This document shows positions 1 through 64,000 of a stretch of DNA of 64,000 nt, piece by piece. Numbering within the stretch: position 1 is the first letter of the stretch; each line of letters opens with the position of its first letter. The notes beneath the pieces were generated by a model. The model worked only from the letters and a program-made list of their open reading frames with translations. It ran no database searches and was not told the DNA's origin. Source of the DNA: Streptomyces sp. HUAS MG91 (GTDB lineage: Bacteria > Actinomycetota > Actinomycetes > Streptomycetales > Streptomycetaceae). A program made the translations under genes and the position numbers. The DNA lies in assembly GCF_040529335.1 (NCBI RefSeq), contig NZ_CP159534.1:744001-808000 (forward strand), in the 5' to 3' direction.

Positions 1-924
1 GTGAGCGTCAAGGTCATCGCCGAGGGCTCGGAGGAGATGGGCACCGGCGGCCTGGAGCGCTACGCCGAGCAGCACCCGGAGCTGCTGACCGCCGACACCA
101 TCGTCATCGGTGACGCGGGCAACTTCCAGTGCGGTCTGCCCACCGCGACGGCGACGCTGCGCGGCATGACCCTGGTGCGGGTGCAGATCGACACGCTCGA
201 AGGCAACCTGCACTCCGGCCAGTTCGGCGGGGCCGCGCCCGACGCGCTGGCCGCGCTGGTGCGCGTACTGGACTCGTTGCGGGCCGAGGACGGCTCGACG
301 ACGGTCGACGGTCTGGACGCGGCCGAGTCGTGGAGCGGTCTGCAGTACGAGGAGGACGCGTTCCGCAAGGACGCCAAGGTGCTCGACGGGGTCGGTCTGA
401 TCGGCGCGGGCACGGTCGCCGACCGGATCTGGGCGCGCCCCGCCGTGACCGTGCTCGGCATCGACTGCCCGCCGGTCGTCGGCGCGACGCCGTCCGTGCA
501 GGCCGGCGCCCGCGCGCTGGTCAGCCTGCGGGTGCCGCCGGGCGTGGACGCCGGTGAGGCGACGAAGCTGCTGATGGCGCACATCGAGGCGCACACGCCG
601 TGGGGCGCCCGTGTGTCGGTCGAGCAGGTCGGCCAGGGCCAGCCGTTCCGGGCGAACACCCAGAGCCCCGCGTACGCGGCGCTGGCGGACGCGATGGCCG
701 AGGCGTACGACGGCCAGGAGATGAGTTACGCGGGTCAGGGCGGCTCGATCCCGCTGTGCAACACGCTCGCCTCGCTCTACCCGGAGGCGGAGATCCTGCT
801 GATCGGCCTGAGCGAGCCGGAGGCGCAGATCCACGCGGTCAACGAGTCGGTGTCGCCCCAGGAGCTGGAGCGGCTCTCGGTGGCGGAGGCGCTGTTCCTG
901 CAGAAGTACGCCGCCGCGAACTGA
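1..924 (+). CDS. M20 family metallopeptidase (dipeptidase), 3' part
   Basis: The 307 visible residues match the C-terminal two thirds of M20 (ArgE/DapE/CPG2-like) zinc dipeptidases, cytosolic enzymes that cleave dipeptides or N-acyl amino acids. Visible marks are the paired glutamates at residues 11-12 (the general base/metal ligand region), the HSG motif of the dimerisation lid domain at about residue 71 followed by FGG, and the metal-ligand His at about 278 in the IHAVNE segment near the C-terminus. Family members are usually 440-470 residues, so roughly 140 N-terminal residues with the HxD metal motif lie before the window. The GTG at base 1 is therefore unlikely to be the true start. The family is seen directly; the substrate is unknown. 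Confidence 0.88.
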   Translation: MSVKVIAEGSEEMGTGGLERYAEQHPELLTADTIVIGDAGNFQCGLPTATATLRGMTLVRVQIDTLEGNLHSGQFGGAAPDALAALVRVLDSLRAEDGSTTVDGLDAAESWSGLQYEEDAFRKDAKVLDGVGLIGAGTVADRIWARPAVTVLGIDCPPVVGATPSVQAGARALVSLRVPPGVDAGEATKLLMAHIEAHTPWGARVSVEQVGQGQPFRANTQSPAYAALADAMAEAYDGQEMSYAGQGGSIPLCNTLASLYPEAEILLIGLSEPEAQIHAVNESVSPQELERLSVAEALFLQKYAAAN

Positions 925-996
925 CGCGGTCCCGGCCCGCTCTGCTGTGGGCCGAGATGTGTGCCGTCCGGTGGGTGGGGCTCGTACGGTCGCCGC

Positions 997-1734
997 ATGA
1001 CGACCTACGACCTCACCGACGCGTTCGACGTCACCCCGCGGCTGCGGCTGCTGCGCTTTCCCGTGGGGCAGGCCTATCTGTGGCGGGACGACGACGGGCT
1101 CACCCTGATCGACGCGGGCGCGCCCGGCGCGGGCCTGCCGATCGCCGACGCCGTACGTGCCTGGGGGCATGCCCCCGAGGACGTGCGGCGCGTCGTGCTC
1201 ACCCACTTCCACGAGGACCACGTGGGCGGCGCCGCCGAGTTCGGCCGGCTCAGCGGCGCCGAGGTGTACGCCCACCGGCTGGACGCGCCGTTCGTCCGGG
1301 GCGAGGCGCAGGGTCCGCCGCCGGTCCACGAGGACTGGGAGCGGCCGCTGCACGCCCAGGCCCTGGCGCAGCTCCCGCCGCCGCTGCCCGAGCCCGATCT
1401 GCCGCCCGAGGTAAGGGAGTTGGCGGACGGCGACACCCTCGACTTCGGCGGCGGGGCGCGGATCGTCGGCGCGCCCGGCCACACGGACGGGTCGATCGCC
1501 GTGCATCTGCCCCGGCACGGCGTGCTGTTCGCCGGTGACGCGATCGCCGCGTCCCCGGTCGACGGGCAGATCGTCCTGGGCGTGTTCAACCTGGACCGCG
1601 CGCGGGCCGTCGCCTCCTTCGCCCGGCTCGCGGCGCTGGAGAGCGAGGTGGCCTGCTTCGGTCACGGTGATCCGGTGACCGAGAACGCCGGGGCCGTGCT
1701 CCGGGCGGCCGCGGCGACGTATCAACCCGCTTGA
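997..1734 (+). CDS. MBL-fold metallo-hydrolase
   Basis: A 245-residue metallo-beta-lactamase-fold protein. The metal-binding HFHEDH signature is at residues 70-75, and the later GHTDGS and FAGD segments supply the remaining His and Asp ligands. Proteins of this type hydrolyse thioesters, lactones or phosphoesters, and the substrate cannot be told here. The start is the ATG at 997. It has no Shine-Dalgarno sequence, but a TACGGT hexamer lies exactly 6 nt upstream, the layout of a leaderless transcript. The gene follows the M20 peptidase by 72 bp and converges on the ABC transporter operon, with only 3 bp between the stop codons. Confidence 0.85.
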   Translation: MTTYDLTDAFDVTPRLRLLRFPVGQAYLWRDDDGLTLIDAGAPGAGLPIADAVRAWGHAPEDVRRVVLTHFHEDHVGGAAEFGRLSGAEVYAHRLDAPFVRGEAQGPPPVHEDWERPLHAQALAQLPPPLPEPDLPPEVRELADGDTLDFGGGARIVGAPGHTDGSIAVHLPRHGVLFAGDAIAASPVDGQIVLGVFNLDRARAVASFARLAALESEVACFGHGDPVTENAGAVLRAAAATYQPA

Positions 1735-1737
1735 CGT

Positions 1738-2766
1738 TCACAGCAGTTCGAGCGGCTGGGCGTAGTGGCAGGCGACGGGGTTGCCACTGCCGCGGTCCGT
1801 CAGTTCGGGGACCTGCTCCACGCACGCCGTCCGCTCCTCGTCCGTGAGCTGCTCGGCGAACTTCGGGCAGCGGGTGCGGAACCGGCAGCCGCTGGGCGGG
1901 CGGATCGGGCTGGGCACGTCGCCCTGCACGATGATCCGGCGGCGGGCCCGTTCCTTGCGCGGGTCGGGCAGCGGGATCGCGGAGATCAGGGCCTGGGTGT
2001 AGGGGTGCGCGGGGCGGGCGAACAGCTCGCGGGTCGGGGCGAGTTCGACGATCCGGCCCAGGTACATGACGGCCACCCGGTGCGCGACGTGCCGCATCAC
2101 GGACAGGTCGTGCGCCACGAACAGGAAGGACAGGCCGAGCTCGGACTGGAGGTCCATCAGGAGGTTGAGGACGCCCGCCTGGATGGAGACGTCGAGCGCG
2201 GAGACCGGTTCGTCGAGGACGACGACCTTGGGGCGGAGGGCCAGCGCCCGTGCGATGCCGATGCGCTGGCGCTGGCCGCCGGAGAACTCGTGGGCGAAGC
2301 GGTTGCCGTGCTCGGGGTTGAGGCCGACGAGGCGCAGCAGCTCACGGACGTCGGCGCGGCCCGCTTCGTCGTAGCGGCCGTGGATGCGCAGGGGTTCGGC
2401 GACGATCTCGTGGACGGAGACGCGCGGGTCGAGCGAGGCGTAGGGGTCCTGGAAGACGATCTGGAGGTCCTCGCGCAGCGGCCGCATGTGACGGCGGCTC
2501 AGCGTGGTGAGTTCCCGGCCGCGGTAGGTGACGCTGCCCGAGGTGGCCCGCTCCAGGTTGAGCAGGGTGCGGGCCGTGGTCGTCTTGCCGGAGCCGGACT
2601 CGCCGACGAGGCCGAGGGTCTCGTCGGCGTGGAGGTCGAAGGAGACGCCGCACACGGCGTGCACCTCGCCGATGGTGCGGCGCACGATGCCCCGCGAGCG
2701 GACCGGGAAGTGCTTGACCAGGTCGCGGACCTGGAGGACCGGCTCGGTCCCGGTGGCCGTCGTCAT
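1738..2766 (-). CDS. Oligopeptide/dipeptide ABC transporter ATP-binding protein (DppF-like)
   Basis: A 342-residue ATPase subunit of a peptide-type ABC importer. It has Walker [10 protein letters not shown], the signature FSGGQRQR and Walker B LDEP followed by SALD. The C-terminal oligopeptide-type extension has the Cys-rich segment CRFRTRCP seen in DppD/DppF/OppD/OppF proteins. The start is the ATG at 2766, which overlaps the stop of the preceding ATPase gene as ATGA, so the two are translationally coupled. It is the last gene of a five-gene operon running from 7710 down to 1738. The transporter class is firm, but peptide as the substrate is inference. Confidence 0.92.
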
Positions 2767-3917
2767 GCGGGGTCCTTCCGTGGGCCGGCCGGGCGGGCCG
2801 GGCTGTCCTCGGGGGCGTCGCCGCCGGCCAGCCGTGCGAGGGCCTCCGTGTCGGCGCCCGTCACCTCGAACACCTCGTCCGCGGCGGTGTCGACGAGCCG
2901 GTCGGCGAAGTGGCAGGCGCTGCGGTGCCCGGCGTGGGCGGTCGTGCGCAGTGCGGGTTCGTCGCGGTCGCACACGTCCTCGCGCATCGGGCAGCGCGGC
3001 GCGAAGGGGCAGCCCGGTGGCAGGTTCAGCAGGGACGGCGGTGATCCGGTGATCGGGGTGAGCCGTTCCTCCGCGCGGTCCATGCGGGGCAGCGAGCCCA
3101 GCAGGCCGAGGGTGTACGGCATGCGGGGTGTGTAGAAGATGTCCTCCACGGAGCCGGTCTCGACGACGCGTCCGGCGTACATGACGGCGACCCGGTCGGT
3201 GTGCCCGGCGACGACGCCGAGGTCGTGGGTGATCAGGACGAGCGCGGCGCCGGTCTCGTCCCGCGCGGTCTCCAGCGCGTCGAGGATCTGTGCCTGCACG
3301 GTGACGTCGAGGGCCGTGGTGGGTTCGTCGGCGATGATGACGGCCGGGTCGTTGGCCATGCCGATGGCGATCACGACGCGCTGGCGCATCCCGCCGGAGA
3401 GTTCGTGCGGGTAGTCGTCGACGCGCCGGGCGGGGTGCGGGATGCCGACGATGCCGAGCAGGTCGACGGCCCGGTCGCGCGCGGCCTTCCTCGACAGGCC
3501 CGCGTTGTGCCGCAGCAGGCCCTCCTCGATCTGGTGGCCCACCGAGTACACGGGGTTGAGCGAGGTCATGGGGTCCTGGAAGATCATGGCGATGCCGCTG
3601 CCGCGGATGTCGGAGAGCGCCGAGTCGCCGAGGCCGAGCAGTTCGGTGCCCTGGAACCGCACCGAGCCGGCCACTCGCGCGGTCTTCGGCAGCAGGCCCA
3701 TCACGGCGAGCGCGGTCACCGACTTGCCGGATCCGGACTCGCCGACGATGCCCAGCGACTCGCCCCGCTCCAGGCGGTAGCCGACGCCGCGCACGGCCCG
3801 TACGACACCGTCCTCGGTGGGGAACTCCACGCGCAGGTCGTCCACTTCGAGCACGGTGTCCTCGGTGGGCAGCGCGAGCTCGGCCCGCCCGTCGGCGGAC
3901 CTGCCGGACACGGTCAT
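2763..3917 (-). CDS. Oligopeptide/dipeptide ABC transporter ATP-binding protein (DppD-like)
   Basis: A 384-residue ATPase, the partner of the next gene in a heterodimeric nucleotide-binding unit. Walker A is GESGSGKS, the signature is LSGGMRQR, Walker B is IIADEP with TALD, and the C-terminal peptide-transporter domain carries CPFAPRCP. After that comes an acidic tail of about 50 residues that is longer than usual. The ATG at 3917 overlaps the stop of the upstream permease gene as ATGA, and its own stop overlaps the next start the same way. Expression is therefore probably stoichiometric across the operon. Confidence 0.92.
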
Positions 3918-4837
3918 TGGCGCACCCTCTGCTGTCGGGGGTCGAACGCGTCGCGCAACCCGTCGCCGATGAAGTTGATGGTCAGCGCGATCGCGATGAT
4001 GAACGCGCCGGGGATGTAGAACAGCCAGGGCCGGGTGTCGACGGCCGTCTGCGCCTGGGAGACGAGGAGGCCGAGCGAGGTGTCCGGCGGCTGCACGCCG
4101 AAGCCGAGGAAGGACAGCGCCGTCTCGATGAGGATGCCGGTGGCGACGAGGATCGTGGCGTTGACGATGATCGGCCCGAGCGCGTTGGGCAGCAGATGCC
4201 GGAAGATGATCCGGGTGTCGGAGGCGCCGAGCGCCCGGGCCGCCTCGATGAACTCCTTCTCGCGCAGCGACAGCACGGTGGAGCGCACCACGCGCGAGAC
4301 GTACGCCCAGGTGAGACCGGCGACGACGATGGCGATCCAGTACCAACTACCGCCGCTGCGGGCGGAGATGACCAGGGCGATGGCGAGCAGCGGCAGGGTG
4401 AGGACGAGGTCGGAGATACGCATCATCACCGCGTCGACCACGCCCCGGTAGAACCCGGCGACGGCTCCCCACACCGCGCCGACGAGCGTCGAACCGACCG
4501 CGATCATGATGGCGATCTTCAGCGAGGTCTGGGTGCCGCGCATCACCTGCGCGTACGCGTCGTAGCCGGAGGAGTTGGTGCCGAACGGGTGCTTGGCGGA
4601 CGGGGGTTGGGAGTTGTCGGGGGTGAACTTCTGGTACGAGTAGTGCCACAGGTACGGCCCGATGAACGCCCACAGCACGATCAGCACGAAGATCACCAGG
4701 CTGGCCATCGCCGCCCGGTGCCGCACGAAGCGCCGGAGCACCAGCTGGGTCTGCGTACGCTCCTTGACGGTGAACTCGTCACCGATGTGCGGGAGTTCAC
4801 CGCCCGCCGCGCCCGCCGCCTGAGTGGTGTCAGTCAT
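3914..4837 (-). CDS. Oligopeptide/dipeptide ABC transporter permease (DppC-like)
   Basis: A 307-residue inner-membrane permease of the binding-protein-dependent transport family. It has a cytoplasmic N-terminus, then an N-terminal OppC-type segment, then about six hydrophobic helices. The EAA loop that docks on the ATPase is visible around residues 205-225 (EAARALGASDTRIIFRHLLPN region). The start ATG at 4837 overlaps the end of the preceding permease gene by 8 nt, and the stop overlaps the next ATPase start. Position and sequence mark it as the second of two permease subunits. Confidence 0.92.
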   Translation of the reverse strand: MTDTTQAAGAAGGELPHIGDEFTVKERTQTQLVLRRFVRHRAAMASLVIFVLIVLWAFIGPYLWHYSYQKFTPDNSQPPSAKHPFGTNSSGYDAYAQVMRGTQTSLKIAIMIAVGSTLVGAVWGAVAGFYRGVVDAVMMRISDLVLTLPLLAIALVISARSGGSWYWIAIVVAGLTWAYVSRVVRSTVLSLREKEFIEAARALGASDTRIIFRHLLPNALGPIIVNATILVATGILIETALSFLGFGVQPPDTSLGLLVSQAQTAVDTRPWLFYIPGAFIIAIALTINFIGDGLRDAFDPRQQRVRQ

Positions 4838-5816
4838 AACGGATCCTCGGGTCGAGTACGGCGTACAGCAGATCGGCGATGAGGTTGAAGACGATGACGA
4901 TCACCGCGGAGAGCAGCAGCCACGCCATGGTGCGGTAGACGTCCACCTTGGTGACCGCGTCGACCAGCATCTCGCCCATGCCGTGCCACTGGAAGATGGT
5001 TTCGGTGATGACGACGCCGCCGAGCAGGGAGGCCACGTCGAGGGCGGTGACGGTGGTGAGCGGGATGAGGGCGGTCCGCAGCGCGTGGTGGGTGAGGACC
5101 TTGCGGCGGCGGATGCCCTTCGCGCGGGCGAGCCGCACGTAGTCGGAGTCGAGCACTTCGAGCATCGAGGCGCGGGTGTAGCGGGTCCAGGACGCGAACG
5201 ACACGAGCGCCAGGGTGATGACCGGAAGCACCAAGTGACCGATGCGGTCGCTCAGTTGGTTGCCGAAGGTGTCGACCTCCAGATACGCGGAGCGGTCGCC
5301 GATGGTGCCGAGGAAGGCGGAGCCGGTCTGGTCGTTGAACCAGATGCCGCCCTGCTTGAGGAGGACCGCGAACCAGAAGACGGGCATCGACAGGAAGAGG
5401 AATCCGGCGAGGGTGATGACGTAGTCGGAGGGCGAGTACTGGCGTACCGCGCTGTACACCCCGAACACGACGGCGAGGACGAGCGCGAGCAGCATCGAGG
5501 CGACGACGAGGATCACGGTCACCCGGAAGCGGGTGAACAGGTCGTGCCCGATGTCGAGGTTGGGATCGACGGACGGTCCCCACTGGCCGTGCAGGACGCC
5601 GACGATCCAGTTCCAGTAGCGCACTACGACCGGCTGGTCGGCGTGGATGTGCCGGGCGAAGGAGGCGACGGCGGCCTTGGTCGGGGCCGGGTTGCGGGAG
5701 GTGGCGAAGTTGGCGACGGGATCGCCGGCGTTCACGACGACCAGGAACACGATGAACGTCGAGGCGATCAGGACGGGGATCGAGACGAGGACCCGTCGCA
5801 CCGCGTAGGCGAACAT
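4830..5816 (-). CDS. Oligopeptide/dipeptide ABC transporter permease (DppB-like)
   Basis: A 328-residue permease with the family's characteristic N-terminal first helix (about residues 9-30), a long periplasm-side loop and five more helices. The EAA-type loop contains DYVRLARAKGI. The start is the ATG at 5816, preceded by GAGGAGTCCTGC, a clear ribosome binding site. In-frame codons further upstream would add about 70 residues of non-membrane sequence and are rejected. A stem-loop at 5843-5868 separates this gene from the upstream binding-protein gene, so permease and ATPase levels may be set below that of the binding protein. Confidence 0.92.
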   Translation of the reverse strand: MFAYAVRRVLVSIPVLIASTFIVFLVVVNAGDPVANFATSRNPAPTKAAVASFARHIHADQPVVVRYWNWIVGVLHGQWGPSVDPNLDIGHDLFTRFRVTVILVVASMLLALVLAVVFGVYSAVRQYSPSDYVITLAGFLFLSMPVFWFAVLLKQGGIWFNDQTGSAFLGTIGDRSAYLEVDTFGNQLSDRIGHLVLPVITLALVSFASWTRYTRASMLEVLDSDYVRLARAKGIRRRKVLTHHALRTALIPLTTVTALDVASLLGGVVITETIFQWHGMGEMLVDAVTKVDVYRTMAWLLLSAVIVIVFNLIADLLYAVLDPRIRYD

Positions 5817-5842
5817 GCAGGACTCCTCGAGTGGCGGTGGAC

Positions 5843-5868
5843 GGTCCCGGCGGCGAACCGCCGGGACC
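5843..5868 (-). terminator. Intercistronic stem-loop between binding protein and permease genes
   Basis: A perfect 11-bp stem (GGTCCCGGCGG with CCGCCGGGACC) closes a 4-base loop CGAA. It lies 25 bp past the binding-protein stop and 27 bp before the permease start. In ABC importer operons a hairpin here commonly stabilises the binding-protein mRNA or partially terminates transcription. The hairpin is seen directly; its role is inference. Confidence 0.7.
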
Positions 5869-5892
5869 GAACTGCGGTTGCTTCGTGGAGAG

Positions 5893-7710
5893 TTACTTCC
5901 GCAGTCCCCACTCGGCGACGTTGTACGGCGGGCCGATGATGGTCGCGTTGTTCCGCATGCCGACGAAGCGGTCCTGCACCGCGAAGAACGTCGGTTTCTG
6001 GTACAGCGGAAGCACGTACGCGTCATCCGTCATGATCTTGTCGGCCTGGGTCAGCATCGACATCGCCTTGGCGTTGTCGGTCTGTCCCACCGAGTCGTTC
6101 AGCAGCTTGTCGACCTGCTTGTTGCTGTACCCGCCGTAGTTGCTCGCCTGTCCGGTCGACCAGGTGCCCTGGGCGTTGGACGTCGGCGTCGGGCCCTGCA
6201 CCCAGGCGAAGACGATGATGTCGTACTGGTGCCCGGTGAGCACCGTGCCGAGGTCGGCGGCGCCGATCGGCTTGATCGTCATCTTGATGCCGAGGTCCGA
6301 GAGTGCGGACTGGAGGATCTGGCACTCGCTCTGCCGGATCGCGTTACCGGTGGTGTAGCGGCAGTTGAACGGTCCGACCGCCTTGCCGTCCGGGGTCTTC
6401 AGGCCGGAGCCGACACCGGTGAACCTGGCGTCGGTGAGCAGCTTCTTCGCCTTCGCCAGGTCACCCGAGCCCTGTCCGGTGCCGGTGACGACGTCCTGGT
6501 AGCCGGACTGCCCGGGCATCAGCATGTGGCTGCCGAGCTGCTTCACGTTCTTGTCGAACTGCCCGACCGTCTTGTCGACCATGTCCTTGACGCTGACCGC
6601 CGTGAACATCGCCTGGCGCAGAGCCTTGTACTTGCCGATCACGGGGTTGTGCAGATTGAGGTCGAAGTGCTCCCACTGCAGACCCTCGCCGATCGTGTAC
6701 GAGACGTTCGGGATGTCCTTGATCTGATTGACGAGGTCGACCTGGGGCTGCGGATAGATGCCCTGCACCTCGTTGTTCTTCAGGGCCGTCGGCTCCTGAG
6801 TGGCGTCCGAGATCACCTTGAGGATCAGCCGGTCGAGCGTCGGCTTCGTCTTCCCGTACCACTTGGCGTCCGGCTCGAAGGTGGCGTGGTCGTTGTCCTT
6901 CCACTCCGTCATCCGGTACGGGCCGCCGGTGGCGTACTGGCTGGGCGGCGTCTTCATGAAGTACTGCCAACCCTTGGTGAGCTGAGCGGCCGTCATCTTG
7001 GCGGCGCTGCCGGCGGCGACGCCGGCCGCCTTCTCCGCGACGTGGGCCGGGTAGAGGCCGTAGCCGCCGCCGAAGAAGGACTTCCAGTCGGAGTACGGCT
7101 TGTCCATGACGACGGTGACGGTCTTGCCGCCGTCGGATCCGGTGACCGACTTGATGCGGTCCCAGCCCGAGGTGGACCAGGGCAGACAGCCCTTGGTCTG
7201 GCTGTCGTCGCTCGCGGGCGGCGGCGGGCAGTCCTTGCCGTTCATGGTGCGCCACAGGAAGACGAAGTCGTCGGCGGACATCGGCGTTCCGTCGTTCCAC
7301 CGCGCCTTGGGGTTGATCTTGTAGACGAAGGTCTGGGGGCTCGCGCTCGTCTGCTGCGCGGAGGTGACGAAGTCGGTGTTGAGCTTGAGGCTGAAGTCCG
7401 GCTGCGGCACGAAGACCTGGGGCAGCACGGCGGTCATGGCCTCGCTGTTCTCGAAGGTGTTGCCGTTCGAGTCCTCGATGTTCCAGGCCTGGATGTTCTT
7501 CTCGATGGTGTAGGTGAACGTTCCTCCGGACTTGCGTTCCCCGGAGTTGCACGTATTGGCCTTGCCCTGGGAGCTGCACGAGGTCAGTCCCGCGGACGAG
7601 CTCTTCCCGCTGCCGTTGCCGCCCGATCCGCCGCTGCACGCGGTGAGGACGAGCGTGAGTCCGGCGGCAAGCGTCAGGCCCTTCGCGACGGTCGATGAAG
7701 GCGCACGCAT
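5893..7710 (-). CDS. Extracellular solute-binding protein, family 5 (peptide-type) lipoprotein
   Basis: A 605-residue lipoprotein with a lipobox LTAC at residues 22-25 after a basic and hydrophobic signal peptide, so the mature protein would be anchored to the outer face of the membrane. Family 5 marks are the GGTFTY opening strand, a middle domain with KPYSDW and RLILKVISDAT, and the long C-terminal lobe. It captures the ligand for the downstream permeases. Its ATG follows GGAGGGAC. Being first in the operon fits the usual need for excess binding protein. Peptides or other ligands are possible, and specificity cannot be read from sequence. Confidence 0.92.
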   Translation of the reverse strand: MRAPSSTVAKGLTLAAGLTLVLTACSGGSGGNGSGKSSSAGLTSCSSQGKANTCNSGERKSGGTFTYTIEKNIQAWNIEDSNGNTFENSEAMTAVLPQVFVPQPDFSLKLNTDFVTSAQQTSASPQTFVYKINPKARWNDGTPMSADDFVFLWRTMNGKDCPPPPASDDSQTKGCLPWSTSGWDRIKSVTGSDGGKTVTVVMDKPYSDWKSFFGGGYGLYPAHVAEKAAGVAAGSAAKMTAAQLTKGWQYFMKTPPSQYATGGPYRMTEWKDNDHATFEPDAKWYGKTKPTLDRLILKVISDATQEPTALKNNEVQGIYPQPQVDLVNQIKDIPNVSYTIGEGLQWEHFDLNLHNPVIGKYKALRQAMFTAVSVKDMVDKTVGQFDKNVKQLGSHMLMPGQSGYQDVVTGTGQGSGDLAKAKKLLTDARFTGVGSGLKTPDGKAVGPFNCRYTTGNAIRQSECQILQSALSDLGIKMTIKPIGAADLGTVLTGHQYDIIVFAWVQGPTPTSNAQGTWSTGQASNYGGYSNKQVDKLLNDSVGQTDNAKAMSMLTQADKIMTDDAYVLPLYQKPTFFAVQDRFVGMRNNATIIGPPYNVAEWGLRK

Positions 7711-7720
7711 GTCCCTCCGT

Positions 7721-7732
7721 TCAGCCGGCTGA
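7721..7732. promoter_or_regulatory. 12-bp perfect palindrome in ABC operon leader
   Basis: TCAGCCGGCTGA reads the same on both strands and sits just upstream of the ribosome binding site of the binding-protein gene. It could be an operator or a small leader hairpin. Nothing further identifies a cognate regulator. Confidence 0.35.
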
Positions 7733-7829
7733 CAGTCCGGCTCAGTGAGGCGGCTGCAAACCGCAAGAGGTGAGCTGCGCCTTCACGGTAAGACCGTCGC
7801 GTCCCTTCGTACGCGGTCGTGCCATACCA

Positions 7830-7843
7830 GAACGATGACGTTC
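7830..7843. promoter_or_regulatory. Inverted repeat GAACG-ATGA-CGTTC upstream of ABC operon
   Basis: Two perfect 5-base arms flank a 4-base spacer, and the next bases extend the symmetry (CC before, GG after, each one base out). The site is about 120 bp upstream of the binding-protein start, in a stretch relatively rich in A+T for this window. It is a plausible operator for the transporter operon. The regulator is unknown. Confidence 0.4.
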
Positions 7844-7908
7844 CGGCTTTGTTTTCCCCTTGAGAATCACGGCCGTTGGCAAAGCGGCGCCGTGTGTCGA
7901 GTTACTTG

Positions 7909-8904
7909 TCAGCCGAGTGGAACTCCGGCCTCCAGGTAGTGGGCGGCGCCGCGTTCGCGAGCGCGAAGGGCCCACCGCAGCCGCTCGTACCGCACGGGCG
8001 GCAGCAGGCCCGCCGCCTCCGTCTCGCCGACGAACCGCCAGTCGCGCAGCTCCGGTCCGGGCAGCAGCACATGGGCCGCCACGTCCCTGTCGAGTCTGCC
8101 GCCGTCGAAGAGCAGCCGCAGACCGCCGAAGCCGGGCGGCACGGGCCGCTCCCAGTCGATCACCAACAGCCGTGGCACGTCGATGAGTTGGATGCCCGTC
8201 TCCTCCAGGACCTCCCGCATGCCCGCCCGCGCGGGCGCCTCGCCCGGCTCGACGACGCCGCCGGGGAACTCCCAGCCGGGCTTGTAGGTGGGGTCGACCA
8301 GCAGGACCCGGTCCTGCTGGTCGAAGAGGAGCACGCCCGCGGCGACCGTCTCGGCGGTGGGCTCGGCGGTCTGCACGATGTCGCAGGGGGCCGCCTCGCC
8401 GGTGCGCACGGCGGCGGCGATCGCCACGGCGGTGTCGTACGGGGTCAGCGCGCCGTTGTCGACGAGGTAGGCGTCCGCGGCGAGCCAGCCCGCGAGCGCG
8501 GCGCGGTAGGGCTCGATGTCGGCGGGCGCCTCGCCGCTCGGGTCACGGCTGCGCAGGATCGTTTCACCAGGAGCAAGGACCACATGGCACACAGGGATCC
8601 GCCGGGCGGCGAGCCCGCCGAAGATCTCGTCGCGGTACTCCTGGCGCATGAGCCCCATCGGCACCACGAGGACCCCGCCGAGTTCGGCGAGGAGGGCCGC
8701 CGCCGTGTCGACGACGAGCCGCCGCCAGATCGGCAGGTCCTGGTGGTCGCTGACCTCGGCGAGCCGCTTGGGCGGCAGCAGCCGCTCCAGCTGGGCGTCG
8801 ATCTCCTCGGGGTCGAAGAGCGTGCAGTTGGGGATCAGGTCGAGCAATTGGCGCGCGGCTGTGGTCTTGCCCGCGCGGGACGCCCCGTTGACCCAGACGA
8901 TCAC
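7909..8904 (-). CDS. P-loop kinase-like domain fused to Nudix hydrolase
   Basis: A 331-residue two-domain protein. Residues 1-170 form a P-loop domain with Walker A GASRAGKTT at positions 7-15, like the AAA/small kinase proteins that act on nucleotides or antibiotics. The C-terminal part, from about residue 175, is a Nudix domain with a complete Nudix box near 220-242 (GE, seven residues, REVLEETGI). Nudix enzymes hydrolyse nucleoside diphosphate derivatives. The start is the GTG at 8904 behind AGAGGGGGAACC. The fusion suggests phosphorylation and hydrolysis of related nucleotides by one chain, which is inference. No operon partner is evident. Confidence 0.85.
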   Translation of the reverse strand: MIVWVNGASRAGKTTAARQLLDLIPNCTLFDPEEIDAQLERLLPPKRLAEVSDHQDLPIWRRLVVDTAAALLAELGGVLVVPMGLMRQEYRDEIFGGLAARRIPVCHVVLAPGETILRSRDPSGEAPADIEPYRAALAGWLAADAYLVDNGALTPYDTAVAIAAAVRTGEAAPCDIVQTAEPTAETVAAGVLLFDQQDRVLLVDPTYKPGWEFPGGVVEPGEAPARAGMREVLEETGIQLIDVPRLLVIDWERPVPPGFGGLRLLFDGGRLDRDVAAHVLLPGPELRDWRFVGETEAAGLLPPVRYERLRWALRARERGAAHYLEAGVPLG

Positions 8905-8992
8905 GGTTCCCCCTCTTCCGTCGGCCCCCTGAGGCTTGCCCGCAACACCCCGCCGGGGAAACCCGACGCTGATGGGGAGGTCGAGCGGGCGG

Positions 8993-9610
8993 TCAGACGC
9001 TCGCGAGCAGCCCGTCGAGCGGTGCGGGCACCCGGGCCGGGTCGAGGGCCGCCACGAGGAGTCCGCCGTAGCGGATCTTGCGGCCCTTCTTGGTGCTGAG
9101 GAAGCGCCGCACCTGCTGCTCGCGGGGGCGGCCGCGCTGGGCGGGCTGGGTCAGGAAGATCTGCCAGGACCGCAGGTCGCCCTCGGCCCGGAAGACGTCC
9201 TCGACGGCCTCGGTGCCGAGCGCGCGGATCAGCTCGTCCTCCAGGTCGGCGGCGCACACGAAGAAGTCCCCGGACGGCGCCCCGGCCCGGTCCAGGCCGC
9301 GCGTGAAGAAGCCGCGCTCCCCCTCGTCGCACAGGCCCGTCAGGCGCAGGCCGAGGCCGGGCGGCCCGAGGAGTTCCGCGTAGCGGGCGACGCTCATGGC
9401 ACCGCCCATCGCGACGACGCAGACCCCGTCGGCGGTCAGGTCCCGGCCGCGCCGGACAGCGAGGGTCTCCACGGCGGCGAGATCGCTGGCCCCCTCGACC
9501 AGCACCGCCGTCCGCAGCCGGAGCCGGCGGCTCAGCCCCTCCGCCGGCTCGCGCGGACCACCGGCCGCCCACCGCGCCACCGCGTCTCTGAACGCCCCTG
9601 CGTCTTCCAT
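8993..9610 (-). CDS. TOPRIM domain protein (OLD-like nucleotidyl transferase/hydrolase domain)
   Basis: A 205-residue protein whose centre starts with VLVEGASD, the glutamate motif of TOPRIM domains as found in OLD-family nucleases. It continues with VCVVAMGG and the acidic CDEGE segment, which would complete the metal site. OLD nucleases normally carry an N-terminal ABC-type ATPase, absent here, so this is a stand-alone TOPRIM protein. The ATG at 9610 was chosen because upstream codons give only low-complexity Pro/Ala sequence. It is 88 bp downstream of the Nudix-fusion gene start, on the same strand, but no functional link is evident. Confidence 0.75.
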   Translation of the reverse strand: MEDAGAFRDAVARWAAGGPREPAEGLSRRLRLRTAVLVEGASDLAAVETLAVRRGRDLTADGVCVVAMGGAMSVARYAELLGPPGLGLRLTGLCDEGERGFFTRGLDRAGAPSGDFFVCAADLEDELIRALGTEAVEDVFRAEGDLRSWQIFLTQPAQRGRPREQQVRRFLSTKKGRKIRYGGLLVAALDPARVPAPLDGLLASV

Positions 9611-10153
9611 GGGGCGAGTCTGCACCGTGATCGTCCCCGGCGGCAGGGAATATCGGGCGCGCGCCGTCGCGGGCCCGCCAGGTGGGCCTCGCGCCGCCGG
9701 GGCGGGCGGCACGTGCGGGGGCGGTGGTGTTCACCGGCCTCACGGTCGCGAATGTGCTGGGCGTGCCGTTCGGGACGCCGGTCGGTGAGTGCGAGGGCCG
9801 GCCGGCGGCTCCCTGGGTGATCACGGCGATCGATGTGCCGACGGTCGCGGGAACCGTCGCGCCCCGGGTCGAACGAACGGTGCCCGCCCGCCGCCTCGGG
9901 TGTCTCGGCGACATCACGGCGGGCGGGCCATCCGTAAGGGGCGTTGCGGACCCCACATCGCCCGTGCGCCTCCGGACATCGGGGGGAGATTCCGGAGCCG
10001 CCGGCGGAAGGGCCCGGGGCGTCGCGCCGACCGCTGCCCGACGGTCGGCGGCCGGCCCGGCTGCTGGCCTTCCGCTCTCTTCCTGCCTCCGCAGTCAAGC
10101 GCAGTCGGGCGGGCGGCGCAGCCGTGTGCGCGCACGCTGTCGCGGCGCGCGAT
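9611..10153. other. Gene-poor stretch with decayed sequence
   Basis: No intact gene is supported in these 543 bases. The left part contains the MFS-like remnant annotated separately. An 11-bp hairpin (GCCCGCCCGCC at 9882-9892 with GGCGGGCGGGC at 9918-9928) follows the remnant and may be its old terminator. The remaining 220 bases show no coding signature, strong promoter or repeat. Confidence 0.6.
9682..9870 (+). pseudogene. MFS transporter remnant
   Basis: One forward frame encodes about 60 residues that look like an internal piece of a major facilitator transporter of the arabinose-efflux type. The segment AVVFTGLTVANVLGVPFGT is followed by VG, then charged residues and PWVITAI, resembling a helix-loop-helix where homologues have a GWR loop and F/W-containing helix. 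There is no plausible start, no membrane helix before it, and after about 9870 the sequence stops looking like a membrane protein. The likeness is recognised by eye. That it is a decayed gene is inference. Confidence 0.5.
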
Positions 10154-11104
10154 TCACACGGGGAGTGCGTCGCGCACACCTCCGTCGCCCGGGGGCAGGT
10201 CACCGGGCCCGGCGAGCGCCGCGCGGATCTGTCGGGTGGTGGCCGCGGCGATCCGCGGGCTGTCCGCGGCGTACGCCGTGTAGGCGATCAGGCCGGAGGT
10301 CAGGGCCCAGCCACGACCGCGCAGCCACGTCGCGTCGTCCACTCCGAGGGCGGTCCGGAACACCGTGGCGCAGCGCGGCGACAGCAGTGTGAAGGCGACC
10401 ATGAGGTCGACCGCGGGATCCCCCGCTCCCAGGCTGCCGAAGTCGATGACGGCGCTCAGGCGGCCGTCTGTGGTGAGGAGATTGCCGGTGTGGAAGTCGC
10501 CGTGGCACAGCACGGGCGGCCCGGACCAGGCCGGGGCGGCGAGGGCGGCGTCCCACAGCGCGGTCGTCGCCCCGGCGTCGAAGGCGCCGGCCGCCCGGGC
10601 GATGGCGGCCCGGGTCGCCGCGTCCCGGTCGGCGAGCGTCTCCCGTACCTCGGCGGGTCCGGCGGCGTGCGGGTCCACCGCCTGCAACGCGCGGAGAAAG
10701 GCGGCGAGTTCACGCGCCGCCTCGGTGGAGTCCGCCAGCCCCTCGACCGTCGCGACCTCGCCGCCCAGCCAGCGGGTCACCGCCCACGGCCACGGATACC
10801 CGAGCGCCGGGCGTCCCACGGCCACGGGGACGGGCACGGCGAGCGGCAGCCGGGGCGCGAGGCCGGGCAGCCGGTCCCGCTCCTTCTCGGCCTGCCCGAT
10901 GGCGCCGCGATGCCGGGGCAGTCGTACGGCCAGCTCGTCGCCGAGCCGGTGGATGACGTGGTCGGAGCCGCCGGGCAGGACCGGGGTGAGCGGCAGCCGG
11001 GACCACTGCGGGAACTGGCTGTCGAGAAGGTCGCGTACGAGTGCGACGTCGATGAACGGCCGCTCGTCGGCATCCCCCGCACCGGACGTCTCCTGCGCTG
11101 TCAC
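10154..11104 (-). CDS. Aminoglycoside phosphotransferase family protein (APH-like kinase)
   Basis: A 316-residue protein-kinase-fold enzyme. The catalytic loop is CHGDFHTGN at about residues 198-206, with the metal-binding IDFGSLGAGDP near 220. These two motifs define the APH/choline-kinase group, which phosphorylates aminoglycosides, macrolides, sugars or other small hydroxyl compounds. The start is GTG at 11104 behind CAGGAGAGCCGCC. Upstream in-frame codons would add about 40 basic residues without support. Resistance is only one possibility, as most chromosomal actinomycete members have no known substrate. Confidence 0.85.
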   Translation of the reverse strand: MTAQETSGAGDADERPFIDVALVRDLLDSQFPQWSRLPLTPVLPGGSDHVIHRLGDELAVRLPRHRGAIGQAEKERDRLPGLAPRLPLAVPVPVAVGRPALGYPWPWAVTRWLGGEVATVEGLADSTEAARELAAFLRALQAVDPHAAGPAEVRETLADRDAATRAAIARAAGAFDAGATTALWDAALAAPAWSGPPVLCHGDFHTGNLLTTDGRLSAVIDFGSLGAGDPAVDLMVAFTLLSPRCATVFRTALGVDDATWLRGRGWALTSGLIAYTAYAADSPRIAAATTRQIRAALAGPGDLPPGDGGVRDALPV

Positions 11105-11432
11105 CAAGGCGGCTCTCCTGAGGAAGGTCCATCGCCCGACGGGCCGCGGGCGGAGGCTCCATGACAGCGCACCACGTCCCACCTGTCGCCCGCTTTTTCT
11201 CCAGCCGCACATCTTCGGTGTCAAGCGTTTTGTATTGAATTCACCTCATCAAGTGATGGGCGGGGCCGGGAATCGTTACGGCACGACGTGACCGCACTCC
11301 TCCCGATACGGTGGCCGACCAGGCGCCCCAGCCCCCGGCGACCTCGCGGTTCGTTCGCACACCGATGTTTCGTACGCGCCAAAGTGACCGGCTCCCTCCG
11401 GAGCCGGACAGGTGTTCAGGCCGGGGGGCCCG
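11105..11432. other. Divergent intergenic region with an AT-rich core
   Basis: These 328 bases separate the APH-like gene from the STAS gene. The main feature is an unusually A+T-rich stretch at about 11218-11257 (GTTTTGTATTGAATTC), followed by a short inverted repeat CATCA-AG-TGATG at 11247-11258. It is a likely promoter or regulator-binding region for one or both flanking genes. No coding sequence is supported. Confidence 0.4.
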
Positions 11433-11876
11433 ATGCGGCAAGGCAATCAACAGGACTTTCTGTCCGACGACTTCGGAGACTCCGAAGGGTGCGGACTTCT
11501 CGCGGGCTGCGGCGTCCTGGCGGCCACGTCCGATCCCGACAACGCCGTGCACCCCGCCGTGGTCCACACGATCGACGACTGCGCCGTGGTCGAACTCAGC
11601 GGAGACATCGACCTCCTGGCCTTCCACCGGCTGGCTCCCCTGCTCGACACCGTGGCGGCCGGCCCGTACCGCGTGGTCGCGGTCGACCTGACGGCGACCA
11701 CGTTCTTCGACTGCTCGGGCCTCACCCTGCTCGTCAGGGCGCATCGCCGGGCCCTGGCGCGGGGCGGCCGTGTCACCGTCGTGTGCCGGCACCGGCTGAC
11801 CCTGCGCATCATCGCGATGTCCAGGCTCACCGAGGTGCTGCGCCCCGTGGCGACGGTGGAGGAAGCCCTGAGATGA
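11433..11876 (+). CDS. STAS domain protein (anti-sigma factor antagonist-like)
   Basis: A 147-residue protein with an N-terminal extension of about 40 residues and then a STAS domain. The strand VVELSGDIDLL and the loop FFDCSGLTLLVRA match SpoIIAA/RsbV-type antagonists. The second position of the CSG triplet is the serine normally phosphorylated by an anti-sigma kinase. Such proteins bind anti-sigma kinases and so free a sigma factor. No kinase or sigma gene is adjacent, so the partner is elsewhere. The start is uncertain between a GTG at 11412 and the ATG at 11433. Confidence 0.8.
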   Translation: MRQGNQQDFLSDDFGDSEGCGLLAGCGVLAATSDPDNAVHPAVVHTIDDCAVVELSGDIDLLAFHRLAPLLDTVAAGPYRVVAVDLTATTFFDCSGLTLLVRAHRRALARGGRVTVVCRHRLTLRIIAMSRLTEVLRPVATVEEALR

Positions 11877-11937
11877 CGGCCGGGCGCTCTCCCGCTTACC
11901 GTGTTCCGCCTGTACCGGCACCACTCGGGGGGAATCC

Positions 11938-12588
11938 GTGCGCACCCGCGTCCTCAGCACGGTCATACTCTGTTCCGCCGCCGTGACGACACTCGTCGCC
12001 TGCGGTGGGGCGGACACGGCGAGTTCCAAGCCGTCCCGGGCGCCGACGCTCTCGCCCGGCACCCTGGCCCCCGCGTCACCGTCGACGAGCGCTCCCGCGG
12101 CCGGGGAGAAGAAGGCGGTGCCCACGTTCGTCGGCATGGGCCTTCAGTCGGCGCAGGACAAGGCGCAGGCCGCCGGGTTCACCATCCTGACGTCGCACGA
12201 CGCGCTCGGCCGGGGCCGCCTCCAGGCCTTCGACCGGAACTGGAAGGTGTGCAGCCAGTCCGTCGCGGCGGGCACGACGGTGGCCACGACGACGATGCTC
12301 GACCTCGGCGCGGTGAAGACCGGCGAGTCGTGTCCGGCCAAGGACGAACAGGCTCCGGCGAAGGCGCGGGGCACGATGCCCGACTTCAGGGGCAAGAGCG
12401 TGAAGGCCGCACGCGCGGCGCTCGACCCGGGCACCTCCGTCGAAGTGCGGGACGCGGACGGCAGCGACCGCTTCGTCTTCCTGGCCTCCAACTGGCAGGT
12501 GTGCTCGCAGACTCCGGCCGCCGGGACGAAGCTGACGGGGCAGCCGGTGACGTTCAAGGCCGTCAAGTTCGGCGAGTCCTGCCCCTGA
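11938..12588 (+). CDS. Secreted lipoprotein with two PASTA-like repeats
   Basis: A 216-residue lipoprotein. The signal peptide ends in LVAC with the lipidated Cys at 22, followed by a Ser/Pro/Ala-rich linker to about residue 60. Two tandem PASTA-like units follow, each opening with VPTFVGM or MPDFRGK. Both end in a conserved frame of W-K/Q-VCSQ, an AAGT turn and ESCP. Each unit therefore has two cysteines that could form a disulphide outside the cell. PASTA units usually bind peptidoglycan fragments or beta-lactams on serine/threonine kinases and PBPs. Here they are carried by a small lipoprotein with no kinase. GTG start behind GGGGGGAATCC. Confidence 0.75.
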   Translation: MRTRVLSTVILCSAAVTTLVACGGADTASSKPSRAPTLSPGTLAPASPSTSAPAAGEKKAVPTFVGMGLQSAQDKAQAAGFTILTSHDALGRGRLQAFDRNWKVCSQSVAAGTTVATTTMLDLGAVKTGESCPAKDEQAPAKARGTMPDFRGKSVKAARAALDPGTSVEVRDADGSDRFVFLASNWQVCSQTPAAGTKLTGQPVTFKAVKFGESCP

Positions 12589-12622
12589 GCAGACCCCCCG
12601 GCAAGCCCCCGCGCCGCCCCCG

Positions 12623-13585
12623 TCAGACGGCCTGCCGCCGCGCCTCGTCGACCGTGCTCCCGCCGCGCAGCGCCGCGGCCGCGGCGCCCACGAGCCCGGC
12701 GTCCGTACCGGTCGAGGCCGGGACGACGGTGAGCCGCTGGACGAATGACAGGGTGGCGTAGTCCCGCAGGGCGCGGCGGAGCGGGTCGAACAGGACGTCG
12801 CCCGCCTTCGCCACGCCCCCGCCGATCACCGCGATGTCCACCTCGACGAGCGTCGCGGTCGCGGCGATCCCGGCGGCGAGCGCCTGCGCGGCGCGCGCGA
12901 AGGAGGCGGCCGCGACCGGGTCGCCCGCCCGGGCCGCGGTGGCCACGGCCGCGGCGGTCGTGTCCCCGTCCGGGCCGGGCCGCCAGCCGTCGGCCAGGGC
13001 GCGCCGGGCGATGTTGGGGCCCGAGGCGATGCGCTCGACGCAGCCGCGCGCCCCGCAGGGGCACGGGTCGCCGTCGAGGTCGACGCTGATGTGGCCGATG
13101 TGGCCCGAGTTGCCGGTGGGGCCGGGGTGGAGTTCGCCGTTGAGGATCAGGCCGCCGCCGACGCCGGTCGAGACGACCATGCACAGCGCGTTGTCGTGGC
13201 CGCGCGCCGCGCCCTGCCAGTGTTCCGCCGCCGTGATCGCCACACCGTCGCCGACCAGTTCGACGGGCAGCCCGCCGGTGGCGGACCGGACCCGCTCGAC
13301 GAGCGGGAACGCCCGCCAGCCGGGCACGTTGACCGGGCTGACCGTGCCCGCCGAGCGGTCCACGGGCCCCGCGCTGCCGATGCCGACGGCCCCCGCCCGC
13401 GGCCACAGCTCGGACGCCGTCAGCTCGGCGAGCACCGCCTCGACCGCGCCCATCACCGTCTCGCCGTTCTCCTGCGCGGGGGTCGGCCGCTGCGTCCGCG
13501 CGAGGATACGGCCCTGGTGGTCCACCAGGGCGCCGGCGATCTTGGTGCCGCCGATGTCGAGCGCGGCGACGAGGTCCGTGTGCAT
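12623..13585 (-). CDS. ROK family sugar kinase (glucokinase-like)
   Basis: A 320-residue ROK kinase. The N-terminal phosphate-binding loop is LDIGGTKIAGALVD. The central ROK signature has GNSGHIG with the zinc-binding CPCGARGC, and the C-terminus has VVSTGVGGGLI and VIGGG elements. ROK kinases phosphorylate glucose, fructose, N-acetyl sugars or allose. The start is ATG at 13585. The gene is divergent from a LacI regulator with a palindromic operator between them, so local sugar-responsive control is likely. Confidence 0.9.
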   Translation of the reverse strand: MHTDLVAALDIGGTKIAGALVDHQGRILARTQRPTPAQENGETVMGAVEAVLAELTASELWPRAGAVGIGSAGPVDRSAGTVSPVNVPGWRAFPLVERVRSATGGLPVELVGDGVAITAAEHWQGAARGHDNALCMVVSTGVGGGLILNGELHPGPTGNSGHIGHISVDLDGDPCPCGARGCVERIASGPNIARRALADGWRPGPDGDTTAAAVATAARAGDPVAAASFARAAQALAAGIAATATLVEVDIAVIGGGVAKAGDVLFDPLRRALRDYATLSFVQRLTVVPASTGTDAGLVGAAAAALRGGSTVDEARRQAV

Positions 13586-13682
13586 CAGTGTCTGGTCTCC
13601 TGCGGGAAAGGCGAGAAAGGGGCAGTTCACAGAAGCCCACTGTAGGAAGGCTCAGGAAAGCGGTGGACAGTCTCTCCCGCAT

Positions 13683-13709
13683 CTGACAACGTTGTCCAGG
13701 CCCTATGCT
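13683..13709 (+). promoter_or_regulatory. Candidate promoter for lacI-type gene
   Basis: CTGACA at 13683-13688 and TATGCT at 13704-13709 form a -35/-10 pair with a short 15-bp spacer. The 12-bp palindrome at 13685-13696 overlaps the -35 element, an arrangement that suits repression. Confidence 0.4.
13685..13696. promoter_or_regulatory. LacI-type operator palindrome
   Basis: GACAACGTTGTC is a perfect 12-bp palindrome in the intergenic region between the ROK kinase and the LacI regulator. LacI-family operators are palindromes with a central CG, so this fits well. It probably serves autoregulation and control of the divergent kinase gene. Confidence 0.7.
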
Positions 13710-13827
13710 CGACGCCACATGCTCGTACGGCAGCCGGTACAGCATGATGAACCCGATGAACGGTCGCTCTTCGCCCGTTCCGGGCCACCGCCTCGACGGC
13801 AGCGACGACAGGACAGGACAGCGCATA

Positions 13828-14868
13828 GTGGACCGCACCACCGCCCGCCGCACCGAGAACCGCTACGGAAATCGCCCGACCATGAAGGACGTCGCCGCGC
13901 GCGCCGGAGTGGGCCTCAAGACGGTGTCCCGTGTCGTCAATGGCGAGGCCGGGGTCACGCCCGACACCGAGCGGCGCGTGCAGGAGGCCATCGCGGCCCT
14001 CGGCTTCCGGCGCAACGACAGCGCCAGGGTCCTGCGCAAGGGACGTACGGCGAGCATCGGGCTGGTCCTGGAGGATCTGGCGGACCCGTTCTACGGACCG
14101 CTCAGCAGGGCCGTGGAGGAGGTCGCGCGGGCGCACGGCGCCCTGCTCATCAACGGGTCGAGCGCCGAGGACCCGGACCGCGAGCAGGAGTTGGTGCTCG
14201 CCCTGTGCGCGCGCCGGGTCGACGGTCTGGTGGTGATCCCGGCCGGGGACGACCACCGGTACCTGGAGCCGGAGATCGCGGCCGGGGTCGCGACGGTGTT
14301 CGTGGACCGTCCCGCGGGGCGGATCGACGCGGACTGCGTGCTCTCCGACAGCTTCGGCGGTGCCCGTGACGGCGTGGCGCACCTGATCGCGGGCGGTCAC
14401 CGCCGGATCGGCTTCATCGGCGACCAGCCGCGCATCCACACGGCGGCCGAGCGCCTGCGGGGTTACCGGGCGGCGATGGAGGACGCCGGGATACCGGTGG
14501 CGGACCGCTGGATGTCGCTGGGGGTCACCGATCCCGAGCGGGTGCGCCGGGCCGCCGAGGAGATGCTCAAGGCCCCCGAGCCGGTCACGGCGATCTTCGC
14601 CGGCAACAACCGGGTGACCGTCACGGTGATCCGCGTCCTCGCCGAACTCGACCGGGCCGTGGCCCTGGTGGGCTTCGACGACATCGAGCTCGGCGATCTG
14701 CTCCAGCCCGGTGTGACGGTGGTGGCGCAGGACGCCGCGCAGCTGGGCCGCACCGCGGCCGAGCGGCTGTTCCGGCAGCTGGACGGGGTGACGCTGCTGC
14801 CGGAGCGCATCGAGCTGCCGACGCGGCTGATCCGCCGCGGCTCGGGCGAACTGCCGCCCGCGGCTTGA
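13828..14868 (+). CDS. LacI family transcriptional regulator
   Basis: A 346-residue regulator. The helix-turn-helix reads MKDVAARAGVGLKTVSRVVN at about residues 19-38, followed by the hinge helix region and a periplasmic-binding-protein-like sensor domain (SIGLVLEDLADPFYGPL onward). The proposed start is the GTG at 13828, because a short basic lead ending NRYGNRPT before the HTH is typical of actinomycete LacI proteins. An ATG at 13744 is possible but adds unsupported sequence. It likely represses the divergent ROK kinase gene and itself through the 13685-13696 palindrome. The effector is probably a sugar, by family. Confidence 0.88.
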   Translation: MDRTTARRTENRYGNRPTMKDVAARAGVGLKTVSRVVNGEAGVTPDTERRVQEAIAALGFRRNDSARVLRKGRTASIGLVLEDLADPFYGPLSRAVEEVARAHGALLINGSSAEDPDREQELVLALCARRVDGLVVIPAGDDHRYLEPEIAAGVATVFVDRPAGRIDADCVLSDSFGGARDGVAHLIAGGHRRIGFIGDQPRIHTAAERLRGYRAAMEDAGIPVADRWMSLGVTDPERVRRAAEEMLKAPEPVTAIFAGNNRVTVTVIRVLAELDRAVALVGFDDIELGDLLQPGVTVVAQDAAQLGRTAAERLFRQLDGVTLLPERIELPTRLIRRGSGELPPAA

Positions 14869-14912
14869 GCGTTGCCGGTGACGCCGGGCGGCCCCGCTCT
14901 TATGCTGCGGGG

Positions 14913-15557
14913 ATGATCAGGCCCTTCGAACTGGTGATATTCGACTGCGACGGCGTGCTGGTCGACAGCGAACGCATCGCGGTCGGCGTACAGGTGGAGC
15001 TCGGCGCCGCGCTGGGCTGGCCGCTGACGGCGGAGGAGGTCGTCGCCACGTTCATCGGGCGCTCGCACGCCGACATCCGCGCGCTGGTGGCCGCCCGGCT
15101 GGGCGAGGAGACCGCCTCGATGTGGTCGAAGCGGTTCGAGGAACGCCACCGTGAGGAGGTGGATTCGGGTCTCGTCGCGGTCGACGGGATCCGCGAGGCG
15201 CTCGACGCGATCACCGTGCCGACCTGCGTCGCCTCCAGCGGCTCCCACGACAAGATGCGGCACACCCTGGGCCGTACCGGACTGTACGAGCGCTTCGCGG
15301 GCCGGATCTTCAGCGCCTCGGAGGTCGCGCGCGCCAAGCCCGCCCCCGACGTCTTCCTGCACGCCGCCCGGCGGATGGGGGTCGACCCGGCGGCCTGCGC
15401 GGTGGTCGAGGACAGTGGCAACGGCGTCCGGGCCGCGCGTTCCGCCGGGATGCGCGCCTTCGGCTACGCCGGTGGACTCACCCCGGCCGAACAGCTCGCG
15501 GGCCCGGGCACCGTGGTCTTCCACGACATGCGCGAACTGCCCGCCCTGCTCGGCTGA
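14913..15557 (+). CDS. HAD superfamily phosphatase (beta-phosphoglucomutase-like)
   Basis: A 214-residue HAD hydrolase. Motif I is FDCDGVLVDSE near the N-terminus, motif II is the ASSGSHDK loop, motif III is the Lys in RAKPAPD, and motif IV is VVEDSGNG. Members dephosphorylate sugar phosphates or act as phosphoglucomutases. It lies 44 bp after the LacI gene. TATGCT ends 6 nt before the ATG and there is no Shine-Dalgarno sequence, so it probably has its own leaderless promoter. Confidence 0.88.
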   Translation: MIRPFELVIFDCDGVLVDSERIAVGVQVELGAALGWPLTAEEVVATFIGRSHADIRALVAARLGEETASMWSKRFEERHREEVDSGLVAVDGIREALDAITVPTCVASSGSHDKMRHTLGRTGLYERFAGRIFSASEVARAKPAPDVFLHAARRMGVDPAACAVVEDSGNGVRAARSAGMRAFGYAGGLTPAEQLAGPGTVVFHDMRELPALLG

Positions 15558-15568
15558 CCGCTCGGCGG

Positions 15569-15604
15569 ACTGCCCTCCCCCGGCCGTGACCGGGGAAGGG
15601 CAGT
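15569..15604. terminator. Bidirectional terminator hairpin
   Basis: Two 15-base arms (15569-15583 and 15590-15604) pair with one mismatch around a 6-base loop. The hairpin sits between the convergent HAD and DUF6986 genes, where a shared terminator is expected. Confidence 0.75.
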
Positions 15605-15628
15605 GATGTGCTCGTGCGCGGGTGCGCG

Positions 15629-16927
15629 CTACTCGGCCGTCGCCGTGAGGTCGCCGCGGCGCGGCGCCGCGTAGCCCTCCAGGTCGGCGCGGGTCAGGCC
15701 GGCGAGCCGGGCGACCTCGCCGTTGTCGAGGGCGCCGCAGTCCAGTCCGCGCAGCAGGTACCCGGCGAGGGCCTTGGCGGTGGCGGGCTCGTCGGCGATG
15801 TCGCCGGTGGATTGGTTCGCGTAGGCGGCGAGGCGGGCGGCGGCCTGCTCGAAGCCCTCGCGGTAGAAGGCGAACACGGCCGCGTACCGGGTCGGGATGT
15901 GGCCCGGGTGCATGTCCCAGCCCTGGTAGTAGGCGCGGGCGAGGGCACGGCGGGTGAGGCCGTAGTGCAGGCGCCAGGCGTCGTGGACCTTCGCGGTGGA
16001 GCCGACCGGCAGGACGTTCGTGGAGCCGTCGGAGACGCGGACTCCGGTACCGGCGGCGGCGACCTGCATGACGGCCTTCGCGTAGTCGGCGGCGGGGTGG
16101 TCGCTGGCCTGGTAGGCGGCGGAGACGCCGAGGCAGGCGCTGTAGTCGAAGGTGCCGTAGTGCAGCCCGGTCGCGCGGCCCTCGGCGGCGTCGATCATGC
16201 GGGCCACGGCGGCGGTGCCGTCGGCGGCGAGGATGGACTGGCTCGTCTCGATCTGGATCTCGAACCCGAGCCGCCCGGCGTCGAGTCCGTGCTGCTTCTC
16301 GAAGGCCTCCAGGAGCCGGACCATGGCCGTGACCTGCTCGGGGTACGTGACCTTGGGCAGGGTGAGGACCAGGCCGTCGGGCAGGCCGCCGTGCTCCATG
16401 AGGCCGGTGAGGAAGATGTCGAGGGTGCGGATGCCGCGGTCGCGGACGGCCTCCTCCATGCACTTCATGCGGATGCCCATGTACGGGGCCGCCGTGCCGT
16501 TCTTGTAGGCGTCGGCGATGACGCGCGCGGCCCGCGCGGCCGTCTCGTCCTCGTCCGCGGACGAGGCGGGGCGGTAGCCGTCCTCGAAGTCGACCCGCAG
16601 GTCCTCGACGGGCTCGCGCTCCAGCTTCGCGCGTACGCGGCTGTAGACGGGCTCGGCGAGCTCGTCGGAGAGGCCGAGGACGGCTGCGAACGAGGCGGCG
16701 TCCGGCGCGTGCTCGTCGAGCTGCGCGAGCGCCTGGTCGCCCCAGGAGCGCAGGGTGCCCGCGTCGAAGGCGTCCCCGGGGACGTAGACCGTGTGGACCG
16801 GCTGGCGGGTGCCGGGGTCTCCCGGGTACCGGCGGGCGAGCTCCGCGTCGACCGGGGCGAGTGAGGCGCTGATGCCCTCGCTGACCGCGCCCGCGAGGCT
16901 CGTCGACACCTTCTCCTGCTGACCCAT
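15629..16927 (-). CDS. DUF6986 family protein (aldolase/citrate lyase-like)
   Basis: A 432-residue protein of the DUF6986 family, distantly related to HpcH/HpaI aldolases and malate synthase-like TIM barrels. Recognisable blocks are the VDFEDGYR acid segment, MGIRMKCMEE, the LTLPKV strand and the GFEIQIETSQSI strand, then HYGTFDYSA. The acids in DFEDG and EIQIE would hold Mg2+ in this superfamily. The start is ATG at 16927 with GGAGGG just upstream; the in-frame ATG at 16942 overlaps that site. The upstream AllR-like operator points to purine/allantoin or glyoxylate metabolism, which is inference. Confidence 0.8.
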   Translation of the reverse strand: MGQQEKVSTSLAGAVSEGISASLAPVDAELARRYPGDPGTRQPVHTVYVPGDAFDAGTLRSWGDQALAQLDEHAPDAASFAAVLGLSDELAEPVYSRVRAKLEREPVEDLRVDFEDGYRPASSADEDETAARAARVIADAYKNGTAAPYMGIRMKCMEEAVRDRGIRTLDIFLTGLMEHGGLPDGLVLTLPKVTYPEQVTAMVRLLEAFEKQHGLDAGRLGFEIQIETSQSILAADGTAAVARMIDAAEGRATGLHYGTFDYSACLGVSAAYQASDHPAADYAKAVMQVAAAGTGVRVSDGSTNVLPVGSTAKVHDAWRLHYGLTRRALARAYYQGWDMHPGHIPTRYAAVFAFYREGFEQAAARLAAYANQSTGDIADEPATAKALAGYLLRGLDCGALDNGEVARLAGLTRADLEGYAAPRRGDLTATAE

Positions 16928-16953
16928 TCGTGCACCCTCCATACGCTCGATAT

Positions 16954-16968
16954 TTCCGCTTCACGGAA
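16954..16968. promoter_or_regulatory. AllR-like operator (imperfect 15-bp palindrome)
   Basis: TTCCGC-TTC-ACGGAA has two hexamers separated by 3 bases, one position short of a perfect palindrome. This is the layout reported for the IclR-family allantoin regulator AllR of Streptomyces. A degenerate second copy lies at 16975-16989 (8 of 12 specified bases). The main site falls about 13-27 bases after the predicted transcription start of the DUF6986 gene. Confidence 0.55.
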
Positions 16969-16986
16969 TCAACAATCCGTATAGCG

Positions 16987-17015
16987 AAGTTAACTGTCGT
17001 CGTAGTCCAGGTCAA
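16987..17015 (-). promoter_or_regulatory. Promoter of the DUF6986 gene
   Basis: On the minus strand TTGACC (17015-17010) and TAACTT (16992-16987) are spaced by 17 bp, close to the housekeeping sigma consensus. Transcription would start near 16980 and give a leader of about 53 nt. Confidence 0.6.
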
Positions 17016-17046
17016 TGGTCATCTTGCCGGGTCCCGGTACGCGGAC

Positions 17047-17079
17047 GGGGCCGCGCGGTGCAGAACACCACGCGGCCCC
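17047..17079 (-). terminator. Terminator downstream of etfA
   Basis: Two 14-base arms (17047-17060 and 17066-17079), with one G-U-type mismatch, enclose a 5-base loop 28 bp past the etfA stop codon. Confidence 0.75.
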
Positions 17080-17107
17080 GTCGGCGGCCGTCACCGGCCG
17101 AACAGGA

Positions 17108-18070
17108 TCAGCCCTTGCGGGTCTTGACCTCTTCGGTGAGCTGGGGCACGACGTCGAAGAGGTCGCCGACGACGCCGTAGTCGACCAGGTCGAAGATCGG
17201 GGCCTCGGCGTCCTTGTTGACCGCCACGATCGTCTTCGAGGTCTGCATACCCGCCCGGTGCTGGATCGCGCCGGAGATGCCGTTGGCGATGTACAGCTGC
17301 GGCGAGACGCTCTTGCCGGTCTGGCCGACCTGGTTGGAGTGCGGGTACCAGCCCGCGTCCACCGCGGCGCGCGAGGCGCCCACGGCCGCGCCCAGGGAGT
17401 CGGCGAGGGCCTCGATGACCGCGAAGTTCTCCGCGCCGTTCACGCCGCGCCCACCGGAGACCACGATCGCGGCCTCGGTCAGCTCCGGACGCCCGGTCGA
17501 CTCACGCGGCGTGCGCGAGGTGACCTTCGTCCCCGTCGCCGCCTGCGAGAACGACACCGTGAGCGCCTCGACCGCGCCCGCGGCCGCAGCCGCCTCGACC
17601 GCGGCGGAGTTGGGCTTGACGGTGATGACCGGGGTGCCGGTCGACACGCGGGTCTTGGTGGTGAACGACGCGGCGAACACCGACTGGGTGGCGACGGGGC
17701 CGTTCTCGCCGGCCTCCAGGTCGACGGCGTCGGTGATGATGCCCGACTTGATGCGCAGCGCCAGACGGGCCGCGATCTCCTTGCCCTCCGCCGAGGACGG
17801 CACCAGCACCGCGGCCGGGGACACCGCGGTGACGGCGGCCTGCAGCGCGTCGACCTTCGGCACCACCAGATAGTCGGCGTACTCGGCGGCCTCGTGCGTG
17901 TAGACCTTCACCGCACCGTGCTCGGCCAGCACCGACGCGGTCTCACCCGCGCCGTTGCCCAGCGCGACGGCGACCGGGTCACCGATCCGGCGGGCCAGCG
18001 TCAGCAGCTCCAGGGTGGGCTTGCGGACAGCACCGTCCACGTGGTCGACGTAGACCAGAACTTCAGCCAT
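17108..18070 (-). CDS. etfA: Electron transfer flavoprotein alpha subunit
   Basis: A 320-residue EtfA/FixB protein. The N-terminal domain opens [13 protein letters not shown] and the C-terminal FAD domain includes VSGGRGV, the [23 protein letters not shown] block and [13 protein letters not shown], the ETF alpha signature. Together with EtfB it carries one FAD and passes electrons from acyl-CoA and other dehydrogenases to the ETF-quinone oxidoreductase. It follows etfB by 58 bp on the same strand, and a terminator follows it, so the two form a complete operon. No acyl-CoA dehydrogenase gene is adjacent. Confidence 0.97.
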
Positions 18071-18128
18071 GGGACTTCAATCTCCTGCAATCACAAAGAA
18101 GGTGGGGTGGACTGGAACGGCCACAGAC

Positions 18129-18917
18129 CTAGATGAACTTCTGGCCGGCGAGGTACTCGGCGAGCTGCTTGCCGCCCTCACCCTCGTCCTTCACGATCGT
18201 GCCCGCCGTGCGCGCCGGACGCTCCGCGGCCGCCTCCACCGTGGTCCAGGCACCCTCCAGACCGACCTCCTCCGCCTCGATACCGAGGTCGGACAGGTCC
18301 CAGGACTCGACCGGCTTCTTCTTCGCCGCCATGATCCCCTTGAACGACGGGTAACGCGCCTCACCCGACTGGTCCGTCACCGACACCACCGCCGGCAACG
18401 CCGCCTGCAACTGCTCCGACGCCGTGTCACCGTCCCGCCGCCCGGTCACCGCGCCGCCCTCGACGGCGACCTGCGACAGCAGCGTCACCTGCGGCACGCC
18501 CAGCCGCTCCGCGACCAGCGCCGGCACGATCCCCGCCGTGCCGTCCGTCGACGCCATCCCCGAGACCACCAGATCAAAACCGGCCTTCTCGATCGCCTTC
18601 GCCAGCACCAGCGACGTCCCCATCGCGTCCGTGCCGTGCAGATCGTCGTCCTCGACGTGGATCGCCTTGTCCGCACCCATCGACAACGCCTTGCGCAGCG
18701 CGTCCTTGGCATCCTCCGGACCCACCGTCAACACGGTGATCTCCACGTCGTCGTCCGAGTTCTCGGAGATCTGCAACGCCTGCTCGACCGCGTACTCGTC
18801 CAGCTCCGACAGCAGACCGTCCACATCATCCCGGTCCACGGTCAGGTCATCGGCGAAGTGCCGGTCGCCCGTGGCATCCGGCACGTACTTCACGGTGACA
18901 ACGATCCTCAAGCTCAC
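18129..18917 (-). CDS. etfB: Electron transfer flavoprotein beta subunit
   Basis: A 262-residue EtfB/FixA protein beginning VSLRIVVTVKYVPDA. The AMP-binding region has the DLVVSGMASTDG stretch and the later VVSVTDQSGEARYP, followed by the signature helix KGIMAAKKKPV. It forms the heterodimer with EtfA. The start is the GTG at 18917 behind TAGGAGAGCCGGC; more upstream codons give unrelated sequence. The leader carries a TATGCT hexamer at 18994-18989 and a possible operator farther upstream. Confidence 0.97.
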   Translation of the reverse strand: MSLRIVVTVKYVPDATGDRHFADDLTVDRDDVDGLLSELDEYAVEQALQISENSDDDVEITVLTVGPEDAKDALRKALSMGADKAIHVEDDDLHGTDAMGTSLVLAKAIEKAGFDLVVSGMASTDGTAGIVPALVAERLGVPQVTLLSQVAVEGGAVTGRRDGDTASEQLQAALPAVVSVTDQSGEARYPSFKGIMAAKKKPVESWDLSDLGIEAEEVGLEGAWTTVEAAAERPARTAGTIVKDEGEGGKQLAEYLAGQKFI

Positions 18918-18988
18918 GCCGGCTCTCCTACTGCAATCGTCTTTTACTGGGCGGCTGTGCTGCTGCGTCGAAAAACGCCTTGTACCAG

Positions 18989-19062
18989 GCAGCATAGGCG
19001 CCTGAAGCGGACTCTTCCGGTCGGGGCGGCCCGCGCTCCGAACGAAATATTACTCGTCAGTA
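18989..19062 (-). promoter_or_regulatory. etfB upstream region: -10-like hexamer and operator-like palindrome
   Basis: TATGCT (18994-18989, minus strand) is a plausible -10. Farther upstream TACT-CGTC-AGTA at 19051-19062 is a perfect 4-4-4 inverted repeat in an A+T-rich patch, resembling TetR-type operators of fatty acid genes. A third motif, CAAGCGCTTTG at 19085-19095, has an AAGCGCTT palindromic core. None can be assigned to a regulator. Confidence 0.35.
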
Positions 19063-19142
19063 CATCCAGACTATGCCCGCTAAGCAAGCGCTTTGAACTG
19101 TGACGTTGCCAATGCTCCGTAATCGCCCGGAGCTGGGAACTC

Positions 19143-19649
19143 TCAGTCGCGCAGCGCGTTGAAGCGGCCCTGGTGGTAGAGGAGCGGGCGGCCCGCGCCC
19201 GGCAGGTCCCCGCAGACCGCCTCGGCGAGCACGATCCGGTGGTCGCCCGCGGGCACCCGGGCGATCACCTTGCAGACCATCCAGGCCAGGACGCCGTCGA
19301 GGACCGGAACCCCCTCGGGCCCTTCGGTCCAGCGCGTGGGCGCGCCGAAGCGGTCGGCGCCGCTGCGCGCGAAGGTCGCGGCGAGGTCCGCCTGGTCCTC
19401 GGCGAGTATGTGCACGCCGACGTGGCCGGCCTCCGCGACGGTGGGCCAGCTGGAAGCGCCCACGCCGATCCCGAAGGAGATCACGGGCGGCTGGGCGGAG
19501 ACGGAGGTGAGGGAGGTGGCGGTGAAGCCGACGGGCGCGCCGCCCGCCGCCGTGATCACCGCGACACCCGAGGCGTGCTGCCGGAAGACGGAGCGGAGGA
19601 GATCGGGGCCGGCCGGCAGAGCGGTGCGCAGGTCAGGTGTGACCGTCAT
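19143..19649 (-). CDS. Flavin reductase family protein
   Basis: A 168-residue flavin reductase-like (HpaC/DIM6-type) FMN-binding protein. Typical are FRQHASGVAVITA, then GFTATSLTSVSAQPPVISFGI, and the terminal PAGDHRIVLAEA and PLLYHQGRFNAL strands. Such proteins supply reduced flavin to two-component monooxygenases. The start is ATG at 19649 behind AGAAGGACAATTCC. No monooxygenase gene is adjacent, although an LLM-type oxidoreductase lies 7 kb away. Confidence 0.9.
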   Translation of the reverse strand: MTVTPDLRTALPAGPDLLRSVFRQHASGVAVITAAGGAPVGFTATSLTSVSAQPPVISFGIGVGASSWPTVAEAGHVGVHILAEDQADLAATFARSGADRFGAPTRWTEGPEGVPVLDGVLAWMVCKVIARVPAGDHRIVLAEAVCGDLPGAGRPLLYHQGRFNALRD

Positions 19650-19864
19650 GGAATTGTCCTTCTGCGGGAGGGTGCGAGCGGGGTCCGAGGCTGCGTCAGG
19701 CACGACAACGGGCGCTCGAACAGCGCGCGAGATCGACGTGGACCCGCTGGTGGAGAAGGAGTTCCGGCGGCATAGGGTCAGACTGACGATACGTGCTGCG
19801 TGCAGTCAAGTGCGTTCCGTCATCTGGGAGATGCGTCACCCCCGCACCACCGCGGGTGAGGGCG

Positions 19865-20185
19865 TCACACGGCTTCGCCGAGCGCGGCGATGACATCGGC
19901 CTTGCGCGGCTGCCCCGCCGCCCTGCGCACCTCGCGGCCGTGGGCGTCAAGGACGAGCACGGTCGGCGTCCTGACCACGCCGACGGCGCGGACCAGGTCG
20001 AGTCTCGCCTCGGCGTCGATCTCGATGTGCGAGACACCGGGCACCAGTTCGGCGACGTCGCCGAGCACCCGCCGGGTGGCCCGGCAGGGCGCGCAGAAGG
20101 CGCTGGAGAACTGGACCAGCGTCGCCCGCTCCCCCAGCTCCGCACCCAACTGCTCGGTACCGAGAGTCACTTCGCCCACGGTCAC
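19865..20185 (-). CDS. Thioredoxin family protein
   Basis: A 106-residue thioredoxin-fold protein. The active site FCAPCRA has a Cys-Ala-Pro-Cys pair instead of the usual Cys-Gly-Pro-Cys, which should shift its redox potential. The cis-proline segment VVRTPTVLVLD is present. The start is the GTG at 20185. A bulged hairpin around 19835-19860 probably terminates it. It is divergent from the acyltransferase gene. It is probably a small cytosolic disulphide reductase with unknown partner. Confidence 0.88.
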   Translation of the reverse strand: MTVGEVTLGTEQLGAELGERATLVQFSSAFCAPCRATRRVLGDVAELVPGVSHIEIDAEARLDLVRAVGVVRTPTVLVLDAHGREVRRAAGQPRKADVIAALGEAV

Positions 20186-20333
20186 TCCTGTCCTCGTTTG
20201 TCCGTCGTCTCCGGTACAGCGCTCGAACGTCTCCGCTCATTCCGGCCAACGTGACCAGGATCTCGCGCGCCGCCGGAACCAGGACTGGCCACCCGGCCGT
20301 TCTTGGGGCACGATCTGCGCAAGCCGCAATACC

Positions 20334-20345
20334 TACGGCTCCGTA
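20334..20345. promoter_or_regulatory. Palindrome TACGG-CT-CCGTA upstream of acyltransferase gene
   Basis: A perfect 5-2-5 inverted repeat followed by AACTTA, about 65 bp before the acyltransferase start and 150 bp from the divergent thioredoxin start. The form suits a TetR-type operator for lipid genes, but the regulator is not identified. Confidence 0.45.
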
Positions 20346-20411
20346 ACTTAACGCCGGGAACCGTCCCACCCATCACGTTCCCCAGGCACTTCAGAAGGGT
20401 CCTCCCTCTCC

Positions 20412-21140
20412 ATGGCAGAGCTCGTCTACCGTCCGGTCATCGGCGCCGCGAAAACGATGTTCAAGGCGCTCGACCTGAAGATCGACTGCAAGGGCTCGGA
20501 GAACATTCCGCGCTCGGGCGGTGCCGTCCTGGTCAGCAATCACATCAGCTACCTGGACTTCATCTTCGACGGCCTGGCCGCGCTGCCGCAGAAGCGTCTG
20601 GTCCGGTTCATGGCCAAGGAGTCGGTGTTCCGGCACAAGATCTCCGGTCCGCTGATGCGCAGCATGAAGCACATCCCGGTGGACCGTTCGCAGGGTGAGC
20701 ACGCGTACCAGCACGCTCTGCAGTCGCTGCGCGCGGGCGAGGTCGTCGGGGTGTTCCCGGAGGCGACGATCTCGGAGTCGTTCACGCTGAAGAGCTTCAA
20801 GACGGGCGCGGTGCGGCTGGCCCAGGAGGCCGGGGTGCCGCTGATCCCGATGGCGCTGTGGGGCACGCAGCGGGTCTGGACGAAGGGGCGCCCGCGCAAC
20901 TTCAAGCGGCACCACATCCCGATCACGATCCGGGTCGGCGAGGCCGTGGAGGCTCCGTCCGACCAGTACGCGGGGGCGATCACGCGCCGCCTGCGCACCC
21001 GCGTGCAGGAGCTCCTCGAAGCGGCGCAGCGCGCCTATCCCGTACGCCCCAAGGGCCCGAACGACACGTGGTGGATGCCGGCCCACCTCGGCGGCACGGC
21101 CCCGACGCCCGAAGAGGTCAAGGCCGCCGAGGCCGGCTGA
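20412..21140 (+). CDS. 1-acyl-sn-glycerol-3-phosphate acyltransferase family protein (PlsC-like)
   Basis: A 242-residue membrane-associated acyltransferase. The catalytic NHxxxxD block is NHISYLD near residue 43, and the substrate-binding FPEATIS lies near 116. The C-terminal half carries the PLIPMALWGTQ strand. It would acylate lysophosphatidic acid or a related acceptor in phospholipid synthesis. Actinomycetes have several paralogues, so the precise substrate is open. The ATG follows AGAAGGGTCCTCCCTCTCC. The gene is followed by a convergent transglutaminase-like gene. Confidence 0.9.
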   Translation: MAELVYRPVIGAAKTMFKALDLKIDCKGSENIPRSGGAVLVSNHISYLDFIFDGLAALPQKRLVRFMAKESVFRHKISGPLMRSMKHIPVDRSQGEHAYQHALQSLRAGEVVGVFPEATISESFTLKSFKTGAVRLAQEAGVPLIPMALWGTQRVWTKGRPRNFKRHHIPITIRVGEAVEAPSDQYAGAITRRLRTRVQELLEAAQRAYPVRPKGPNDTWWMPAHLGGTAPTPEEVKAAEAG

Positions 21141-21193
21141 GTCGGGTACGGCGGGACCGCGTCACCCCCGGAATTCCGGTCGGTTCCGCCGCC

Positions 21194-21793
21194 TCAGAGG
21201 GTGAGCGAGTCGGGCAGGTTCTCCCACAGGTACGGACGGTCCGGGGCGGCGCGCAGCACGTCGAGCACCGCGGGATGCGGCGCGTCGAAGACCGCCGGAT
21301 AGTCCTCCTCGCCCGATCGCGGATCGGGCACCCAGGCCAGCAGCTCCCCCTCCAGCGAGAATTGGGCGTCGACGCCCGGCTTGTTCCCGCGGCAGTCCTG
21401 CCGGTGCCACGCGCCGTGGAACCGTACGGCGATGAGCCCGTGCACGCACCAGCCCGTTCCGGCGTCGTGCGTCAGCCGCTGGTAGCAGAGCCCCGCGGGG
21501 ATGTCCTCCGCACGCAGCAGGGCCGTCAGGGCGTGCGCCTTGGCGTGGCAGATGCCGGTGCCCTTCTCCAGGACGTCGGAGGCCCGCCAGGTGACGCGCG
21601 GGTCACCGCTGTCGGCGGAGTGCGGGATCGCGTCACGTACGTACTCGTAGGCGGCGCGCGCGTATGCATATGAGTCGACGGATTCTTTCGCGAGTCGCGC
21701 GGCCGTCTCCCGGACCAGCGGGTGATGGTGATCGATGACGTCGTCCGCCGCCAAATAGGCGGAGAGATCAGGGTTCTGCTGGATCAGCTGCAT
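21194..21793 (-). CDS. Transglutaminase-like domain protein
   Basis: A 199-residue protein with a transglutaminase-like cysteine-protease fold. The nucleophile is in GTGICHAKA (about residue 82), the His in WCVHGLIAVR and the Asp in RQDCRGN. The N-terminal helix bundle starts MQLIQQNPDLSAYL. No signal peptide is seen, so it should act in the cytosol as a protease, peptidase or amidase-like enzyme. The ATG has no Shine-Dalgarno sequence. A consensus promoter places the transcription start almost on the ATG, inside a large inverted repeat, so the gene looks leaderless and tightly controlled. Confidence 0.85.
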   Translation of the reverse strand: MQLIQQNPDLSAYLAADDVIDHHHPLVRETAARLAKESVDSYAYARAAYEYVRDAIPHSADSGDPRVTWRASDVLEKGTGICHAKAHALTALLRAEDIPAGLCYQRLTHDAGTGWCVHGLIAVRFHGAWHRQDCRGNKPGVDAQFSLEGELLAWVPDPRSGEEDYPAVFDAPHPAVLDVLRAAPDRPYLWENLPDSLTL

Positions 21794-21801
21794 GGCACGC
21801 G

Positions 21802-21831
21802 AGCATAGGTATGCGGTCGACCGTCAGTCAA
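21802..21831 (-). promoter_or_regulatory. Promoter of the transglutaminase-like gene (leaderless)
   Basis: On the minus strand TTGACT (21831-21826) and TATGCT (21807-21802) are spaced by 18 bp. Only 8 nt separate the -10 hexamer from the ATG at 21793, so transcription should start at or next to the start codon. Confidence 0.75.
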
Positions 21832-21860
21832 TGACTTTACGGTCGACCGCATATCTATGC
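21803..21860. promoter_or_regulatory. Large inverted repeat operator with nested palindromes
   Basis: Arms of 22 bases (21803-21824 and 21839-21860) pair with a single mismatch across a 14-base centre. Each arm contains the perfect palindrome CGGTCGACCG (21814-21823 and 21840-21849), 26 bp apart. The centre holds AGTCA-A-TGACT, which overlaps the -35. One arm covers the -35/-10 spacer and most of the -10, so bound protein would block RNA polymerase. Confidence 0.75.
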
Positions 21861-21882
21861 AGCACTTCGGTGTCCGGAGCGG

Positions 21883-22953
21883 TTAGCGCGCCATCTCCTC
21901 CTTGAGGGCCGCGACGAACCCGTCGACGTCCTCCTCGCGGGTGTCGAAGGCGCACATCCAGCGGACGTCACCGGCCGCCTCGTCCCAGAAGTAGAAGCGG
22001 TAGTGCTTCATCAGGCGCTCGGCGACCTCGTGCGGGAGGCGGGCGAAGACGCCGTTGGCCTGCACCGGGTGGAGGATCTCCACGCCGTCCACGGCGCGTA
22101 CGCCCTCGGCGAGGCGCTGGGCCATCTCGTTGGCGTGCCGGGCGTTGCGCAGCCACAGGTCCTTGGCGAACAGCGCCTCCAGCTGCACCGACACGAAGCG
22201 CATCTTGGACGCGAGCTGCATGGACAGCTTGCGCAGGTGCTTCATGTGGCGCACGGCGTCCTGGTTGAGGACGACGACGGCCTCGCCGAAGATCGCGCCG
22301 TTCTTGGTGCCGCCGAGGGAGAGAATGTCGACGCCGACCGCGTTCGTGAACGTCCGCATCGGGACGTCCAGGGACGCGGCCGCGTTGGCTATCCGCGAGC
22401 CGTCGAGGTGCACCGTCATGCCGTGCTGGTGGGCGTGGTCGCAGATCGCGCGGATCTCGTCGGGCGTGTACAGCGTGCCCAGTTCGGTGGACTGCGTGAT
22501 CGAGACGACCTGCGGCATCGCGCGGTGCTCGTCGTCCCAGCCGTACGCCTGCCGGTCGATGAGCTCGGGCGTGAGCTTGCCGTCCGGGGTCGGGACGGTG
22601 AGCAGTTTCAGGCCGCCCATGCGCTCGGGGGCGCCGCCCTCGTCGACGTTGATGTGCGCGGACTCGGCGCAGATCACCGCGCCCCAGCGGTCAGTGACCG
22701 CCTGGAGCGCGACGACGTTGGCCCCCGTGCCGTTGAAGACCGGGAAGGCCTCGGCGGTCGGGCCGAAGTGGCTGCGGATGATCTGCTGGAGATGGGCCGT
22801 GTAGTCGTCCTCGCCGTACGCGACCTGGTGCCCGCCGTTGGCGAGGGCGAGGGCCGCCAGCACCTCGGGGTGGGTTCCCGCGTAGTTGTCGCTGGCGAAG
22901 CCCCTGGTGGTGGGGTCGTGATGCCGGCGGGCGTCGGTCTTCGGAGGATTCAC
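21883..22953 (-). CDS. PLP-dependent threonine aldolase/beta-eliminating lyase family protein
   Basis: A 356-residue fold-type I PLP enzyme of the low-specificity threonine aldolase group. The PLP lysine lies in LSLGGTKNGA near residue 216, and the AESAHINVDEGGAPE, LDGSRIANAA and FNGTGANV segments complete the cofactor site. It would cleave beta-hydroxy amino acids such as threonine to glycine plus aldehyde. The chosen GTG at 22953 overlaps the SDR stop codon as GTGA; a GTG at 22971 would add six residues. It is the last gene of the DUF6421-SDR-lyase operon. Confidence 0.88.
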   Translation of the reverse strand: MNPPKTDARRHHDPTTRGFASDNYAGTHPEVLAALALANGGHQVAYGEDDYTAHLQQIIRSHFGPTAEAFPVFNGTGANVVALQAVTDRWGAVICAESAHINVDEGGAPERMGGLKLLTVPTPDGKLTPELIDRQAYGWDDEHRAMPQVVSITQSTELGTLYTPDEIRAICDHAHQHGMTVHLDGSRIANAAASLDVPMRTFTNAVGVDILSLGGTKNGAIFGEAVVVLNQDAVRHMKHLRKLSMQLASKMRFVSVQLEALFAKDLWLRNARHANEMAQRLAEGVRAVDGVEILHPVQANGVFARLPHEVAERLMKHYRFYFWDEAAGDVRWMCAFDTREEDVDGFVAALKEEMAR

Positions 22954-23726
22954 GGCTTCTCGGTCAGCCACAGACGGGTCCCGTTCACTTCGGCGGCGGG
23001 CTTGTCCCAGACGCCGGTGATGGCCTCGGCCAGCTCCTTGACGTCCGTGAAGCCCGCGAACTTCGCGTTGGGGCGCTCCGCGCGCATCGCGTCGTGCACC
23101 AGCGCCTTCACCACCAGGATCGCAGCCGCCTGCCGTGGACCGGCATCGCCCCCGGCCTTGCGGAACGCGTCCCCGAGGGCGAGCGTCCAGGCCTCGGCGG
23201 CGGCCTTGGAGGCGGCGTACGCGGCGTTCCCGGCGGTCGGCCTGGAGGCTCCCGCGGCGCTGATCAGCAGATAGCGTCCGCGCTCGGAGCGGCCGAGCGC
23301 GCCCTCGAACGCGAGCGAGGTGTGCTGCACGGTACGGATCAGCAGCTTTTCGAGCAGGTCCCAGTCGGCGAGGTCGGTCTCGGCGAAGGAGGCGCTGCCG
23401 CGCCAGCCGCCGACGAGGTGGACGACACCGTCGACCCGCCCGAAGTCCTTCTCGATGCGGTCCGCCCAGTCGCGGGTGGCCTGGAGGTCGAGGAGGTCCA
23501 CGGTGTCGCCGACGACCGTGGCGCCGCCATGGGCGTAACGCGCCTCGTCGACGGCCTCGGCCAGGCGCTCGGCGTCCGCGTCGGCGCCGATGACCGTGGC
23601 ACCGGCCTCGGCGAGCCGCTTGAGCGCGGCGCGGCCCGCGGGCCCGGCCGCCCCGGCGACCGCGATCACGGCACCGCCCAGCGTGTCCTTGGGCGTGACA
23701 TCGGCGGTGTCGGTGGAGTCCGTCAT
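22950..23726 (-). CDS. Short-chain dehydrogenase/reductase (SDR)
   Basis: A 258-residue Rossmann-fold oxidoreductase. The nucleotide-binding motif is degenerate (VAGAAGPAGRA in place of TGxxxGxG). The Asp in GADADAERL suggests NAD preference. The catalytic triad is readable as S in LISAAGASRP and YAASK. The ATG at 23726 has AGGAGG 6 nt upstream, inside the end of the preceding DUF6421 gene, and its stop overlaps the lyase start. The substrate is unknown. The coupling implies that it works with its two neighbours. Confidence 0.88.
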   Translation of the reverse strand: MTDSTDTADVTPKDTLGGAVIAVAGAAGPAGRAALKRLAEAGATVIGADADAERLAEAVDEARYAHGGATVVGDTVDLLDLQATRDWADRIEKDFGRVDGVVHLVGGWRGSASFAETDLADWDLLEKLLIRTVQHTSLAFEGALGRSERGRYLLISAAGASRPTAGNAAYAASKAAAEAWTLALGDAFRKAGGDAGPRQAAAILVVKALVHDAMRAERPNAKFAGFTDVKELAEAITGVWDKPAAEVNGTRLWLTEKP

Positions 23727-23755
23727 GGCAGTCGCCTCCTGCGGTACGGGGTTGC

Positions 23756-25165
23756 TCACGCGGCCACCCGCTCGGCGCCCGCCGCCGTGATGCCCTTGGT
23801 CGAGGCGATCACGTTCTTCAGCTTCTTGGAAAGCGCCTCATAGAACATGCTCAGCGGAAACTCGTCCGGAAGCACCTCGTCCACCAGCTTGCGCGGCGGG
23901 AGCGAGGTGTCCAGGGCGTCGGGGCCCTTGGCCCAGCGCGAGCCCGGGTGCGGGGCGAGGTACGTCGACACCAGGTCGTACGCCGCGAACCAGTGCACGA
24001 GTTTCGGACGGTCGATGCCGTCGCGGTACAGCTGCTCGATCTCGCCGCACAGCTGGTTCGTCACCTCGGGGGCGCGCTGCCAGTCGATGTGCAGCTTGTT
24101 GTCGGTCCAGCGGACGACGTCGTGCTTGTGCAGGTACGCGAAGAGGAGCTGGCCACCCAGACCGTCGTAGTTGCGGACGCGCTCGCCGGTGACCGGGAAG
24201 CGGAACATCCGGTCGAAGAGGACCGCGTACTGCACGTCACGCCCCTGCGGGACGCCGTCGGCCTCCAGCTTCACCGCCTCCTTGAAGGCCGTGAGGTCGC
24301 AGCGCAGCTCTTCGAGGCCGTACATCCAGAACGGCTGGCGCTGCTTGATCATGAACGGGTCGAAGGGCAGGTCGCCGTGGCTGTGCGTGCGGTCGTGGAC
24401 CATGTCCCACAGCACGAACGCCTGCTGGCAGCGGTCCTGGTCGCCGACCATCTCCCGGATGTCGTCGGGCAGTTCGAGGCCGAGGATGTCCACGGCCGCC
24501 TCGGTGACCCGGCGGAAGCGGGCCGCCTCGCGGTCGCAGAAGATGCCGCCCCAGGAGAACCGCTCCGGCGCCTCGCGCACGGCGATGGTCTCGGGGAAGA
24601 GCACCGCCGAGTTCGTGTCGTAGCCGGAGGTGAAGTCCTCGAAGGTGATGCCGCAGAAGAGCGGGTTGTCGTAACGGGTCGCCTCCAGTTCGGCGAGCCA
24701 GTCCGGCCACACCATCTTCAGGACGACGGCCTCCAGGTTCCGGTCCGGGTTGCCGTTCTGCGTGTACATCGGGAAGACCACCAGGTGCTGGAGGCCGTCC
24801 CGGCGCCGCGCGGCGGGCTGGAAGGCGAGCAGGGAGTCCAGGAAGTCGGGGACCGCGAAGCCGCCGCCGGCCCAGCGCCGCAGGTCGCCCACGAGCGCGT
24901 CCAGGTACGCGGCGTCGTGCGGCAGCAGCGGGGCGAGCCGCCCGACCGCGGTCACGACCCGCTCCACGGCCTGCTCGGCAACGGCCGCCGACGGGGCGCC
25001 CTCGGCGTCGAGATCGATGGACCCGTCCTTGTCCTGCCAGGTCCTGATCTCCTCGACGGCGTCCTTGAGCACGGGCCAGGCGGGGTGCTCCACCACCCTG
25101 TCGCCCATCCCCTGGACCGGAGGAACGGTCTCCTCCACGGTCTGCTGCACAAGAATTTCCGTCAT
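23756..25165 (-). CDS. DUF6421 family protein
   Basis: A 469-residue protein of the DUF6421 family, conserved in streptomycetes and without known function. No signal peptide or transmembrane helix is seen, so it is probably cytosolic. It is rich in aromatic residues and has several striking conserved-looking blocks: LVVFPMYTQNGNPDRNLEAV, SWGGIFCDREAARFRRV, WDMVHDRTHSHGDLPFDPF and KHDVVRWTDNKL. The HDRTHSHGD block with its three histidines and two aspartates looks like a possible metal site, which is inference. ATG start behind GGAGGATGAGAC. First gene of an operon with the SDR and the PLP lyase. Confidence 0.85.
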   Translation of the reverse strand: MTEILVQQTVEETVPPVQGMGDRVVEHPAWPVLKDAVEEIRTWQDKDGSIDLDAEGAPSAAVAEQAVERVVTAVGRLAPLLPHDAAYLDALVGDLRRWAGGGFAVPDFLDSLLAFQPAARRRDGLQHLVVFPMYTQNGNPDRNLEAVVLKMVWPDWLAELEATRYDNPLFCGITFEDFTSGYDTNSAVLFPETIAVREAPERFSWGGIFCDREAARFRRVTEAAVDILGLELPDDIREMVGDQDRCQQAFVLWDMVHDRTHSHGDLPFDPFMIKQRQPFWMYGLEELRCDLTAFKEAVKLEADGVPQGRDVQYAVLFDRMFRFPVTGERVRNYDGLGGQLLFAYLHKHDVVRWTDNKLHIDWQRAPEVTNQLCGEIEQLYRDGIDRPKLVHWFAAYDLVSTYLAPHPGSRWAKGPDALDTSLPPRKLVDEVLPDEFPLSMFYEALSKKLKNVIASTKGITAAGAERVAA

Positions 25166-25180
25166 GTCTCATCCTCCACG

Positions 25181-25223
25181 GGAGAACCTCGCGTATGGAC
25201 ACCGTATGCATGCAAGGTTCTCC
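25181..25223. promoter_or_regulatory. Inverted repeat operator of the DUF6421 operon
   Basis: Twelve-base arms GGAGAACCTCGC (25181-25192) and GCAAGGTTCTCC (25212-25223) pair with one mismatch across 19 bases. One arm fills the -35/-10 spacer and the other lies just after the predicted start site, as for a repressor that loops or spans the promoter. Confidence 0.6.
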
Positions 25224-25230
25224 GCGACAA
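25201..25230 (-). promoter_or_regulatory. Promoter of the DUF6421 operon
   Basis: TTGTCG (25230-25225) and TACGGT (25206-25201) on the minus strand are 18 bp apart. The predicted start near 25194 gives a leader of about 29 nt containing GGAGGATGAG. Confidence 0.5.
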
Positions 25231-25246
25231 GAGGAGACTCGGGAAA

Positions 25247-26239
25247 TTATCCTGCCCAACCCCCTGCATCACCGTCGTTTTTCCTGTCCCGACCGCTTGA
25301 AACGATGATCTCGACCACATCCGCGAGGGCTTGGCGGGCGTCGTCGAGCAGTTCGGGGAAGCCGAAGAAGCCGTGGAACATGCCCGGGAAGCGGCTTTCG
25401 GTGACCGGGACACCGGCGTCCCGCAGGGCACTCGCGTACGCCCGTCCCTCGTCGCACAGGGGGTCGCAGCCCGCGGTGACGACGTGCGCGGCCGGGAGTC
25501 CCGTGAGGTCCTGGGCGAGGAGCGGCGAGACACGGGGGTGGGCCGGGTCGCCGTCGGGGCCGAGGTACTGCTCACGGAACCAGGCGCAGTGGGCGGCCGT
25601 CAGGAAGTACCCGTCGGCGTTGTCGGCGAACGAGCCGGTCTTCTGGCGGGCGTCGGTCGCCGGGTAGACGAGGAGCTGGCGGGCGATCGCGGGCCCGCCC
25701 TCGTCGCGGGCGATCTGGGCGACGACCGCGGCGAGGTTGCCGCCCGCGCTGTCCCCGGCCACGCTCAGCGCCGCGGCGTCCGCGCCGAGTTCGGCCGCGT
25801 GCCCGGCGACCCAGCGCACGGCGGCGTACGCGTCGTCGACCGCCGCGGGGAAGCGGTGCTCGGGGGCGAGCCGGTAGTCCACGGACACGACGACGGCACC
25901 GGCGTCGCGGCACAGGGCGCGGGCGGTGGAGTCATGGCTGTCGAGGTCGCAGATGACCCAGCCGCCGCCGTGGAAGAAGACGACGACCGGGACCGGCCCG
26001 GCGGCGTCCTCCGGCCGGTAGATCCGTACCGGGATCGGAGGGCCGTCGGCGGCCCCGGGTATCTCCCGGTCCTCGACCGCGCCCACGGCCGGCGCGGGGA
26101 ACGGCGACGCGGGCGCCGCCGCGAGGATGCGGCGGGCTTCGGCGGCGTCGGTGACGGTGCCGCCGAGATCGGGGAAGGCGGCGGTCATCGCGTCCACGAG
26201 GGGGCGGGCCTCCGGGGCGAGGCGGTCCGGGGTCGTCAT
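25247..26239 (-). CDS. Alpha/beta hydrolase, HSL family esterase
   Basis: A 330-residue esterase of the hormone-sensitive-lipase group (family IV). The oxyanion hole is HGGGW near residue 90, the nucleophile elbow is GDSAGG near 165, and the later acid and His are in TAGCDPLCDE and FPGMFHGF. A DYRLAPEH block between oxyanion and nucleophile is diagnostic. It is expected to hydrolyse short-chain esters. It lies 81 bp downstream of the DUF6421 start on the same strand but belongs to a separate unit. Confidence 0.9.
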   Translation of the reverse strand: MTTPDRLAPEARPLVDAMTAAFPDLGGTVTDAAEARRILAAAPASPFPAPAVGAVEDREIPGAADGPPIPVRIYRPEDAAGPVPVVVFFHGGGWVICDLDSHDSTARALCRDAGAVVVSVDYRLAPEHRFPAAVDDAYAAVRWVAGHAAELGADAAALSVAGDSAGGNLAAVVAQIARDEGGPAIARQLLVYPATDARQKTGSFADNADGYFLTAAHCAWFREQYLGPDGDPAHPRVSPLLAQDLTGLPAAHVVTAGCDPLCDEGRAYASALRDAGVPVTESRFPGMFHGFFGFPELLDDARQALADVVEIIVSSGRDRKNDGDAGGWAG

Positions 26240-26288
26240 GGCGGCTCCTTGACGGGTTGTCTGTCGGCTGACGGTGGGCGGGGGCCGG

Positions 26289-26310
26289 TCGCGCGGTTCC
26301 CCGCGCCCCT
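26289..26310. repeat. 22-bp hairpin repeat, copy 1
   Basis: A copy of a 22-base unit whose core GCGCGG-TTCC-CCGCGC is a perfect 6-4-6 hairpin followed by CCCT. Identical to the copy at 26346-26367. Similar GGGGCGCGGGGAAC elements are scattered through streptomycete intergenic DNA. Confidence 0.8.
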
Positions 26311-26345
26311 GGATAGCACCTCGGCCGCCGCCCGGTGGCCGCTTC

Positions 26346-26367
26346 TCGCGCGGTTCCCCGCGCCCCT
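26346..26367. repeat. 22-bp hairpin repeat, copy 2
   Basis: Second identical copy, 57 bp from the first. It overlaps the stop codon of the LLM oxidoreductase gene and, read on the minus strand, could act as its terminator. Confidence 0.8.
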
Positions 26368-27490
26368 ACCCCTCCCGCCGGAAATGCGGGATCACCGTCT
26401 CTCCCCATTGCCGCAACGTCTCCAGACATGCCGCCTGCGGCACCGTGCCCATCTGGATCAGGCACATGATCTCGTCGGCGCCGGCATCACGGAGACGTTC
26501 CACGTAGGCGATGGCGTCCGCCGCCGTGCCGTAGGCATGGTCGGCGTTGAAGGTGGCGGTGGCGCTCGGGCGGACCGGGATGTGCTGTTCGTGCAGGCGG
26601 GCCACGACCTGCTCGGCGGCCCTGCGCATCTCGGCGGCCTCGTCGGTGCCCTCGACCACGGCCTCGTCGGGGATCCCGGCACCGCCGTACCAGTGCCCGA
26701 TGGACTGGGCGAAGAAGCGCTGGCCGCGGATCCCGATGGCGCGCGCCGCCTCCCGGTCGTCGAGGACGATCGTGGGGCACAGCACCGAGAAGTGGTCGTT
26801 GACGACGGAGGAGACGAGGCGTTCGGAGGTCCGGGCCGCCGTCGCCGCGTCGTAGACCCGGCGCATCTCGGCGATCGACTCCGGTCCGGCGAAGCCCATC
26901 ACCAGGGCCCCCACGCCGAGTTCGGCGGCCTGGCGCAGGGTCTCGGTGCGGCTGCAGGCCAGGAAGAGGGGCGGGTGCGGGGTCTGGGCGGGGCGCGGCA
27001 GGATCGGGTGCGGGTCGATGTCGAGGAGCGGGCCGTGGTGCTCCAGCTCGTCCTTCTCCCACGCCTTGCCGATGATGCGCAGCGCTTCCTCGACCTCCTG
27101 GGTCGTGCGCTCCTTGTCGACGCCGCACAGGGACGTCTCCTGCACCGTGCCGCCCCGCCCCGCCCCGAGGTCGAGCCGCCCGCCCGACAGCAGGTCGAGC
27201 GTGGCGGCGCGTTCGGCGACGCGGGCGGGGTGGTTGAAGGCGAACGGCATGCAGACCACACCGTGCCCGACGCGGATGCGGGAGGTCCGGGCCGCGACCC
27301 AGGTCAGGAAGATCTCCGGCGCCGACATGTGCGCGTACCACTTGAGGGAGTGGTGCTCCACGGCCCAGATCCGGTCGAACCCCATCTCCTCGGCGAGGAC
27401 GGCCTGTTCGACGCAGTCGTGGAAGAGCCGGTGCTCGCGGTCGACGGTGGGGTCGGCGAGCTGCGCCTCGAAGATGACGGAGAACTTCAC
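26366..27490 (-). CDS. LLM class flavin-dependent oxidoreductase
   Basis: A 374-residue luciferase-like monooxygenase-fold protein. It begins MKFSVIFEAQLADP and continues with the AEEMGFDRIWAVEHHS strand-helix, the RIRVGHGVVCMPFAFNHPARVAE region and the SGGRLDLGAGRG loop typical of bacterial LLM enzymes using FMNH2 or F420H2. Flavin or F420 use cannot be settled by eye. The GTG start follows GGGAGGAACA. It is monocistronic with its own operator-like palindrome. A partner flavin reductase gene is about 7 kb away in this window, though no link is shown. Confidence 0.9.
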   Translation of the reverse strand: MKFSVIFEAQLADPTVDREHRLFHDCVEQAVLAEEMGFDRIWAVEHHSLKWYAHMSAPEIFLTWVAARTSRIRVGHGVVCMPFAFNHPARVAERAATLDLLSGGRLDLGAGRGGTVQETSLCGVDKERTTQEVEEALRIIGKAWEKDELEHHGPLLDIDPHPILPRPAQTPHPPLFLACSRTETLRQAAELGVGALVMGFAGPESIAEMRRVYDAATAARTSERLVSSVVNDHFSVLCPTIVLDDREAARAIGIRGQRFFAQSIGHWYGGAGIPDEAVVEGTDEAAEMRRAAEQVVARLHEQHIPVRPSATATFNADHAYGTAADAIAYVERLRDAGADEIMCLIQMGTVPQAACLETLRQWGETVIPHFRREG

Positions 27491-27552
27491 TGTTCCTCCC
27501 GGGAGTTGAGACAGAGCGGTGGGGCATCGCCTCCATATGACTATTAGGTATA

Positions 27553-27565
27553 TGACGGAGCGTCA
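27553..27565. promoter_or_regulatory. Operator-like palindrome TGACG-GAG-CGTCA
   Basis: A perfect 5-3-5 inverted repeat in an A+T-rich patch 63 bp upstream of the LLM oxidoreductase start. On the minus strand it falls between a TTTCTG and a TAATAG hexamer 17 bp apart, a weak promoter pair. TetR-type control is the likeliest reading. Confidence 0.45.
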
Positions 27566-27601
27566 GAAATAGGAAGGGGTGGGCGCCGGCCGCCCGGATC
27601 C

Positions 27602-28600
27602 TCAGCTCGCGGCGAGCAGGTTCAGCGTGTCCACGACCCGGTTCGAGAAGCCCCACTCGTTGTCGTACCAGGCGACCACCTTGACGTGGCGGCCGTCGAC
27701 GCGCGTCAGGGCCGCGTCGAAGATCGAGGACGCCGGGTTGCCGACGATGTCGGACGAGACCAGCTCCTCCTCGGAGTACTCCAGGACACCGGCGAGGGGG
27801 CCGTCGGCGGCGGCGCGGTAGGCGGCGAGGACCTCGTCCCGGGTCACGTCGCGGGCGACCGTCGTGTTGAGCTCCACGATCGAGCCGACCGGGACGGGCA
27901 CGCGGATCGAGTCGCCGGACAGCTTGCCGTCGAGGTTCGGCAGGACGAGGCCGATCGCCTTGGCGGCGCCGGTCGTGGTCGGCGTGATGTTGACGGCGGC
28001 GGCGCGGGCCCGGCGCGCGTCGCGGTGCGGGCCGTCCTGGAGGTTCTGCTCCTGGGTGTAGGCGTGCACGGTCGTCATGAAGCCGTGCTCGATGCCCGCG
28101 AGGTCGTCGAGGACGGCGGCGAGCGGCGCCAGCGCGTTCGTCGTGCAGGAGGCGTTCGAGACGATCGTGTGCAGGGCCGGGTCGTACCCGTCGCTGTTCA
28201 CGCCGTACGCCAGGGTGATGTCGGCGCCGTCCGACGGGGCGGAGACGAGGACCTTCTTCGCGCCCGCGTCGAGGTGGGCGCGGGCGGCCTCGGCCGAGGT
28301 GAAGCGGCCGGTGGACTCCAGGACGATGTCGATGTCCAGCTCCGCCCAGGGCAGCTTGGCGGGCTCCCGCTCGGCCAGCACCTTGATGCGGCGGCCGTCG
28401 ACGACGAGCGCGTCCCCGTCGGCGGACACCGGGCGGCCGAGCCGGCCCGCGGTCGAGTCGTAGGCGAGGAGGCGGGCGAGCGCGGTGGGCTCGGTGAGGT
28501 CGTTGACGGCGACGATCTCCAGGGCGGAGTCGCGCTCCAGGAGGGCGCGCAGGACGTTGCGTCCGATGCGGCCGAATCCGTTGATGGCGATGCGGGTCAT
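27602..28600 (-). CDS. gap: Glyceraldehyde-3-phosphate dehydrogenase, type I
   Basis: A 332-residue phosphorylating GAPDH. The N-terminal NAD fold opens MTRIAINGFGRIGRN, and the catalytic cysteine lies in SNASCTTNALAP at about residue 152. The His of the second half and the closing NEWGFSNRVVDT helix are intact. It interconverts glyceraldehyde 3-phosphate and 1,3-bisphosphoglycerate in the cytosol. Streptomycetes usually have more than one paralogue, and this copy stands alone rather than in a pgk-tpi operon, so it may be the secondary enzyme. ATG start with GGGAGACCGCAC upstream. Confidence 0.95.
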   Translation of the reverse strand: MTRIAINGFGRIGRNVLRALLERDSALEIVAVNDLTEPTALARLLAYDSTAGRLGRPVSADGDALVVDGRRIKVLAEREPAKLPWAELDIDIVLESTGRFTSAEAARAHLDAGAKKVLVSAPSDGADITLAYGVNSDGYDPALHTIVSNASCTTNALAPLAAVLDDLAGIEHGFMTTVHAYTQEQNLQDGPHRDARRARAAAVNITPTTTGAAKAIGLVLPNLDGKLSGDSIRVPVPVGSIVELNTTVARDVTRDEVLAAYRAAADGPLAGVLEYSEEELVSSDIVGNPASSIFDAALTRVDGRHVKVVAWYDNEWGFSNRVVDTLNLLAAS

Positions 28601-28801
28601 GTGCGGTCTCCCGTCGGTCCGACGGAGCCGGTGCGTGCGGGACGACCGGCCCGTCCGGGGTGAGGTGCTGTCGCGGGCCGCCCGGCAGGGGCCGTGGTCC
28701 GTACAGCGGGAACGACTTCAGACTCGCTCGCCGCGGGCCCGGCCGACAGCGGCGGGAACGCCATGGTTCGCAAGGATCCCGCCAGCACCCACGGGTCGGG
28801 A

Positions 28802-29761
28802 CTATTCGCCTCGGGCGAAGGTGCGCCGGTACTCGGTCGGTGTGGTGCCGAGGATGCGCTGGAAGTGCAGGCGCAGGTTGGCGCCGGTACCGAGGCCGAC
28901 GTCGGCGGCGATCTGCTCGACGGCCAGCTGCGAGCGTTCGAGGAGTTCGCGGGCCAGGTCGATCCTGGCCCGCATCACCCACTGCATCGGCGTGTATCCG
29001 GTGTCCTCGACGAAGCGCCGGGAGAAGGTCCGCTCCGACACCGCCGCGTGCCGGGCGAGGATCTGCAGGGTGAGCGGGTCGCCGAGCCGGCTCAGGACCC
29101 ATTCGCGGGTGGCGGCGAACCGTTCGCCGAGCGGCTCGGGGACGCTGCGCGGCACGTACTGCGCCTGGCCGCCGCTGCGGTAGGGGGCGGCGACCAGGCG
29201 CCGGGCCGCGTGGTTGGCCGCGGCCACGCCGAGGTCGGCGCGCAGGATGTGCAGGCACAGGTCGATGCCGGACGCGGCGCCCGCCGAGGTCAGCACGGTG
29301 CCCTCGTCGACGAAGAGGACGTTCTCGTCGACCCGGACGTGCGGGTACTGGTCGGCGAGCGCCTGGGTGTAGTGCCAGTGGGTCGTGGCCCGCCGGCCGT
29401 CGAGCAGGCCCGTCGCGGCGAGCGCGAAGGCGCCCGTGGAGATCGCGGCGAGCCGGGCGCCGCGTGCGTGGGCGGCGAGCAGCGCGTCGACGACCGCCGC
29501 GGGCGGCGCCTCCCGGTCCGGGAACCGGTAGCCGGGCACGAACACGATGTCCGCCCACTCCAGCGCCCCCAGGCCGTGGGCGACGGCGTACGACAGACCG
29601 TCGCCCCCGGTGACGAGGCCGGGCGCGGGCCCGCACACCCGGACCTCGTACGGCATGCTCGCGCGGGTCGTGAACACCTGGGCGGGGATCCCCACGTCCA
29701 GCGGTTTCGCCCCTTCGAGGACGAGGACGGCGACGCGGTGCGGGCGGGCGGAGACGGACAC
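28802..29761 (-). CDS. GlxA family transcriptional regulator (DJ-1/PfpI plus AraC)
   Basis: A 319-residue regulator. Residues 10-180 form a DJ-1/PfpI-like domain (VAVLVLEGAKPLDVGIPAQVF, then VFVPGYR), with AISTGAFALA in place of the catalytic Cys elbow, so it is a sensor rather than an enzyme. The C-terminus carries two AraC helix-turn-helix units, including AAVSERTFSRRFVEDTG. The start is GTG at 29761. It lies 201 bp downstream of the gap start on the same strand and is divergent from the nitrobindin-like gene, with 93 bp between starts. Its ligand and targets are unknown. Confidence 0.9.
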   Translation of the reverse strand: MSVSARPHRVAVLVLEGAKPLDVGIPAQVFTTRASMPYEVRVCGPAPGLVTGGDGLSYAVAHGLGALEWADIVFVPGYRFPDREAPPAAVVDALLAAHARGARLAAISTGAFALAATGLLDGRRATTHWHYTQALADQYPHVRVDENVLFVDEGTVLTSAGAASGIDLCLHILRADLGVAAANHAARRLVAAPYRSGGQAQYVPRSVPEPLGERFAATREWVLSRLGDPLTLQILARHAAVSERTFSRRFVEDTGYTPMQWVMRARIDLARELLERSQLAVEQIAADVGLGTGANLRLHFQRILGTTPTEYRRTFARGE

Positions 29762-29854
29762 GCGCCCGAGGGTACGGGGCGCACGGACGGGACCGGCCGC
29801 GCCGCACCTTAGGCTGGCCGTTGTCATCCCCGTGCCCCGGACCTGGAGTTCGCC

Positions 29855-30385
29855 GTGTTCGACGCCGTGCCCGCCTACCCGTACAGCGACCAGCCGCGGG
29901 AGGCGCATCCGCTGCTCGCGCCGGTGCTCGGCCTGCTCGGTACCTGGCGCGGCCGGGGCCGTGGCGGGTATCCAACGCTGGACGCCGACTTCGCCTACGC
30001 CCAGGAGGTCACGTTCAGCCACGACGGGCGGCCCTTCCTGCACTACGAGGCCCGCGCCTGGCTGGTCGACGCGGACGACGCGCCGCTGCGCCCCGCCGCC
30101 CGCGAGAGCGGCTGGTGGCGGCTGCGGCCCGACGGCCGGGTGGAGGTGCTGATCACGCAGCCGACCGGCATCGCGGAGATCATGGCCGGCACGGTGGACG
30201 GCACGACGGTGGCGCTGGCCACCGAGGGCGTGGCGCTGACGCCGACCGCGAAGAAGGTCGAGGCGACCACCCGCCGGTACACGCTCACCGAGCCCGGCAC
30301 GCTCGACTTCGTGCACGAACTCGCGGCGGTGGGGCAGCCGTTGCAGCATCACCTGACGGCCCGGCTGCACCGCGCGACGGCGTAG
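29855..30385 (+). CDS. Nitrobindin-like heme-binding beta-barrel protein
   Basis: A 176-residue beta-barrel of the nitrobindin/THAP4 family. The [13 protein letters not shown] loop near residues 29-41 is the family hallmark, and the C-terminal HH pair at about 165-166 supplies the expected proximal heme ligand. Nitrobindins hold ferric heme and react with nitric oxide or peroxynitrite. GTG start; a TTAGGCT hexamer about 40 bp upstream may be its -10. It is divergent from the GlxA regulator and followed after 48 bp by a PadR gene on the same strand. Confidence 0.85.
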
Positions 30386-30433
30386 CCCCCGGCCTCTTGC
30401 GCCCGCCTCCCCGGCGAACTTCAATGCGGACGC

Positions 30434-31024
30434 ATGCCGACACCTCGACTCCCGCAGACCGCCTGGGCCGTGCTCGGGCTGCTCTCCTTCCCGGGCGAGC
30501 GGACCGGGTACGAGCTGAAGAAGTGGGCGGACTCCTCCCTGCGGTTCTTCTACGGAGCGCCCGCGTTCAGCCAGATCTACGCGGAGCTGCGCCGCCTGGA
30601 GGACCTCGGCTACGTGACCTCACGGCGCTCGGGGCCCGAGGAGCCGCGGGCGAAGCGGGCGTACACGATCACCGAGGAGGGGCGGGCCGCGCTGGCGACC
30701 TGGGCGGCGGGCACCCACGATCCCGGTGCGGTGTCGCTCAAGCACCCGGTGCTGCTGCGGGTCTGGCTGGGGCACCTCGCCGAGCCGGAGCGGCTGCGCG
30801 AGCTGGTCGCGGAGCACGTGACGCGCGCCGAGGACGAGCTGAGGGACGTACGGGACGCGCTGGCGAAGGCGGACGGGGTGGAGGCGTGGGCGCATCCGCA
30901 GATCGCGCTGCGCTGGAGCGAGCGCCGGCTGGTGGCCGAAGTGGAGCTGGCGCGCGGCATGCTGGCGGATCTGGCGGCGCTCGGCCCGGGTCAACCCGTG
31001 GAGGACTCGCCCACGCACGGGTGA
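30434..31024 (+). CDS. PadR family transcriptional regulator
   Basis: A 196-residue PadR regulator. The winged helix starts with AWAVLGLLSFPGERTGYELKKW, continues with FSQIYAELRRLEDLGYV and the wing KRAYTITEEGRAAL. The C-terminal Vir-type coiled-coil dimerisation domain runs from about residue 95 and is rich in Glu/Arg/Leu. PadR proteins repress stress or efflux genes and sense phenolics or drugs. No clear target gene is adjacent apart from the preceding nitrobindin-like gene and a tiny membrane protein downstream. Confidence 0.9.
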   Translation: MPTPRLPQTAWAVLGLLSFPGERTGYELKKWADSSLRFFYGAPAFSQIYAELRRLEDLGYVTSRRSGPEEPRAKRAYTITEEGRAALATWAAGTHDPGAVSLKHPVLLRVWLGHLAEPERLRELVAEHVTRAEDELRDVRDALAKADGVEAWAHPQIALRWSERRLVAEVELARGMLADLAALGPGQPVEDSPTHG

Positions 31025-31110
31025 CGTCGCCGGGTGCCGGTGCGGTGGGGCGGTAGGACGGTCGGCGTCCCCGTCCCGCACCGTCAGGCACCCTCAGGAG
31101 GGCACCCGTC

Positions 31111-31236
31111 GTGAGCATCCGAGCCGTTCTCGTCGCCGCCGTCGTCACCGGACTGCTCCTGGGGATCGTGGGAACCCGGGAGGGCGATTCCGGCCACCTG
31201 CGTCACACCGGTTCGGTGACGGAGTCCGGCCGTTAG
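31111..31236 (+). CDS. Tiny single-helix membrane protein (41 aa)
   Basis: A 41-residue reading frame with a GTG start behind TCAGGAGGGCACCCGTC, one of the better ribosome binding sites in the window. Residues 4-20 are a hydrophobic helix (RAVLVAAVVTGLLLGIVG) and the rest is polar, so it should be a single-span membrane or exported peptide. It lies between the PadR and GDPD genes. No homologue is recognised and no function is proposed. The ribosome binding site and the amphipathic layout are the evidence that it is real. Confidence 0.55.
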   Translation: MSIRAVLVAAVVTGLLLGIVGTREGDSGHLRHTGSVTESGR

Positions 31237-31313
31237 GCTGCGGCTGGGAGACCTGTCACCTGGGTACGCACTCGCGTGACAGCAGAGCCGCCGTCGACGG
31301 AAGCGAGACCGCC

Positions 31314-31997
31314 TTGAACTTCCTCACCATCGGACATCGCGGAGCCATGGGCGTCGAACCCGAGAACACCCTGCGCTCCTTCGTCGCCGCCGAACGGGCG
31401 GGACTCGACCTCATCGAGCTGGATCTGCACCTGAGCAAGGACGGCGCGCTCGTCGTCATGCACGACGCCGACGTGGACCGCACGACGGACGGCAGCGGCC
31501 CGATCGCCGAGCAGACCCTCGCGGAGCTGCGCACGCTCGACGCGGGGCGCGGTGAGCGGATCCCGGTCTTCGAGGAGGTCCTGGACGCGGTGGACGCACC
31601 GCTCCAGGCGGAGATCAAGACCGTCACGGCGGCGCAGGCGCTCGCCGAGGTCATGCTGCGCCGCGATCTGGTGGACCGGGTCGAGGTGATCTCGTTCCAC
31701 GACGAGGCGATCGCGGAGATCGCGCGGCTCGTGCCGGGAGTGCGCACCGCCCTCGTCGCGAGCCGCTACGGCACCGACGTGGTCCAGCGGGCCGTGGCCG
31801 TCGGCGCCACGACGCTCGTGCTGAACATCCGCCGGCTCACCCAGGAGATCGTCGAGCACGCCCGCAAGGCCGACCTGCGGATCATCGGCTGGGTCGTGAA
31901 CACCCAGGACGACCTGCGGCTCGTACGGGCGCTCGGTCTCGACGGGGCGACCACCGACTATCCGGAGATCAAGCGGACGGGCCGGTTCACCGCGTAG
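31314..31997 (+). CDS. Glycerophosphodiester phosphodiesterase
   Basis: A 227-residue GDPD-family TIM-barrel enzyme. The catalytic block GHRGAMGVEPENTLRSF holds the first His, Arg, Glu and Asn. Metal ligands follow in LIELDLHLSKDG, and VVMHD supplies the second His. It cleaves glycerophosphodiesters from phospholipid turnover into glycerol 3-phosphate and an alcohol. No signal peptide is present, so it is cytosolic. The start is a TTG at 31314 with a weak purine-rich upstream (GGAAGCGAG). Confidence 0.92.
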   Translation: MNFLTIGHRGAMGVEPENTLRSFVAAERAGLDLIELDLHLSKDGALVVMHDADVDRTTDGSGPIAEQTLAELRTLDAGRGERIPVFEEVLDAVDAPLQAEIKTVTAAQALAEVMLRRDLVDRVEVISFHDEAIAEIARLVPGVRTALVASRYGTDVVQRAVAVGATTLVLNIRRLTQEIVEHARKADLRIIGWVVNTQDDLRLVRALGLDGATTDYPEIKRTGRFTA

Positions 31998-32009
31998 CGC
32001 GGGCCGGGC

Positions 32010-32540
32010 TCACCCCAGCGGCTTGACCAGCAGCTCGAACTGGAGGTCGGGGCGCTGGGGAATGCCGAAGCGCTCGTCGCCGTACGGGAAGGGGCTCATC
32101 TCTCCCGTACGGCGGTAGCCGCGGCGCTCGTACCAGGCGATGAGCTCGTCGCGCACGGAGATCACCGTCATGTGCATCTCCCGCACGTCCCAGATCTCGC
32201 GCGCCCGGCGCTCGGCCTCCGCGATGATCTGCTTGCCGAGACCCGCGCCCTGGAGTGCGGGGCTGACGGCGAACATGCCGAAGTAGGCGGCGGTGTCCCG
32301 GTGCTCCAGCTGGCAGCAGGCGACGATCGTGCCGTCCCGCTCGACGGTGAGCAGCCGGCTGTCGGGGTCCTTGACGACCGCGAGCACCCCGTCCGGGTCG
32401 GTGCGCTGCCCCTGGAGGATGTCCGCCTCCGTGGTCCAGCCGGAGCGGCTGGCGTCCCCGCGGTAGGCCGACTCGATGAGCGCCACGAGCGCGTCGGCGT
32501 CCTCGGGAACGGCGTCACGGTAGGTCAGGGCGGCGGTCAT
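32010..32540 (-). CDS. GNAT family N-acetyltransferase
   Basis: A 176-residue acetyltransferase. Motif A, which binds acetyl-CoA, is visible as MFAVSPALQGAGLGKQIIAEAE, and the C-terminal GNAT strand has LIAWYERRGYRRTGE. It acetylates an amine on an unknown small molecule or protein. The ATG at 32540 follows GGAGAGTCCTCC. It is convergent with the GDPD gene (12 bp apart) and divergent from the VOC gene. Confidence 0.9.
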   Translation of the reverse strand: MTAALTYRDAVPEDADALVALIESAYRGDASRSGWTTEADILQGQRTDPDGVLAVVKDPDSRLLTVERDGTIVACCQLEHRDTAAYFGMFAVSPALQGAGLGKQIIAEAERRAREIWDVREMHMTVISVRDELIAWYERRGYRRTGEMSPFPYGDERFGIPQRPDLQFELLVKPLG

Positions 32541-32619
32541 GGAGGACTCTCCGATCTCGTGCGGGTGCGGGCCTGTCGGCGCCGTCGAGATTAACCCGGC
32601 CGCACTACTGTGCGTCGGC

Positions 32620-33012
32620 ATGGTTCATGTACTGAGCAGCAGAGTCCTTCTCCGGCCGGTCGATCCCGAGCGGTCGCGGTGGTTCTACGGCGATGCCCTG
32701 GGGCTCGCCGTGTACCGCGAGTTCGGCACCGGCCCGGAGCGGGGCACGGTGTACTTCCTCGGCGGCGGCTTCCTCGAGGTGTCGGGGCGGGCCGCGGAGC
32801 CGCCCGCCCCGCATCTGCGGCTGTGGCTCCAGGTGGCGGACGTGGCCGCCGCGCACGAGGAGCTGACGGCGGCCGGGGTGGCGGTGCTGCGGGAGCCGGT
32901 CCAGGAGCCGTGGGGCCTGGTCGAGATGTGGATCGCGGATCCGGACGGACACCGCATCGTGCTCGTGGAGGTGCCGCGGGACCATCCGATCCGGTACCGG
33001 CCGGGGATCTAG
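32620..33012 (+). CDS. VOC family protein (glyoxalase-like)
   Basis: A 130-residue vicinal-oxygen-chelate fold protein made of two beta-alpha-beta-beta-beta units. It starts MVHVLSSRVLLRPVD with RSRWFYGDALGL, and the second unit ends with MWIADPDGHRIVLVEVP. Members include glyoxalases, dioxygenases and antibiotic-binding proteins, and no specific function is supported. TACTGT lies 8 nt before the ATG with no Shine-Dalgarno sequence, so the transcript is probably leaderless. Confidence 0.85.
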   Translation: MVHVLSSRVLLRPVDPERSRWFYGDALGLAVYREFGTGPERGTVYFLGGGFLEVSGRAAEPPAPHLRLWLQVADVAAAHEELTAAGVAVLREPVQEPWGLVEMWIADPDGHRIVLVEVPRDHPIRYRPGI

Positions 33013-33028
33013 GACGGCACACGGGCGT

Positions 33029-33072
33029 GGGGGATCATGCCGCACCCACCGAATGGCGTAGCCCGATCCCCC
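33029..33072. promoter_or_regulatory. Inverted repeat between VOC and NDH-2-like genes
   Basis: GGGGGATC (33029-33036) and GATCCCCC (33065-33072) are perfect 8-base arms with a 28-base loop, 17 bp past the VOC stop. It could be a weak terminator or an operator for the downstream flavoprotein. The rest of the 213-bp gap shows only three GATCCGG repeats. Confidence 0.35.
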
Positions 33073-33225
33073 GTCGTCCGGAATGTGGACATCCGCAGAC
33101 GGCGCTGACGTGCGGCGATCCGGTTCAGGCCGGAGGATGGCGCTGATCCGGGGATTCGGCGGCGCCGATCCGGATAGACGCAAGACCGGCACGGCCCTCG
33201 CAGTCAAGCCCAGGAGAAATCCGAG

Positions 33226-34668
33226 ATGACCGCTCCCCGGAACACGAACGCTTCCCGTACCTCGAATGTGCCGCGGATCCTGATCGTCGGCGGCGGATTC
33301 GCCGGGATGGAATGCGCGCACAAGCTGGAGAAGGAGCTGAAGCCCGGCGAGGCCGTGCTGAAACTCATCAGTCCGATGGACCACCAGCTCTATCTCCCGC
33401 TGCTGCCGCACGTCGCGTCCGGAGTGCTGACTCCGCAGTCGGTGGCCGTACCGCTGCGCCGGATGCTGCGGCGCACCGCGATCCTGCCGGGCGGCGCGGT
33501 CGGCGTCGACCCGGAGGCGAAGGCCGTCGTCGTACGGAAGATCAACGGCGAGGAGATCGTCGAGCGCTACGACCACCTCGTCCTGACCCCGGGCAGTGTC
33601 ACCCGGCAGTTCGACATCCCGGGCGTCGACGAGCACGCGGTGGGGGTGAAGACCCTCGCGGAGGCGGCCTGGATCCGTGACCACGTGATCTCGCAGCTGG
33701 ACCTCGCCGCGGCCAGCTCGGACCCGGCCGAGCGGGAGGCACGGCTCCAGTTCGTCGTCGTGGGCGGCGGATACGCGGGCACGGAGACGGCCGCCTATCT
33801 CCAGCGGCTGACGACGTCCGCCGTGAAGCGGTATCCGGGGCTCGACCCCAAGGACATCAAGTGGCATCTGGTCGATGTGGCGCCGAAGCTGATGCCGGAG
33901 CTGGGCGACCGGCTCGGTGACAAGGCGATGGCGATCCTGGAGCGGCGCGGGCTGCACGTCTCGCTCGGGGTGTCCGTGGCCAAGGCCACCGAGTCCACCG
34001 TGACGCTGACGGACGGCCGGGAGCTGCCCTGCCACACGCTGATCTGGACGGCCGGTGTCGCCCCGAGCCCGCTGGTCGCCACGCTCGGCGCGGAGACGAA
34101 CCGGGGCCGGCTCGTGGTCACGCCCCGGCTGACCGTGCCGGGCCTGGACGGCGTCTTCGCGCTCGGCGACGCCGCGGCCGTGCCCGACCTCGCCAAGGGC
34201 GGCGACGCGATCTGCCCGCCGACCGCGCAGCACGCGATGCGGCAGGGCTGGGCGGCGGCCCGCAATGTGCTCGCCGCCGTGCGCGGCACCCCTCTGACGC
34301 CGTACCGCCACAAGGACCTCGGACTGGTGGTCGACCTCGGCGGCATCCAGGCGGTGTCGAAGCCGATGGGCGTGCAGCTGACCGGGCTGCCCGCGCAGGT
34401 CGTCGCGCGCGGCTACCACCTGGGGGCGCTGCGGACGCTGACGGCGCGGTTCCGGACGGCGGCGAACTGGGGCCTGAACGCGGTCGCGGGCGACGACTTC
34501 GTCCGCACCGGGTTCCAGCGGCACCGGCCCGCCACGCTCAAGGACTTCGAGATGACGGACGCGTATCTGTCGCCGGAGGAGATCCACGCGGCGGTCAGCG
34601 CGCAGGTCGCGGGCCGGGCGATGACGCCGCAGCGCCCGGACCTGCCGATCGCGCAGCTCCCGGAGTAG
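33226..34668 (+). CDS. NAD(P)/FAD-dependent oxidoreductase (type II NADH dehydrogenase-like)
   Basis: A 480-residue two-dinucleotide-binding flavoprotein. The FAD motif is ILIVGGGFAGMECA near residue 18 and the NADH motif is VVVGGGYAGTETA near 180. The late FAD loop is VFALGDAAAVPD. The C-terminal segment resembles the membrane-binding end of NDH-2 enzymes, which feed NADH electrons to menaquinone without pumping protons. Compared with typical NDH-2 it has a long C-terminal tail. Start ATG with CCAGGAGAAATCCGAG upstream. It is a single-gene unit. Confidence 0.88.
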   Translation: MTAPRNTNASRTSNVPRILIVGGGFAGMECAHKLEKELKPGEAVLKLISPMDHQLYLPLLPHVASGVLTPQSVAVPLRRMLRRTAILPGGAVGVDPEAKAVVVRKINGEEIVERYDHLVLTPGSVTRQFDIPGVDEHAVGVKTLAEAAWIRDHVISQLDLAAASSDPAEREARLQFVVVGGGYAGTETAAYLQRLTTSAVKRYPGLDPKDIKWHLVDVAPKLMPELGDRLGDKAMAILERRGLHVSLGVSVAKATESTVTLTDGRELPCHTLIWTAGVAPSPLVATLGAETNRGRLVVTPRLTVPGLDGVFALGDAAAVPDLAKGGDAICPPTAQHAMRQGWAAARNVLAAVRGTPLTPYRHKDLGLVVDLGGIQAVSKPMGVQLTGLPAQVVARGYHLGALRTLTARFRTAANWGLNAVAGDDFVRTGFQRHRPATLKDFEMTDAYLSPEEIHAAVSAQVAGRAMTPQRPDLPIAQLPE

Positions 34669-34672
34669 TCGC

Positions 34673-36145
34673 TCAGGCAGGTCCGTCCGGTCGCATCCCC
34701 GACAGCCGTGCGCGGCAGGCGAGTTGGAGGGCCAGGCGGGTGTCCGGGTCGGTGAGGTCGGCGCCCGTGAGCTCCGTGACGCGACGGATGCGGGCGCCGA
34801 CGGCGTTGCGGTGCAGGTGGAGGAGTTCGGCGGCGCGGGCCGGCGAGTTGTTGTGGTCGAGGTAGGCCTGGAGCGTGCGCAGCAGCGGCTCCGCCTTGTC
34901 CTCGCCCAGTTTCAGTACGGGGGCGAGGAGTTCGCCGGTCGCCGCGTGCGCGGTGTCGGAGGCGTACCACTCCATCAGCATGCGGTCCAGGCCCGCCGCG
35001 TCGTGCGCGGTGACCGAGGTGCCGTCGGGCGGGGCCTGGAGGGCGGCGCGGGCCTCGCGGGCCGAGGTGCGCACGCCGAGGGGACCGCGGTGCGCCGCGC
35101 CGAGCCCGCCGCGCAGTCCGGCGTCGGGGTGCCGGGCGCGCAGCGCGTCCAGGGTGCGGCGGGCGAGGGCGAGGGCGGCGCGGCCGGTCTCGGGGCCCGG
35201 GGGCGCGGGGCGGGTGGCGAGCAGGACGAGGGCGTCGTCGACGAGCGCGGCGTGCCACTGGGCGGTGTCGTCGGCGGCCCGCAGCCGGGTCAGGGTGCGG
35301 GCCGCGAGGCCGTCGAGGAGGCCGTAGCGGTCGGCGGGCGCGAGGCCGGGCGCCTCGACGCGCAGCGCCGTGTGGTGGCCGTCGACGGGCAGGCCGAGGG
35401 CGCGGCCGCGCGCGGCGAGGCCGGGGGTCCGCTCCTGCGGCGCGGCGAGGAGCTCGGCGAGCAGCTGGCCGCGGGAGCGCACGGGCAGGTCGCCGTGGCC
35501 GCCGCCGGCCGCCGCGAGCACCGCCAGGGCCAGCACGCTCCGTACCGCGGTGCCGGCGTGCCCGGGGCGGTCCGGTGCCGCGAGGGTGATCTCGCCGTCG
35601 GGGCCGAGGGCGCTCGCGCACGTCTCGCCGGGGCCCGCCGCGCGTCGCTCCACGGGGACGCCGAGGACCCGCGCGGCGACGGTGGCGGCACGCTCGGGGT
35701 CCCCCGCGGTGCCCGGCAGCCGCCGCGCGGCGTCGCCGACGCGGGCCAGCGCGTCGGCGGCTCCCCCGGCCACGGCGCGGTCGACGGCGACGGCCAGCGC
35801 GGCCAGATCGCCGGTGGCGCGCAGCACGGCGACCCGGCCGCGGTGGGCGAGGGAACTCAGGGTGGTCAGGGCGGGGTCGTCCGGGGCGCCGGGCTCGGTG
35901 GTGTCCTCCCCGGTGAGCACCAGCGCCGCGGCCCCGGCCGCCGCCGCGTCCCGTACGGCGACGTCGAGGAGGTGGGCGGGGACCGTCGCGAGGAGGACCG
36001 CGACGGCGCCGGGCGGCACCGCGGGGATGCGGTCGGCGCGGGTCTCCAGCCGGACGCCGGTCACCTCGACCGCGTCGAGCGGCCCTGCCAGGTGGTGCAG
36101 TCCGGTCAGGCCCGGGGCGGTGAGCAGCTCGGCGAGGTGCGGCAT
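34673..36145 (-). CDS. PucR family transcriptional regulator
   Basis: A 490-residue regulator. The N-terminal PucR purine-catabolism-like domain starts MPHLAELLTAPGLTGLHHLAG, an Ala-rich GGDEF-like middle follows, and the C-terminal PucR helix-turn-helix reads AAELLHLHRNAVGARIRRV. The family controls purine and amino-acid or nitrogen catabolism and often governs the divergent operon. Here the divergent operon encodes DUF917, hydantoinase-like and nucleobase permease genes, which fits a regulator of hydantoin or purine-derivative use. The 88-bp gap holds a TGGGC-N5-GCCCA palindrome. Confidence 0.9.
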   Translation of the reverse strand: MPHLAELLTAPGLTGLHHLAGPLDAVEVTGVRLETRADRIPAVPPGAVAVLLATVPAHLLDVAVRDAAAAGAAALVLTGEDTTEPGAPDDPALTTLSSLAHRGRVAVLRATGDLAALAVAVDRAVAGGAADALARVGDAARRLPGTAGDPERAATVAARVLGVPVERRAAGPGETCASALGPDGEITLAAPDRPGHAGTAVRSVLALAVLAAAGGGHGDLPVRSRGQLLAELLAAPQERTPGLAARGRALGLPVDGHHTALRVEAPGLAPADRYGLLDGLAARTLTRLRAADDTAQWHAALVDDALVLLATRPAPPGPETGRAALALARRTLDALRARHPDAGLRGGLGAAHRGPLGVRTSAREARAALQAPPDGTSVTAHDAAGLDRMLMEWYASDTAHAATGELLAPVLKLGEDKAEPLLRTLQAYLDHNNSPARAAELLHLHRNAVGARIRRVTELTGADLTDPDTRLALQLACRARLSGMRPDGPA

Positions 36146-36184
36146 GGCGGAAGTGTGCTCCGGGCACATCACACGGCGCAACCC

Positions 36185-36227
36185 TGGGCTGTTGGCCCAT
36201 GGGACGGGCGGTGCCACTCCGTAGGCT
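36185..36227 (+). promoter_or_regulatory. Operator-like palindrome and -10 element before DUF917 gene
   Basis: TGGGC-TGTTG-GCCCA at 36185-36199 is a perfect 5-5-5 inverted repeat. TAGGCT at 36222-36227 ends 6 nt before the ATG at 36234, suggesting a leaderless transcript, with a weak TGGGAC -35 at 36200-36205. The palindrome therefore abuts the -35 of the catabolic operon and is the natural target of the divergent PucR regulator. Confidence 0.5.
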
Positions 36228-36233
36228 GAGGGC

Positions 36234-37250
36234 ATGCACCTGGACGCGGAAGCCCTCATCGACTTCGCGCGGGGCTGCGCCGTCCTCGGTTCCGGGGGCG
36301 GCGGCCCCGTCGCCGACACGCTGCCGGTCGCCGCGCAGGCGATCGAGGAGTGCGGTCCCGTGCCGGTCGTCGCGCCGGACGCGCTCGCCGACGACGCGCT
36401 GATGCTGCCGGTCAGCCTCGTCGGGTCGCCGGCCGTCGCCGCGGAGCGGATCGGCGGGCGCGCGGAGGCGGAGCGGCTCGCGGCGCACGTGGCCGGGCTG
36501 CACGGCCGCCCGGTGGCCGCCGTGATGTCCGGCGAGATCGGCGGGCAGAACGGCCCGTTCACCGTGGCCTGCGCGGCCCGGCTCGGGGTGCCGCTGCTCG
36601 ACGCGGACTCCATCGGGCGGGCGTTCCCGCGGCTGGACCAGAACGTCCTCGAACTGGCCGGGCTCTCGCCCTCGCCCGCCGTCCTGGCCGACGAGTACGG
36701 GCGCACGGTCGTCCTCGACCACATCGACGGCGCCTACCTGGAGGAACTGGCACGGCAGGTCGTCGCGGTGTTCGGCGGGCGCGCCGTCTCCGCGGACTAT
36801 CCGCTGACCGCCGGGCAGGCCGCCCGGCACGCGGTGCGGGGTTCGGTGACGCGGGCCGTCCGGCTCGGCCGCGGCGAGGAGCCCGTTCCGCTGCTCACGG
36901 GCAAGGTCGCCGCGGTGCGCCGGCCCGGCGACGGCGCGGCCGGCGTCCTCCTGGAGGGCACCGGTGCCGACGCGGGCCGCCTGGTGCAGGTGCGGGCGCG
37001 CAGCGAGTTCGTCGCGGCGATGGAGGACGGCCGGGCGCTCGCCCTGGTGCCGGACGTCATCGCCCTGATCGACGCGCGCACCGGCTGGGCGGTGCCGGTC
37101 GAGGAGGCCAGGTACGGGCTGCGGGTGCGGCTCGTGACGCTCGCGGCGGACCCGGTCTGGTACACGGAGGCGGGGCTGCGGCTCGCGGGCCCGGCGGCGT
37201 TCGGTCTTGACGGGCTGACGCACGGCCCCGGCCGGGAGGAGGCACGGTGA
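36234..37250 (+). CDS. DUF917 (S-methyl thiohydantoin desulfurase-like) protein, copy A
   Basis: A 338-residue DUF917 protein. The glycine-rich GCAVLGSGGGGP segment near residue 14 is the N-terminal hallmark, and the MSGEIGGQNGPF and LLDADSIGRAFPRLDQ blocks follow. The family includes an S-methyl thiohydantoin desulfurase and partners of hydantoinase/oxoprolinase subunits. It overlaps the next gene by 4 bp (GTGA), so the two products are probably subunits of one complex. A second, longer copy (41684-42754) lies at the far end of the cluster. Confidence 0.85.
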   Translation: MHLDAEALIDFARGCAVLGSGGGGPVADTLPVAAQAIEECGPVPVVAPDALADDALMLPVSLVGSPAVAAERIGGRAEAERLAAHVAGLHGRPVAAVMSGEIGGQNGPFTVACAARLGVPLLDADSIGRAFPRLDQNVLELAGLSPSPAVLADEYGRTVVLDHIDGAYLEELARQVVAVFGGRAVSADYPLTAGQAARHAVRGSVTRAVRLGRGEEPVPLLTGKVAAVRRPGDGAAGVLLEGTGADAGRLVQVRARSEFVAAMEDGRALALVPDVIALIDARTGWAVPVEEARYGLRVRLVTLAADPVWYTEAGLRLAGPAAFGLDGLTHGPGREEAR

Positions 37251-38587
37251 CCGTTACCGTCGGCGTGGACGTCGGCCCCAGCAGCACCGACGCCGTCCTG
37301 CTCGACGCCGGGCGGCCGGTGCTCGCCGTGAAGGTGCCCTCGCGGCCGGGCGACGCGGTCGGGTCGCTGGTCGGTGCCGTGACCCGGCTGCCCGCGGACC
37401 AGCGGGCCCGGGCCGGGGCGCTGGCCGTCGGGCTGCGGGTCGCCGCACGCGCGGTGACCGGGCGGTCGGGACTCGCGCGGGTCGGCGTGCTCAGGATCGG
37501 GGGCGCGGCCGCCGACACCGTACGTCCGCTGTTCGGCTGGCCCGAGGAGCTGCGGGCCGCCGTGTGCGCGGGGGTGGCGAACGTCGCGGGCGGCACCGGC
37601 CTCGCGCCGCTGGACGGGGCGCCGCTGGACGAGCCGGCGATCGCCGCGTTCGGGGCCGAACTGGCGGGACGCGCCGAGGCGTTCGCGGTCAGCTCGGTGT
37701 TCGCACCGGTCGACGGCGCCCAGGAGCGGGAGGCCGCGCGCATCCTGCGGGCGCACGTCGGCCCCGACGTCCCGATACTGCTGTCCGGCGCGGTCGGCGC
37801 GCTCGGCCTGGTCCCGCGCGAGAACGCCACGGTGCTCGACGCGGCGCTGAGCGTGCTCGTGGCGCGGGTCGCCGACGAGCTGACCGCCGCGCTGCCCGGT
37901 CTCGGTCTCGCGCCGGACGCCGACATCCTGGTCACCCGGCACGACGGCACCCTGATGAGCCTGGACTATCTGCGCCGGCAGCCGGGGCTCAGCCTCGGCT
38001 CGGGTCCCGCCTGCACCCTGCGCGGCGCCGGGCTGCTGGCCGGCCTGCGGGCCGCGGTCGTCGTCGACGTGGGTGAACGACGCGCCCGCGTCGGCGTGTT
38101 GAGCGGCGGCTATCCCCGTGAGGCCGCCCCGGGTGAGCGCATCGGCGGCGTCCCGGTGAGCCTGCGCTTCCCCGATCTGCTCACGGTGGACGCGGACGAC
38201 CACCGCGGCATCGCCGAGGCCGCCGACCGGATGCAGCCCGCCGCGGACCGGCTCCCGGTGGTCCTGGTCGGCGGCGGGGCGCCCCGGGTGCCGGACGCGG
38301 CGCTGGCCGGCTTCGAGGTCGTCCGGCCCGAACACGGCGATGTGGCGGGCGCGTTCGGCGCCGCGGCCTCGCCGGTCGGCGGCGGCGCGGAGCGGATCGT
38401 GCACCGCCCCGGCGCGCTGGACGCCGTACGCGACGAGGTACGGGAACTGGCGCGGGCCAGCGCGGTGCGCGCCGGGGCCGATCCGCGGCGAGTGCGCACG
38501 GTGCTCGACCCCGAGGAGTTCGTGCCTTACCTGCCGGGGGCCGTGCTGCTGCGGGCCCGCGCGTTCGGCCCGCCCTCACCGCTCTGA
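37247..38587 (+). CDS. Degenerate hydantoinase/oxoprolinase family protein, copy A
   Basis: A 446-residue protein of the HyuA-like ASKHA fold. Compared with copy B (40129-41691) it is about 75 residues shorter, and the phosphate-binding motifs are eroded. IDVGGTNTD becomes VDVGPSSTD, VDVGGTTADVG becomes VDVGERRARVG, and the GTTHFLNALIE motif is absent. The GIGGGS region and following domain are deleted, although VLVGGGAPRVP remains. ATP hydrolysis is therefore doubtful and a structural or regulatory role is more likely. The frame is open and GTGA-coupled to DUF917 copy A, so it is maintained rather than decayed. Confidence 0.82.
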   Translation: MTVTVGVDVGPSSTDAVLLDAGRPVLAVKVPSRPGDAVGSLVGAVTRLPADQRARAGALAVGLRVAARAVTGRSGLARVGVLRIGGAAADTVRPLFGWPEELRAAVCAGVANVAGGTGLAPLDGAPLDEPAIAAFGAELAGRAEAFAVSSVFAPVDGAQEREAARILRAHVGPDVPILLSGAVGALGLVPRENATVLDAALSVLVARVADELTAALPGLGLAPDADILVTRHDGTLMSLDYLRRQPGLSLGSGPACTLRGAGLLAGLRAAVVVDVGERRARVGVLSGGYPREAAPGERIGGVPVSLRFPDLLTVDADDHRGIAEAADRMQPAADRLPVVLVGGGAPRVPDAALAGFEVVRPEHGDVAGAFGAAASPVGGGAERIVHRPGALDAVRDEVRELARASAVRAGADPRRVRTVLDPEEFVPYLPGAVLLRARAFGPPSPL

Positions 38588-38680
38588 CCGACGCTTTTCC
38601 CACTCCCCTGCACCGCACGGCGGTTCGTGTCGCGCCGCCGTGTTCCCCTCCCCTGCCCTCCTCCCTCAAGGACTGTCCCC

Positions 38681-40081
38681 ATGACGAACGCAGTGACGGC
38701 GCCCGCGACGGCGCCGGAGTCCGGTGCCGCGGCCGGCACCGACGAGGACTACCCACTCGAACGGGTCCCGCGAGCCGCCCGGTACTCGTGGTTCAACGTC
38801 GCCGTGCAGCGCTTCGGCCAGCTGTCCGACCTCACCCAGTTCCTGCTCGGCGCGACGCTCGGCGCGGGCCTGTCGTTCTGGGGTGCGTTCTGGGCGTTCA
38901 CGCTCGGCTCGGTGATCCTGGAGGTCGTCTGCATCTTCGTCGGCATCGCCGGGATGCGCGAAGGCCTGTCGACGTCGGTGCTGGTGCGCTGGACGGGCTT
39001 CGGACGGTACGGGTCCACGCTGATCGGACTCGTCATCGCGGTGAGCCTGTTCGGCTGGTTCGGGGTGCAGACGGCCGTGTTCGCGGCGGGCCTCCAGGCG
39101 ATCGTGCCGTCGGTCCCGCTGTGGGCCTGGTGCCTGATCTGCGGGCTCGGGGTGACCGCGCTGACGTTGCAGGGGTTCAAGGCGATGGGCTGGACGGCGT
39201 TCGTCACCGTACCGGCGTTCCTCGGGCTCGCGGGCTGGGCGATGACGGTGGAGATATCCCGGCACAGCTTCACCGACCTGGTCGGTTCGGCGCCGTTCGG
39301 GGCGCACATCTCCATCGCCACGGGCGCCACGATCGTCGCGGGCTCGTACATCGTGGGCGCGGTGACGACGCCCGACATGACGCGCTTCAACCGTTCGACC
39401 GGCGACGTCGTCAAGCAGACCCTCGTCGGGATCTCCCTGGGTGAGTACGTGCTCGGGCTCGCCGGTGTGCTGCTCGCGTACGCCGTGAAGACGTCCGACC
39501 TGATCGCGATCATCACGTCCAGCTCGGGTGTGGTCGGGGTGATCGTGCTGGTCTCCGCCACCCTGAAGATCAACAACTGGAATCTGTACTCGTCGGCGCT
39601 GGGCCTGATCAACGCCGTGGAGTCGCTGTTCAAGGTGCGGCTCGGGCGGGTGGCGACGACGGTGACGATCGGTGTGCTCGGCTCGCTCGCGGCGGCCGCC
39701 GGAATCCTGGACCACTTCACGGACTTCCTGACGATCCTCGGTGTCCTCACACCGCCCGTCGCCGGAATCATGGTGGCCGAGTACTTCGTGGTGAAGAAGT
39801 GGCGGCCGCAGCTGGACGCCTCGCGGCGCGTCGGACGGCTGCCGGAGACCGAACCGTCCTGGGTGCCCGCCACCGTCGCCCTGTAGGCCCTCGCCTCCCT
39901 TGTCGGCTGGCTCGCGGACCGCTACCAGTGGTGGGGCATTCCCGCCCTCGACTCACTCGTCCTGGCGGGCCTCGGTTACGTCGTGCTCGGCCGGCTCGGT
40001 CTGGTCCGCGGCGCCCGTGAACTGCCCGTCACCCAGCCGCTGCGCCCGGCTGCCCAGATCGAGGCCGAGGCCGCGCTCTGA
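38681..40081 (+). pseudogene. NCS1 family nucleobase/cytosine permease interrupted by in-frame TAG
   Basis: A membrane permease of the NCS1 (CodB/allantoin/hydantoin) family. Codons 1-401 encode about ten helices, ending in a loop with ETEPSWVPATVAL. Codon 402 is TAG (39884-39886). The same frame then continues without a break for 64 codons to TGA at 40079-40081. This segment reads as two final membrane helices (SLVGWLADRYQWWG, then LDSLVLAGLGYVVLGRLG) plus a polar tail. Total length, 466 residues, matches the family. Homologues typically have Trp in such a position, so TGG to TAG is a likely origin. The truncated 401-residue form could retain part of the LeuT core. ATG behind TCAAGGACTGTCCCC. 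Confidence 0.85.
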
Positions 40082-40128
40082 TCCCGCGGCCCACCCCAGC
40101 TCCCCCGCTCCCCAAGGAAAGCAGCACC

Positions 40129-41691
40129 ATGCGCATCGGTATCGACGTCGGCGGAACCAACACCGACGCCGCCCTCCTCGGCGACGACGACCGGGTGATC
40201 TCGGCCGTCAAGTCGCCAACGACGCCGGACATCACCTCCGGCGTGACGGCGGCGATCCGGGACCTCGACCCACCCTTCCACCAGGTGACCGCGGTCATGA
40301 TCGGCACCACTCACTTCCTCAACGCGCTGATCGAGGGGGCCCGGCTCGCGCCCGTCGCGGCGGTCCGGCTCGGTCTGCCCGCGACGGCGGCCCTGCCGCC
40401 GATGACGGACTGGCCCGAGCGCCAGCGGGCCGCGGTCGGCGGGCACGGGTATCTGTGCCACGGCGGCCGGGAGTTCGACGGCCGGCCGCTGTCCCCGCTC
40501 GACCCCGACGAGCTGCGGCGGACCGCGGCGGACATCGCGGCGAAGGGGCTCCGCTCGGTGGCGGTCTCCTCGGTATTCTCGCCGGTCGCCGAGGACGACG
40601 AGCGGCGGGCCGCCGAGATCCTGCGCGGTGAGCTCGGCGACGGCGTGCACATCTCGCTCTCGCACGAACTGGGCCGCATCGGACTGCTTGCCCGGGAGAA
40701 CGCCACGATCATCAACGCGGCGCTGCGGGACCTCGCGGCGCAGATCGTGGAGTCGTTCGGCAAGGCGCTGGCGGAGGTGTCGATCACGGCGCCGTTCTTC
40801 CTGTCGCAGAACGACGGCACGCTGATGGACGTGGACTTCGCGCGGATGTATCCGGTGGCGACGTTCGCGTCCGGGCCGACGAACTCGATGCGCGGGGCGG
40901 CGTTCCTGTCCGGGCTCGCGGACTGCGCGGTCGTCGACGTCGGCGGCACCACGGCGGACGTCGGCATCCTCCAGGGCGGCTTCCCGCGGGAGGCCGCCGG
41001 CGAGAGCGAGGCGGCCGGCATCCGGACCAACTTCCGCATCCCCGACGTCCTCTCGCTCGGCATCGGCGGCGGTTCGCTGGTGGCCCCGGACGGCGGGACG
41101 GGCCCGCGCTCGGTCGGCTACCGGCTCACCGAGGAGGCCCTGGTGTTCGGCGGGTCCACGCTCACGGCGACGGACCTGGCCGTGGCGGCGGGCCGCGCCG
41201 ACATCGGCGACCGGGCCCGTGTCGCCCACCTGGAGCGGGAGTTCGTCGACCGGGCGCTCGCGCGCATCGCGGAGCGGCTCGCGGAGAGCGTCGACCGGAT
41301 GCGGACCTCGGCGGCGCCGCTGCCGGTGGTCGCGGTCGGCGGCGGTTCGGTGCTCGTCCCGGAGACGCTGCCCGGCTTCGACGACGTACGGCTGCCGGGG
41401 AACTTCGGCGTCGCCAACGCGGTCGGCGCGGCCATCGCCCAGGTCGGCGGCGAGGTCGACCGGGTCTTCCAGGTGCCCGAAGGCCGGCGTGCGTCGGTCC
41501 TCGCCCAGGCCCGGGAGGAGGCCGTCGGGCGGGCCGAGGACGCGGGCGCGCGGCGCGGCAGCGTGCGCGTCGTCGACATCGAGGAGGTGCCGCTCGCCTA
41601 TCTGCCGGGCGGCGCGACCCGGATCCGCGTCAAGGCGGTCGGCGACCTCGACCTGAACCACATCAAGACCGGAGCGACGGCCCATGCGTGA
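40129..41691 (+). CDS. Hydantoinase/oxoprolinase family protein, copy B
   Basis: A 520-residue HyuA-like ATPase subunit with intact motifs: IDVGGTNTDAALL at the N-terminus, GTTHFLNALIEG near 65, SGPTNSMRGAAFL, VDVGGTTADVGIL near 270 and the GIGGGS loop near 315. Such enzymes open cyclic imides or 5-oxoproline-like rings with ATP. It starts 47 bp after the permease frame, and its stop overlaps DUF917 copy B by 8 bp. It is presumably the catalytic partner in the cluster. The substrate is unknown, but the permease family suggests a hydantoin, pyrimidine or purine derivative. Confidence 0.9.
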   Translation: MRIGIDVGGTNTDAALLGDDDRVISAVKSPTTPDITSGVTAAIRDLDPPFHQVTAVMIGTTHFLNALIEGARLAPVAAVRLGLPATAALPPMTDWPERQRAAVGGHGYLCHGGREFDGRPLSPLDPDELRRTAADIAAKGLRSVAVSSVFSPVAEDDERRAAEILRGELGDGVHISLSHELGRIGLLARENATIINAALRDLAAQIVESFGKALAEVSITAPFFLSQNDGTLMDVDFARMYPVATFASGPTNSMRGAAFLSGLADCAVVDVGGTTADVGILQGGFPREAAGESEAAGIRTNFRIPDVLSLGIGGGSLVAPDGGTGPRSVGYRLTEEALVFGGSTLTATDLAVAAGRADIGDRARVAHLEREFVDRALARIAERLAESVDRMRTSAAPLPVVAVGGGSVLVPETLPGFDDVRLPGNFGVANAVGAAIAQVGGEVDRVFQVPEGRRASVLAQAREEAVGRAEDAGARRGSVRVVDIEEVPLAYLPGGATRIRVKAVGDLDLNHIKTGATAHA

Positions 41692-42754
41692 GATCACCCT
41701 CGACAACCTGGACGACATCGCGCGCGGCGCCGGGATCCTTGGCACCGGCGGCGGCGGTGACCCGTACATCGGCAAGCTGCTGGCCCGCGAGGCGATCCGC
41801 CGGCACGGTCCGGTACGGGTCGTGGACATCGACGAGGTACCGGCGGACGCGACCGTGGTGCCGATCTCCGGCATGGGCGCACCGACGGTCCTCCTGGAGC
41901 GGGTGCCGAACGGCGGCGAGGAGCTGGCCGCGCTGCGCGCCCTGGAGAAGCACATCGGGCGTCCCGCGACGCATCTCGCGCCCATCGAGATCGGCGGCGT
42001 CAACTCGATGCTGCCGATCGCGTGCGCGGCCCAGGCGGGCCTGCCGATCGTGGACGGCGACGCGATGGGCCGGGCGTTCCCGGAGGCGCAGATGGTGCTG
42101 CCGGGCCTGATCGGGGTGACCAACTCCCCGATGGCGCTCGCCGACGACAAGGGCAACACGATCATCGTGGACGCCGTCGACAACCACGCAGCGGAGACGA
42201 TCGCGCGGGCCGTGTGCGTGGAGCGGGGCTGCCAGATTTCCTGCGCGGACACGGTCATGCGCGGCGATCAGCTCGCCGACGGCCTGGTCCCGGCCACCCT
42301 CACGCTGGCCGAGCGGCTCGGCGCCGCCGTCCGGACGGCGCGCTCCGAGCACAGCGACCCGGTGGGCGCGGCCCGCGCGATGCTCGACGGCATCCCGCTC
42401 CTCACCGGCAAGGTCGTCGACGTGTCGCGGCGCACCGAGGGCGGTTTCGCGCGCGGCCGGGCGGTGATCGAGGGCATCACGGACGACGCGGGCCGCACGC
42501 TCGAACTGGACTTCCAGAACGAGCACCTGCTGGCCACCCGGGACGGCGCGACCGTCGCGACGACCCCGGACCTGATCTGCGTCCTGGACAGCGAGACGGG
42601 CGAGCCGGTCACCACCGAAGGGCTGCGCTACGGCCTGCGGGTGAGTGTCCTCGCGGCGCCCTGCGACCCGCGCTGGACGTCTCCGGGCGGTCTGGCGCTG
42701 GCCGGTCCGCGCTACTTCGGGTACGAGGTGGACTACCTGCCGTTCGGCGGCTGA
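41684..42754 (+). CDS. DUF917 (S-methyl thiohydantoin desulfurase-like) protein, copy B
   Basis: A 356-residue DUF917 protein with the N-terminal GAGILGTGGGGDPYIG segment, PIEIGGVNSMLPIA and IVDGDAMGRAFPEAQM blocks, and a C-terminal domain ending GPRYFGYEVDY. It is closer to the family norm than copy A. The 8-bp overlap with copy B of the hydantoinase-like gene implies a heteromeric complex. It ends the cluster, and a strong hairpin follows. Confidence 0.87.
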   Translation: MREITLDNLDDIARGAGILGTGGGGDPYIGKLLAREAIRRHGPVRVVDIDEVPADATVVPISGMGAPTVLLERVPNGGEELAALRALEKHIGRPATHLAPIEIGGVNSMLPIACAAQAGLPIVDGDAMGRAFPEAQMVLPGLIGVTNSPMALADDKGNTIIVDAVDNHAAETIARAVCVERGCQISCADTVMRGDQLADGLVPATLTLAERLGAAVRTARSEHSDPVGAARAMLDGIPLLTGKVVDVSRRTEGGFARGRAVIEGITDDAGRTLELDFQNEHLLATRDGATVATTPDLICVLDSETGEPVTTEGLRYGLRVSVLAAPCDPRWTSPGGLALAGPRYFGYEVDYLPFGG

Positions 42755-42762
42755 GCGGCCAC

Positions 42763-42794
42763 CGGCGCCGCGGGCTCACCGGCCCGCGGCGCCG
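42763..42794. terminator. Bidirectional terminator after the DUF917/hydantoinase cluster
   Basis: Perfect 12-base arms CGGCGCCGCGGG and CCCGCGGCGCCG enclose an 8-base loop. Outer bases CTGAGCGG (42751-42758) and CCGCTCAG (42792-42799) can also pair. It lies between the convergent DUF917 and MarR genes. Confidence 0.75.
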
Positions 42795-42795
42795 C

Positions 42796-43338
42796 TCAGA
42801 CCCGTCCGCCGCCCAGCCGTCCTTCGAGCTGGAGCAGCAGCTCGCCGAGGAGCGCGGCGAGCTCCCCCTCGCGGCCGCCCGCGAGTCCGGCCAGCACCGA
42901 CGCCTCGTACGCGAGCTGCTGGGGCAGCACCTCGTCGACCAGGGCCCTCCCCTGCTCGGTGAGGCTCAGCTGGGACACCCGGCGATCGCGCGTGTCGTTG
43001 CGCCGCGTCACGAAGCCGCGCTCCTGGAGCGCCTTCAGCCGCTTGGTGACCGCGGCGCCGGACGCGAACGTCTCGCGGGCCAGATCGCCGGGGGTCAGCT
43101 CGCGGCCGGTGCGCCGCAGGGTGCCGAGCAGATCGAACTCGGGTCGGGTCAGCCCGGCGCGCCGCAACGGCGCGTCCTCGGCCTGCTGCAGCAGCGCGGC
43201 GCACCGGTTGATCCGTCCGATGATCTCCATCGGGCCCGTGTCGACATCCGGGCGCACGGCCTGCCACTGCCGTACGACCGACGACACGGTGTCGGCCACC
43301 GTGTGCGGCTCCGCGTCCGCGCCCTGCTCCGTGCTCAT
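42796..43338 (-). CDS. MarR family transcriptional regulator
   Basis: A 180-residue winged-helix regulator. An N-terminal helical region precedes the DNA-binding part with LTRPEFDLLGTLRRTG, LARETFASGAAVTKRLKALQERGFV and the wing DTRDRRVSQLSLTEQG. The C-terminal helix closes the dimer interface. MarR proteins respond to phenolic or redox signals. It converges on the catabolic cluster, so control of that cluster is not implied by position. Confidence 0.9.
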   Translation of the reverse strand: MSTEQGADAEPHTVADTVSSVVRQWQAVRPDVDTGPMEIIGRINRCAALLQQAEDAPLRRAGLTRPEFDLLGTLRRTGRELTPGDLARETFASGAAVTKRLKALQERGFVTRRNDTRDRRVSQLSLTEQGRALVDEVLPQQLAYEASVLAGLAGGREGELAALLGELLLQLEGRLGGGRV

Positions 43339-43546
43339 ACCTGCCCGACCGGCCCTTTCGACTGTCCCGACGGTCCGGGGCGCCGTCGGTGCCCCCAGTG
43401 TCGCTGATCGGCGGCGCGCGGAGTTTCACCCGCGAAACACCGCGTGTGCTCCCCTGCGCCGCCTTACGCACCCGCCCGCCGGGGCATCTCCTCGACAGCC
43501 GCGCGATGCGCGGCGCCTGTACGGAGAAGGGCAAGGGGGACCCGGG

Positions 43547-44113
43547 GTGCACGGATCGCTGTCGGCCACCTGGCTGCTCGTCGCGCTGTGCGCGGCGACC
43601 GGCGCGTACTGCCTGCTGCGTCTGCGCAGCGCCGTCGAGGAACAGCGCCGCACGGCGGGCGGCGAGGCATTGATGGGCTTCGGGATGGCCCTGATGGCCG
43701 TGCCGGCCGCGGTCGTCGCGCCGCCGCGCTGGGCCTGGCTGCTGTACGCCGTGGTGTTCGGCGGCGCGGCCCTGCGGGCGCTGTGGGCGTCCCGTTCGGT
43801 GCGCGGACACCACCTGCACCATCTCGTGGGGACCTTCGCGATGGCGTACATGGCGCTGGCGATGGCGGTCCGTCCGGCGGCGCACGCCCACCACGGCGGT
43901 GCGGGCGCCCCCGTGCTGACCGGTCTGCTCCTCGTCTACTTCACGGTGTACGTCCTGTGGACGGGCGCCCGGCTGGCCCCGCTCGCCACGGCCTCGCCGG
44001 GTGTCGCCCCGGGCGGCACGGTGTCGGCGGGCTGGGGCGACCGGCCGGAGCTGGCGCGGGCCTGCCGGCTGTCCATGGGGATCGGGATGCTGGCGATGCT
44101 GCTGGCGATGTGA
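43547..44113 (+). CDS. DUF5134 membrane protein
   Basis: A 188-residue membrane protein with about five hydrophobic segments, starting VHGSLSATWLLVALCAATGAYCLL. The GGEALMGFGMALMAVP segment and a His-rich patch (RGHHLHHLVG, then HAHHGG) are characteristic of DUF5134. The clustered histidines near the membrane face could bind metal, which is inference. GTG start behind AAGGGGGACCCGGG. It is followed by an M56 peptidase gene on the same strand. Confidence 0.8.
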   Translation: MHGSLSATWLLVALCAATGAYCLLRLRSAVEEQRRTAGGEALMGFGMALMAVPAAVVAPPRWAWLLYAVVFGGAALRALWASRSVRGHHLHHLVGTFAMAYMALAMAVRPAAHAHHGGAGAPVLTGLLLVYFTVYVLWTGARLAPLATASPGVAPGGTVSAGWGDRPELARACRLSMGIGMLAMLLAM

Positions 44114-44227
44114 CGCCCACGCCCTCCCGGGACCGGGTCCCGTGCCGGGGCGAACGAAACCGTGGCGTACATCACTTGCCGCCTCAGGCCGTATCGGGGG
44201 TCGCGCGCGCCTCATAGGGTGACGGGT

Positions 44228-45166
44228 ATGACGGTCCCCGTAGCGCTGTTGCTGCTCGGCACCCTCGCCGCTGTCGTCGCCCCGCGTCTCCTCGCGCGCG
44301 CCGACTGGCCCGAGCGGGAGCCGATCGTCGCGTTGTGGGTGTGGCAGTGCGTGGTGGCCGGTGTGCTGCTGTGCTGTGCGCTGTCCATGATTCTGAGCGC
44401 GGCCGCCGCCTGGAAGGCCGTGCGCGGGCACGTCTTCGCCCCCGCGCCGCACTCGGTGGTGGCGGCCTACGCGCCGGGCGGCACCGGCCCGTGGGCGGGC
44501 GCCGTCGCCGTGACGCTGGCGCTCGGCGGGGCCTGGACGGCGGCGATGCTGGTGCGCGAGGTGCACCGGGCGCGGGTGCGGCGGGCCCGGCGCCGTGCCG
44601 AACTGCTGGTGCGCGCACCGCTGTTGCCCGGCGAGGAGCCCGGTTCGGACCGGCTCGTCGTCCTGGAGGGCGAGCGGCCGGACGCCTGGTGGCTGCCCGG
44701 GCAGACCCCTCAACTGGTCATCACCACGGCCGCGTTGCGCCGCCTGAAGGGGCGTCAGCTCGATGCGGTGCTCGCGCACGAGATGGGGCACGCGCAGTGG
44801 CGGCACGACTGGCTGCTGCACTGTTCCGGCGCCCTGGCCTCGGGCTTTCCGCAGGTGCCGGTGTTCGCGGCGTTCCGTGACGAGATGCACCGGCTGGTCG
44901 AGCTGGCCGCGGACGACGTCGCCTCGCGCCGCTTCGGCCGGCTGACCATCGCGCTGGCCCTGGTGGAGCTGAACGAGGACCGCGGGGTGTTCTCGGGTCC
45001 GTGCCCGACGCCACAGGCGCATGTGCCGCAGCGGGTGCACCGGCTGCTCGCGCCGCCGTCCCGGCTCACTCCGGCCCGTCGGCTGCGGCTGACGGCTGCC
45101 GCGGCACTCGTCCCGCTGGTCCCGCTCCTGGTGACGTTCGTACCCGGACTGCGGGCGCTGGGTTAG
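44228..45166 (+). CDS. M56 family metallopeptidase (BlaR1/MecR1-like)
   Basis: A 312-residue membrane zinc peptidase. Three or four helices surround a cytosolic catalytic segment with HEMGH at residues 184-188 and the third ligand in ELAADDVA. One more helix ends the protein. M56 enzymes relay signals by cleaving BlaI-type repressors, but no BlaI gene is adjacent here. Instead a DUF5134 gene precedes it. TAGGGT lies 7 nt before the ATG with no Shine-Dalgarno sequence, so it is probably transcribed separately as a leaderless message. No penicillin-binding sensor domain is present, so the trigger is unknown. Confidence 0.88.
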   Translation: MTVPVALLLLGTLAAVVAPRLLARADWPEREPIVALWVWQCVVAGVLLCCALSMILSAAAAWKAVRGHVFAPAPHSVVAAYAPGGTGPWAGAVAVTLALGGAWTAAMLVREVHRARVRRARRRAELLVRAPLLPGEEPGSDRLVVLEGERPDAWWLPGQTPQLVITTAALRRLKGRQLDAVLAHEMGHAQWRHDWLLHCSGALASGFPQVPVFAAFRDEMHRLVELAADDVASRRFGRLTIALALVELNEDRGVFSGPCPTPQAHVPQRVHRLLAPPSRLTPARRLRLTAAAALVPLVPLLVTFVPGLRALG

Positions 45167-45255
45167 AGCCTGCTCAGGGGGTCGTCCAGAGCAGGCCCCG
45201 GGCCCGGGCCGCGCCGTGCTGGATCGCGTCCGGGCCCATGCGCGAGGATCGGCCC

Positions 45256-45951
45256 ATGCACCCGGCACCGCCCGATTCCCCGTCCGAAGCCCCGGCCCGC
45301 ACCCCCTTCACCGCGGCACGGCCGCTCCTGCTGTCCGTCCTCCTGTCCTTCGTCCTGCTCCTGGTCCTGGTGGCGGTCCGCTGGGGCCCGCTCATGGAAC
45401 TGGACGCGGACATCTCCCGCTCGCTGCACCGCGAGGCCGTCGACGACCCGGACCTCACGCGGGCCAACCGCGTCCTGTCGGACTGGGTGTGGGACCCGTG
45501 GACGATGCGCGCCCTGTGCGCCGTGGTCGTCGTCGCGCTGGCGTGGCGGCTGCGGGACGCGGTGCTGGCCGCCTGGGTCGCGGCGACGTGTCTGCTCGGC
45601 ACGCTGCTTCAGCAGGCCCTCAAGGCACTGGTGGACCGGCCGCGGCCGGTGTGGCCCGATCCGGTGGACACCGCGCACTACGCGGCGTTCCCTTCGGGGC
45701 ACGCGATGACGGCGACGGTCGTGTGCGGGCTGCTGCTGTGGCTGCTGCGCCGTCACGGCGCGGGTCGCGCTCCGTGGCGTACGGCTCTGGTCGTGGCGGT
45801 CGTCTCGGTGATCGGTGTCGGACTGACGCGGATGTGGCTCGGGGTGCACTGGCCGTCCGACGTGGTCGGCGGCTGGCTGCTCGGCGCGTTCACGGTCCTG
45901 CTGTCGACGGCCGCGTACGAGCGGCGAAGGGGCGCGGACGGGCGCTCTTGA
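45256..45951 (+). CDS. PAP2 superfamily phosphatase
   Basis: A 231-residue integral membrane phosphatase with six predicted helices. The three signature motifs are present: KALVDRPRP, PSGH within AAFPSGHAMTAT, and TRMWLGVHWPSDVVGG. Members dephosphorylate phosphatidate, phosphatidylglycerophosphate or undecaprenyl pyrophosphate, acting at the outer membrane leaflet. The start ATG at 45256 is chosen over 45238 because GAGGA precedes it at the right spacing. It lies 90 bp after the M56 gene and 33 bp before a HAD gene. Confidence 0.9.
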   Translation: MHPAPPDSPSEAPARTPFTAARPLLLSVLLSFVLLLVLVAVRWGPLMELDADISRSLHREAVDDPDLTRANRVLSDWVWDPWTMRALCAVVVVALAWRLRDAVLAAWVAATCLLGTLLQQALKALVDRPRPVWPDPVDTAHYAAFPSGHAMTATVVCGLLLWLLRRHGAGRAPWRTALVVAVVSVIGVGLTRMWLGVHWPSDVVGGWLLGAFTVLLSTAAYERRRGADGRS

Positions 45952-45984
45952 CCCGTGGGTCGCGCCGCGCGGAGCATCGGGCGC

Positions 45985-46680
45985 ATGACGATCAAAGCCG
46001 TGCTCTTCGACTTCTCCGGCACCCTCTTCCGGATCGAGTCCACCGCGTCGTGGCTGCGCGCAGCGCTCGACGCGACCGGACTGGCCCTGGCCGACGGCGA
46101 GTTCGGCCGCGCCGTCGCCGGTCTGGACGAGGTCGGCGCGCTGCCGGGCGGCAGCACCCACCCCGTCGAGGTCCCCGCGCACCTCGCCGGACTGATGGCG
46201 GTCCGCGATGTCGACGCGGAGCGCCATCGCGCCGCGTACACGGGCCTGGCGCGTGAGGTGCCGCTGCCCGACGACCGGCTCTACGACGCCCTGTACGAGC
46301 GCCACATGGCACCGGAGGCCTGGCGCCCCTACCCCGACGCGCTCGACGTCCTCACCGCGCTGCGCGGCCGCGGCATCCCGGTGGGCGTGGTCAGCAACAT
46401 CGGCTGGGACCTGCGGCCCGTCTTCGTCGAGCACGGCCTCGACCCGTACATCGGCACGTACGTCATGTCGTACCGGCACGGCGTGCAGAAGCCGGACCCC
46501 CGGCTGTTCACCGCCGCGTGCGAGGGGCTCGGGGTGGCACCGGCGGACACCCTGATGGTGGGCGACGACCGGCACTCGGACGCGGGCGCCGCGGACATCG
46601 GATGCGCGGTGCACTTCGTGGACCACCTCCCGGTGACCCAACGACCGGACGGGCTACGCCCGTTGCTGGACCTGCTGTGA
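45985..46680 (+). CDS. HAD superfamily hydrolase
   Basis: A 231-residue HAD protein. Motif I is FDFSGTLF, motif II is VVSNIG, motif III is the Lys in GVQKPDPRLF, and motif IV is MVGDDRHSDAGA. Motif I has DFSGT where most family members have DxDGT. The second Asp, which acts as general acid/base, is therefore replaced by Ser, as in some HAD members with altered catalysis. Its substrate is unknown. ATG start with GGAG 10 nt upstream. Confidence 0.85.
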   Translation: MTIKAVLFDFSGTLFRIESTASWLRAALDATGLALADGEFGRAVAGLDEVGALPGGSTHPVEVPAHLAGLMAVRDVDAERHRAAYTGLAREVPLPDDRLYDALYERHMAPEAWRPYPDALDVLTALRGRGIPVGVVSNIGWDLRPVFVEHGLDPYIGTYVMSYRHGVQKPDPRLFTAACEGLGVAPADTLMVGDDRHSDAGAADIGCAVHFVDHLPVTQRPDGLRPLLDLL

Positions 46681-46758
46681 CGGCTCCGGACCGGTGGGCG
46701 TCGACAGCGAAAGCCGCCGAACCGCGGGCCGCCACGCGGATGCGCTGAGGGCTGAGGA

Positions 46759-46801
46759 CCCGTCCGCCACCGGTGTGGATCCGCCGTCGGCGGCGGACGG
46801 G
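46759..46801. terminator. Bidirectional terminator
   Basis: Perfect 10-base arms CCCGTCCGCC (46759-46768) and GGCGGACGGG (46792-46801), with an inner CCGCCG-T-CGGCGG hairpin inside the loop, lie between the convergent HAD and 60-residue protein genes. Confidence 0.65.
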
Positions 46802-46804
46802 GGT

Positions 46805-46987
46805 CTAGTCGGCCTGCTTCTCGCCGGAGCGGGGCGGCCAGGAGGTGTGGGTGTACGCGTGCAGGTGGTCGCTGTCGTGGCCGGCGGCGAGGGTGCAGCG
46901 CAGGGTGTCCCCCGGTTTTCGGATGAAGCAGAGGACCGGGATGAGGGACCAGCCCTCCTTGTTCTGGGGTTGCGTCGACGTGCTCAT
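46805..46987 (-). CDS. Small conserved-looking protein (60 aa) with C/H motif
   Basis: A 60-residue protein. After a short polar start (MSTSTQPQNKEGW) comes LIPVLCFIRKPGD, then LRCTLAAGHDSDHLHAYTHTSW. The Cys at about 32 followed by GHDSDHLHAY resembles small actinobacterial proteins with a C-x4-GH-x3-H pattern that may bind metal. No function is known. The frame ends against a terminator hairpin and has plain coding composition. Its start lacks a strong ribosome binding site, so confidence is moderate. Confidence 0.6.
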   Translation of the reverse strand: MSTSTQPQNKEGWSLIPVLCFIRKPGDTLRCTLAAGHDSDHLHAYTHTSWPPRSGEKQAD

Positions 46988-47109
46988 GTCTGTCTTACGC
47001 CCTCGTGGGCCGTCTCGGATGCACCGTTCACTCGCCTGAACGCCTTTCGTGAGGTCGCCGCGCCGGGGCGCACAGGAGTGCGAGTCCGGGGGCGGGGCAG
47101 GAGGGAATC

Positions 47110-47184
47110 ATGAAGGTTCCGGTCGTCCTGGTTGTCGCGGGCAGTGCGGCAGTCCGGTGCGTGAAGTCGCGGAAGGACCACTGA
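47110..47184 (+). CDS. Possible leader-type peptide (24 aa)
   Basis: A 24-codon frame with an ATG preceded by GCAGGAGGGAATC, a near-perfect ribosome binding site. It encodes a hydrophobic N-terminal half (KVPVVLVVAGSAAV) and a basic end (KSRKDH). It ends 17 bp before the next ATG. It may be a small membrane peptide or a translational leader for the next gene. The ribosome binding site is the only strong evidence. Confidence 0.4.
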   Translation: MKVPVVLVVAGSAAVRCVKSRKDH

Positions 47185-47201
47185 CCATCCACCCTGGACT
47201 C

Positions 47202-47414
47202 ATGCCCACGGCCCCGATCATCGTCCACCCGCCGCTCGGCTCCGGCGGCCGGCGCGTCACGGCGCGGGGGCAGATCCTGGGCCTCGCCCACAGTGACGGC
47301 GACGTCCTGGAGTTCCTGCGCCGCGCGGGCCTCGATCACGCCGAGGCGCTGCTCGACGATCCCGCGTGGGTGAAGTGGCGCGGCGGACGCGCACACCACT
47401 ACGAAGCGGCCTGA
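47202..47414 (+). CDS. Small hypothetical protein (70 aa)
   Basis: A 70-residue protein with an ordered pattern: a hydrophobic strand (PIIVHPP), RRVTARGQILGLAHSDGDVLEFLRRAGL and a final VKWRGGRAHHYEA. The middle part looks like a short alpha-helical DNA- or protein-binding unit, but no family is recognised. The ATG at 47202 is assumed; GGAAGGACC lies upstream at a spacing that would suit a start a few codons earlier. A perfect terminator follows the stop. Confidence 0.6.
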   Translation: MPTAPIIVHPPLGSGGRRVTARGQILGLAHSDGDVLEFLRRAGLDHAEALLDDPAWVKWRGGRAHHYEAA

Positions 47415-47415
47415 A

Positions 47416-47455
47416 CGCCCGTGGCCCCGCCGTCGGCACGGCGGGGCCACGGGCG
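47416..47455. terminator. Strong bidirectional terminator
   Basis: A perfect 18-bp stem (47416-47433 with 47438-47455) closes the tetraloop CGGC, immediately after the 70-residue protein's stop codon and before the convergent antitoxin-like gene end. Confidence 0.85.
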
Positions 47456-47473
47456 GACGGTGCGCCGGGGAGG

Positions 47474-47671
47474 TCACGACTGGGGCGGCTGCCCGTCCTG
47501 GCCCCCGTCGCCGCCCAGCTGCTCCTTGAGCTTCGCCTGGGCCGTGTCGACCTGACCGCTGTACTTGCCCTGCGTCTTGCCGTCGACGAAGTCACCGGCC
47601 TTGTCGATCCCCTTGCCGGCTTGGTCCTCGTGCCCCTTGAGCATCTGCTTGAGTTTGTCCATCACGGACAT
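47474..47671 (-). CDS. Rv0909-type antitoxin-like small protein
   Basis: A 65-residue acidic/basic helical protein starting MSVMDKLKQMLKGHEDQAGK, with repeated amphipathic DKAGDFVDGKTQGKYSGQVD. It matches the actinobacterial Rv0909/MT0933 antitoxin group, which is related in pattern to CsbD-like stress proteins. No toxin gene of the matching SRPBCC type is adjacent, so the antitoxin label should not be taken as function. ATG start behind AGGAGGCCGACC. Confidence 0.7.
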   Translation of the reverse strand: MSVMDKLKQMLKGHEDQAGKGIDKAGDFVDGKTQGKYSGQVDTAQAKLKEQLGGDGGQDGQPPQS

Positions 47672-47758
47672 GGTCGGCCTCCTAGGATTCGAGTCCTGCC
47701 TCCAGGATGCGGTCGGGCCGCCCTTGCCGCACCCTGGCCGCGCCATGCGAGTGAGCCC

Positions 47759-47778
47759 GTCCCCGGCCGGCCGGGGAC
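47759..47778 (-). terminator. Palindromic terminator
   Basis: A perfect 20-bp palindrome (GTCCCCGG-CCGG-CCGGGGAC) that reaches the stop codon of the minus-strand small gene. Confidence 0.7.
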
Positions 47779-47972
47779 TATTCGGCCGCGGCGAAGTACA
47801 GGACCGTCGCCTTCTTGAACAGACCGCGCTGCTTCGTGCTGGCCAGCACCCATCCGGCCGCCTCCACGGCCTCCCGCACCGCTTCGACGTCCTGCCCGGG
47901 CGGCACGTCCCGTACGAGCATGACGTCACCGTTACGACGTGCTGCCAAGGCCCGCTGATCGACCTGCGCCAT
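47778..47972 (-). CDS. Small hypothetical protein (64 aa)
   Basis: A 64-residue protein: MAQVDQRALAARRNGDVMLVRDVPPGQDVEAV, then a helix, WVLASTKQRGLFKKATVLYF and an acidic end. The alternation suggests a small alpha/beta domain. No family is recognised. The ATG at 47972 has AGGAGGGACCCTC directly upstream, which supports it as a real gene. Confidence 0.6.
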   Translation of the reverse strand: MAQVDQRALAARRNGDVMLVRDVPPGQDVEAVREAVEAAGWVLASTKQRGLFKKATVLYFAAAE

Positions 47973-48130
47973 GAGGGTCCCTCCTCGCACTGTGGGACGG
48001 CAGTGTCGCGCACTTCCGGTCCGCGCGAGGGCTCTTCGGGAACACCGCCGCGCGGCCCTCGCGCGCGCACCACCTCCCCCGCGGCCGCGAAGCCGGGATC
48101 ACCGCAACCCACTTGCGCTACCGTGCCGCC

Positions 48131-48409
48131 ATGGAGTCTCCCTCGCCCACCCTCGAAGAGATCGCCGCAGCCGGGAACCGCCGGCTGCGCGACGCCGACC
48201 GGCTCAAGAAGTCCAGCGGGGAGCTGAAGGAGCTGGTCCTGTCGGCGCTGCGCGAGGGGCACCTCAGGCCCACCAGGGTCGCGCGGGCCTCCGGATGGAC
48301 CGGCGCCCATGTGCGGAAACTGGCGCGCGAGGCGGGGATCGAGCCCGACGAGCGGTACCGCGAGCGCGCCGAGCGGCTCAGGAAGGCCCAGGAGCCCGCC
48401 GATGCATGA
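48131..48409 (+). CDS. Small helix-turn-helix protein (92 aa)
   Basis: A 92-residue, highly charged protein. Residues about 54-75 read LRPTRVARASGWTGAHVRKLARE, a convincing helix-turn-helix of the recombinase/Hin-like type, preceded by a basic coiled helix (LRDADRLKKSSGELKELV). TACCGT lies 6 nt before the ATG and no Shine-Dalgarno sequence is seen, so its transcript may be leaderless. The stop overlaps the next gene by 8 bp. It probably regulates or assists its operon partners. Confidence 0.7.
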   Translation: MESPSPTLEEIAAAGNRRLRDADRLKKSSGELKELVLSALREGHLRPTRVARASGWTGAHVRKLAREAGIEPDERYRERAERLRKAQEPADA

Positions 48410-48779
48410 CCTCGTGGAGTGGCTCGGCGCCCAGCTCGACGCGGACACCCGTGAGGCGAGCAGCGTGCACGCCCTCGACTGCGACATCCATGCCTACCTT
48501 CAGGGCGACCTGGAGTCCGTGAAGGCGGCCATGGCGATGTTCCACGAGGCGCCGGGCGCGGTCTGCGACTGCGGGATCCCGGCGCGGGTGCTGCGCGAGA
48601 CCGACGCCAAGCGCCGCACCCTCGCCCGTGTTCGCGACGCCCTCACGGAAGCCGAGTCCGCGGACCCGCTCGTGAGCCGCCCCGCGCGCATGGTGCTGCT
48701 GGTGGTGGAGCCGATCGCCAGGGACCTGGCCGCCGTGTACACGGACCGGCCCGGCTACCGCGAGGAGTGGCGTCCGTGA
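48402..48779 (+). CDS. DUF6221 family protein
   Basis: A 125-residue protein of the actinomycete DUF6221 family: MHDLVEWLGAQLDADTREA, then the paired cysteines of VCDCGIPARVLRETDAKRRTLARV, and a long C-terminal helix region with EPIARDLAAVYTDRPGYREEW. Members occur in several copies in streptomycete genomes, often near mobile or regulatory genes, without known function. It is translationally coupled to the HTH gene before it and the tiny membrane protein after it. Confidence 0.75.
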   Translation: MHDLVEWLGAQLDADTREASSVHALDCDIHAYLQGDLESVKAAMAMFHEAPGAVCDCGIPARVLRETDAKRRTLARVRDALTEAESADPLVSRPARMVLLVVEPIARDLAAVYTDRPGYREEWRP

Positions 48780-48904
48780 TCCCCCAAGCCGTCTTCCTGC
48801 CTCTGTCGCACGCGGCCCCGCACTGGCTGAAGATCACGATCGCCGTCGTGGCGCTCGGCCTGGTCGCGGCCCGACTGTGGCTGTTCCTCCGCCGACGGAA
48901 GTGA
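48776..48904 (+). CDS. Tiny single-helix membrane protein (42 aa)
   Basis: A 42-residue frame whose GTG start overlaps the DUF6221 stop as GTGA, with GAGGAG just upstream. Residues 17-35 (LKITIAVVALGLVAARLWLF) form a single hydrophobic helix flanked by an N-terminal polar part and a basic RRRK end, fitting an N-out/C-in membrane protein. The coupling strongly supports translation. Function unknown. Confidence 0.6.
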   Translation: MIPQAVFLPLSHAAPHWLKITIAVVALGLVAARLWLFLRRRK

Positions 48905-48975
48905 CGCACCCTCGGGTGCCCAAGGATGTGGGTGGGGAGTCAGCCCCGAGCGCGTGACCGGGCCGACGGAATCGG

Positions 48976-49012
48976 CCGTATTCGGACGATCCCCCGCGTC
49001 GCCCGAATACGG
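48976..49012. promoter_or_regulatory. 10-bp inverted repeat upstream of tetR-type gene
   Basis: Perfect arms CCGTATTCGG (48976-48985) and CCGAATACGG (49003-49012) with a 17-base loop. It lies 72 bp past the small-protein operon and 92 bp before the TetR start. It may be the operon's terminator or an operator. Confidence 0.5.
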
Positions 49013-49072
49013 TCGGCCCACCTCCGCACCACGCGGCCTGAAGGCCGGGGGCCGAGATGCGTTGAGTATAGT

Positions 49073-49085
49073 TGGCTGAGAGCCA
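49073..49085. promoter_or_regulatory. Probable autoregulatory operator of the TetR gene
   Basis: TGGCT-GAG-AGCCA is a perfect 5-3-5 palindrome 19 bp before the TetR start, directly ahead of its ribosome binding site, the usual place for a TetR auto-operator. Confidence 0.55.
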
Positions 49086-49104
49086 GTCAACGCAGGAGAT
49101 AAGA

Positions 49105-49818
49105 ATGTCCCCCCGCAGCGCATCGGTCAATGAGGAGTTGCGCCGACGTTCCCGCGAGCGGCTTCTGCAGGCGACGTTGGAGCTGGTCGGGGAGCGGGGG
49201 TACGAGGCGACGACGCTCGGCGACATCGCGGACCGGGCCGGTTCCGCCCGGGGACTGGTCTCGTACTACTTCCCCGGCAAGCGGCAGTTGTTGCAGTCCG
49301 CCGTGCACCGGCTGATGAACCGGACGCTCCAGGAGGCCCTGGAGCGGGAGCCGTGGCCCGCCGCCGACGACGGTGACGAGCGGCTGGCGCGGGCCATCGA
49401 CGCGATTCTCGGACTCGCCCGCGATCAGCCCCTGTTGATGCGCACGCACATGGCCGGAATTCTGCAGGCCGAGGGTTTCGTGCAGTGCCCGGAGCAGCAG
49501 CGGCTCGCGGCGCTGCTGCGCGACACCGTCCTGCGGCACGGGACGCTCGACGTCGACCGGGACTATCCGCTGTTGCGGGCTCTGCTGATGGGGGCCGTCT
49601 TCGCCGCGCTGGTGCCGGGTGCGCCGATGCCGGTGGTGAGGCTGCGGGCGGAGTTGTTCCAGCGCTACGGGCTGGCGTGGGAGTCGGGCTTCCCGCCGGA
49701 CGGAGGTCCTGACGACCTGCCGTCCGACGAGTGCCCCGCGCACGCCCGCGCGGCCGACTTCTCGCGATACTTCGAGCCGCTGCGGCCGGCCGCGGCGGAC
49801 CGGGATCAGTCGAAGTAG
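49105..49818 (+). CDS. TetR family transcriptional regulator
   Basis: A 237-residue TetR protein. The N-terminal HTH reads LLQATLELVGERGYEATTLGDIADRAGSARGLVSYYFPGKRQLL, and the C-terminal ligand domain follows. It differs from most in a long C-terminal tail after residue 195. The ATG is preceded by GCAGGAGATAAGA. It converges with the LVIVD gene, the two overlapping by 13 bp at their 3' ends. Auto-repression via the 49073-49085 palindrome is likely. The ligand is unknown. Confidence 0.9.
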   Translation: MSPRSASVNEELRRRSRERLLQATLELVGERGYEATTLGDIADRAGSARGLVSYYFPGKRQLLQSAVHRLMNRTLQEALEREPWPAADDGDERLARAIDAILGLARDQPLLMRTHMAGILQAEGFVQCPEQQRLAALLRDTVLRHGTLDVDRDYPLLRALLMGAVFAALVPGAPMPVVRLRAELFQRYGLAWESGFPPDGGPDDLPSDECPAHARAADFSRYFEPLRPAAADRDQSK

Positions 49819-51311
49819 TCCGGCTGCGTCTGGGTGTTCAGCTCGTCCAGACGGATCCGCTCGGCCGGAGCCGTGCGCCGGTCGCTGAGCTTCAGGACGT
49901 CGAAGCCCTTCGCGATGTCGTTGGAATAGATGTAGCCGTTGTAGTAGTACGCGGACCAGGAACCGCCGACGGTGAGGGTGTCGGTGGTCAGCGGGCCCCG
50001 CTCGAAGTAGGCGATCTCCTTCGGCTTGGTGGAGTCGGTGAAGTCCCAGACGGAGACGCCGCCCTGGTACCAGGCCTGGACCATGAGGTCCTTGCCCTTG
50101 ACGGGGATCAGCGAGCCGTTGTGGGCGACGCAGTTCTCGGTGTCGGCCTGGTGGCGCGGGATCTTGTAGTAGCCGCGGAAGACGAGCCTGCTCTTGTCGC
50201 CCTTGCCGACGATGTCGTAGATGCCGTCGGCGCCGCGGTTCGGGCCGATCGCCGCGTTGCAGGTGGCCGCTCCGCCGCCGCCCAGCTCGTCGGTGAACAC
50301 GACCTTCTTCGCCGTCTGGTTGAAGGTCGCCGAGTGCCAGAACGCGAAGTTGACGTTGTCCTGGACCTGGTCGATGACCTTGGGGTGTTCCGGGTCCTTG
50401 ATGGAGAACAGGATGCCGTCACCCATGCAGGCACCTGCCGCCAGGTCCTTGGAGGGCAGGACCGTGATGTCGTGGCAGCCCGTGGTCTTGGAGACGCCGG
50501 GGTTGGTGGGCGCGCCCGGGTTTCCGCCGCCGTCGGGTCCCTCGCCGGGGAAGAGGACGGGGAAGTTGACCACGGCCGCCTTCTGCGGGGCCTTGCGCGG
50601 CACCTTGATGACGGAGATCCCGTCGTGCGGCGGTTGGCAGTCGGGGAACGAGGCGCTGGGCGAGTACGAGGAGACGTACACGTAGACGTTCTTCTTCTCC
50701 GGCACCAGCGTGTGGGTGTGCGAGCCGCACGCGGTCTCGACGGCGGCGACGTACTTGGGGTTCTTCTTGTCGCTGATGTCGAAGACCTTCATGCCCTCCC
50801 ACGACGACTTCTCGGTCGCGGGCTGGGTCGTGGAGGCGCAGGAGTTGTCGCTGCGGGAGCTGTCCGTCGACAGGAAGAGCAGGTTCCCGGAGACGGAGAT
50901 GTCGTTCTGCGAGCCGGGACACAGGACCTGCGCGACGGTCTTCGGCGCCTTCGGGTTGCTGATGTCGAAGATGCGGAAGCCGTCGTAGTTGCCGGCGAAG
51001 GCGTACCGGCCCTGGAAGGCCAGGTCCGAATTGGTGCCGGGCAGCGCGTCCTTGGGGATGTTGGTGAGGTGCTCGATGTTGGCGGAGTGGACGACCTCGT
51101 CCTGGCCGGGTATGTCGCCGGCGGCTATCGCGGCCTCGGCCCGCTCCTGCGCGCTCTTCGAGACGCCGCGCGGCGCGGCGGAGCGGTCCCCCGGGTCGGG
51201 GGTCGCCGACACGGGTCCCGCGGCGAGCAGGGCCGCCAGGAGTCCGGCCGCGGCCGTGGCGACTCCGAGGCGTCTTCCGCGTGTTCGGGCGAAGCTGTGC
51301 AACAGGGTCAC
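49806..51311 (-). CDS. Secreted LVIVD repeat-containing protein
   Basis: A 501-residue exported protein. The signal peptide (basic start, hydrophobic core, cleavage after ALAAGPVSA near residue 36) precedes a beta-propeller-like body with repeats of the LVIVD type, seen as FRIFDISNPKAPKTV, MKVFDISDKKNPKYV and VSVWDFTDSTKPKEI. Cysteines in the body may form disulphides. Such proteins are extracellular with no known catalytic function. GTG start behind GAGGGAGACAACA. It is divergent from the DUF305 lipoprotein gene with 83 bp between starts, a pairing suggesting joint function. Confidence 0.85.
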   Translation of the reverse strand: MTLLHSFARTRGRRLGVATAAAGLLAALLAAGPVSATPDPGDRSAAPRGVSKSAQERAEAAIAAGDIPGQDEVVHSANIEHLTNIPKDALPGTNSDLAFQGRYAFAGNYDGFRIFDISNPKAPKTVAQVLCPGSQNDISVSGNLLFLSTDSSRSDNSCASTTQPATEKSSWEGMKVFDISDKKNPKYVAAVETACGSHTHTLVPEKKNVYVYVSSYSPSASFPDCQPPHDGISVIKVPRKAPQKAAVVNFPVLFPGEGPDGGGNPGAPTNPGVSKTTGCHDITVLPSKDLAAGACMGDGILFSIKDPEHPKVIDQVQDNVNFAFWHSATFNQTAKKVVFTDELGGGGAATCNAAIGPNRGADGIYDIVGKGDKSRLVFRGYYKIPRHQADTENCVAHNGSLIPVKGKDLMVQAWYQGGVSVWDFTDSTKPKEIAYFERGPLTTDTLTVGGSWSAYYYNGYIYSNDIAKGFDVLKLSDRRTAPAERIRLDELNTQTQPDYFD

Positions 51312-51352
51312 TGTTGTCTCCCTCGTCTCCCTGGTCGATAGTGACGTCGTTC

Positions 51353-51362
51353 GTTCGCGAAC
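51353..51362. promoter_or_regulatory. Shared palindrome GTTCGCGAAC
   Basis: A perfect 10-bp palindrome in the 83-bp divergent region between the LVIVD and DUF305 genes. It lies 20 bp before a TATCGT hexamer that precedes the DUF305 ATG by 7 nt. It may be a shared operator. Confidence 0.5.
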
Positions 51363-51394
51363 GGTTCACCCATCCCCCGAGTATCGTCTTCACC

Positions 51395-52063
51395 ATGCAC
51401 AGATCAACAGATGGCAACGCACTCGTCATGAAAGTTGCTGTGCCCGCGCTGCTCGCGGCGCTCGCGCTGGGGGTGAGCGGATGCGACTCGGGGGGCGACG
51501 CGAGGGCCGACTCCCCTGCTTCCAGCGGGAGTTCGGTGATCGCGCCGGGCAAGCCGGGTGAGGCCGCGGAGACCCTGTCCGCGCAGGACGCGGAGAAGCG
51601 CAGGTCCGACGACCGGCCCAACTCCGCGGACGTCGGCTATGCGCAGATGATGATCAGCCACCACGAGCAGGCGCTGACGATGACCGAACTCGCCCCGGAG
51701 CGGGCCGAGTCGGAGCAGGTGAAGCGGCTCGCCGAGCGGATCACGGCGGCGCAGGGCCCGGAGATCGAGACGATGCGCGCGTGGCTGAAGAAGTACGGGA
51801 AGCCGCAGGACGCTTCCGGCCACGCGGCGCACGACACGATGCCGGGGATGGCGACCGAGGGGCAGTTGAAGAAGCTGCGGGCGGCGCGCGGGGCCGCGTT
51901 CGACGCGCTGTTCCTGAAGTTGATGATCACGCACCACCAGGGCGCGGTGACCATGGCCACGGAGGTCAAGAGCGACGGCAACGACGTGGTCGTCGAGGAG
52001 ATGGCCGACGACGTGATCGCGCAGCAGACGACGGAGATCTCCCGCATGCGCGAGATGTCCTGA
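51395..52063 (+). CDS. DUF305 lipoprotein
   Basis: A 222-residue lipoprotein. The lipobox VSGC puts the lipidated Cys at 30. Two DUF305 helical pairs follow, with the repeated motifs MMISHHEQALTM and LMITHHQGAVTM, the second in a typical DUF305 spacing. The paired His-His of each repeat suggests metal or heme binding, a common proposal for DUF305 proteins. The ATG at 51395 has no Shine-Dalgarno sequence, and TATCGT lies 7 nt upstream, so a leaderless start is preferred; an ATG at 51428 is the alternative. Confidence 0.8.
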   Translation: MHRSTDGNALVMKVAVPALLAALALGVSGCDSGGDARADSPASSGSSVIAPGKPGEAAETLSAQDAEKRRSDDRPNSADVGYAQMMISHHEQALTMTELAPERAESEQVKRLAERITAAQGPEIETMRAWLKKYGKPQDASGHAAHDTMPGMATEGQLKKLRAARGAAFDALFLKLMITHHQGAVTMATEVKSDGNDVVVEEMADDVIAQQTTEISRMREMS

Positions 52064-52093
52064 GCCCTCGCCGCGACAGTGCGGCGCCCTGCC

Positions 52094-52663
52094 TCACCGC
52101 CGATTGTGGCGGGGCGCCAGCAGGCCGGCGTCACGTGCGCCCGCGATCATCCGCAGGGACCTGCGGCGGCTGCGGCCCGTCGCGCACATGACCGCGAGGA
52201 CCGGATCGGCGCCCTCGCTCTGCGCCGCGCGGTAGGCCTCGGCGACGGCGCGGCGGCCCTCGACGCCGCGCGGCAGGGAGGAGCGGGCGCGGCGGGCCGG
52301 GTTCTCGCCGGGGGCGGGCGCGGCGTGCTCGGGCCGACCGGGTACGGTCCGGCAGGCGTCCTGGAGCGAGCCTTCGATCCACTCCCCGAGCGAGGCGAAC
52401 TCGGCGAGCGAGAGCGGCGGTTGGGCCCGTACGTCCTCGATGGCGACGCGGCCGTCGGCCACGACGGCGAGGACGTCGGCATGGGCGCCGTGGCCGAAGG
52501 TGAGCCGGACGTGGAACCACGGTGAGGGGCAGGCGCGCGCGGCGTCGTCCCGGAGGTCGCCCGCGACGGAGCCGTGCCCCTGGATCTCCCACCGCGGCTC
52601 TGCGGAAACAGCATCGTTCAGTCGATAATGATCAGCGACGTCAAAGAATGAACTTTCCAGCAC
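52094..52663 (-). CDS. DUF6214 family protein
   Basis: A 189-residue protein. The first half is beta-rich (WEIQGHGSVAGD, then PWFHVRLTFGHGAHADVLAVVADGRVAIEDV). The second half is a helical basic domain with RRAVAEAYRAAQSEGADPV and the conserved terminus ATGRSRRRSLRMIAGARDAGLL. The end looks like a small DNA-binding helix-turn-helix. The family is streptomycete-specific and uncharacterised. GTG start; 135 bp separate it from the divergent ferredoxin reductase gene. Confidence 0.8.
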   Translation of the reverse strand: MLESSFFDVADHYRLNDAVSAEPRWEIQGHGSVAGDLRDDAARACPSPWFHVRLTFGHGAHADVLAVVADGRVAIEDVRAQPPLSLAEFASLGEWIEGSLQDACRTVPGRPEHAAPAPGENPARRARSSLPRGVEGRRAVAEAYRAAQSEGADPVLAVMCATGRSRRRSLRMIAGARDAGLLAPRHNRR

Positions 52664-52798
52664 CTACGCACCGTAACCCTTCGATCACACTTGATCATCA
52701 AAGGCGCGCAGAGAGCTCCGCGCCGCCCCTCTCCCCCGACGCGGCGGGCGGTGCCATGCTGAGGAACATCAGCGCAGCACCGGCAGAAGGAGCCGCAC

Positions 52799-54142
52799 GT
52801 GCCGCACATCGCCGTCGTGGGTTCGGGACCGAGTGGGGTCTACACCGCCCAGTGCCTGGTACAGCAGCTGCGCGTCCCGGACGTCCGGGTCGACGTGCTC
52901 GACCGGCTGCCCTGCCCGTTCGGACTGGTGCGCTACGGCGTGGCACCCGACCACGAGAAGATCAAGTCGCTCCAGGGGAATCTGCGCAAGGTGCTGGAGG
53001 ACGGCCGGGTGCGGTTCCTCGGCGGTGTCGAGATCGGCCCGGCGCTGCCGCCCGCGAAGCTGCTGGAGCTGTACCACGCGGTGGTCTACTGCGTGGGCGC
53101 CGCGGCCGACCGCCGGCTCGGGGTGCCCGGCGAGGACCTGCCCGGCAGCTGGTCGGCGACCGACTTCGTGGCCTGGTACAGCGCGCACCCGGACGCGCGG
53201 GACGACGGATTCGTCCGGGACGTGCGCGCCGCCGTCGCGATCGGCGTGGGCAATGTCGCCGTGGACGTCACCCGGATGCTGGCCCGCGGCGCCGCCGAAC
53301 TGGCGCTCACCGACATGCCGCAGGCGGCGCTGTCCACACTCGGCGCCAGCGAGGTTCGGGACGTGTACATGGTGGGGCGGCGCGGACCGTCGCAGGCCCG
53401 CTTCACCACCAAGGAACTGCGCGAGCTGGCATCGCTGCCGGACACCGAACTCGTAGTGGACGAAGGCGAGTTGGCGCTCGACCCGGCATACACGGATCCG
53501 TCGGCGCTGCCCGCCGCGAACCGGCGGAACGTGGAGGTGCTGCGCGGCTGGGCCGCGCTGCCGCACGAGGAGCGGCGGCGCCGGATCCATCTGCGGTTCT
53601 TCCTGCGGCCCGTCGAGGTCGTCGGGCGGGACGGGCGGGTGGCCGGGGTGCGGTTCGAGCGGACCCGGCCGGACGGCGACGGCGGGGTCGTCGGCACGGG
53701 GACGTACGAGGAGATCGGCGCGCAGCTGGTCCTGCGGTCGGTGGGGTATCGCGGGGTGCCACTGGAGGGGCTGCCGTTCGACGCCGAGCGCGGGACCGTG
53801 CCGCAGCTCGCCGGGCGGGTGCTGCGCGAGGGCCGGGTGTCGCCCGGCGAGTACGTCGCGGGCTGGATCAAGCGCGGGCCGACCGGCGTCATCGGCACCA
53901 ACCGGCCGTGCGCGAAGGAGACCGTGGCCTCGCTCCTCGACGACGCCCCGGCGCTCACGGCGCGGACGCTCGCCCGGGATCCGCTGGCGGGGCTCGTCGG
54001 GGCCGGGCTGCGGCCGGTCGACTGGGCGGGGTGGCTCGGGATCGAGCGCGCCGAGGCGGAGTTGGGGCGTGCGCTCGGCCGGGGACCGGTGAAGATCCCG
54101 GACTGGGAAGGGCTGTTGGGCGCCGCGGGCGCCGGGTCGTAG
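52799..54142 (+). CDS. FprA-type ferredoxin/adrenodoxin NADP reductase
   Basis: A 447-residue FAD/NADPH enzyme of the adrenodoxin-reductase group. The FAD motif is VVGSGPSGVYTAQ at the N-terminus, followed by PCPFGLVRYGVAPDHE, a family signature. The NADPH site is IGVGNVAVDVTRML, and the late GWIKRGPTGVIGTNR motif closes the FAD site. It would transfer electrons from NADPH to a ferredoxin, often serving cytochrome P450s. No ferredoxin or P450 is adjacent. GTG start behind CGGCAGAAGGAGCCGCAC. Length and motifs match the family. Confidence 0.93.
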   Translation: MPHIAVVGSGPSGVYTAQCLVQQLRVPDVRVDVLDRLPCPFGLVRYGVAPDHEKIKSLQGNLRKVLEDGRVRFLGGVEIGPALPPAKLLELYHAVVYCVGAAADRRLGVPGEDLPGSWSATDFVAWYSAHPDARDDGFVRDVRAAVAIGVGNVAVDVTRMLARGAAELALTDMPQAALSTLGASEVRDVYMVGRRGPSQARFTTKELRELASLPDTELVVDEGELALDPAYTDPSALPAANRRNVEVLRGWAALPHEERRRRIHLRFFLRPVEVVGRDGRVAGVRFERTRPDGDGGVVGTGTYEEIGAQLVLRSVGYRGVPLEGLPFDAERGTVPQLAGRVLREGRVSPGEYVAGWIKRGPTGVIGTNRPCAKETVASLLDDAPALTARTLARDPLAGLVGAGLRPVDWAGWLGIERAEAELGRALGRGPVKIPDWEGLLGAAGAGS

Positions 54143-54290
54143 GCGATCGACGGCATGGCCCGGGGCGGGTTCCGGGGTGCGACACAACCCGGCAACATCC
54201 GTGAAATCAACAAAACGTTCAAGCCGATTACGGTCTCGTGCTGCCGCCCCTCCCGCTGTCCCCCGGGACTCCCCTGGCCTTGGAGCACGT

Positions 54291-55664
54291 ATGCCACAGA
54301 CCCATCCTGTCGATCAGGTCCCGCCCGTACGCCAGTTGGCGGCGTTCGGGCTCCAGCACGTTCTCGCCATGTACGCGGGCGCGGTCGCCGTTCCGCTGAT
54401 CGTGGGCGGCGCGATGAAGCTGCCGCCCGCCGATCTCGCGTATCTGATCACCGCCGACCTGCTGGTGTGCGGGATCGCGACGCTCATCCAGTGCGTCGGC
54501 GTGTGGCGCTTCGGCATCCGGCTGCCCATCGTGCAGGGGTGCACGTTCGCGGCCGTGTCGCCGATGGTGCTGATCGGGACGACGGGCGGCGGGCTGCCCG
54601 CCATCTACGGCGCGGTGATCGTCGCGGGGCTCGCGATGATGCTGCTCGCGCCGGTCTTCGGGCGGCTGCTGCGCTTCTTCCCGCCCCTGGTGACCGGCAC
54701 GGTGATTCTGATCATCGGGCTCTCGCTGCTGCCGACCGCGGGGACGTGGGCGGCCGGCGGGGCCGGGGCGAAGGACTTCGGGGAGCCGAAGAACCTCGCG
54801 CTCGCCGCGTTCGTGCTGGTGCTCGTGCTCGCGGTGCAGCGGTTCGCGCCGCCCGCGCTGAGCCGGGTGGCGGTGCTCGTCGGCATCGTGGTCGGCACGG
54901 CCGTGGCGATACCCACCGGGTTCACGGACTTCGGGGCGGTCGGGGACGCGAACTGGGTCGGGATCAGCACGCCGTTCCACTTCGGGGCTCCCGAGTTCCA
55001 CGGTGCGGCGATCGTGTCGATGCTGATCGTGGCCCTGGTGACCATGACCGAGACCACCGGTGACTTCATCGCGGTCGGTGAGATGACGGAGCGCCCGGTG
55101 GACCGGCGGGCACTCGCCGACGGCCTGCGCGCCGACGGCTTCTCGACCGTCCTCGGCGGGGTCTTCAACACCTTCCCGTACACGGCGTTCGCGCAGAACG
55201 TGGGCCTGGTCGGCATGACGAAGGTGCGCAGCCGCTGGGTGGTCGCCGTCGCGGGAGGCATCCTCGTGGTGCTCGGACTGCTGCCCAAGCTGGGCGCGGT
55301 GATCGCCGCGATACCGTCGCCGGTCCTGGGCGGCGCGGGTCTGGTGATGTTCGGGACGGTCGCGGCGAGCGGCCTGAAGACCCTGTCGAAGGTGGAGTTC
55401 GAGGGCAACGCCAATCTGACGGTGGTCGCCGTGTCCGTCGCGCTCGGCGTGCTGCCGGTGGGCGTGCCGACGATGTACGAGAAGTTCCCCCACTGGTTCC
55501 AGACGGTGATGGACAGCGGGATCAGCGCGGGCTGCATCACGGCGATCGTGCTGAACCTGCTCTTCAACCACCTTCCGAAGAAGGGCGGTTCGGCGGACGC
55601 CCCGGCCGAGGCGCCGGCCGTTCCCGCGCAGCCCGCGCCGAGCGCCGAGGCGCCGGTCGGGTAG
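54291..55664 (+). CDS. NCS2 family nucleobase:cation symporter (uracil/xanthine permease)
   Basis: A 457-residue membrane permease of the NCS2 (nucleobase-ascorbate transporter) family with about 12-14 helices. The QxxGCTFAAVSPM segment and the conserved ETTGDFIAVGEMTER motif, with FNTFPYTAFAQNVGL, mark the substrate core and the uracil/xanthine/uric-acid subclass. It imports a purine or pyrimidine base with protons. The ATG follows TTGGAGCACGT. A 60-bp A+T-rich stretch (about 54180-54240) upstream probably contains the promoter. A terminator hairpin follows. Confidence 0.93.
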   Translation: MPQTHPVDQVPPVRQLAAFGLQHVLAMYAGAVAVPLIVGGAMKLPPADLAYLITADLLVCGIATLIQCVGVWRFGIRLPIVQGCTFAAVSPMVLIGTTGGGLPAIYGAVIVAGLAMMLLAPVFGRLLRFFPPLVTGTVILIIGLSLLPTAGTWAAGGAGAKDFGEPKNLALAAFVLVLVLAVQRFAPPALSRVAVLVGIVVGTAVAIPTGFTDFGAVGDANWVGISTPFHFGAPEFHGAAIVSMLIVALVTMTETTGDFIAVGEMTERPVDRRALADGLRADGFSTVLGGVFNTFPYTAFAQNVGLVGMTKVRSRWVVAVAGGILVVLGLLPKLGAVIAAIPSPVLGGAGLVMFGTVAASGLKTLSKVEFEGNANLTVVAVSVALGVLPVGVPTMYEKFPHWFQTVMDSGISAGCITAIVLNLLFNHLPKKGGSADAPAEAPAVPAQPAPSAEAPVG

Positions 55665-55678
55665 GGACGGGAGCCGGA

Positions 55679-55705
55679 GGGGTGGTCGCGGGCCGCGGCC
55701 ACCCC
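55679..55705. terminator. Bidirectional terminator
   Basis: GGGGTGG and CCACCCC flank a CGCGGGCCGCG core, making a 27-base hairpin region between the convergent NCS2 permease and ArsR genes. Confidence 0.65.
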
Positions 55706-55720
55706 TGCGGCATGTCCGGC

Positions 55721-56083
55721 TCAGGCGCCGAGCCGCTCCTCCTGCCGGTCGGCGGCGTCCAGGACGCTGTCCAGGAGACCGGGGAACAGGGTGTCGAGGT
55801 CGTCCCTGCGCAGCCCGTTCAGCTTCGTGGTGCCGCGGTAGACCTGCTCGATCACTCCGCTCTCGCGCAGCACCCGGAAGTGGTGGGTGGTCGTCGACTT
55901 GGTGACGGGCAGATCGAAGTGCGAGCAGGACAGCTCCGCGCTGCGCGCGCTCGCCATCTCACGGACGACCGCGAGCCGCATCGGATCGGACAGCGCGTGC
56001 AGCACGCCTTCGAGACGGATCTCCTCGCGGGCCGGGTGCACGAGCGTGCGGCTTCCGGTGGCCTGCGGTGCTGCGGTCGCCAT
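55721..56083 (-). CDS. ArsR-type helix-turn-helix regulator
   Basis: A 120-residue winged-helix repressor. The HTH region is LHALSDPMRLAVVREMASARSAELS and VTKSTTTHHFRVLRESGVIEQ, with a Cys in the sensor-like CSHFDLPVT segment but no full ArsR metal-site CxC. The wing follows as YRGTTKLNGLRRDDL. It is divergent from an Old Yellow Enzyme gene across two identical-form operators, so it probably represses that gene and itself. The effector is more likely organic or oxidative than arsenic. Confidence 0.88.
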   Translation of the reverse strand: MATAAPQATGSRTLVHPAREEIRLEGVLHALSDPMRLAVVREMASARSAELSCSHFDLPVTKSTTTHHFRVLRESGVIEQVYRGTTKLNGLRRDDLDTLFPGLLDSVLDAADRQEERLGA

Positions 56084-56131
56084 GACGACCTCCCCTTCAC
56101 GTCTCTCTGTCGAGCGGCTCGTCGGCCATTG

Positions 56132-56147
56132 TACGAGAACCCTCGTA
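56132..56147. promoter_or_regulatory. Operator box 1 (TACGAG-N4-CTCGTA)
   Basis: A perfect 6-4-6 inverted repeat 49 bp from the ArsR start. It shares the form TACGAK-N4-MTCGTA with box 2, whose centre is 34 bp away (about three helical turns). Confidence 0.7.
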
Positions 56148-56165
56148 GTTTGACATTCGCCGTAC

Positions 56166-56181
56166 TACGATGGCTATCGTA
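56166..56181. promoter_or_regulatory. Operator box 2 (TACGAT-N4-ATCGTA)
   Basis: A perfect 6-4-6 inverted repeat 38 bp before the Old Yellow Enzyme start. It is placed so that a bound repressor would cover that gene's promoter. Confidence 0.7.
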
Positions 56182-56218
56182 CGAAGCATCAGTCGCACCC
56201 CCATGAATGGAGTCCGCC

Positions 56219-57301
56219 GTGAGCGCGCTGTTCGAGCCCATCACCCTCCGGTCGCTGACCGTCCCGAACCGCGTCTGGATGCCGCCGATGTGCCAGTACA
56301 GCGCCCCGGCGGAGGGCCCGCTGACCGGCGCCCCGGGCGACTGGCACTTCCAGCACTACGGCGCCCGCGCGGCCGGCGGCACGGGCCTGATCATCGTCGA
56401 GGCGACGGGGGTCAGCCCCGAGGGCCGCATCTCCCCGTACGACCTCGGTATCTGGAACGACACGCAGGTCAAGGCCTTCCGCCGGATCACCGCGTTCCTG
56501 AAGTCGCAGAACACGACGCCTGGAATCCAGCTCGGTCACGCGGGCCGCAAGGCATCGACCGACCGCCCCTGGGCGGGCGGCGCCCCGGTCGGCCCGGAGG
56601 CCCACGGCTGGCAGGCCGTCGCGCCGAGCCCCGTCGCCTTCGACGAGCAGCACCCGGTGCCCACCGAGCTGACCGTCGACGGCATCGAGGAGATCGTCGG
56701 ACAGTTCGCGGACGCGGCGCGGCGCGCGCTCGACGCCGGGTTCGAGGTCGTCGAGATCCACGGTGCGCACGGCTATCTGATCGGCCAGTTCCTCTCCCCG
56801 CACTCCAACAAGCGCACCGACGAGTACGGCGGTTCCTACGAGAACCGCACCCGGTTCGCCCTGGAGGTCACCGACGCCGTACGTGCCGTGTGGCCCGAGG
56901 AGCTGCCGCTGTTCTTCCGCATCTCCGCCACCGACTGGCTGGAGGGGCAGGAGGGCTGGACCGCCGACGACACCGTCCGGTTCGCCGCCGAGCTCAAGGA
57001 GCACGGGGTCGACCTGATCGACGTGTCGACCGGTGGCAACGCCTCCGGGGTCCGCATCCCGGTCGGCCCCGGCTACCAGGTGCCCTTCGCGGCGCGCGTG
57101 CGCGACGAGGCGGGTGTCCCGGCCGCCGCGGTCGGTCTGATCACCGAGGTCCAGCAGGCCGAGAAGATCCTCGTGGACGGCGAGGCGGACGCCGTGCTGC
57201 TCGGCCGTGAGCTGCTGCGCGACCCGTCGTTCGCCCGGCACGCGGCCCGCGAGCTCGGCGCCGACGTGCACGTGCCGGACCAGTACCACCGGTCGGTCTG
57301 A
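56219..57301 (+). CDS. Old Yellow Enzyme family NADH:flavin oxidoreductase (YqjM-like)
   Basis: A 360-residue FMN-dependent ene-reductase of the YqjM class. Typical are NRVWMPPMCQYSA near residue 18, with the thiol-sensing Cys of that class, then QLGHAGRK and the catalytic EIHGAHGYLIGQFLSP with the NKRTDEYGGSYENRTRF block. It reduces activated C=C bonds using NAD(P)H in the cytosol and is often induced by thiol-reactive electrophiles. GTG at 56219 is preferred over ATG 56207 because GGAG sits 6 nt before it. A perfect terminator follows. The ArsR repressor is divergent. Confidence 0.93.
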   Translation: MSALFEPITLRSLTVPNRVWMPPMCQYSAPAEGPLTGAPGDWHFQHYGARAAGGTGLIIVEATGVSPEGRISPYDLGIWNDTQVKAFRRITAFLKSQNTTPGIQLGHAGRKASTDRPWAGGAPVGPEAHGWQAVAPSPVAFDEQHPVPTELTVDGIEEIVGQFADAARRALDAGFEVVEIHGAHGYLIGQFLSPHSNKRTDEYGGSYENRTRFALEVTDAVRAVWPEELPLFFRISATDWLEGQEGWTADDTVRFAAELKEHGVDLIDVSTGGNASGVRIPVGPGYQVPFAARVRDEAGVPAAAVGLITEVQQAEKILVDGEADAVLLGRELLRDPSFARHAARELGADVHVPDQYHRSV

Positions 57302-57339
57302 GCCGAACGGGTCCGGGCGGGGAGAGCCCGGGGAACGAC

Positions 57340-57385
57340 ACACGCGTCAGGGCGGAGGCGACAGCGCCTCCGCCCTGACGCGTGT
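57340..57385 (+). terminator. 21-bp perfect terminator stem
   Basis: Arms 57340-57360 and 57365-57385 are perfectly complementary over 21 bases with a 4-base ACAG loop, 38 bp after the Old Yellow Enzyme stop codon. It is the longest terminator-like stem in the window. Confidence 0.9.
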
Positions 57386-57406
57386 CCGCGTACGGGTCTG
57401 GGCCGG

Positions 57407-57448
57407 TGCCCATCGCCCGCGCGGGCACGGTGGGCGCGTGCACATGGT
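57407..57448. promoter_or_regulatory. Shared 42-bp element, MFS copy
   Basis: TGCCCA (57407-57412), 18 bases, TGGGCG (57431-57436), 2 bases, then TGCACATGGT (57439-57448). The spacing is identical to that of the copy before the acyl-CoA ligase gene. Probably the binding site of the PucR-like regulator between the two, which is inference. Confidence 0.7.
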
Positions 57449-57608
57449 CGCGTCGAGGGCGCGTACTCGATGCTGAACAACCACCGGCCACGCGCCTGAC
57501 CACCGGAAAGAACGGTGCCGCGCGGGGCCGCCGCCTCCCCCACGGCAATTCCTCGGCAATCTCCGGCGACCCCTGCTGCGCCGACGCGCGCACGCGGGAA
57601 GGACTGTG

Positions 57609-58934
57609 ATGCTCTCTCTGCCCGACGCGGTGCACGCGGCAGCCACCCGCACCGCCATGCGCCGGCTGCTGCCGGTGCTCGGCCTCGCCTACTTCATGTC
57701 GTACGTGGACCGGACGAACATCGCGCTGGCCAAGACCCGGCTCGAGGCCGACATCGGGGTGAGCGCGGCCGCGTACGGACTGGGCGCCGGCATCTTCTTC
57801 CTCAGCTACGCGCTGCTCGAAGTGCCCAGCAACATGGTGCTCCACCGGGTCGGGGCCCGGGTGTGGATCGCGCGGATCGCGGTGAGCTGGGGGCTGGTCT
57901 CGGCCGCCATGATGTTCGTGCAGGGAGAAGTCTCCTTCTACGTCCTGCGGTTCGTGCTCGGCGCCGCCGAGGCCGGGCTCTATCCGGCGCTGATGTACAC
58001 GGTGACGCTCTGGTTCGCCCAGCGGCACCGGGTGCCGGTCGTCGGGCTCGTCTACACCGCGCCCGCGCTCGCCACCCTGCTCGGGGCGCCGGCCGGGGGC
58101 GGACTGATGAACCTGGACGGGTTCGCCGGGCTCAAGGGCTGGCAGTGGATGTTCCTCGTCGAGGGCCTGGTGACCGTGGCGATCGGCGTACTGGTGTGGT
58201 TCGTGCTGCCGAGCCGCCCGGAGGACGCCAAGTGGCTGTCCGCCGAGCAGGCCGCAGCGCTGACCCGGCACGCGGCCGCCGGAGCCGAACCGTCGCCCCA
58301 CCGCCTGCGCGGCAACTTCCGCCTCGCCTTCGCCCGCCCCATCGTGCTGCTGCTGTCCGGGACCTACTTCGTGAACCAGCTCGTCGGATCCGCCGTCGGG
58401 TTCAACCTGCCGTCGATCGTGCAGGGGCTCGGCGTCTCGGATCCGCTGGACATCGGGCTGGTCACCGGCACGATGGGCCTGGCGATCCTCGCCGGGGTGC
58501 TCTTCTTCCCCTGGCTGCGGGGCCGCGTGGGCCGGGACACCGAACTGATCGTGCTGTGCGCGCTGGCCGGGACGGGGATCATGGCCGTCTATCTGGCGGT
58601 CGACGGCGCCGGAGCACGGTTCGGGCTGCTCTTCGCCGCGAACTTCTTCCTCACCGGAACGCTGCCGCTGTTCTGGTCCGTGGCGATGTCCCGGATGTCG
58701 GGTCTGATGGCCGCCGTGGGGCTGGCCTTCATCAACATGATCGGGCTGCTCGGCGGCTTCGTGGGGCCGCTGGTGTTCGGGGTCGTCGAGGACCGCAGCG
58801 GGGACGCGGACGCCCCGTTCGTCTTCGTCGTCGTCGCGGGCCTGGTGGGCAGCGTGCTGGCGGCGGCGCTGAAGTGGACGGTGGGCCGCGAGGAGCGGAC
58901 CGGCGTGCCCGCCGCGGCGGCGGCCGTCGACTGA
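57609..58934 (+). CDS. MFS transporter, ACS (anion:cation symporter) family
   Basis: A 441-residue, 12-helix MFS permease. The SYVDRTNIALAKTRLEADIG segment after the first helix is the ACS-family mark (D-R-T-N), and GMxxGP-type glycines recur in later helices. ACS carriers import organic anions such as phthalate, tartrate, glucarate or hydroxyphenylacetate with H+. The ATG at 57609 follows AAGGACTGTG. Its upstream region shares the 42-bp element with the acyl-CoA ligase, linking it to the downstream enzymes. The likely substrate is a carboxylic acid or ester. Confidence 0.9.
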   Translation: MLSLPDAVHAAATRTAMRRLLPVLGLAYFMSYVDRTNIALAKTRLEADIGVSAAAYGLGAGIFFLSYALLEVPSNMVLHRVGARVWIARIAVSWGLVSAAMMFVQGEVSFYVLRFVLGAAEAGLYPALMYTVTLWFAQRHRVPVVGLVYTAPALATLLGAPAGGGLMNLDGFAGLKGWQWMFLVEGLVTVAIGVLVWFVLPSRPEDAKWLSAEQAAALTRHAAAGAEPSPHRLRGNFRLAFARPIVLLLSGTYFVNQLVGSAVGFNLPSIVQGLGVSDPLDIGLVTGTMGLAILAGVLFFPWLRGRVGRDTELIVLCALAGTGIMAVYLAVDGAGARFGLLFAANFFLTGTLPLFWSVAMSRMSGLMAAVGLAFINMIGLLGGFVGPLVFGVVEDRSGDADAPFVFVVVAGLVGSVLAAALKWTVGREERTGVPAAAAAVD

Positions 58935-58954
58935 GCGGATCCCGCCCCGCCCTT

Positions 58955-58998
58955 GGGCGGTTGCCCAGGTGACGCCCCGGTCGTCTGGGCAACCGCCC
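58955..58998. promoter_or_regulatory. 14-bp-arm inverted repeat before the regulator gene
   Basis: GGGCGGTTGCCCAG (58955-58968) and CTGGGCAACCGCCC (58985-58998) are perfect arms with a 16-base spacer. They contain TGCCCA-N18-TGGGCA (58962-58991), the same core and spacing as the two 42-bp elements. It may also serve as the transporter gene's terminator. Auto-regulation is the favoured reading. Confidence 0.65.
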
Positions 58999-59041
58999 GT
59001 TCCTCTTCCCAGGCCGCAGGGCGGATGCCTATCCTCCGGCC

Positions 59042-60226
59042 ATGAACGACGAGTCGGCGCTGCGCCGCGAGCTGGCGATGACGCTGCTCACGGATCTCGA
59101 CCCCCTGATCGCCGATCTGGCGGCGGACATCTGCGCCCACAGCACGCGCTACGCCAGCGGCCGGCCCGTCTCGCGCGACGACCTCGAACTGACGTTGCGC
59201 GGCAACATCGAGCTGGCCCTCGGCGAGTTCGGCAGGCTGCCCGGTGACCGGGGCCGCTTCGAGGCCGTCGCCGCGGACAACGGGCGGCTGCGCGCCGAGC
59301 AGGGCATGCCGCTGGCCACCGTCCTGAAGGCCTACCGGCGCGGCGGGCGGGTCCTGTGGCAGGCCATGGCGGACTGGATGCGGGACCGGCCCCCGTCCCA
59401 GCAGCGGCTGATGGGCGACATGGCCGGCGCGGTGTGGGAGACCATCGACCGGTTCTCGTCCGAGATGGCCGACGCCTACCGGCTGCGCACCCTGGAGCTG
59501 GAGCACCGGGACGCGTCGCGGCGCGGCGCCCTGTTCGAGGCGCTGCTCGACGGCCGGGCCGGCGACCCGGCGGTGGCCGCCGCGGCCGCCTCCGCCCTCG
59601 GCGTGCCGCGCCACGACCGGTTCGTGGTGGTCCTCGTCGCCCAGGACGCGCGGGACCCCGCCTCGCCGCCCGACCCCGGACCCACGCTGGAGACGGCCGG
59701 CATGTGGTCGTTCTGGCGCTCGCGCGGCGAGACCGTGGCGGGCCTCGTCCGGCTGGGAACGCAGGAGCCGGCGGTCCTCGTCGACACGCTGCGCGCCCAC
59801 CTCGGCTACCGCGCCGGGGTCTCCCCCGCCTTCACCGAACTCGCCCTCGCCGACCAGGGACTGCGGCTAGCCCGGCGGGCGCTCGACACCCTGGCGCCGG
59901 GCCGCGGAGAGGTCGCCGAACTCGACGAACGGCTGGTGCACGCCGCGCTCGGCACGGAGCCGGAGATCGCGGAGCGGCTGGTGGCGCGCTATCTGGACGG
60001 CGTGCTGAGCAGCGGCGTCGAGGGTCCGGCGCTGCTCACGACGTTGCGGGTGTGGCTCGACTCGGGCTGCTCGGCGTCCCGCACCGCGGCCCGGCTGTTC
60101 TGCCACCGCAACACGGTCCTGAACCGGATCAGCAGGGTCGCCGAACTCACCGGCCGGCCCGCCGAGTCCGGCGAGGCCCGGCTCGGCTGGGCGCTGGCGC
60201 TGCGCGCGCTGGAACTGGCTCCGTGA
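59042..60226 (+). CDS. PucR/CdaR-like helix-turn-helix regulator
   Basis: A 394-residue regulator. The N-terminal part (MNDESALRRELAMTLLTDLDPLIADLA onward) resembles the helical RsbRD-like co-antagonist domain. A central GGDEF-like region follows, and the C-terminal PucR HTH reads AARLFCHRNTVLNRISRVAELT. TATCCT lies 6 nt before the ATG with no Shine-Dalgarno sequence, so it is probably leaderless. The inverted repeat at 58955-58998 precedes it, and related elements flank its neighbours, so it most likely controls the whole cluster. The effector is probably the transported acid or its CoA ester. Confidence 0.85.
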   Translation: MNDESALRRELAMTLLTDLDPLIADLAADICAHSTRYASGRPVSRDDLELTLRGNIELALGEFGRLPGDRGRFEAVAADNGRLRAEQGMPLATVLKAYRRGGRVLWQAMADWMRDRPPSQQRLMGDMAGAVWETIDRFSSEMADAYRLRTLELEHRDASRRGALFEALLDGRAGDPAVAAAAASALGVPRHDRFVVVLVAQDARDPASPPDPGPTLETAGMWSFWRSRGETVAGLVRLGTQEPAVLVDTLRAHLGYRAGVSPAFTELALADQGLRLARRALDTLAPGRGEVAELDERLVHAALGTEPEIAERLVARYLDGVLSSGVEGPALLTTLRVWLDSGCSASRTAARLFCHRNTVLNRISRVAELTGRPAESGEARLGWALALRALELAP

Positions 60227-60242
60227 CGCGCGGGGTGGCCGC

Positions 60243-60284
60243 TGCCCAGCGTGCCGCCGGTGATGGTGGGCAGTTGCACATGGT
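60243..60284. promoter_or_regulatory. Shared 42-bp element, acyl-CoA ligase copy
   Basis: TGCCCA (60243-60248), 18 bases, TGGGCA (60267-60272), 2 bases, then TGCACATGGT (60275-60284), identical in layout to 57407-57448. It lies 104 bp before the ligase start and 16 bp after the regulator stop. Confidence 0.72.
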
Positions 60285-60388
60285 GCCCGGTGGGGCGATG
60301 CCGGAAGCTGAGGCGGCCCGACCCGACCGCGCGTCCGTCCGACCGGGGCGCCGGCCACCCGAACGTGCACACATGCAAGGGAGCCGCT

Positions 60389-61876
60389 GTGCAACTGAGC
60401 GTCGCCACCGTCCTTCAGGAATCCGCCGCCCGCCACGGCGACCGCATCGCGGTCGTCGACGGCGACGTCCGCGTCAGCTACCGCACGCTGTGGCGCGAAG
60501 CGCTCCGCTTCGCCGCCCGGCTGCGGGCCCACGGCATCGGGCCCGGCGACCGCGTCGCGCTGCTGCTGCCCAACACCGTCGACTTCCCGCGCGCCTACTA
60601 CGCGGTGCTGGCCGCCGGCGGGACCGTGGTGCCGGTGCACGCCCTGCTCGTCGCGGACGAGGTCGTCCATGTGCTGGAGCACAGCGGCTGCCGGGCCATC
60701 GTCACCGCCGAGCCGTACGGTCCGGTGGCGCGGGCCGCCGCCGACGCGGCCGGGGTGGAGGTGCTGCACGTACAGACCGACGGCGACGACGAGCAGCTGT
60801 CCGGCGCCGAGCCGCGCGACGCCGACGACACCGCGGTGATCCTGTACACCAGCGGCACCACGGGCCGGCCGAAGGGCGCCCTGCTCACCCACGCCAATCT
60901 GGTCATGAACGCGTCGGTCTGCGCGCAGGACCTGTTCGCCCTGACCCCGGACGACGTGGTCCTGGGCTGTCTGCCGCTGTTCCACAGCTTCGGCCAGTCC
61001 TGCGCCATGAACGCCGCCCTGCGCGCCGGTTCGACGCTCGTCCTGTGCCCGCGTTTCACCGGGCCGGGCGCGCTGGAGCTGATGGTGCGCGAGGGGGTCA
61101 CGGTCTTCATGGGCGTACCGACGATGTATCACGCGCTCGTCGAGGCGGCCGACCGGGACGAGCGGCGGCCCGCGCTGCGGATGGCCGTCTCGGGCGGTGC
61201 GGCGCTGCCCGTCGCGCTCTTCGAACGCTTCGAGACCACCTTCGCCACCATGCTCCTGGAGGGGTACGGGCTGACGGAGACGTCTCCGGCGGCGACCTTC
61301 AACCAGCCGGCGTTCGGCCGCAGGCCCGGCACGGTCGGGCATCCGATCTGGGGGGTCGAGGCGGGCATCGCCGACGCCGAGACCGACGACCGCACCGTGC
61401 TGCTCCCGGACGGCGAGGTCGGGGAGGTCGTGCTGCGCGGCCACAACATCTTCGCGGGCTACCTCGACGACGCGGCGGCGAGCGCGGCCGCCGTCGTCGA
61501 CGGCTGGTTCCGCACCGGCGACCTGGGGGTGCGGGACGCCGAGGGGCGCCTCAGCATCGTCGACCGCAAGAAGGACCTCATCATCCGCGGCGGCTTCAAC
61601 GTCTATCCGCGCGAGGTCGAGGAGGTGCTCGCCCGGCACCCGGCCATCGCCCAGGTCAGCGTCATCGGCCTGCCCGACGAGCAGCGCGGCGAGGAGGTGT
61701 GTGCCGCCGTCGTGCTGCGGCCGGGCGCCACGGACAGCGGCGAGGACATCGTCGCCTGGGCCCGCGAACGGCTCGGCCGGCACAAGTATCCGCGCGTCGT
61801 CCGCCTGTTGAGCGAGCTGCCGCTCGGCCCGAGCGGCAAGATCCTCAAGCGGGAACTGCAGAAGGAGTGCGGATGA
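60389..61876 (+). CDS. Acyl-CoA synthetase/AMP-dependent ligase
   Basis: A 495-residue ANL-superfamily ligase. The AMP loop is YTSGTTGRPKGALLTH near residue 151, followed by GYGLTETSP near 293 and the C-terminal hinge VDRKKDLIIRGGFNVYPREVE. The catalytic Lys lies in GPSGKILKREL. It activates a carboxylic acid as acyl-AMP and transfers it to CoA. GTG start at 60389 behind AAGGGAGCCGCT. The ATGA overlap with the carboxylesterase gene shows one operon. The substrate could be an aromatic or medium-chain acid. Confidence 0.93.
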   Translation: MQLSVATVLQESAARHGDRIAVVDGDVRVSYRTLWREALRFAARLRAHGIGPGDRVALLLPNTVDFPRAYYAVLAAGGTVVPVHALLVADEVVHVLEHSGCRAIVTAEPYGPVARAAADAAGVEVLHVQTDGDDEQLSGAEPRDADDTAVILYTSGTTGRPKGALLTHANLVMNASVCAQDLFALTPDDVVLGCLPLFHSFGQSCAMNAALRAGSTLVLCPRFTGPGALELMVREGVTVFMGVPTMYHALVEAADRDERRPALRMAVSGGAALPVALFERFETTFATMLLEGYGLTETSPAATFNQPAFGRRPGTVGHPIWGVEAGIADAETDDRTVLLPDGEVGEVVLRGHNIFAGYLDDAAASAAAVVDGWFRTGDLGVRDAEGRLSIVDRKKDLIIRGGFNVYPREVEEVLARHPAIAQVSVIGLPDEQRGEEVCAAVVLRPGATDSGEDIVAWARERLGRHKYPRVVRLLSELPLGPSGKILKRELQKECG

Positions 61877-63306
61877 GCGTCGTCGAGACCGCGTACGGGC
61901 CGGTGCGCGGCCGCGCCGAGGACGGGGTGACCGTCTTCCTGGGCATCCCGTACGCGGCACCTCCGGTGGGCCCGCTGCGGCTGCGGCCGCCGGAGCCGCC
62001 CGAGCCCTGGGACGAGATCCTGGAGGCCGCCGACTTCGGCCCCACCGCCCCCAAGAACCCGTACGCCGCACCGCTGGACGCGCTGCTGCCCGACCCGGAC
62101 GTGCCCGGCGACGGCTGGCTCAACCTCAACGTGTGGACGCCCGCGGCGGACGGCGGTCCGCGGCCGGTCATGGTCTGGATCCACGGCGGCTCCCTGCGCA
62201 ACGGCTCCTCGGCCGTCCCGGTCTACGACGGCCGGGCCTTCGCCCGCGACGGCGTGGTGCTCGTCTCCCTCAACTACCGCCTCGGCATCGAAGGGTTCGG
62301 CGTCTTCCCCGACGCCCCGGCCAATCTCGGGCTGCGCGACCAGCTGGCCGCGCTCGCCTGGGTGCGGGAGAACATCCGCGCCTTCGGCGGCGATCCGGAC
62401 AACGTGACCGTGTTCGGTGAGTCCGCGGGCGCCATCAGCATCGGCGCCCTGCTGGCGAGTCCGCACGCGAAGGGGCTCTTCCACCGGGCGGTGCTGCAGA
62501 GCGGCGCGCCTTCGGCCGTGTCCCGGGACTCCGCCGCGCGCACCACCTCCGCCATCGCCGAACAGCTCGGCATCGAGGCCACTGCGGCGGCCTTCGCCGC
62601 TGCCGAGCCCGGCCGTCTGCTCGCCGCCCAGCGGGAGGTCACCCGGCGCGGAAATCCGCTGACCGGCGGTCTCGGCTTCCAGATCGTCGTCGACGGTGAC
62701 ATCGTCCCCGAGGATCCCGCCACGGCGCTGGCGCGGGGCGCGGCCGACGGCGTCGACGTGCTCCTCGGCAGCAACACCGACGAGTACCGCCTGTGGTTCG
62801 TGCCCAGTGGCCTCGTCGACCGGATCGGCCGGGTCACGCTGCGGGCCGCCGTGCTCAAGCAGCGGGTCCCGTGGCGTGCCCCGCGCGTCTACCGTGCCGG
62901 TCGGCCCGGCGCGTCACCGGGCGAGATCCTCGGCGCCCTCGCGACCGACACCCTGCTGCGGGTCCCCTTCAACCGGCTCGCCGACGCCCGCACGGGCCGC
63001 CCCGGCGGCACCTTCCTCTACGAGTTCGCATGGCCGTCGCCCGTGCGGCGGCTCGGCGCCTGCCACGCCCTGGAGATCGGCTTCGTCTTCGACACGCTCG
63101 GCACGGCGGACAGCCGCCTGCTCACCGGGGACGGTGCTCCGCAGGAACTGGCCGACGCGATGCACGGCGCCTGGGTCGCGTTCGCCACCACGGGCGACCC
63201 TGGCTGGCCCCGGTGGGACGCCGGCCGGCCCGTCATGACCTTCGGCGCCGACGGCCCGCACGTGGTGCACGCGCCCCGGGAGGAGGAGCGCCGTCTGTGG
63301 GGCTGA
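61873..63306 (+). CDS. Carboxylesterase/lipase family protein
   Basis: A 477-residue type B carboxylesterase. The oxyanion segment is WIHGGSL near 106, the nucleophile elbow is FGESAGA near 184, the acid Glu lies in SNTDEYRLW, and the His in LGACHALEIGF. The family hydrolyses carboxylic esters. It has no signal peptide, so it acts in the cytosol. The start ATG overlaps the ligase stop (ATGA) with AAGGAG upstream. An ester imported by the MFS carrier could be hydrolysed here and then activated by the ligase. Confidence 0.92.
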   Translation: MSVVETAYGPVRGRAEDGVTVFLGIPYAAPPVGPLRLRPPEPPEPWDEILEAADFGPTAPKNPYAAPLDALLPDPDVPGDGWLNLNVWTPAADGGPRPVMVWIHGGSLRNGSSAVPVYDGRAFARDGVVLVSLNYRLGIEGFGVFPDAPANLGLRDQLAALAWVRENIRAFGGDPDNVTVFGESAGAISIGALLASPHAKGLFHRAVLQSGAPSAVSRDSAARTTSAIAEQLGIEATAAAFAAAEPGRLLAAQREVTRRGNPLTGGLGFQIVVDGDIVPEDPATALARGAADGVDVLLGSNTDEYRLWFVPSGLVDRIGRVTLRAAVLKQRVPWRAPRVYRAGRPGASPGEILGALATDTLLRVPFNRLADARTGRPGGTFLYEFAWPSPVRRLGACHALEIGFVFDTLGTADSRLLTGDGAPQELADAMHGAWVAFATTGDPGWPRWDAGRPVMTFGADGPHVVHAPREEERRLWG

Positions 63307-63484
63307 CCGTGTCCTGACGGCGGCGGCAGCGGTGCGTGGCGCCCGTCGCGCTCGGCCGACGGGGCACCTCACGCGGTGGGGACTGCATCCGCGACGGCCC
63401 GGTGAGCTGAACGCTGGTTGACACGACTTTGTCCGATCCACGGAACCGCCGTGCTTCGTCAGCTTCCGCCGTCAGAGGTGACCG

Positions 63485-63709
63485 ATGTCAGCCGGTTCTC
63501 AGATCCATCACCCGTCGCCCGGGGATCTCGCGCTGTTCGCCCTCGACGGTGGCCTGCCGGAGGCGACGGAGGAGCATGTGCGCGACTGCGCGTCGTGCCG
63601 GTCGACGCTCGCGCAGTTCCTGCGCGTGACGGAGGCCGCCCGGGCCGGTACGACGGACCCGGTGCGGCCTCCTGCGGAACTCTGGGAGATGATCCGCGAC
63701 CAGCTGTAG
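63485..63709 (+). CDS. Orphan ZAS-type zinc-binding protein (anti-sigma-like, 74 aa)
   Basis: A 74-residue protein consisting almost only of a ZAS (zinc-binding anti-sigma) unit: HHPSPGDLALFALDGG, then HVRDCASC with the H-x3-C-x2-C zinc motif near residue 36, and a short helical tail. Anti-sigma factors of this type are usually followed by a membrane helix or encoded next to an ECF sigma gene. Neither is present, so this is a soluble orphan. ATG start behind CAGAGGTGACCG. Confidence 0.75.
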   Translation: MSAGSQIHHPSPGDLALFALDGGLPEATEEHVRDCASCRSTLAQFLRVTEAARAGTTDPVRPPAELWEMIRDQL

Positions 63710-63710
63710 C

Positions 63711-64000
63711 TCAGGTGCGGGAGCCCGTCGGGGTGCCGCCGGCGGGCAGGCTCCGGCGGGCGATGGCCTCCCGCGCCGCCTCCCGGGGGTGCCGGCGGCG
63801 CCAGTAGGGGTTGTCGTGGGGCAGCCGGCTGGACACCCGGCCGTACATCCCGAACGTGAGAATCACCAGGCCCATGACGAAGCTGAAGATGACGTTGGTC
63901 ATGCCGAAGCCGAGCACGTTCGCGCCCTTGTCCAGGATGAAGACGTGGACGAAGCCGCTGATCAGGAACAGGGTGCCCACGACCATGTTGAGCGTGGAGG
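63711..64000 (-). CDS. DUF4383-like membrane protein, 3' part
   Basis: The last 96 codons of a minus-strand gene that extends past the window. Two hydrophobic helices (TLNMVVGTLFLISGFVHVF and the NVIFSFVMGLVILTFGMYG region) precede a basic, Pro/Arg-rich tail with NPYWRRRHPREAAREA. The helix pattern and the GANVLGF loop resemble DUF4383 proteins. The in-frame ATG at 63986 is probably internal, since membrane sequence continues upstream of it. Confidence 0.6.
   Translation of the reverse strand, partial: STLNMVVGTLFLISGFVHVFILDKGANVLGFGMTNVIFSFVMGLVILTFGMYGRVSSRLPHDNPYWRRRHPREAAREAIARRSLPAGGTPTGSRT

Follow-up and report, generated by a model that had tools for sequence, protein, structure and literature searches.

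A candidate operator of a PucR-family regulator repeated upstream of a transporter gene and an acyl-CoA ligase gene in Streptomyces

What is the function of a bipartite DNA element that occurs on both sides of a PucR-like regulator gene in Streptomyces sp. HUAS MG91? We analysed a window of 64,000 nt (the whole stretch of DNA considered; GCF_040529335.1, NZ_CP159534.1 positions 744,001–808,000). The genes concerned lie in the order MFS transporter, PucR-like gene, acyl-CoA ligase, carboxylesterase, all on the forward strand:

57606..58934, + strand: MFS transporter, ACS (anion:cation symporter)-like; PF07690; HpaX/D-galactonate transporter relatives
59042..60226, + strand: PucR-family regulator, the proposed binder; predicted globin-like N-domain, GGDEF-like domain and HTH_30
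60389..61876, + strand: acyl-CoA ligase (AMP-binding); PF00501, PF13193
61873..63306, + strand: type-B carboxylesterase; PF00135; overlaps the ligase stop codon

The regulator carries PF13556 HTH_30 at 72.8 bits (cut-off 27), which places it in the PucR family, and the GGDEF-like domain PF17853 at 29.5 bits (cut-off 24.5), a domain present in about half of this family. Its structure model (pLDDT 91.3) matched 9f80 (MabR) over the C-terminal part (E 8.5e-8); globin-sensor matches to the N-terminal domain were obtained only at E 0.04 and above, with a target TM of about 0.7. From this model, the protein is predicted to belong to the MabR-type PucR subfamily, which combines a globin-like N-domain with GGDEF-like and HTH domains. 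The closest PDB relatives of the ligase and the esterase were 8wev (feruloyl-CoA synthetase) and 7w1j (carboxylesterase), respectively, which suggests the use of esters or aromatic acids. For the transporter, 6e9n was a PDB relative, and TIGR00893 and TIGR02332 scored below their cut-offs. The few neighbours inspected in three other loci (L073, L102 and L040: terpene synthase, amidase, CoA-binding protein and others) revealed no consistent pathway.

An initial annotation had described one 42-bp layout before the transporter and the ligase. The pattern TGCCCA-N18-TGGGC-N3-TGCACATGGT indeed matched at exactly 57407–57448 and 60243–60284 and nowhere else in the window, with the PucR-like gene between the copies as claimed (58934 < 59042–60226 < 60243). 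The full pattern was found in 0 of 100 dinucleotide shuffles of the window. In the 8,616,192-base genome, the same two places alone were found by a version that fixed 22 bases and tolerated up to three mismatches and by the looser TGNCCA-N18-TGNGC-N4-GCACA (14 specified bases); the reversed-pattern controls found none. These searches bear out the view that a chance origin is very unlikely. The core had been delimited correctly, but the element is longer: its left edge lies ~6–8 bases further upstream, where a GGCC box is conserved, and a −10-like box follows on the right at a fixed distance. The extended copies are:

57399..57448, + strand: operator candidate before the MFS transporter, TGGGCC-GG-TGCCCA-N18-TGGGCG-CG-TGCACATGGT
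60235..60284, + strand: operator candidate before the acyl-CoA ligase, GTGGCC-GC-TGCCCA-N18-TGGGCA-GT-TGCACATGGT

The boxes stand in a fixed register: the GGCC-type box 0 just upstream of box 1 (TGCCCA), then 18 bp, box 2 (TGGGC(A/G)), 2 bp and box 3 (TGCACA). Together, boxes 2 and 3 give the dyad TGNGCA-NN-TGCACA, 14 bp in length. A further but degenerate dyad may be formed by boxes 0 and 1; its centre would lie 32 bp (~three helical turns) upstream of the box 2/3 dyad. A two-dyad test was partly circular because box 1 had served for site choice; the stricter half-site test without selected bases gave a weaker result, in which box 0 came third of 368 in clade 1 and fell outside the top four in clade 2.

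We searched related genomes for the element, since its absence before orthologous clusters had been named as evidence against the annotation. In tens of Streptomyces species it stood in front of the orthologous transporter genes or ligase/esterase genes, and it co-occurred with the PucR orthologue. Laboratory species that possess an orthologue of the regulator include S. gardneri (L097) and S. narbonensis (L096). Of 39 named window-clade loci in Streptomyces, 35 carried, no more than ~500 bp from pucR, an element with 25–29 of 29 consensus positions, the consensus being derived from the same sites as those scored; the other four (L081, L085, L090 and L106) scored 21–22. For comparison, 1380 maxima from mononucleotide shuffles had a mean of 16.7 and a largest value of 21. 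The pucR gene was divergent from the ligase in 33 of the 39 loci, and the element was retained under differing gene orders (MFS-pucR-ligase-esterase; pucR divergent from the ligase; pucR divergent from the esterase alone in L037). Across species the boxes were conserved, and the spacers varied in letters while remaining constant in length, apart from a spacer of 19 at the ligase site of L106; the 46 target sites include many from close relatives, and 23 were left at <80% identity. The exact site TGCCCA-N18-TGGGC-N4-GCACAT was found in eight of 150 Streptomyces genomes, all eight with a PucR orthologue. It thus occurred in 8 of the 11 genomes with an orthologue (E < 1e-60) compared with 0 of the 139 without (P = 3e-11).

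L069 and L070 have a related element ahead of their MFS gene, as do L090 and L106 with box 1 changed. In L081 and L085, a window-clade pucR is divergent from an SDR gene and accompanied by the variant TGCCCA-N18-TGTGCA-CCT-GCACAG; no ligase or esterase match was found in either locus. In these two loci the targets differ, yet the predicted site stays with the regulator. Among other window-clade loci, L038 had a weak site (15 of 18), and none was found in L045, where the pucR match is split in two pieces. A paralogue (L034/L071, 58–59% identical) had a weak variant only, in an unexpected orientation (14 of 18; 19 of 29), and relatives outside Streptomyces with 34–37% identity (L108, L109, L112–L115) scored 16–19, within the null range. 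A Nocardioides match (L110; TGCCCA-N18-TGGGCA after a 40%-identical pucR) was regarded as suggestive only, as an equally perfect core lies in an ORF of L081, apparently by chance.

We conclude that the element is very probably the operator of the PucR regulator encoded at 59042–60226. The regulon would probably be small and local, comprising the transporter, the acyl-CoA ligase and the carboxylesterase. The original designation as a probable regulon is supported.

How might the regulator act from these sites? GA[TA]NCTG followed GCACAT after 23 nt in 38 sites and after 22 nt in four, and was absent in 12 of the 54 listed sites. In the window, the corresponding inferred boxes are:

57469..57474, + strand: GATGCT, the −10-like box in the predicted promoter for the MFS gene, 22–23 nt after GCACAT
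60304..60309, + strand: GAAGCT, the −10-like box in the predicted promoter for the ligase gene, 22 nt after GCACAT

A simple promoter scan detected no sigma-70-like site, but shuffles are expected to give none either, so this result carries little weight. Counted from the −10-like GATTCT conserved in most target sites, the downstream dyad would sit near −43, on the −35 region, and its possible upstream counterpart near −75. Transcription would start near 57481 and 60316. With inducer present, a regulator oligomer that occupies the boxes on one helix face would recruit RNA polymerase to the ligase–esterase and transporter promoters; the inducer may be an acid, either ester-derived or of aromatic type, or the CoA thioester of such an acid. 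An operator of the cluster PucR combined with this dyad and activation scheme is the best explanation overall, and we hold it with good confidence. Its parts differ in strength. The direction of control is deduced, and activation is likely. That two dimers hold the two dyads is an evenly balanced proposal, weakened because the MabR paper, in the sections available, favours the dimer as the DNA-binding form (PMC11617747).

Alternatively, the PucR regulator could repress by binding over the −35 region until released by inducer. This would fit the overlap of the downstream dyad with the predicted −35, a position as compatible with polymerase exclusion as with class II activation. However, the near-fixed spacing to the −10-like box is expected of an activator that contacts polymerase, and all PucR regulators characterised so far are described as activators, with B. 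subtilis PucR acting in both ways (PMC7652997, in the excerpts available). We consider repression unlikely.

The geometry is not confined to the window clade. A second Streptomyces PucR clade, ~35% identical, carries TGACCA-N18-TGTGCA-N3-GCACAA. Its loci (among L015–L033; L118–L125) adjoin LIV-type ABC transporter genes where examined, and its site points towards pucR, whereas that of the window clade points away. The degenerate pattern TGNCCA-N18-TGNGC-N4-GCACA yielded 50 matches in 101 Streptomyces genomes compared with two for the reversed control, and a whole-class scan matched 13 of 148 genomes. Of 137 genomes outside the genus, 10 gave a total of 10 matches (reversed control: 2), and only one match was beside a PucR gene (L170, from another family, with a clade-2-like PucR), so the degenerate pattern alone is uninformative far from Streptomyces. 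That the pattern, with its two 14-bp dyads 32 bp apart, represents an ancestral operator grammar of globin-sensor PucRs in Streptomyces and some actinomycetes may equally prove right or wrong. Under such a grammar, the two clades would hold the spacing, swap letters (TGCCCA/TGACCA, TGGGC/TGTGC, GCACAT/GCACAA) and control unrelated pathways. If true, the regulons of many uncharacterised PucR proteins could be read from the pattern.

The sites might instead belong to another, global or unlinked, regulator that controls the cluster. PucR binding is predicted from sequence, and no PucR gene lies closer than 1.5 kb to three clade-2-type sites (L133, L139 and L152), though these precede LIV-type ABC genes. 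A global site, however, would recur, and none was found elsewhere in the genome or, at zero mismatches, in the 139 genomes lacking the PucR orthologue. The sites also track pucR even where neighbour genes change, and control by another regulator is very improbable.

The initial annotation overlooked an inverted core, TGCCCA-N18-TGGGCA at 58962–58991, which stands in front of the PucR-like gene and lacks the TGCACATGGT tail:

58954..58999, no strand assigned: third copy, nearly symmetric, TGGGCG-GT-TGCCCA-N18-TGGGCA-AC-CGCCCG

A search for the inverted core gave five matches over both strands (0.03 expected). As RNA, the third copy folds into a ~20-bp hairpin with a T-rich tail, a terminator-like match (z −4.0 in the window, −7.6 in L069). 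Hairpins occur at the corresponding place in L090 and L106, and L070 has an unrelated hairpin there. We somewhat favour an operator role for this copy; that it is the terminator hairpin of the MFS gene, maybe alongside an operator role, is a little less probable. The symmetric copy might permit autoregulation of pucR. This hairpin could also point to an RNA-level function of the element as a terminator, attenuator or riboswitch. However, the MFS and ligase copies did not surpass shuffled sequences in folding (z −0.9 and −0.1), and an Rfam search of 57200–60500 returned no family at threshold and two sub-threshold matches. Both copies lie upstream of the predicted −10 and would thus not be transcribed from that promoter, and an RNA element is highly improbable. 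Chance, or a recent duplication or mobile repeat as two very similar copies ≤2.8 kb apart might suggest, is negligible given the shuffles, the uniqueness in the genome and the interspecies conservation of boxes whose spacers vary in letters but keep their length.

The regulator family is known; the proposed operator layout is new. In line with the initial annotation, no description of the operator was found in the literature searched, to which subscription journals are mostly external. Few PucR-type regulators had been studied as of 2020 (PMC7652997, in part), and two further papers mention PucR once each in the text available (PMC9240718, PMC9397018). The locus provides a concrete candidate site and promoter context for a MabR-like PucR in Streptomyces, as well as a candidate ester- or acid-inducible promoter. 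The second clade, with the same spacing and other letters, makes DNA recognition by HTH_30 directly testable.

MabR (Rv2242) of Mycobacterium tuberculosis shares the predicted domain order of globin-like N-domain, GGDEF-like domain and HTH; 9f80 was the best match in sequence and fold, but identity in the fold alignment is 22% and the targets of MabR are in mycolic acid synthesis. Its operator, TTTTGT-N21-ACAAAA, differs in sequence from the window element. MabR forms dimers and tetramers in solution through two dimer interfaces, and the paper supports DNA binding by the dimer as its model (PMC11617747, sections available). AdeR, PutR and PucR of Bacillus subtilis are likewise PucR-type regulators of catabolic genes but differ in site lengths and layout: AdeR has an inverted repeat of 24 bp, PutR one of 17 bp and PucR a non-palindromic site (PMC7652997, excerpts). 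An AdeR site with CTCATT is unrelated in sequence to the window element (PMC9894248, in part). GabR of Corynebacterium glutamicum, an octamer that activates gabTDP, has as its binding site a pair of inverted repeats located from −87 to −23, according to the same excerpts of PMC7652997. The system predicted here would resemble it in the divergent layout of regulator and target, as in most window-clade loci, a local regulon, two inverted repeats just upstream of the −35 region and a large oligomer. Unlike the window regulator, GabR is described there without a GGDEF-like domain and has different targets; its repeats are 21 bp long, and the comparison with the window element is one of layout.

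Scanning the window with the pattern TGCCCA-N18-TGGGC-N3-TGCACATGGT returned 57407-57448 and 60243-60284, and none of 100 dinucleotide shuffles matched (0/100). In the whole genome (8.6 Mb), these two places were the sole matches to the 22 specified bases with up to three mismatches and again the only ones (57407 and 60243) to a looser 14-base version; the reversed-pattern controls gave 0 matches for both versions. The identical element that the initial annotation had claimed before a transporter and an acyl-CoA ligase gene is therefore present and genome-unique. The genes concerned were assigned by domain search:

57606-58934, MFS transporter
59042-60226, PucR-like regulator (pucR) with HTH_30 and GGDEF-like domains
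60389-61876, AMP-binding acyl-CoA ligase
61873-63306, type-B carboxylesterase

The nearest solved structures were a D-galactonate transporter (MFS protein), feruloyl-CoA synthetase (ligase), a carboxylesterase (esterase), and Rv2242/MabR and BAD_0249 (regulator). Directly upstream of the cluster, an ArsR-like regulator gene and a gene for an old yellow enzyme (FMN oxidoreductase) are divergently oriented (55721-57301).

Loci from other genomes were fetched with the regulator alignment as query, one genome per species; the scan was seeded by two peptide patterns and is therefore not exhaustive. Regulators of the window's own clade (clade 1) occurred in 40 of the 47 loci, comprising 39 treated as orthologous, all from Streptomyces, and a paralogue (L071, 58 % identical). 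The other seven, found in Kribbella, Nocardioides and Pimelobacter, were distant relatives (34-40 % identity). The element lay between pucR and a divergent ligase gene, oriented towards the ligase, in 33 of the 39 orthologous loci, and 30 of these 33 also had an esterase match. The window and the loci L069 and L070 share the order MFS-pucR-ligase-esterase, with elements ahead of both MFS and ligase. Box 1 (TGCCCA) of the MFS site is altered in L106 and L090; the ligase site of L106 has a spacer of 19, and the L090 contig stops within pucR. Scored against a 29-position consensus, which was drawn from the same sites, 35/39 loci reached at least 25/29 within ~500 bp of pucR and the remaining four 21 or 22. 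Shuffling the examined flanks (1380 mononucleotide shuffles) gave maxima with a mean of 16.7 and a top score of 21, reached once. Dropping sites at least 80 % identical reduced the 46 target-gene sites to 23 and left the conserved positions unchanged. The element thus precedes orthologous clusters in related genomes, and the proposed PucR regulon finds good support in comparative evidence reaching beyond the case first made for it. We regard the element as the candidate operator of this regulon, a well-supported reading of the sequence comparisons, and rate the predicted operator layout as new and the regulator family as known.

The site also co-occurred with the regulator. Among 150 Streptomyces genomes, 11 carried an orthologue (E<1e-60) and eight the exact TGCCCA-N18-TGGGC-N4-GCACAT, all eight within the 11 (P=3e-11 under random placement). 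The other three carriers were G098 (one mismatch), G074 (L038; 15/18) and G012, in whose locus (L045) no site was found and the pucR match was in two pieces. L045 (G012:C1:3040674-3041584), with a partial ligase match and the split regulator match, is apparently a decaying cluster copy without operator. With one mismatch allowed, eight genomes without orthologue contributed nine scattered matches and G019 one more; four came from the reversed control.

Two loci, L081 and L085, combine a clade-1 regulator with a divergent short-chain dehydrogenase gene, with no ligase or esterase match inside the locus. A variant element, TGCCCA-N18-TGTGCA-CCT-GCACAG, lies between the two genes; the element as read from these sequences tracks the regulator when neighbouring genes change. 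The window's genome also encodes a 59 % identical paralogue (G000:C1:8106068-8107228; L034:6069-7223) that adjoins an Esterase_PHB gene and has a weaker operator-like variant, CGCCCA-N18-TGTGCG-N3-TCACAT; the relative's copy, L071, carries a corresponding variant. In Nocardioides donggukensis (L110:6975-7004), TGCCCA-N18-TGGGCA lies between a 40 %-identical pucR and molybdopterin-binding/2Fe-2S-domain genes.

The loci taken in as controls (L015-L033) encode PucR homologues, 33-41 % identical, of the 150 genomes above. Twelve of these 19 loci carried TGNCCA-N18-TGNGC-N4-GCACA no more than 350 bp upstream of the matching region. In a quick tree of 31 regulators, five rows of this second clade (SH-aLRT 100) stood apart from 22 clade-1 rows (99). 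Neighbours were searched in five of eight larger loci (L119, L122-L125); in these five, LIV (branched-chain amino acid)-type ABC transporter subunits, matching NCBIfam Liv models below their cut-offs, adjoin pucR. A protein-independent search with the same pattern hit 50 places, spread over 40 of 101 Streptomyces genomes (reversed control: 2). Thirty were fetched as loci: 22 lay within 1.5 kb of a PucR gene, one was the relative's MFS site (L146), three (L133, L139, L152) lay ahead of LIV-type ABC genes with no PucR within 1.5 kb, and four are unexplained and may have arisen by chance. The sites of L133, L139 and L152/L160 are canonical predicted clade-2 operators and candidate orphan sites, possibly controlled in trans. 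Of the other 20 places, at least 14 lay within 2 kb of a PucR match among those listed for the genomes, and six had no listed match that close. Outside the genus, 10 of 137 genomes in a class-wide sample had one match each; one of these matches, from a different family, adjoins a clade-2-like PucR.

A third copy of the core (58962-58991) lies ahead of pucR and is nearly symmetric because it is flanked by TGGGCGGT on one side and ACCGCCCG on the other. This MFS-pucR gap holds a symmetric copy in the 94 %-identical relative L069 as well, there a perfect 20-bp inverted repeat; the copies in L090 and L106 are degenerate but also hairpin-forming, and L070 has an unrelated hairpin. A terminator search also picked up the window copy, which may act as an autoregulatory operator, a terminator or both. 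TATCCT stands six bases ahead of the pucR ATG (59030-59042), likewise in L070 and L106, with TATTCT in L069 and L090; the pucR message may be leaderless.

Box 2 (TGGGC(A/G)) and box 3 (TGCACA) form a 14-bp dyad, TGNGCA-NN-TGCNCA. With a dyad-only matrix, the best other match in both clades lay 32 bp upstream (GGGGCC-NN-TGCCCA or GCTGCC-NN-TGACCA), a result partly built in because box 1 had served to choose the sites. The GGCC-type box 0 alone ranked third among 368 positions in clade 1 and outside the top four in clade 2. Given this selection and these modest ranks, a second, upstream dyad is possible but unproven. Downstream of GCACAT, GA[TA]NCTG followed at 23 nt in 38 of 54 sites and at 22 nt in four; eight of the 12 sites without it were pucR-proximal copies or divergent variants. 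If this motif is taken as the -10, the downstream dyad would come to lie at about -43, and the upstream one at about -75.

These predicted positions may be set beside GabR of Corynebacterium, reported to be an octamer that binds a pair of inverted repeats in the region from -87 to -23 (PMC7652997). In the predicted model of the window regulator (pLDDT 91.3), the N-domain is all-helical and the GGDEF-like and HTH domains come after it; the model's top Foldseek match was 9f80, the C-terminal part of Rv2242, and the N-domain gave weak globin-sensor matches. The model would thus share the architecture of MabR, described as a globin-like N-domain, GGDEF-like and HTH domains (PMC11617747). The same paper favours DNA binding by MabR as a dimer, which by analogy would argue against a two-dimer complex on the element (PMC11617747).
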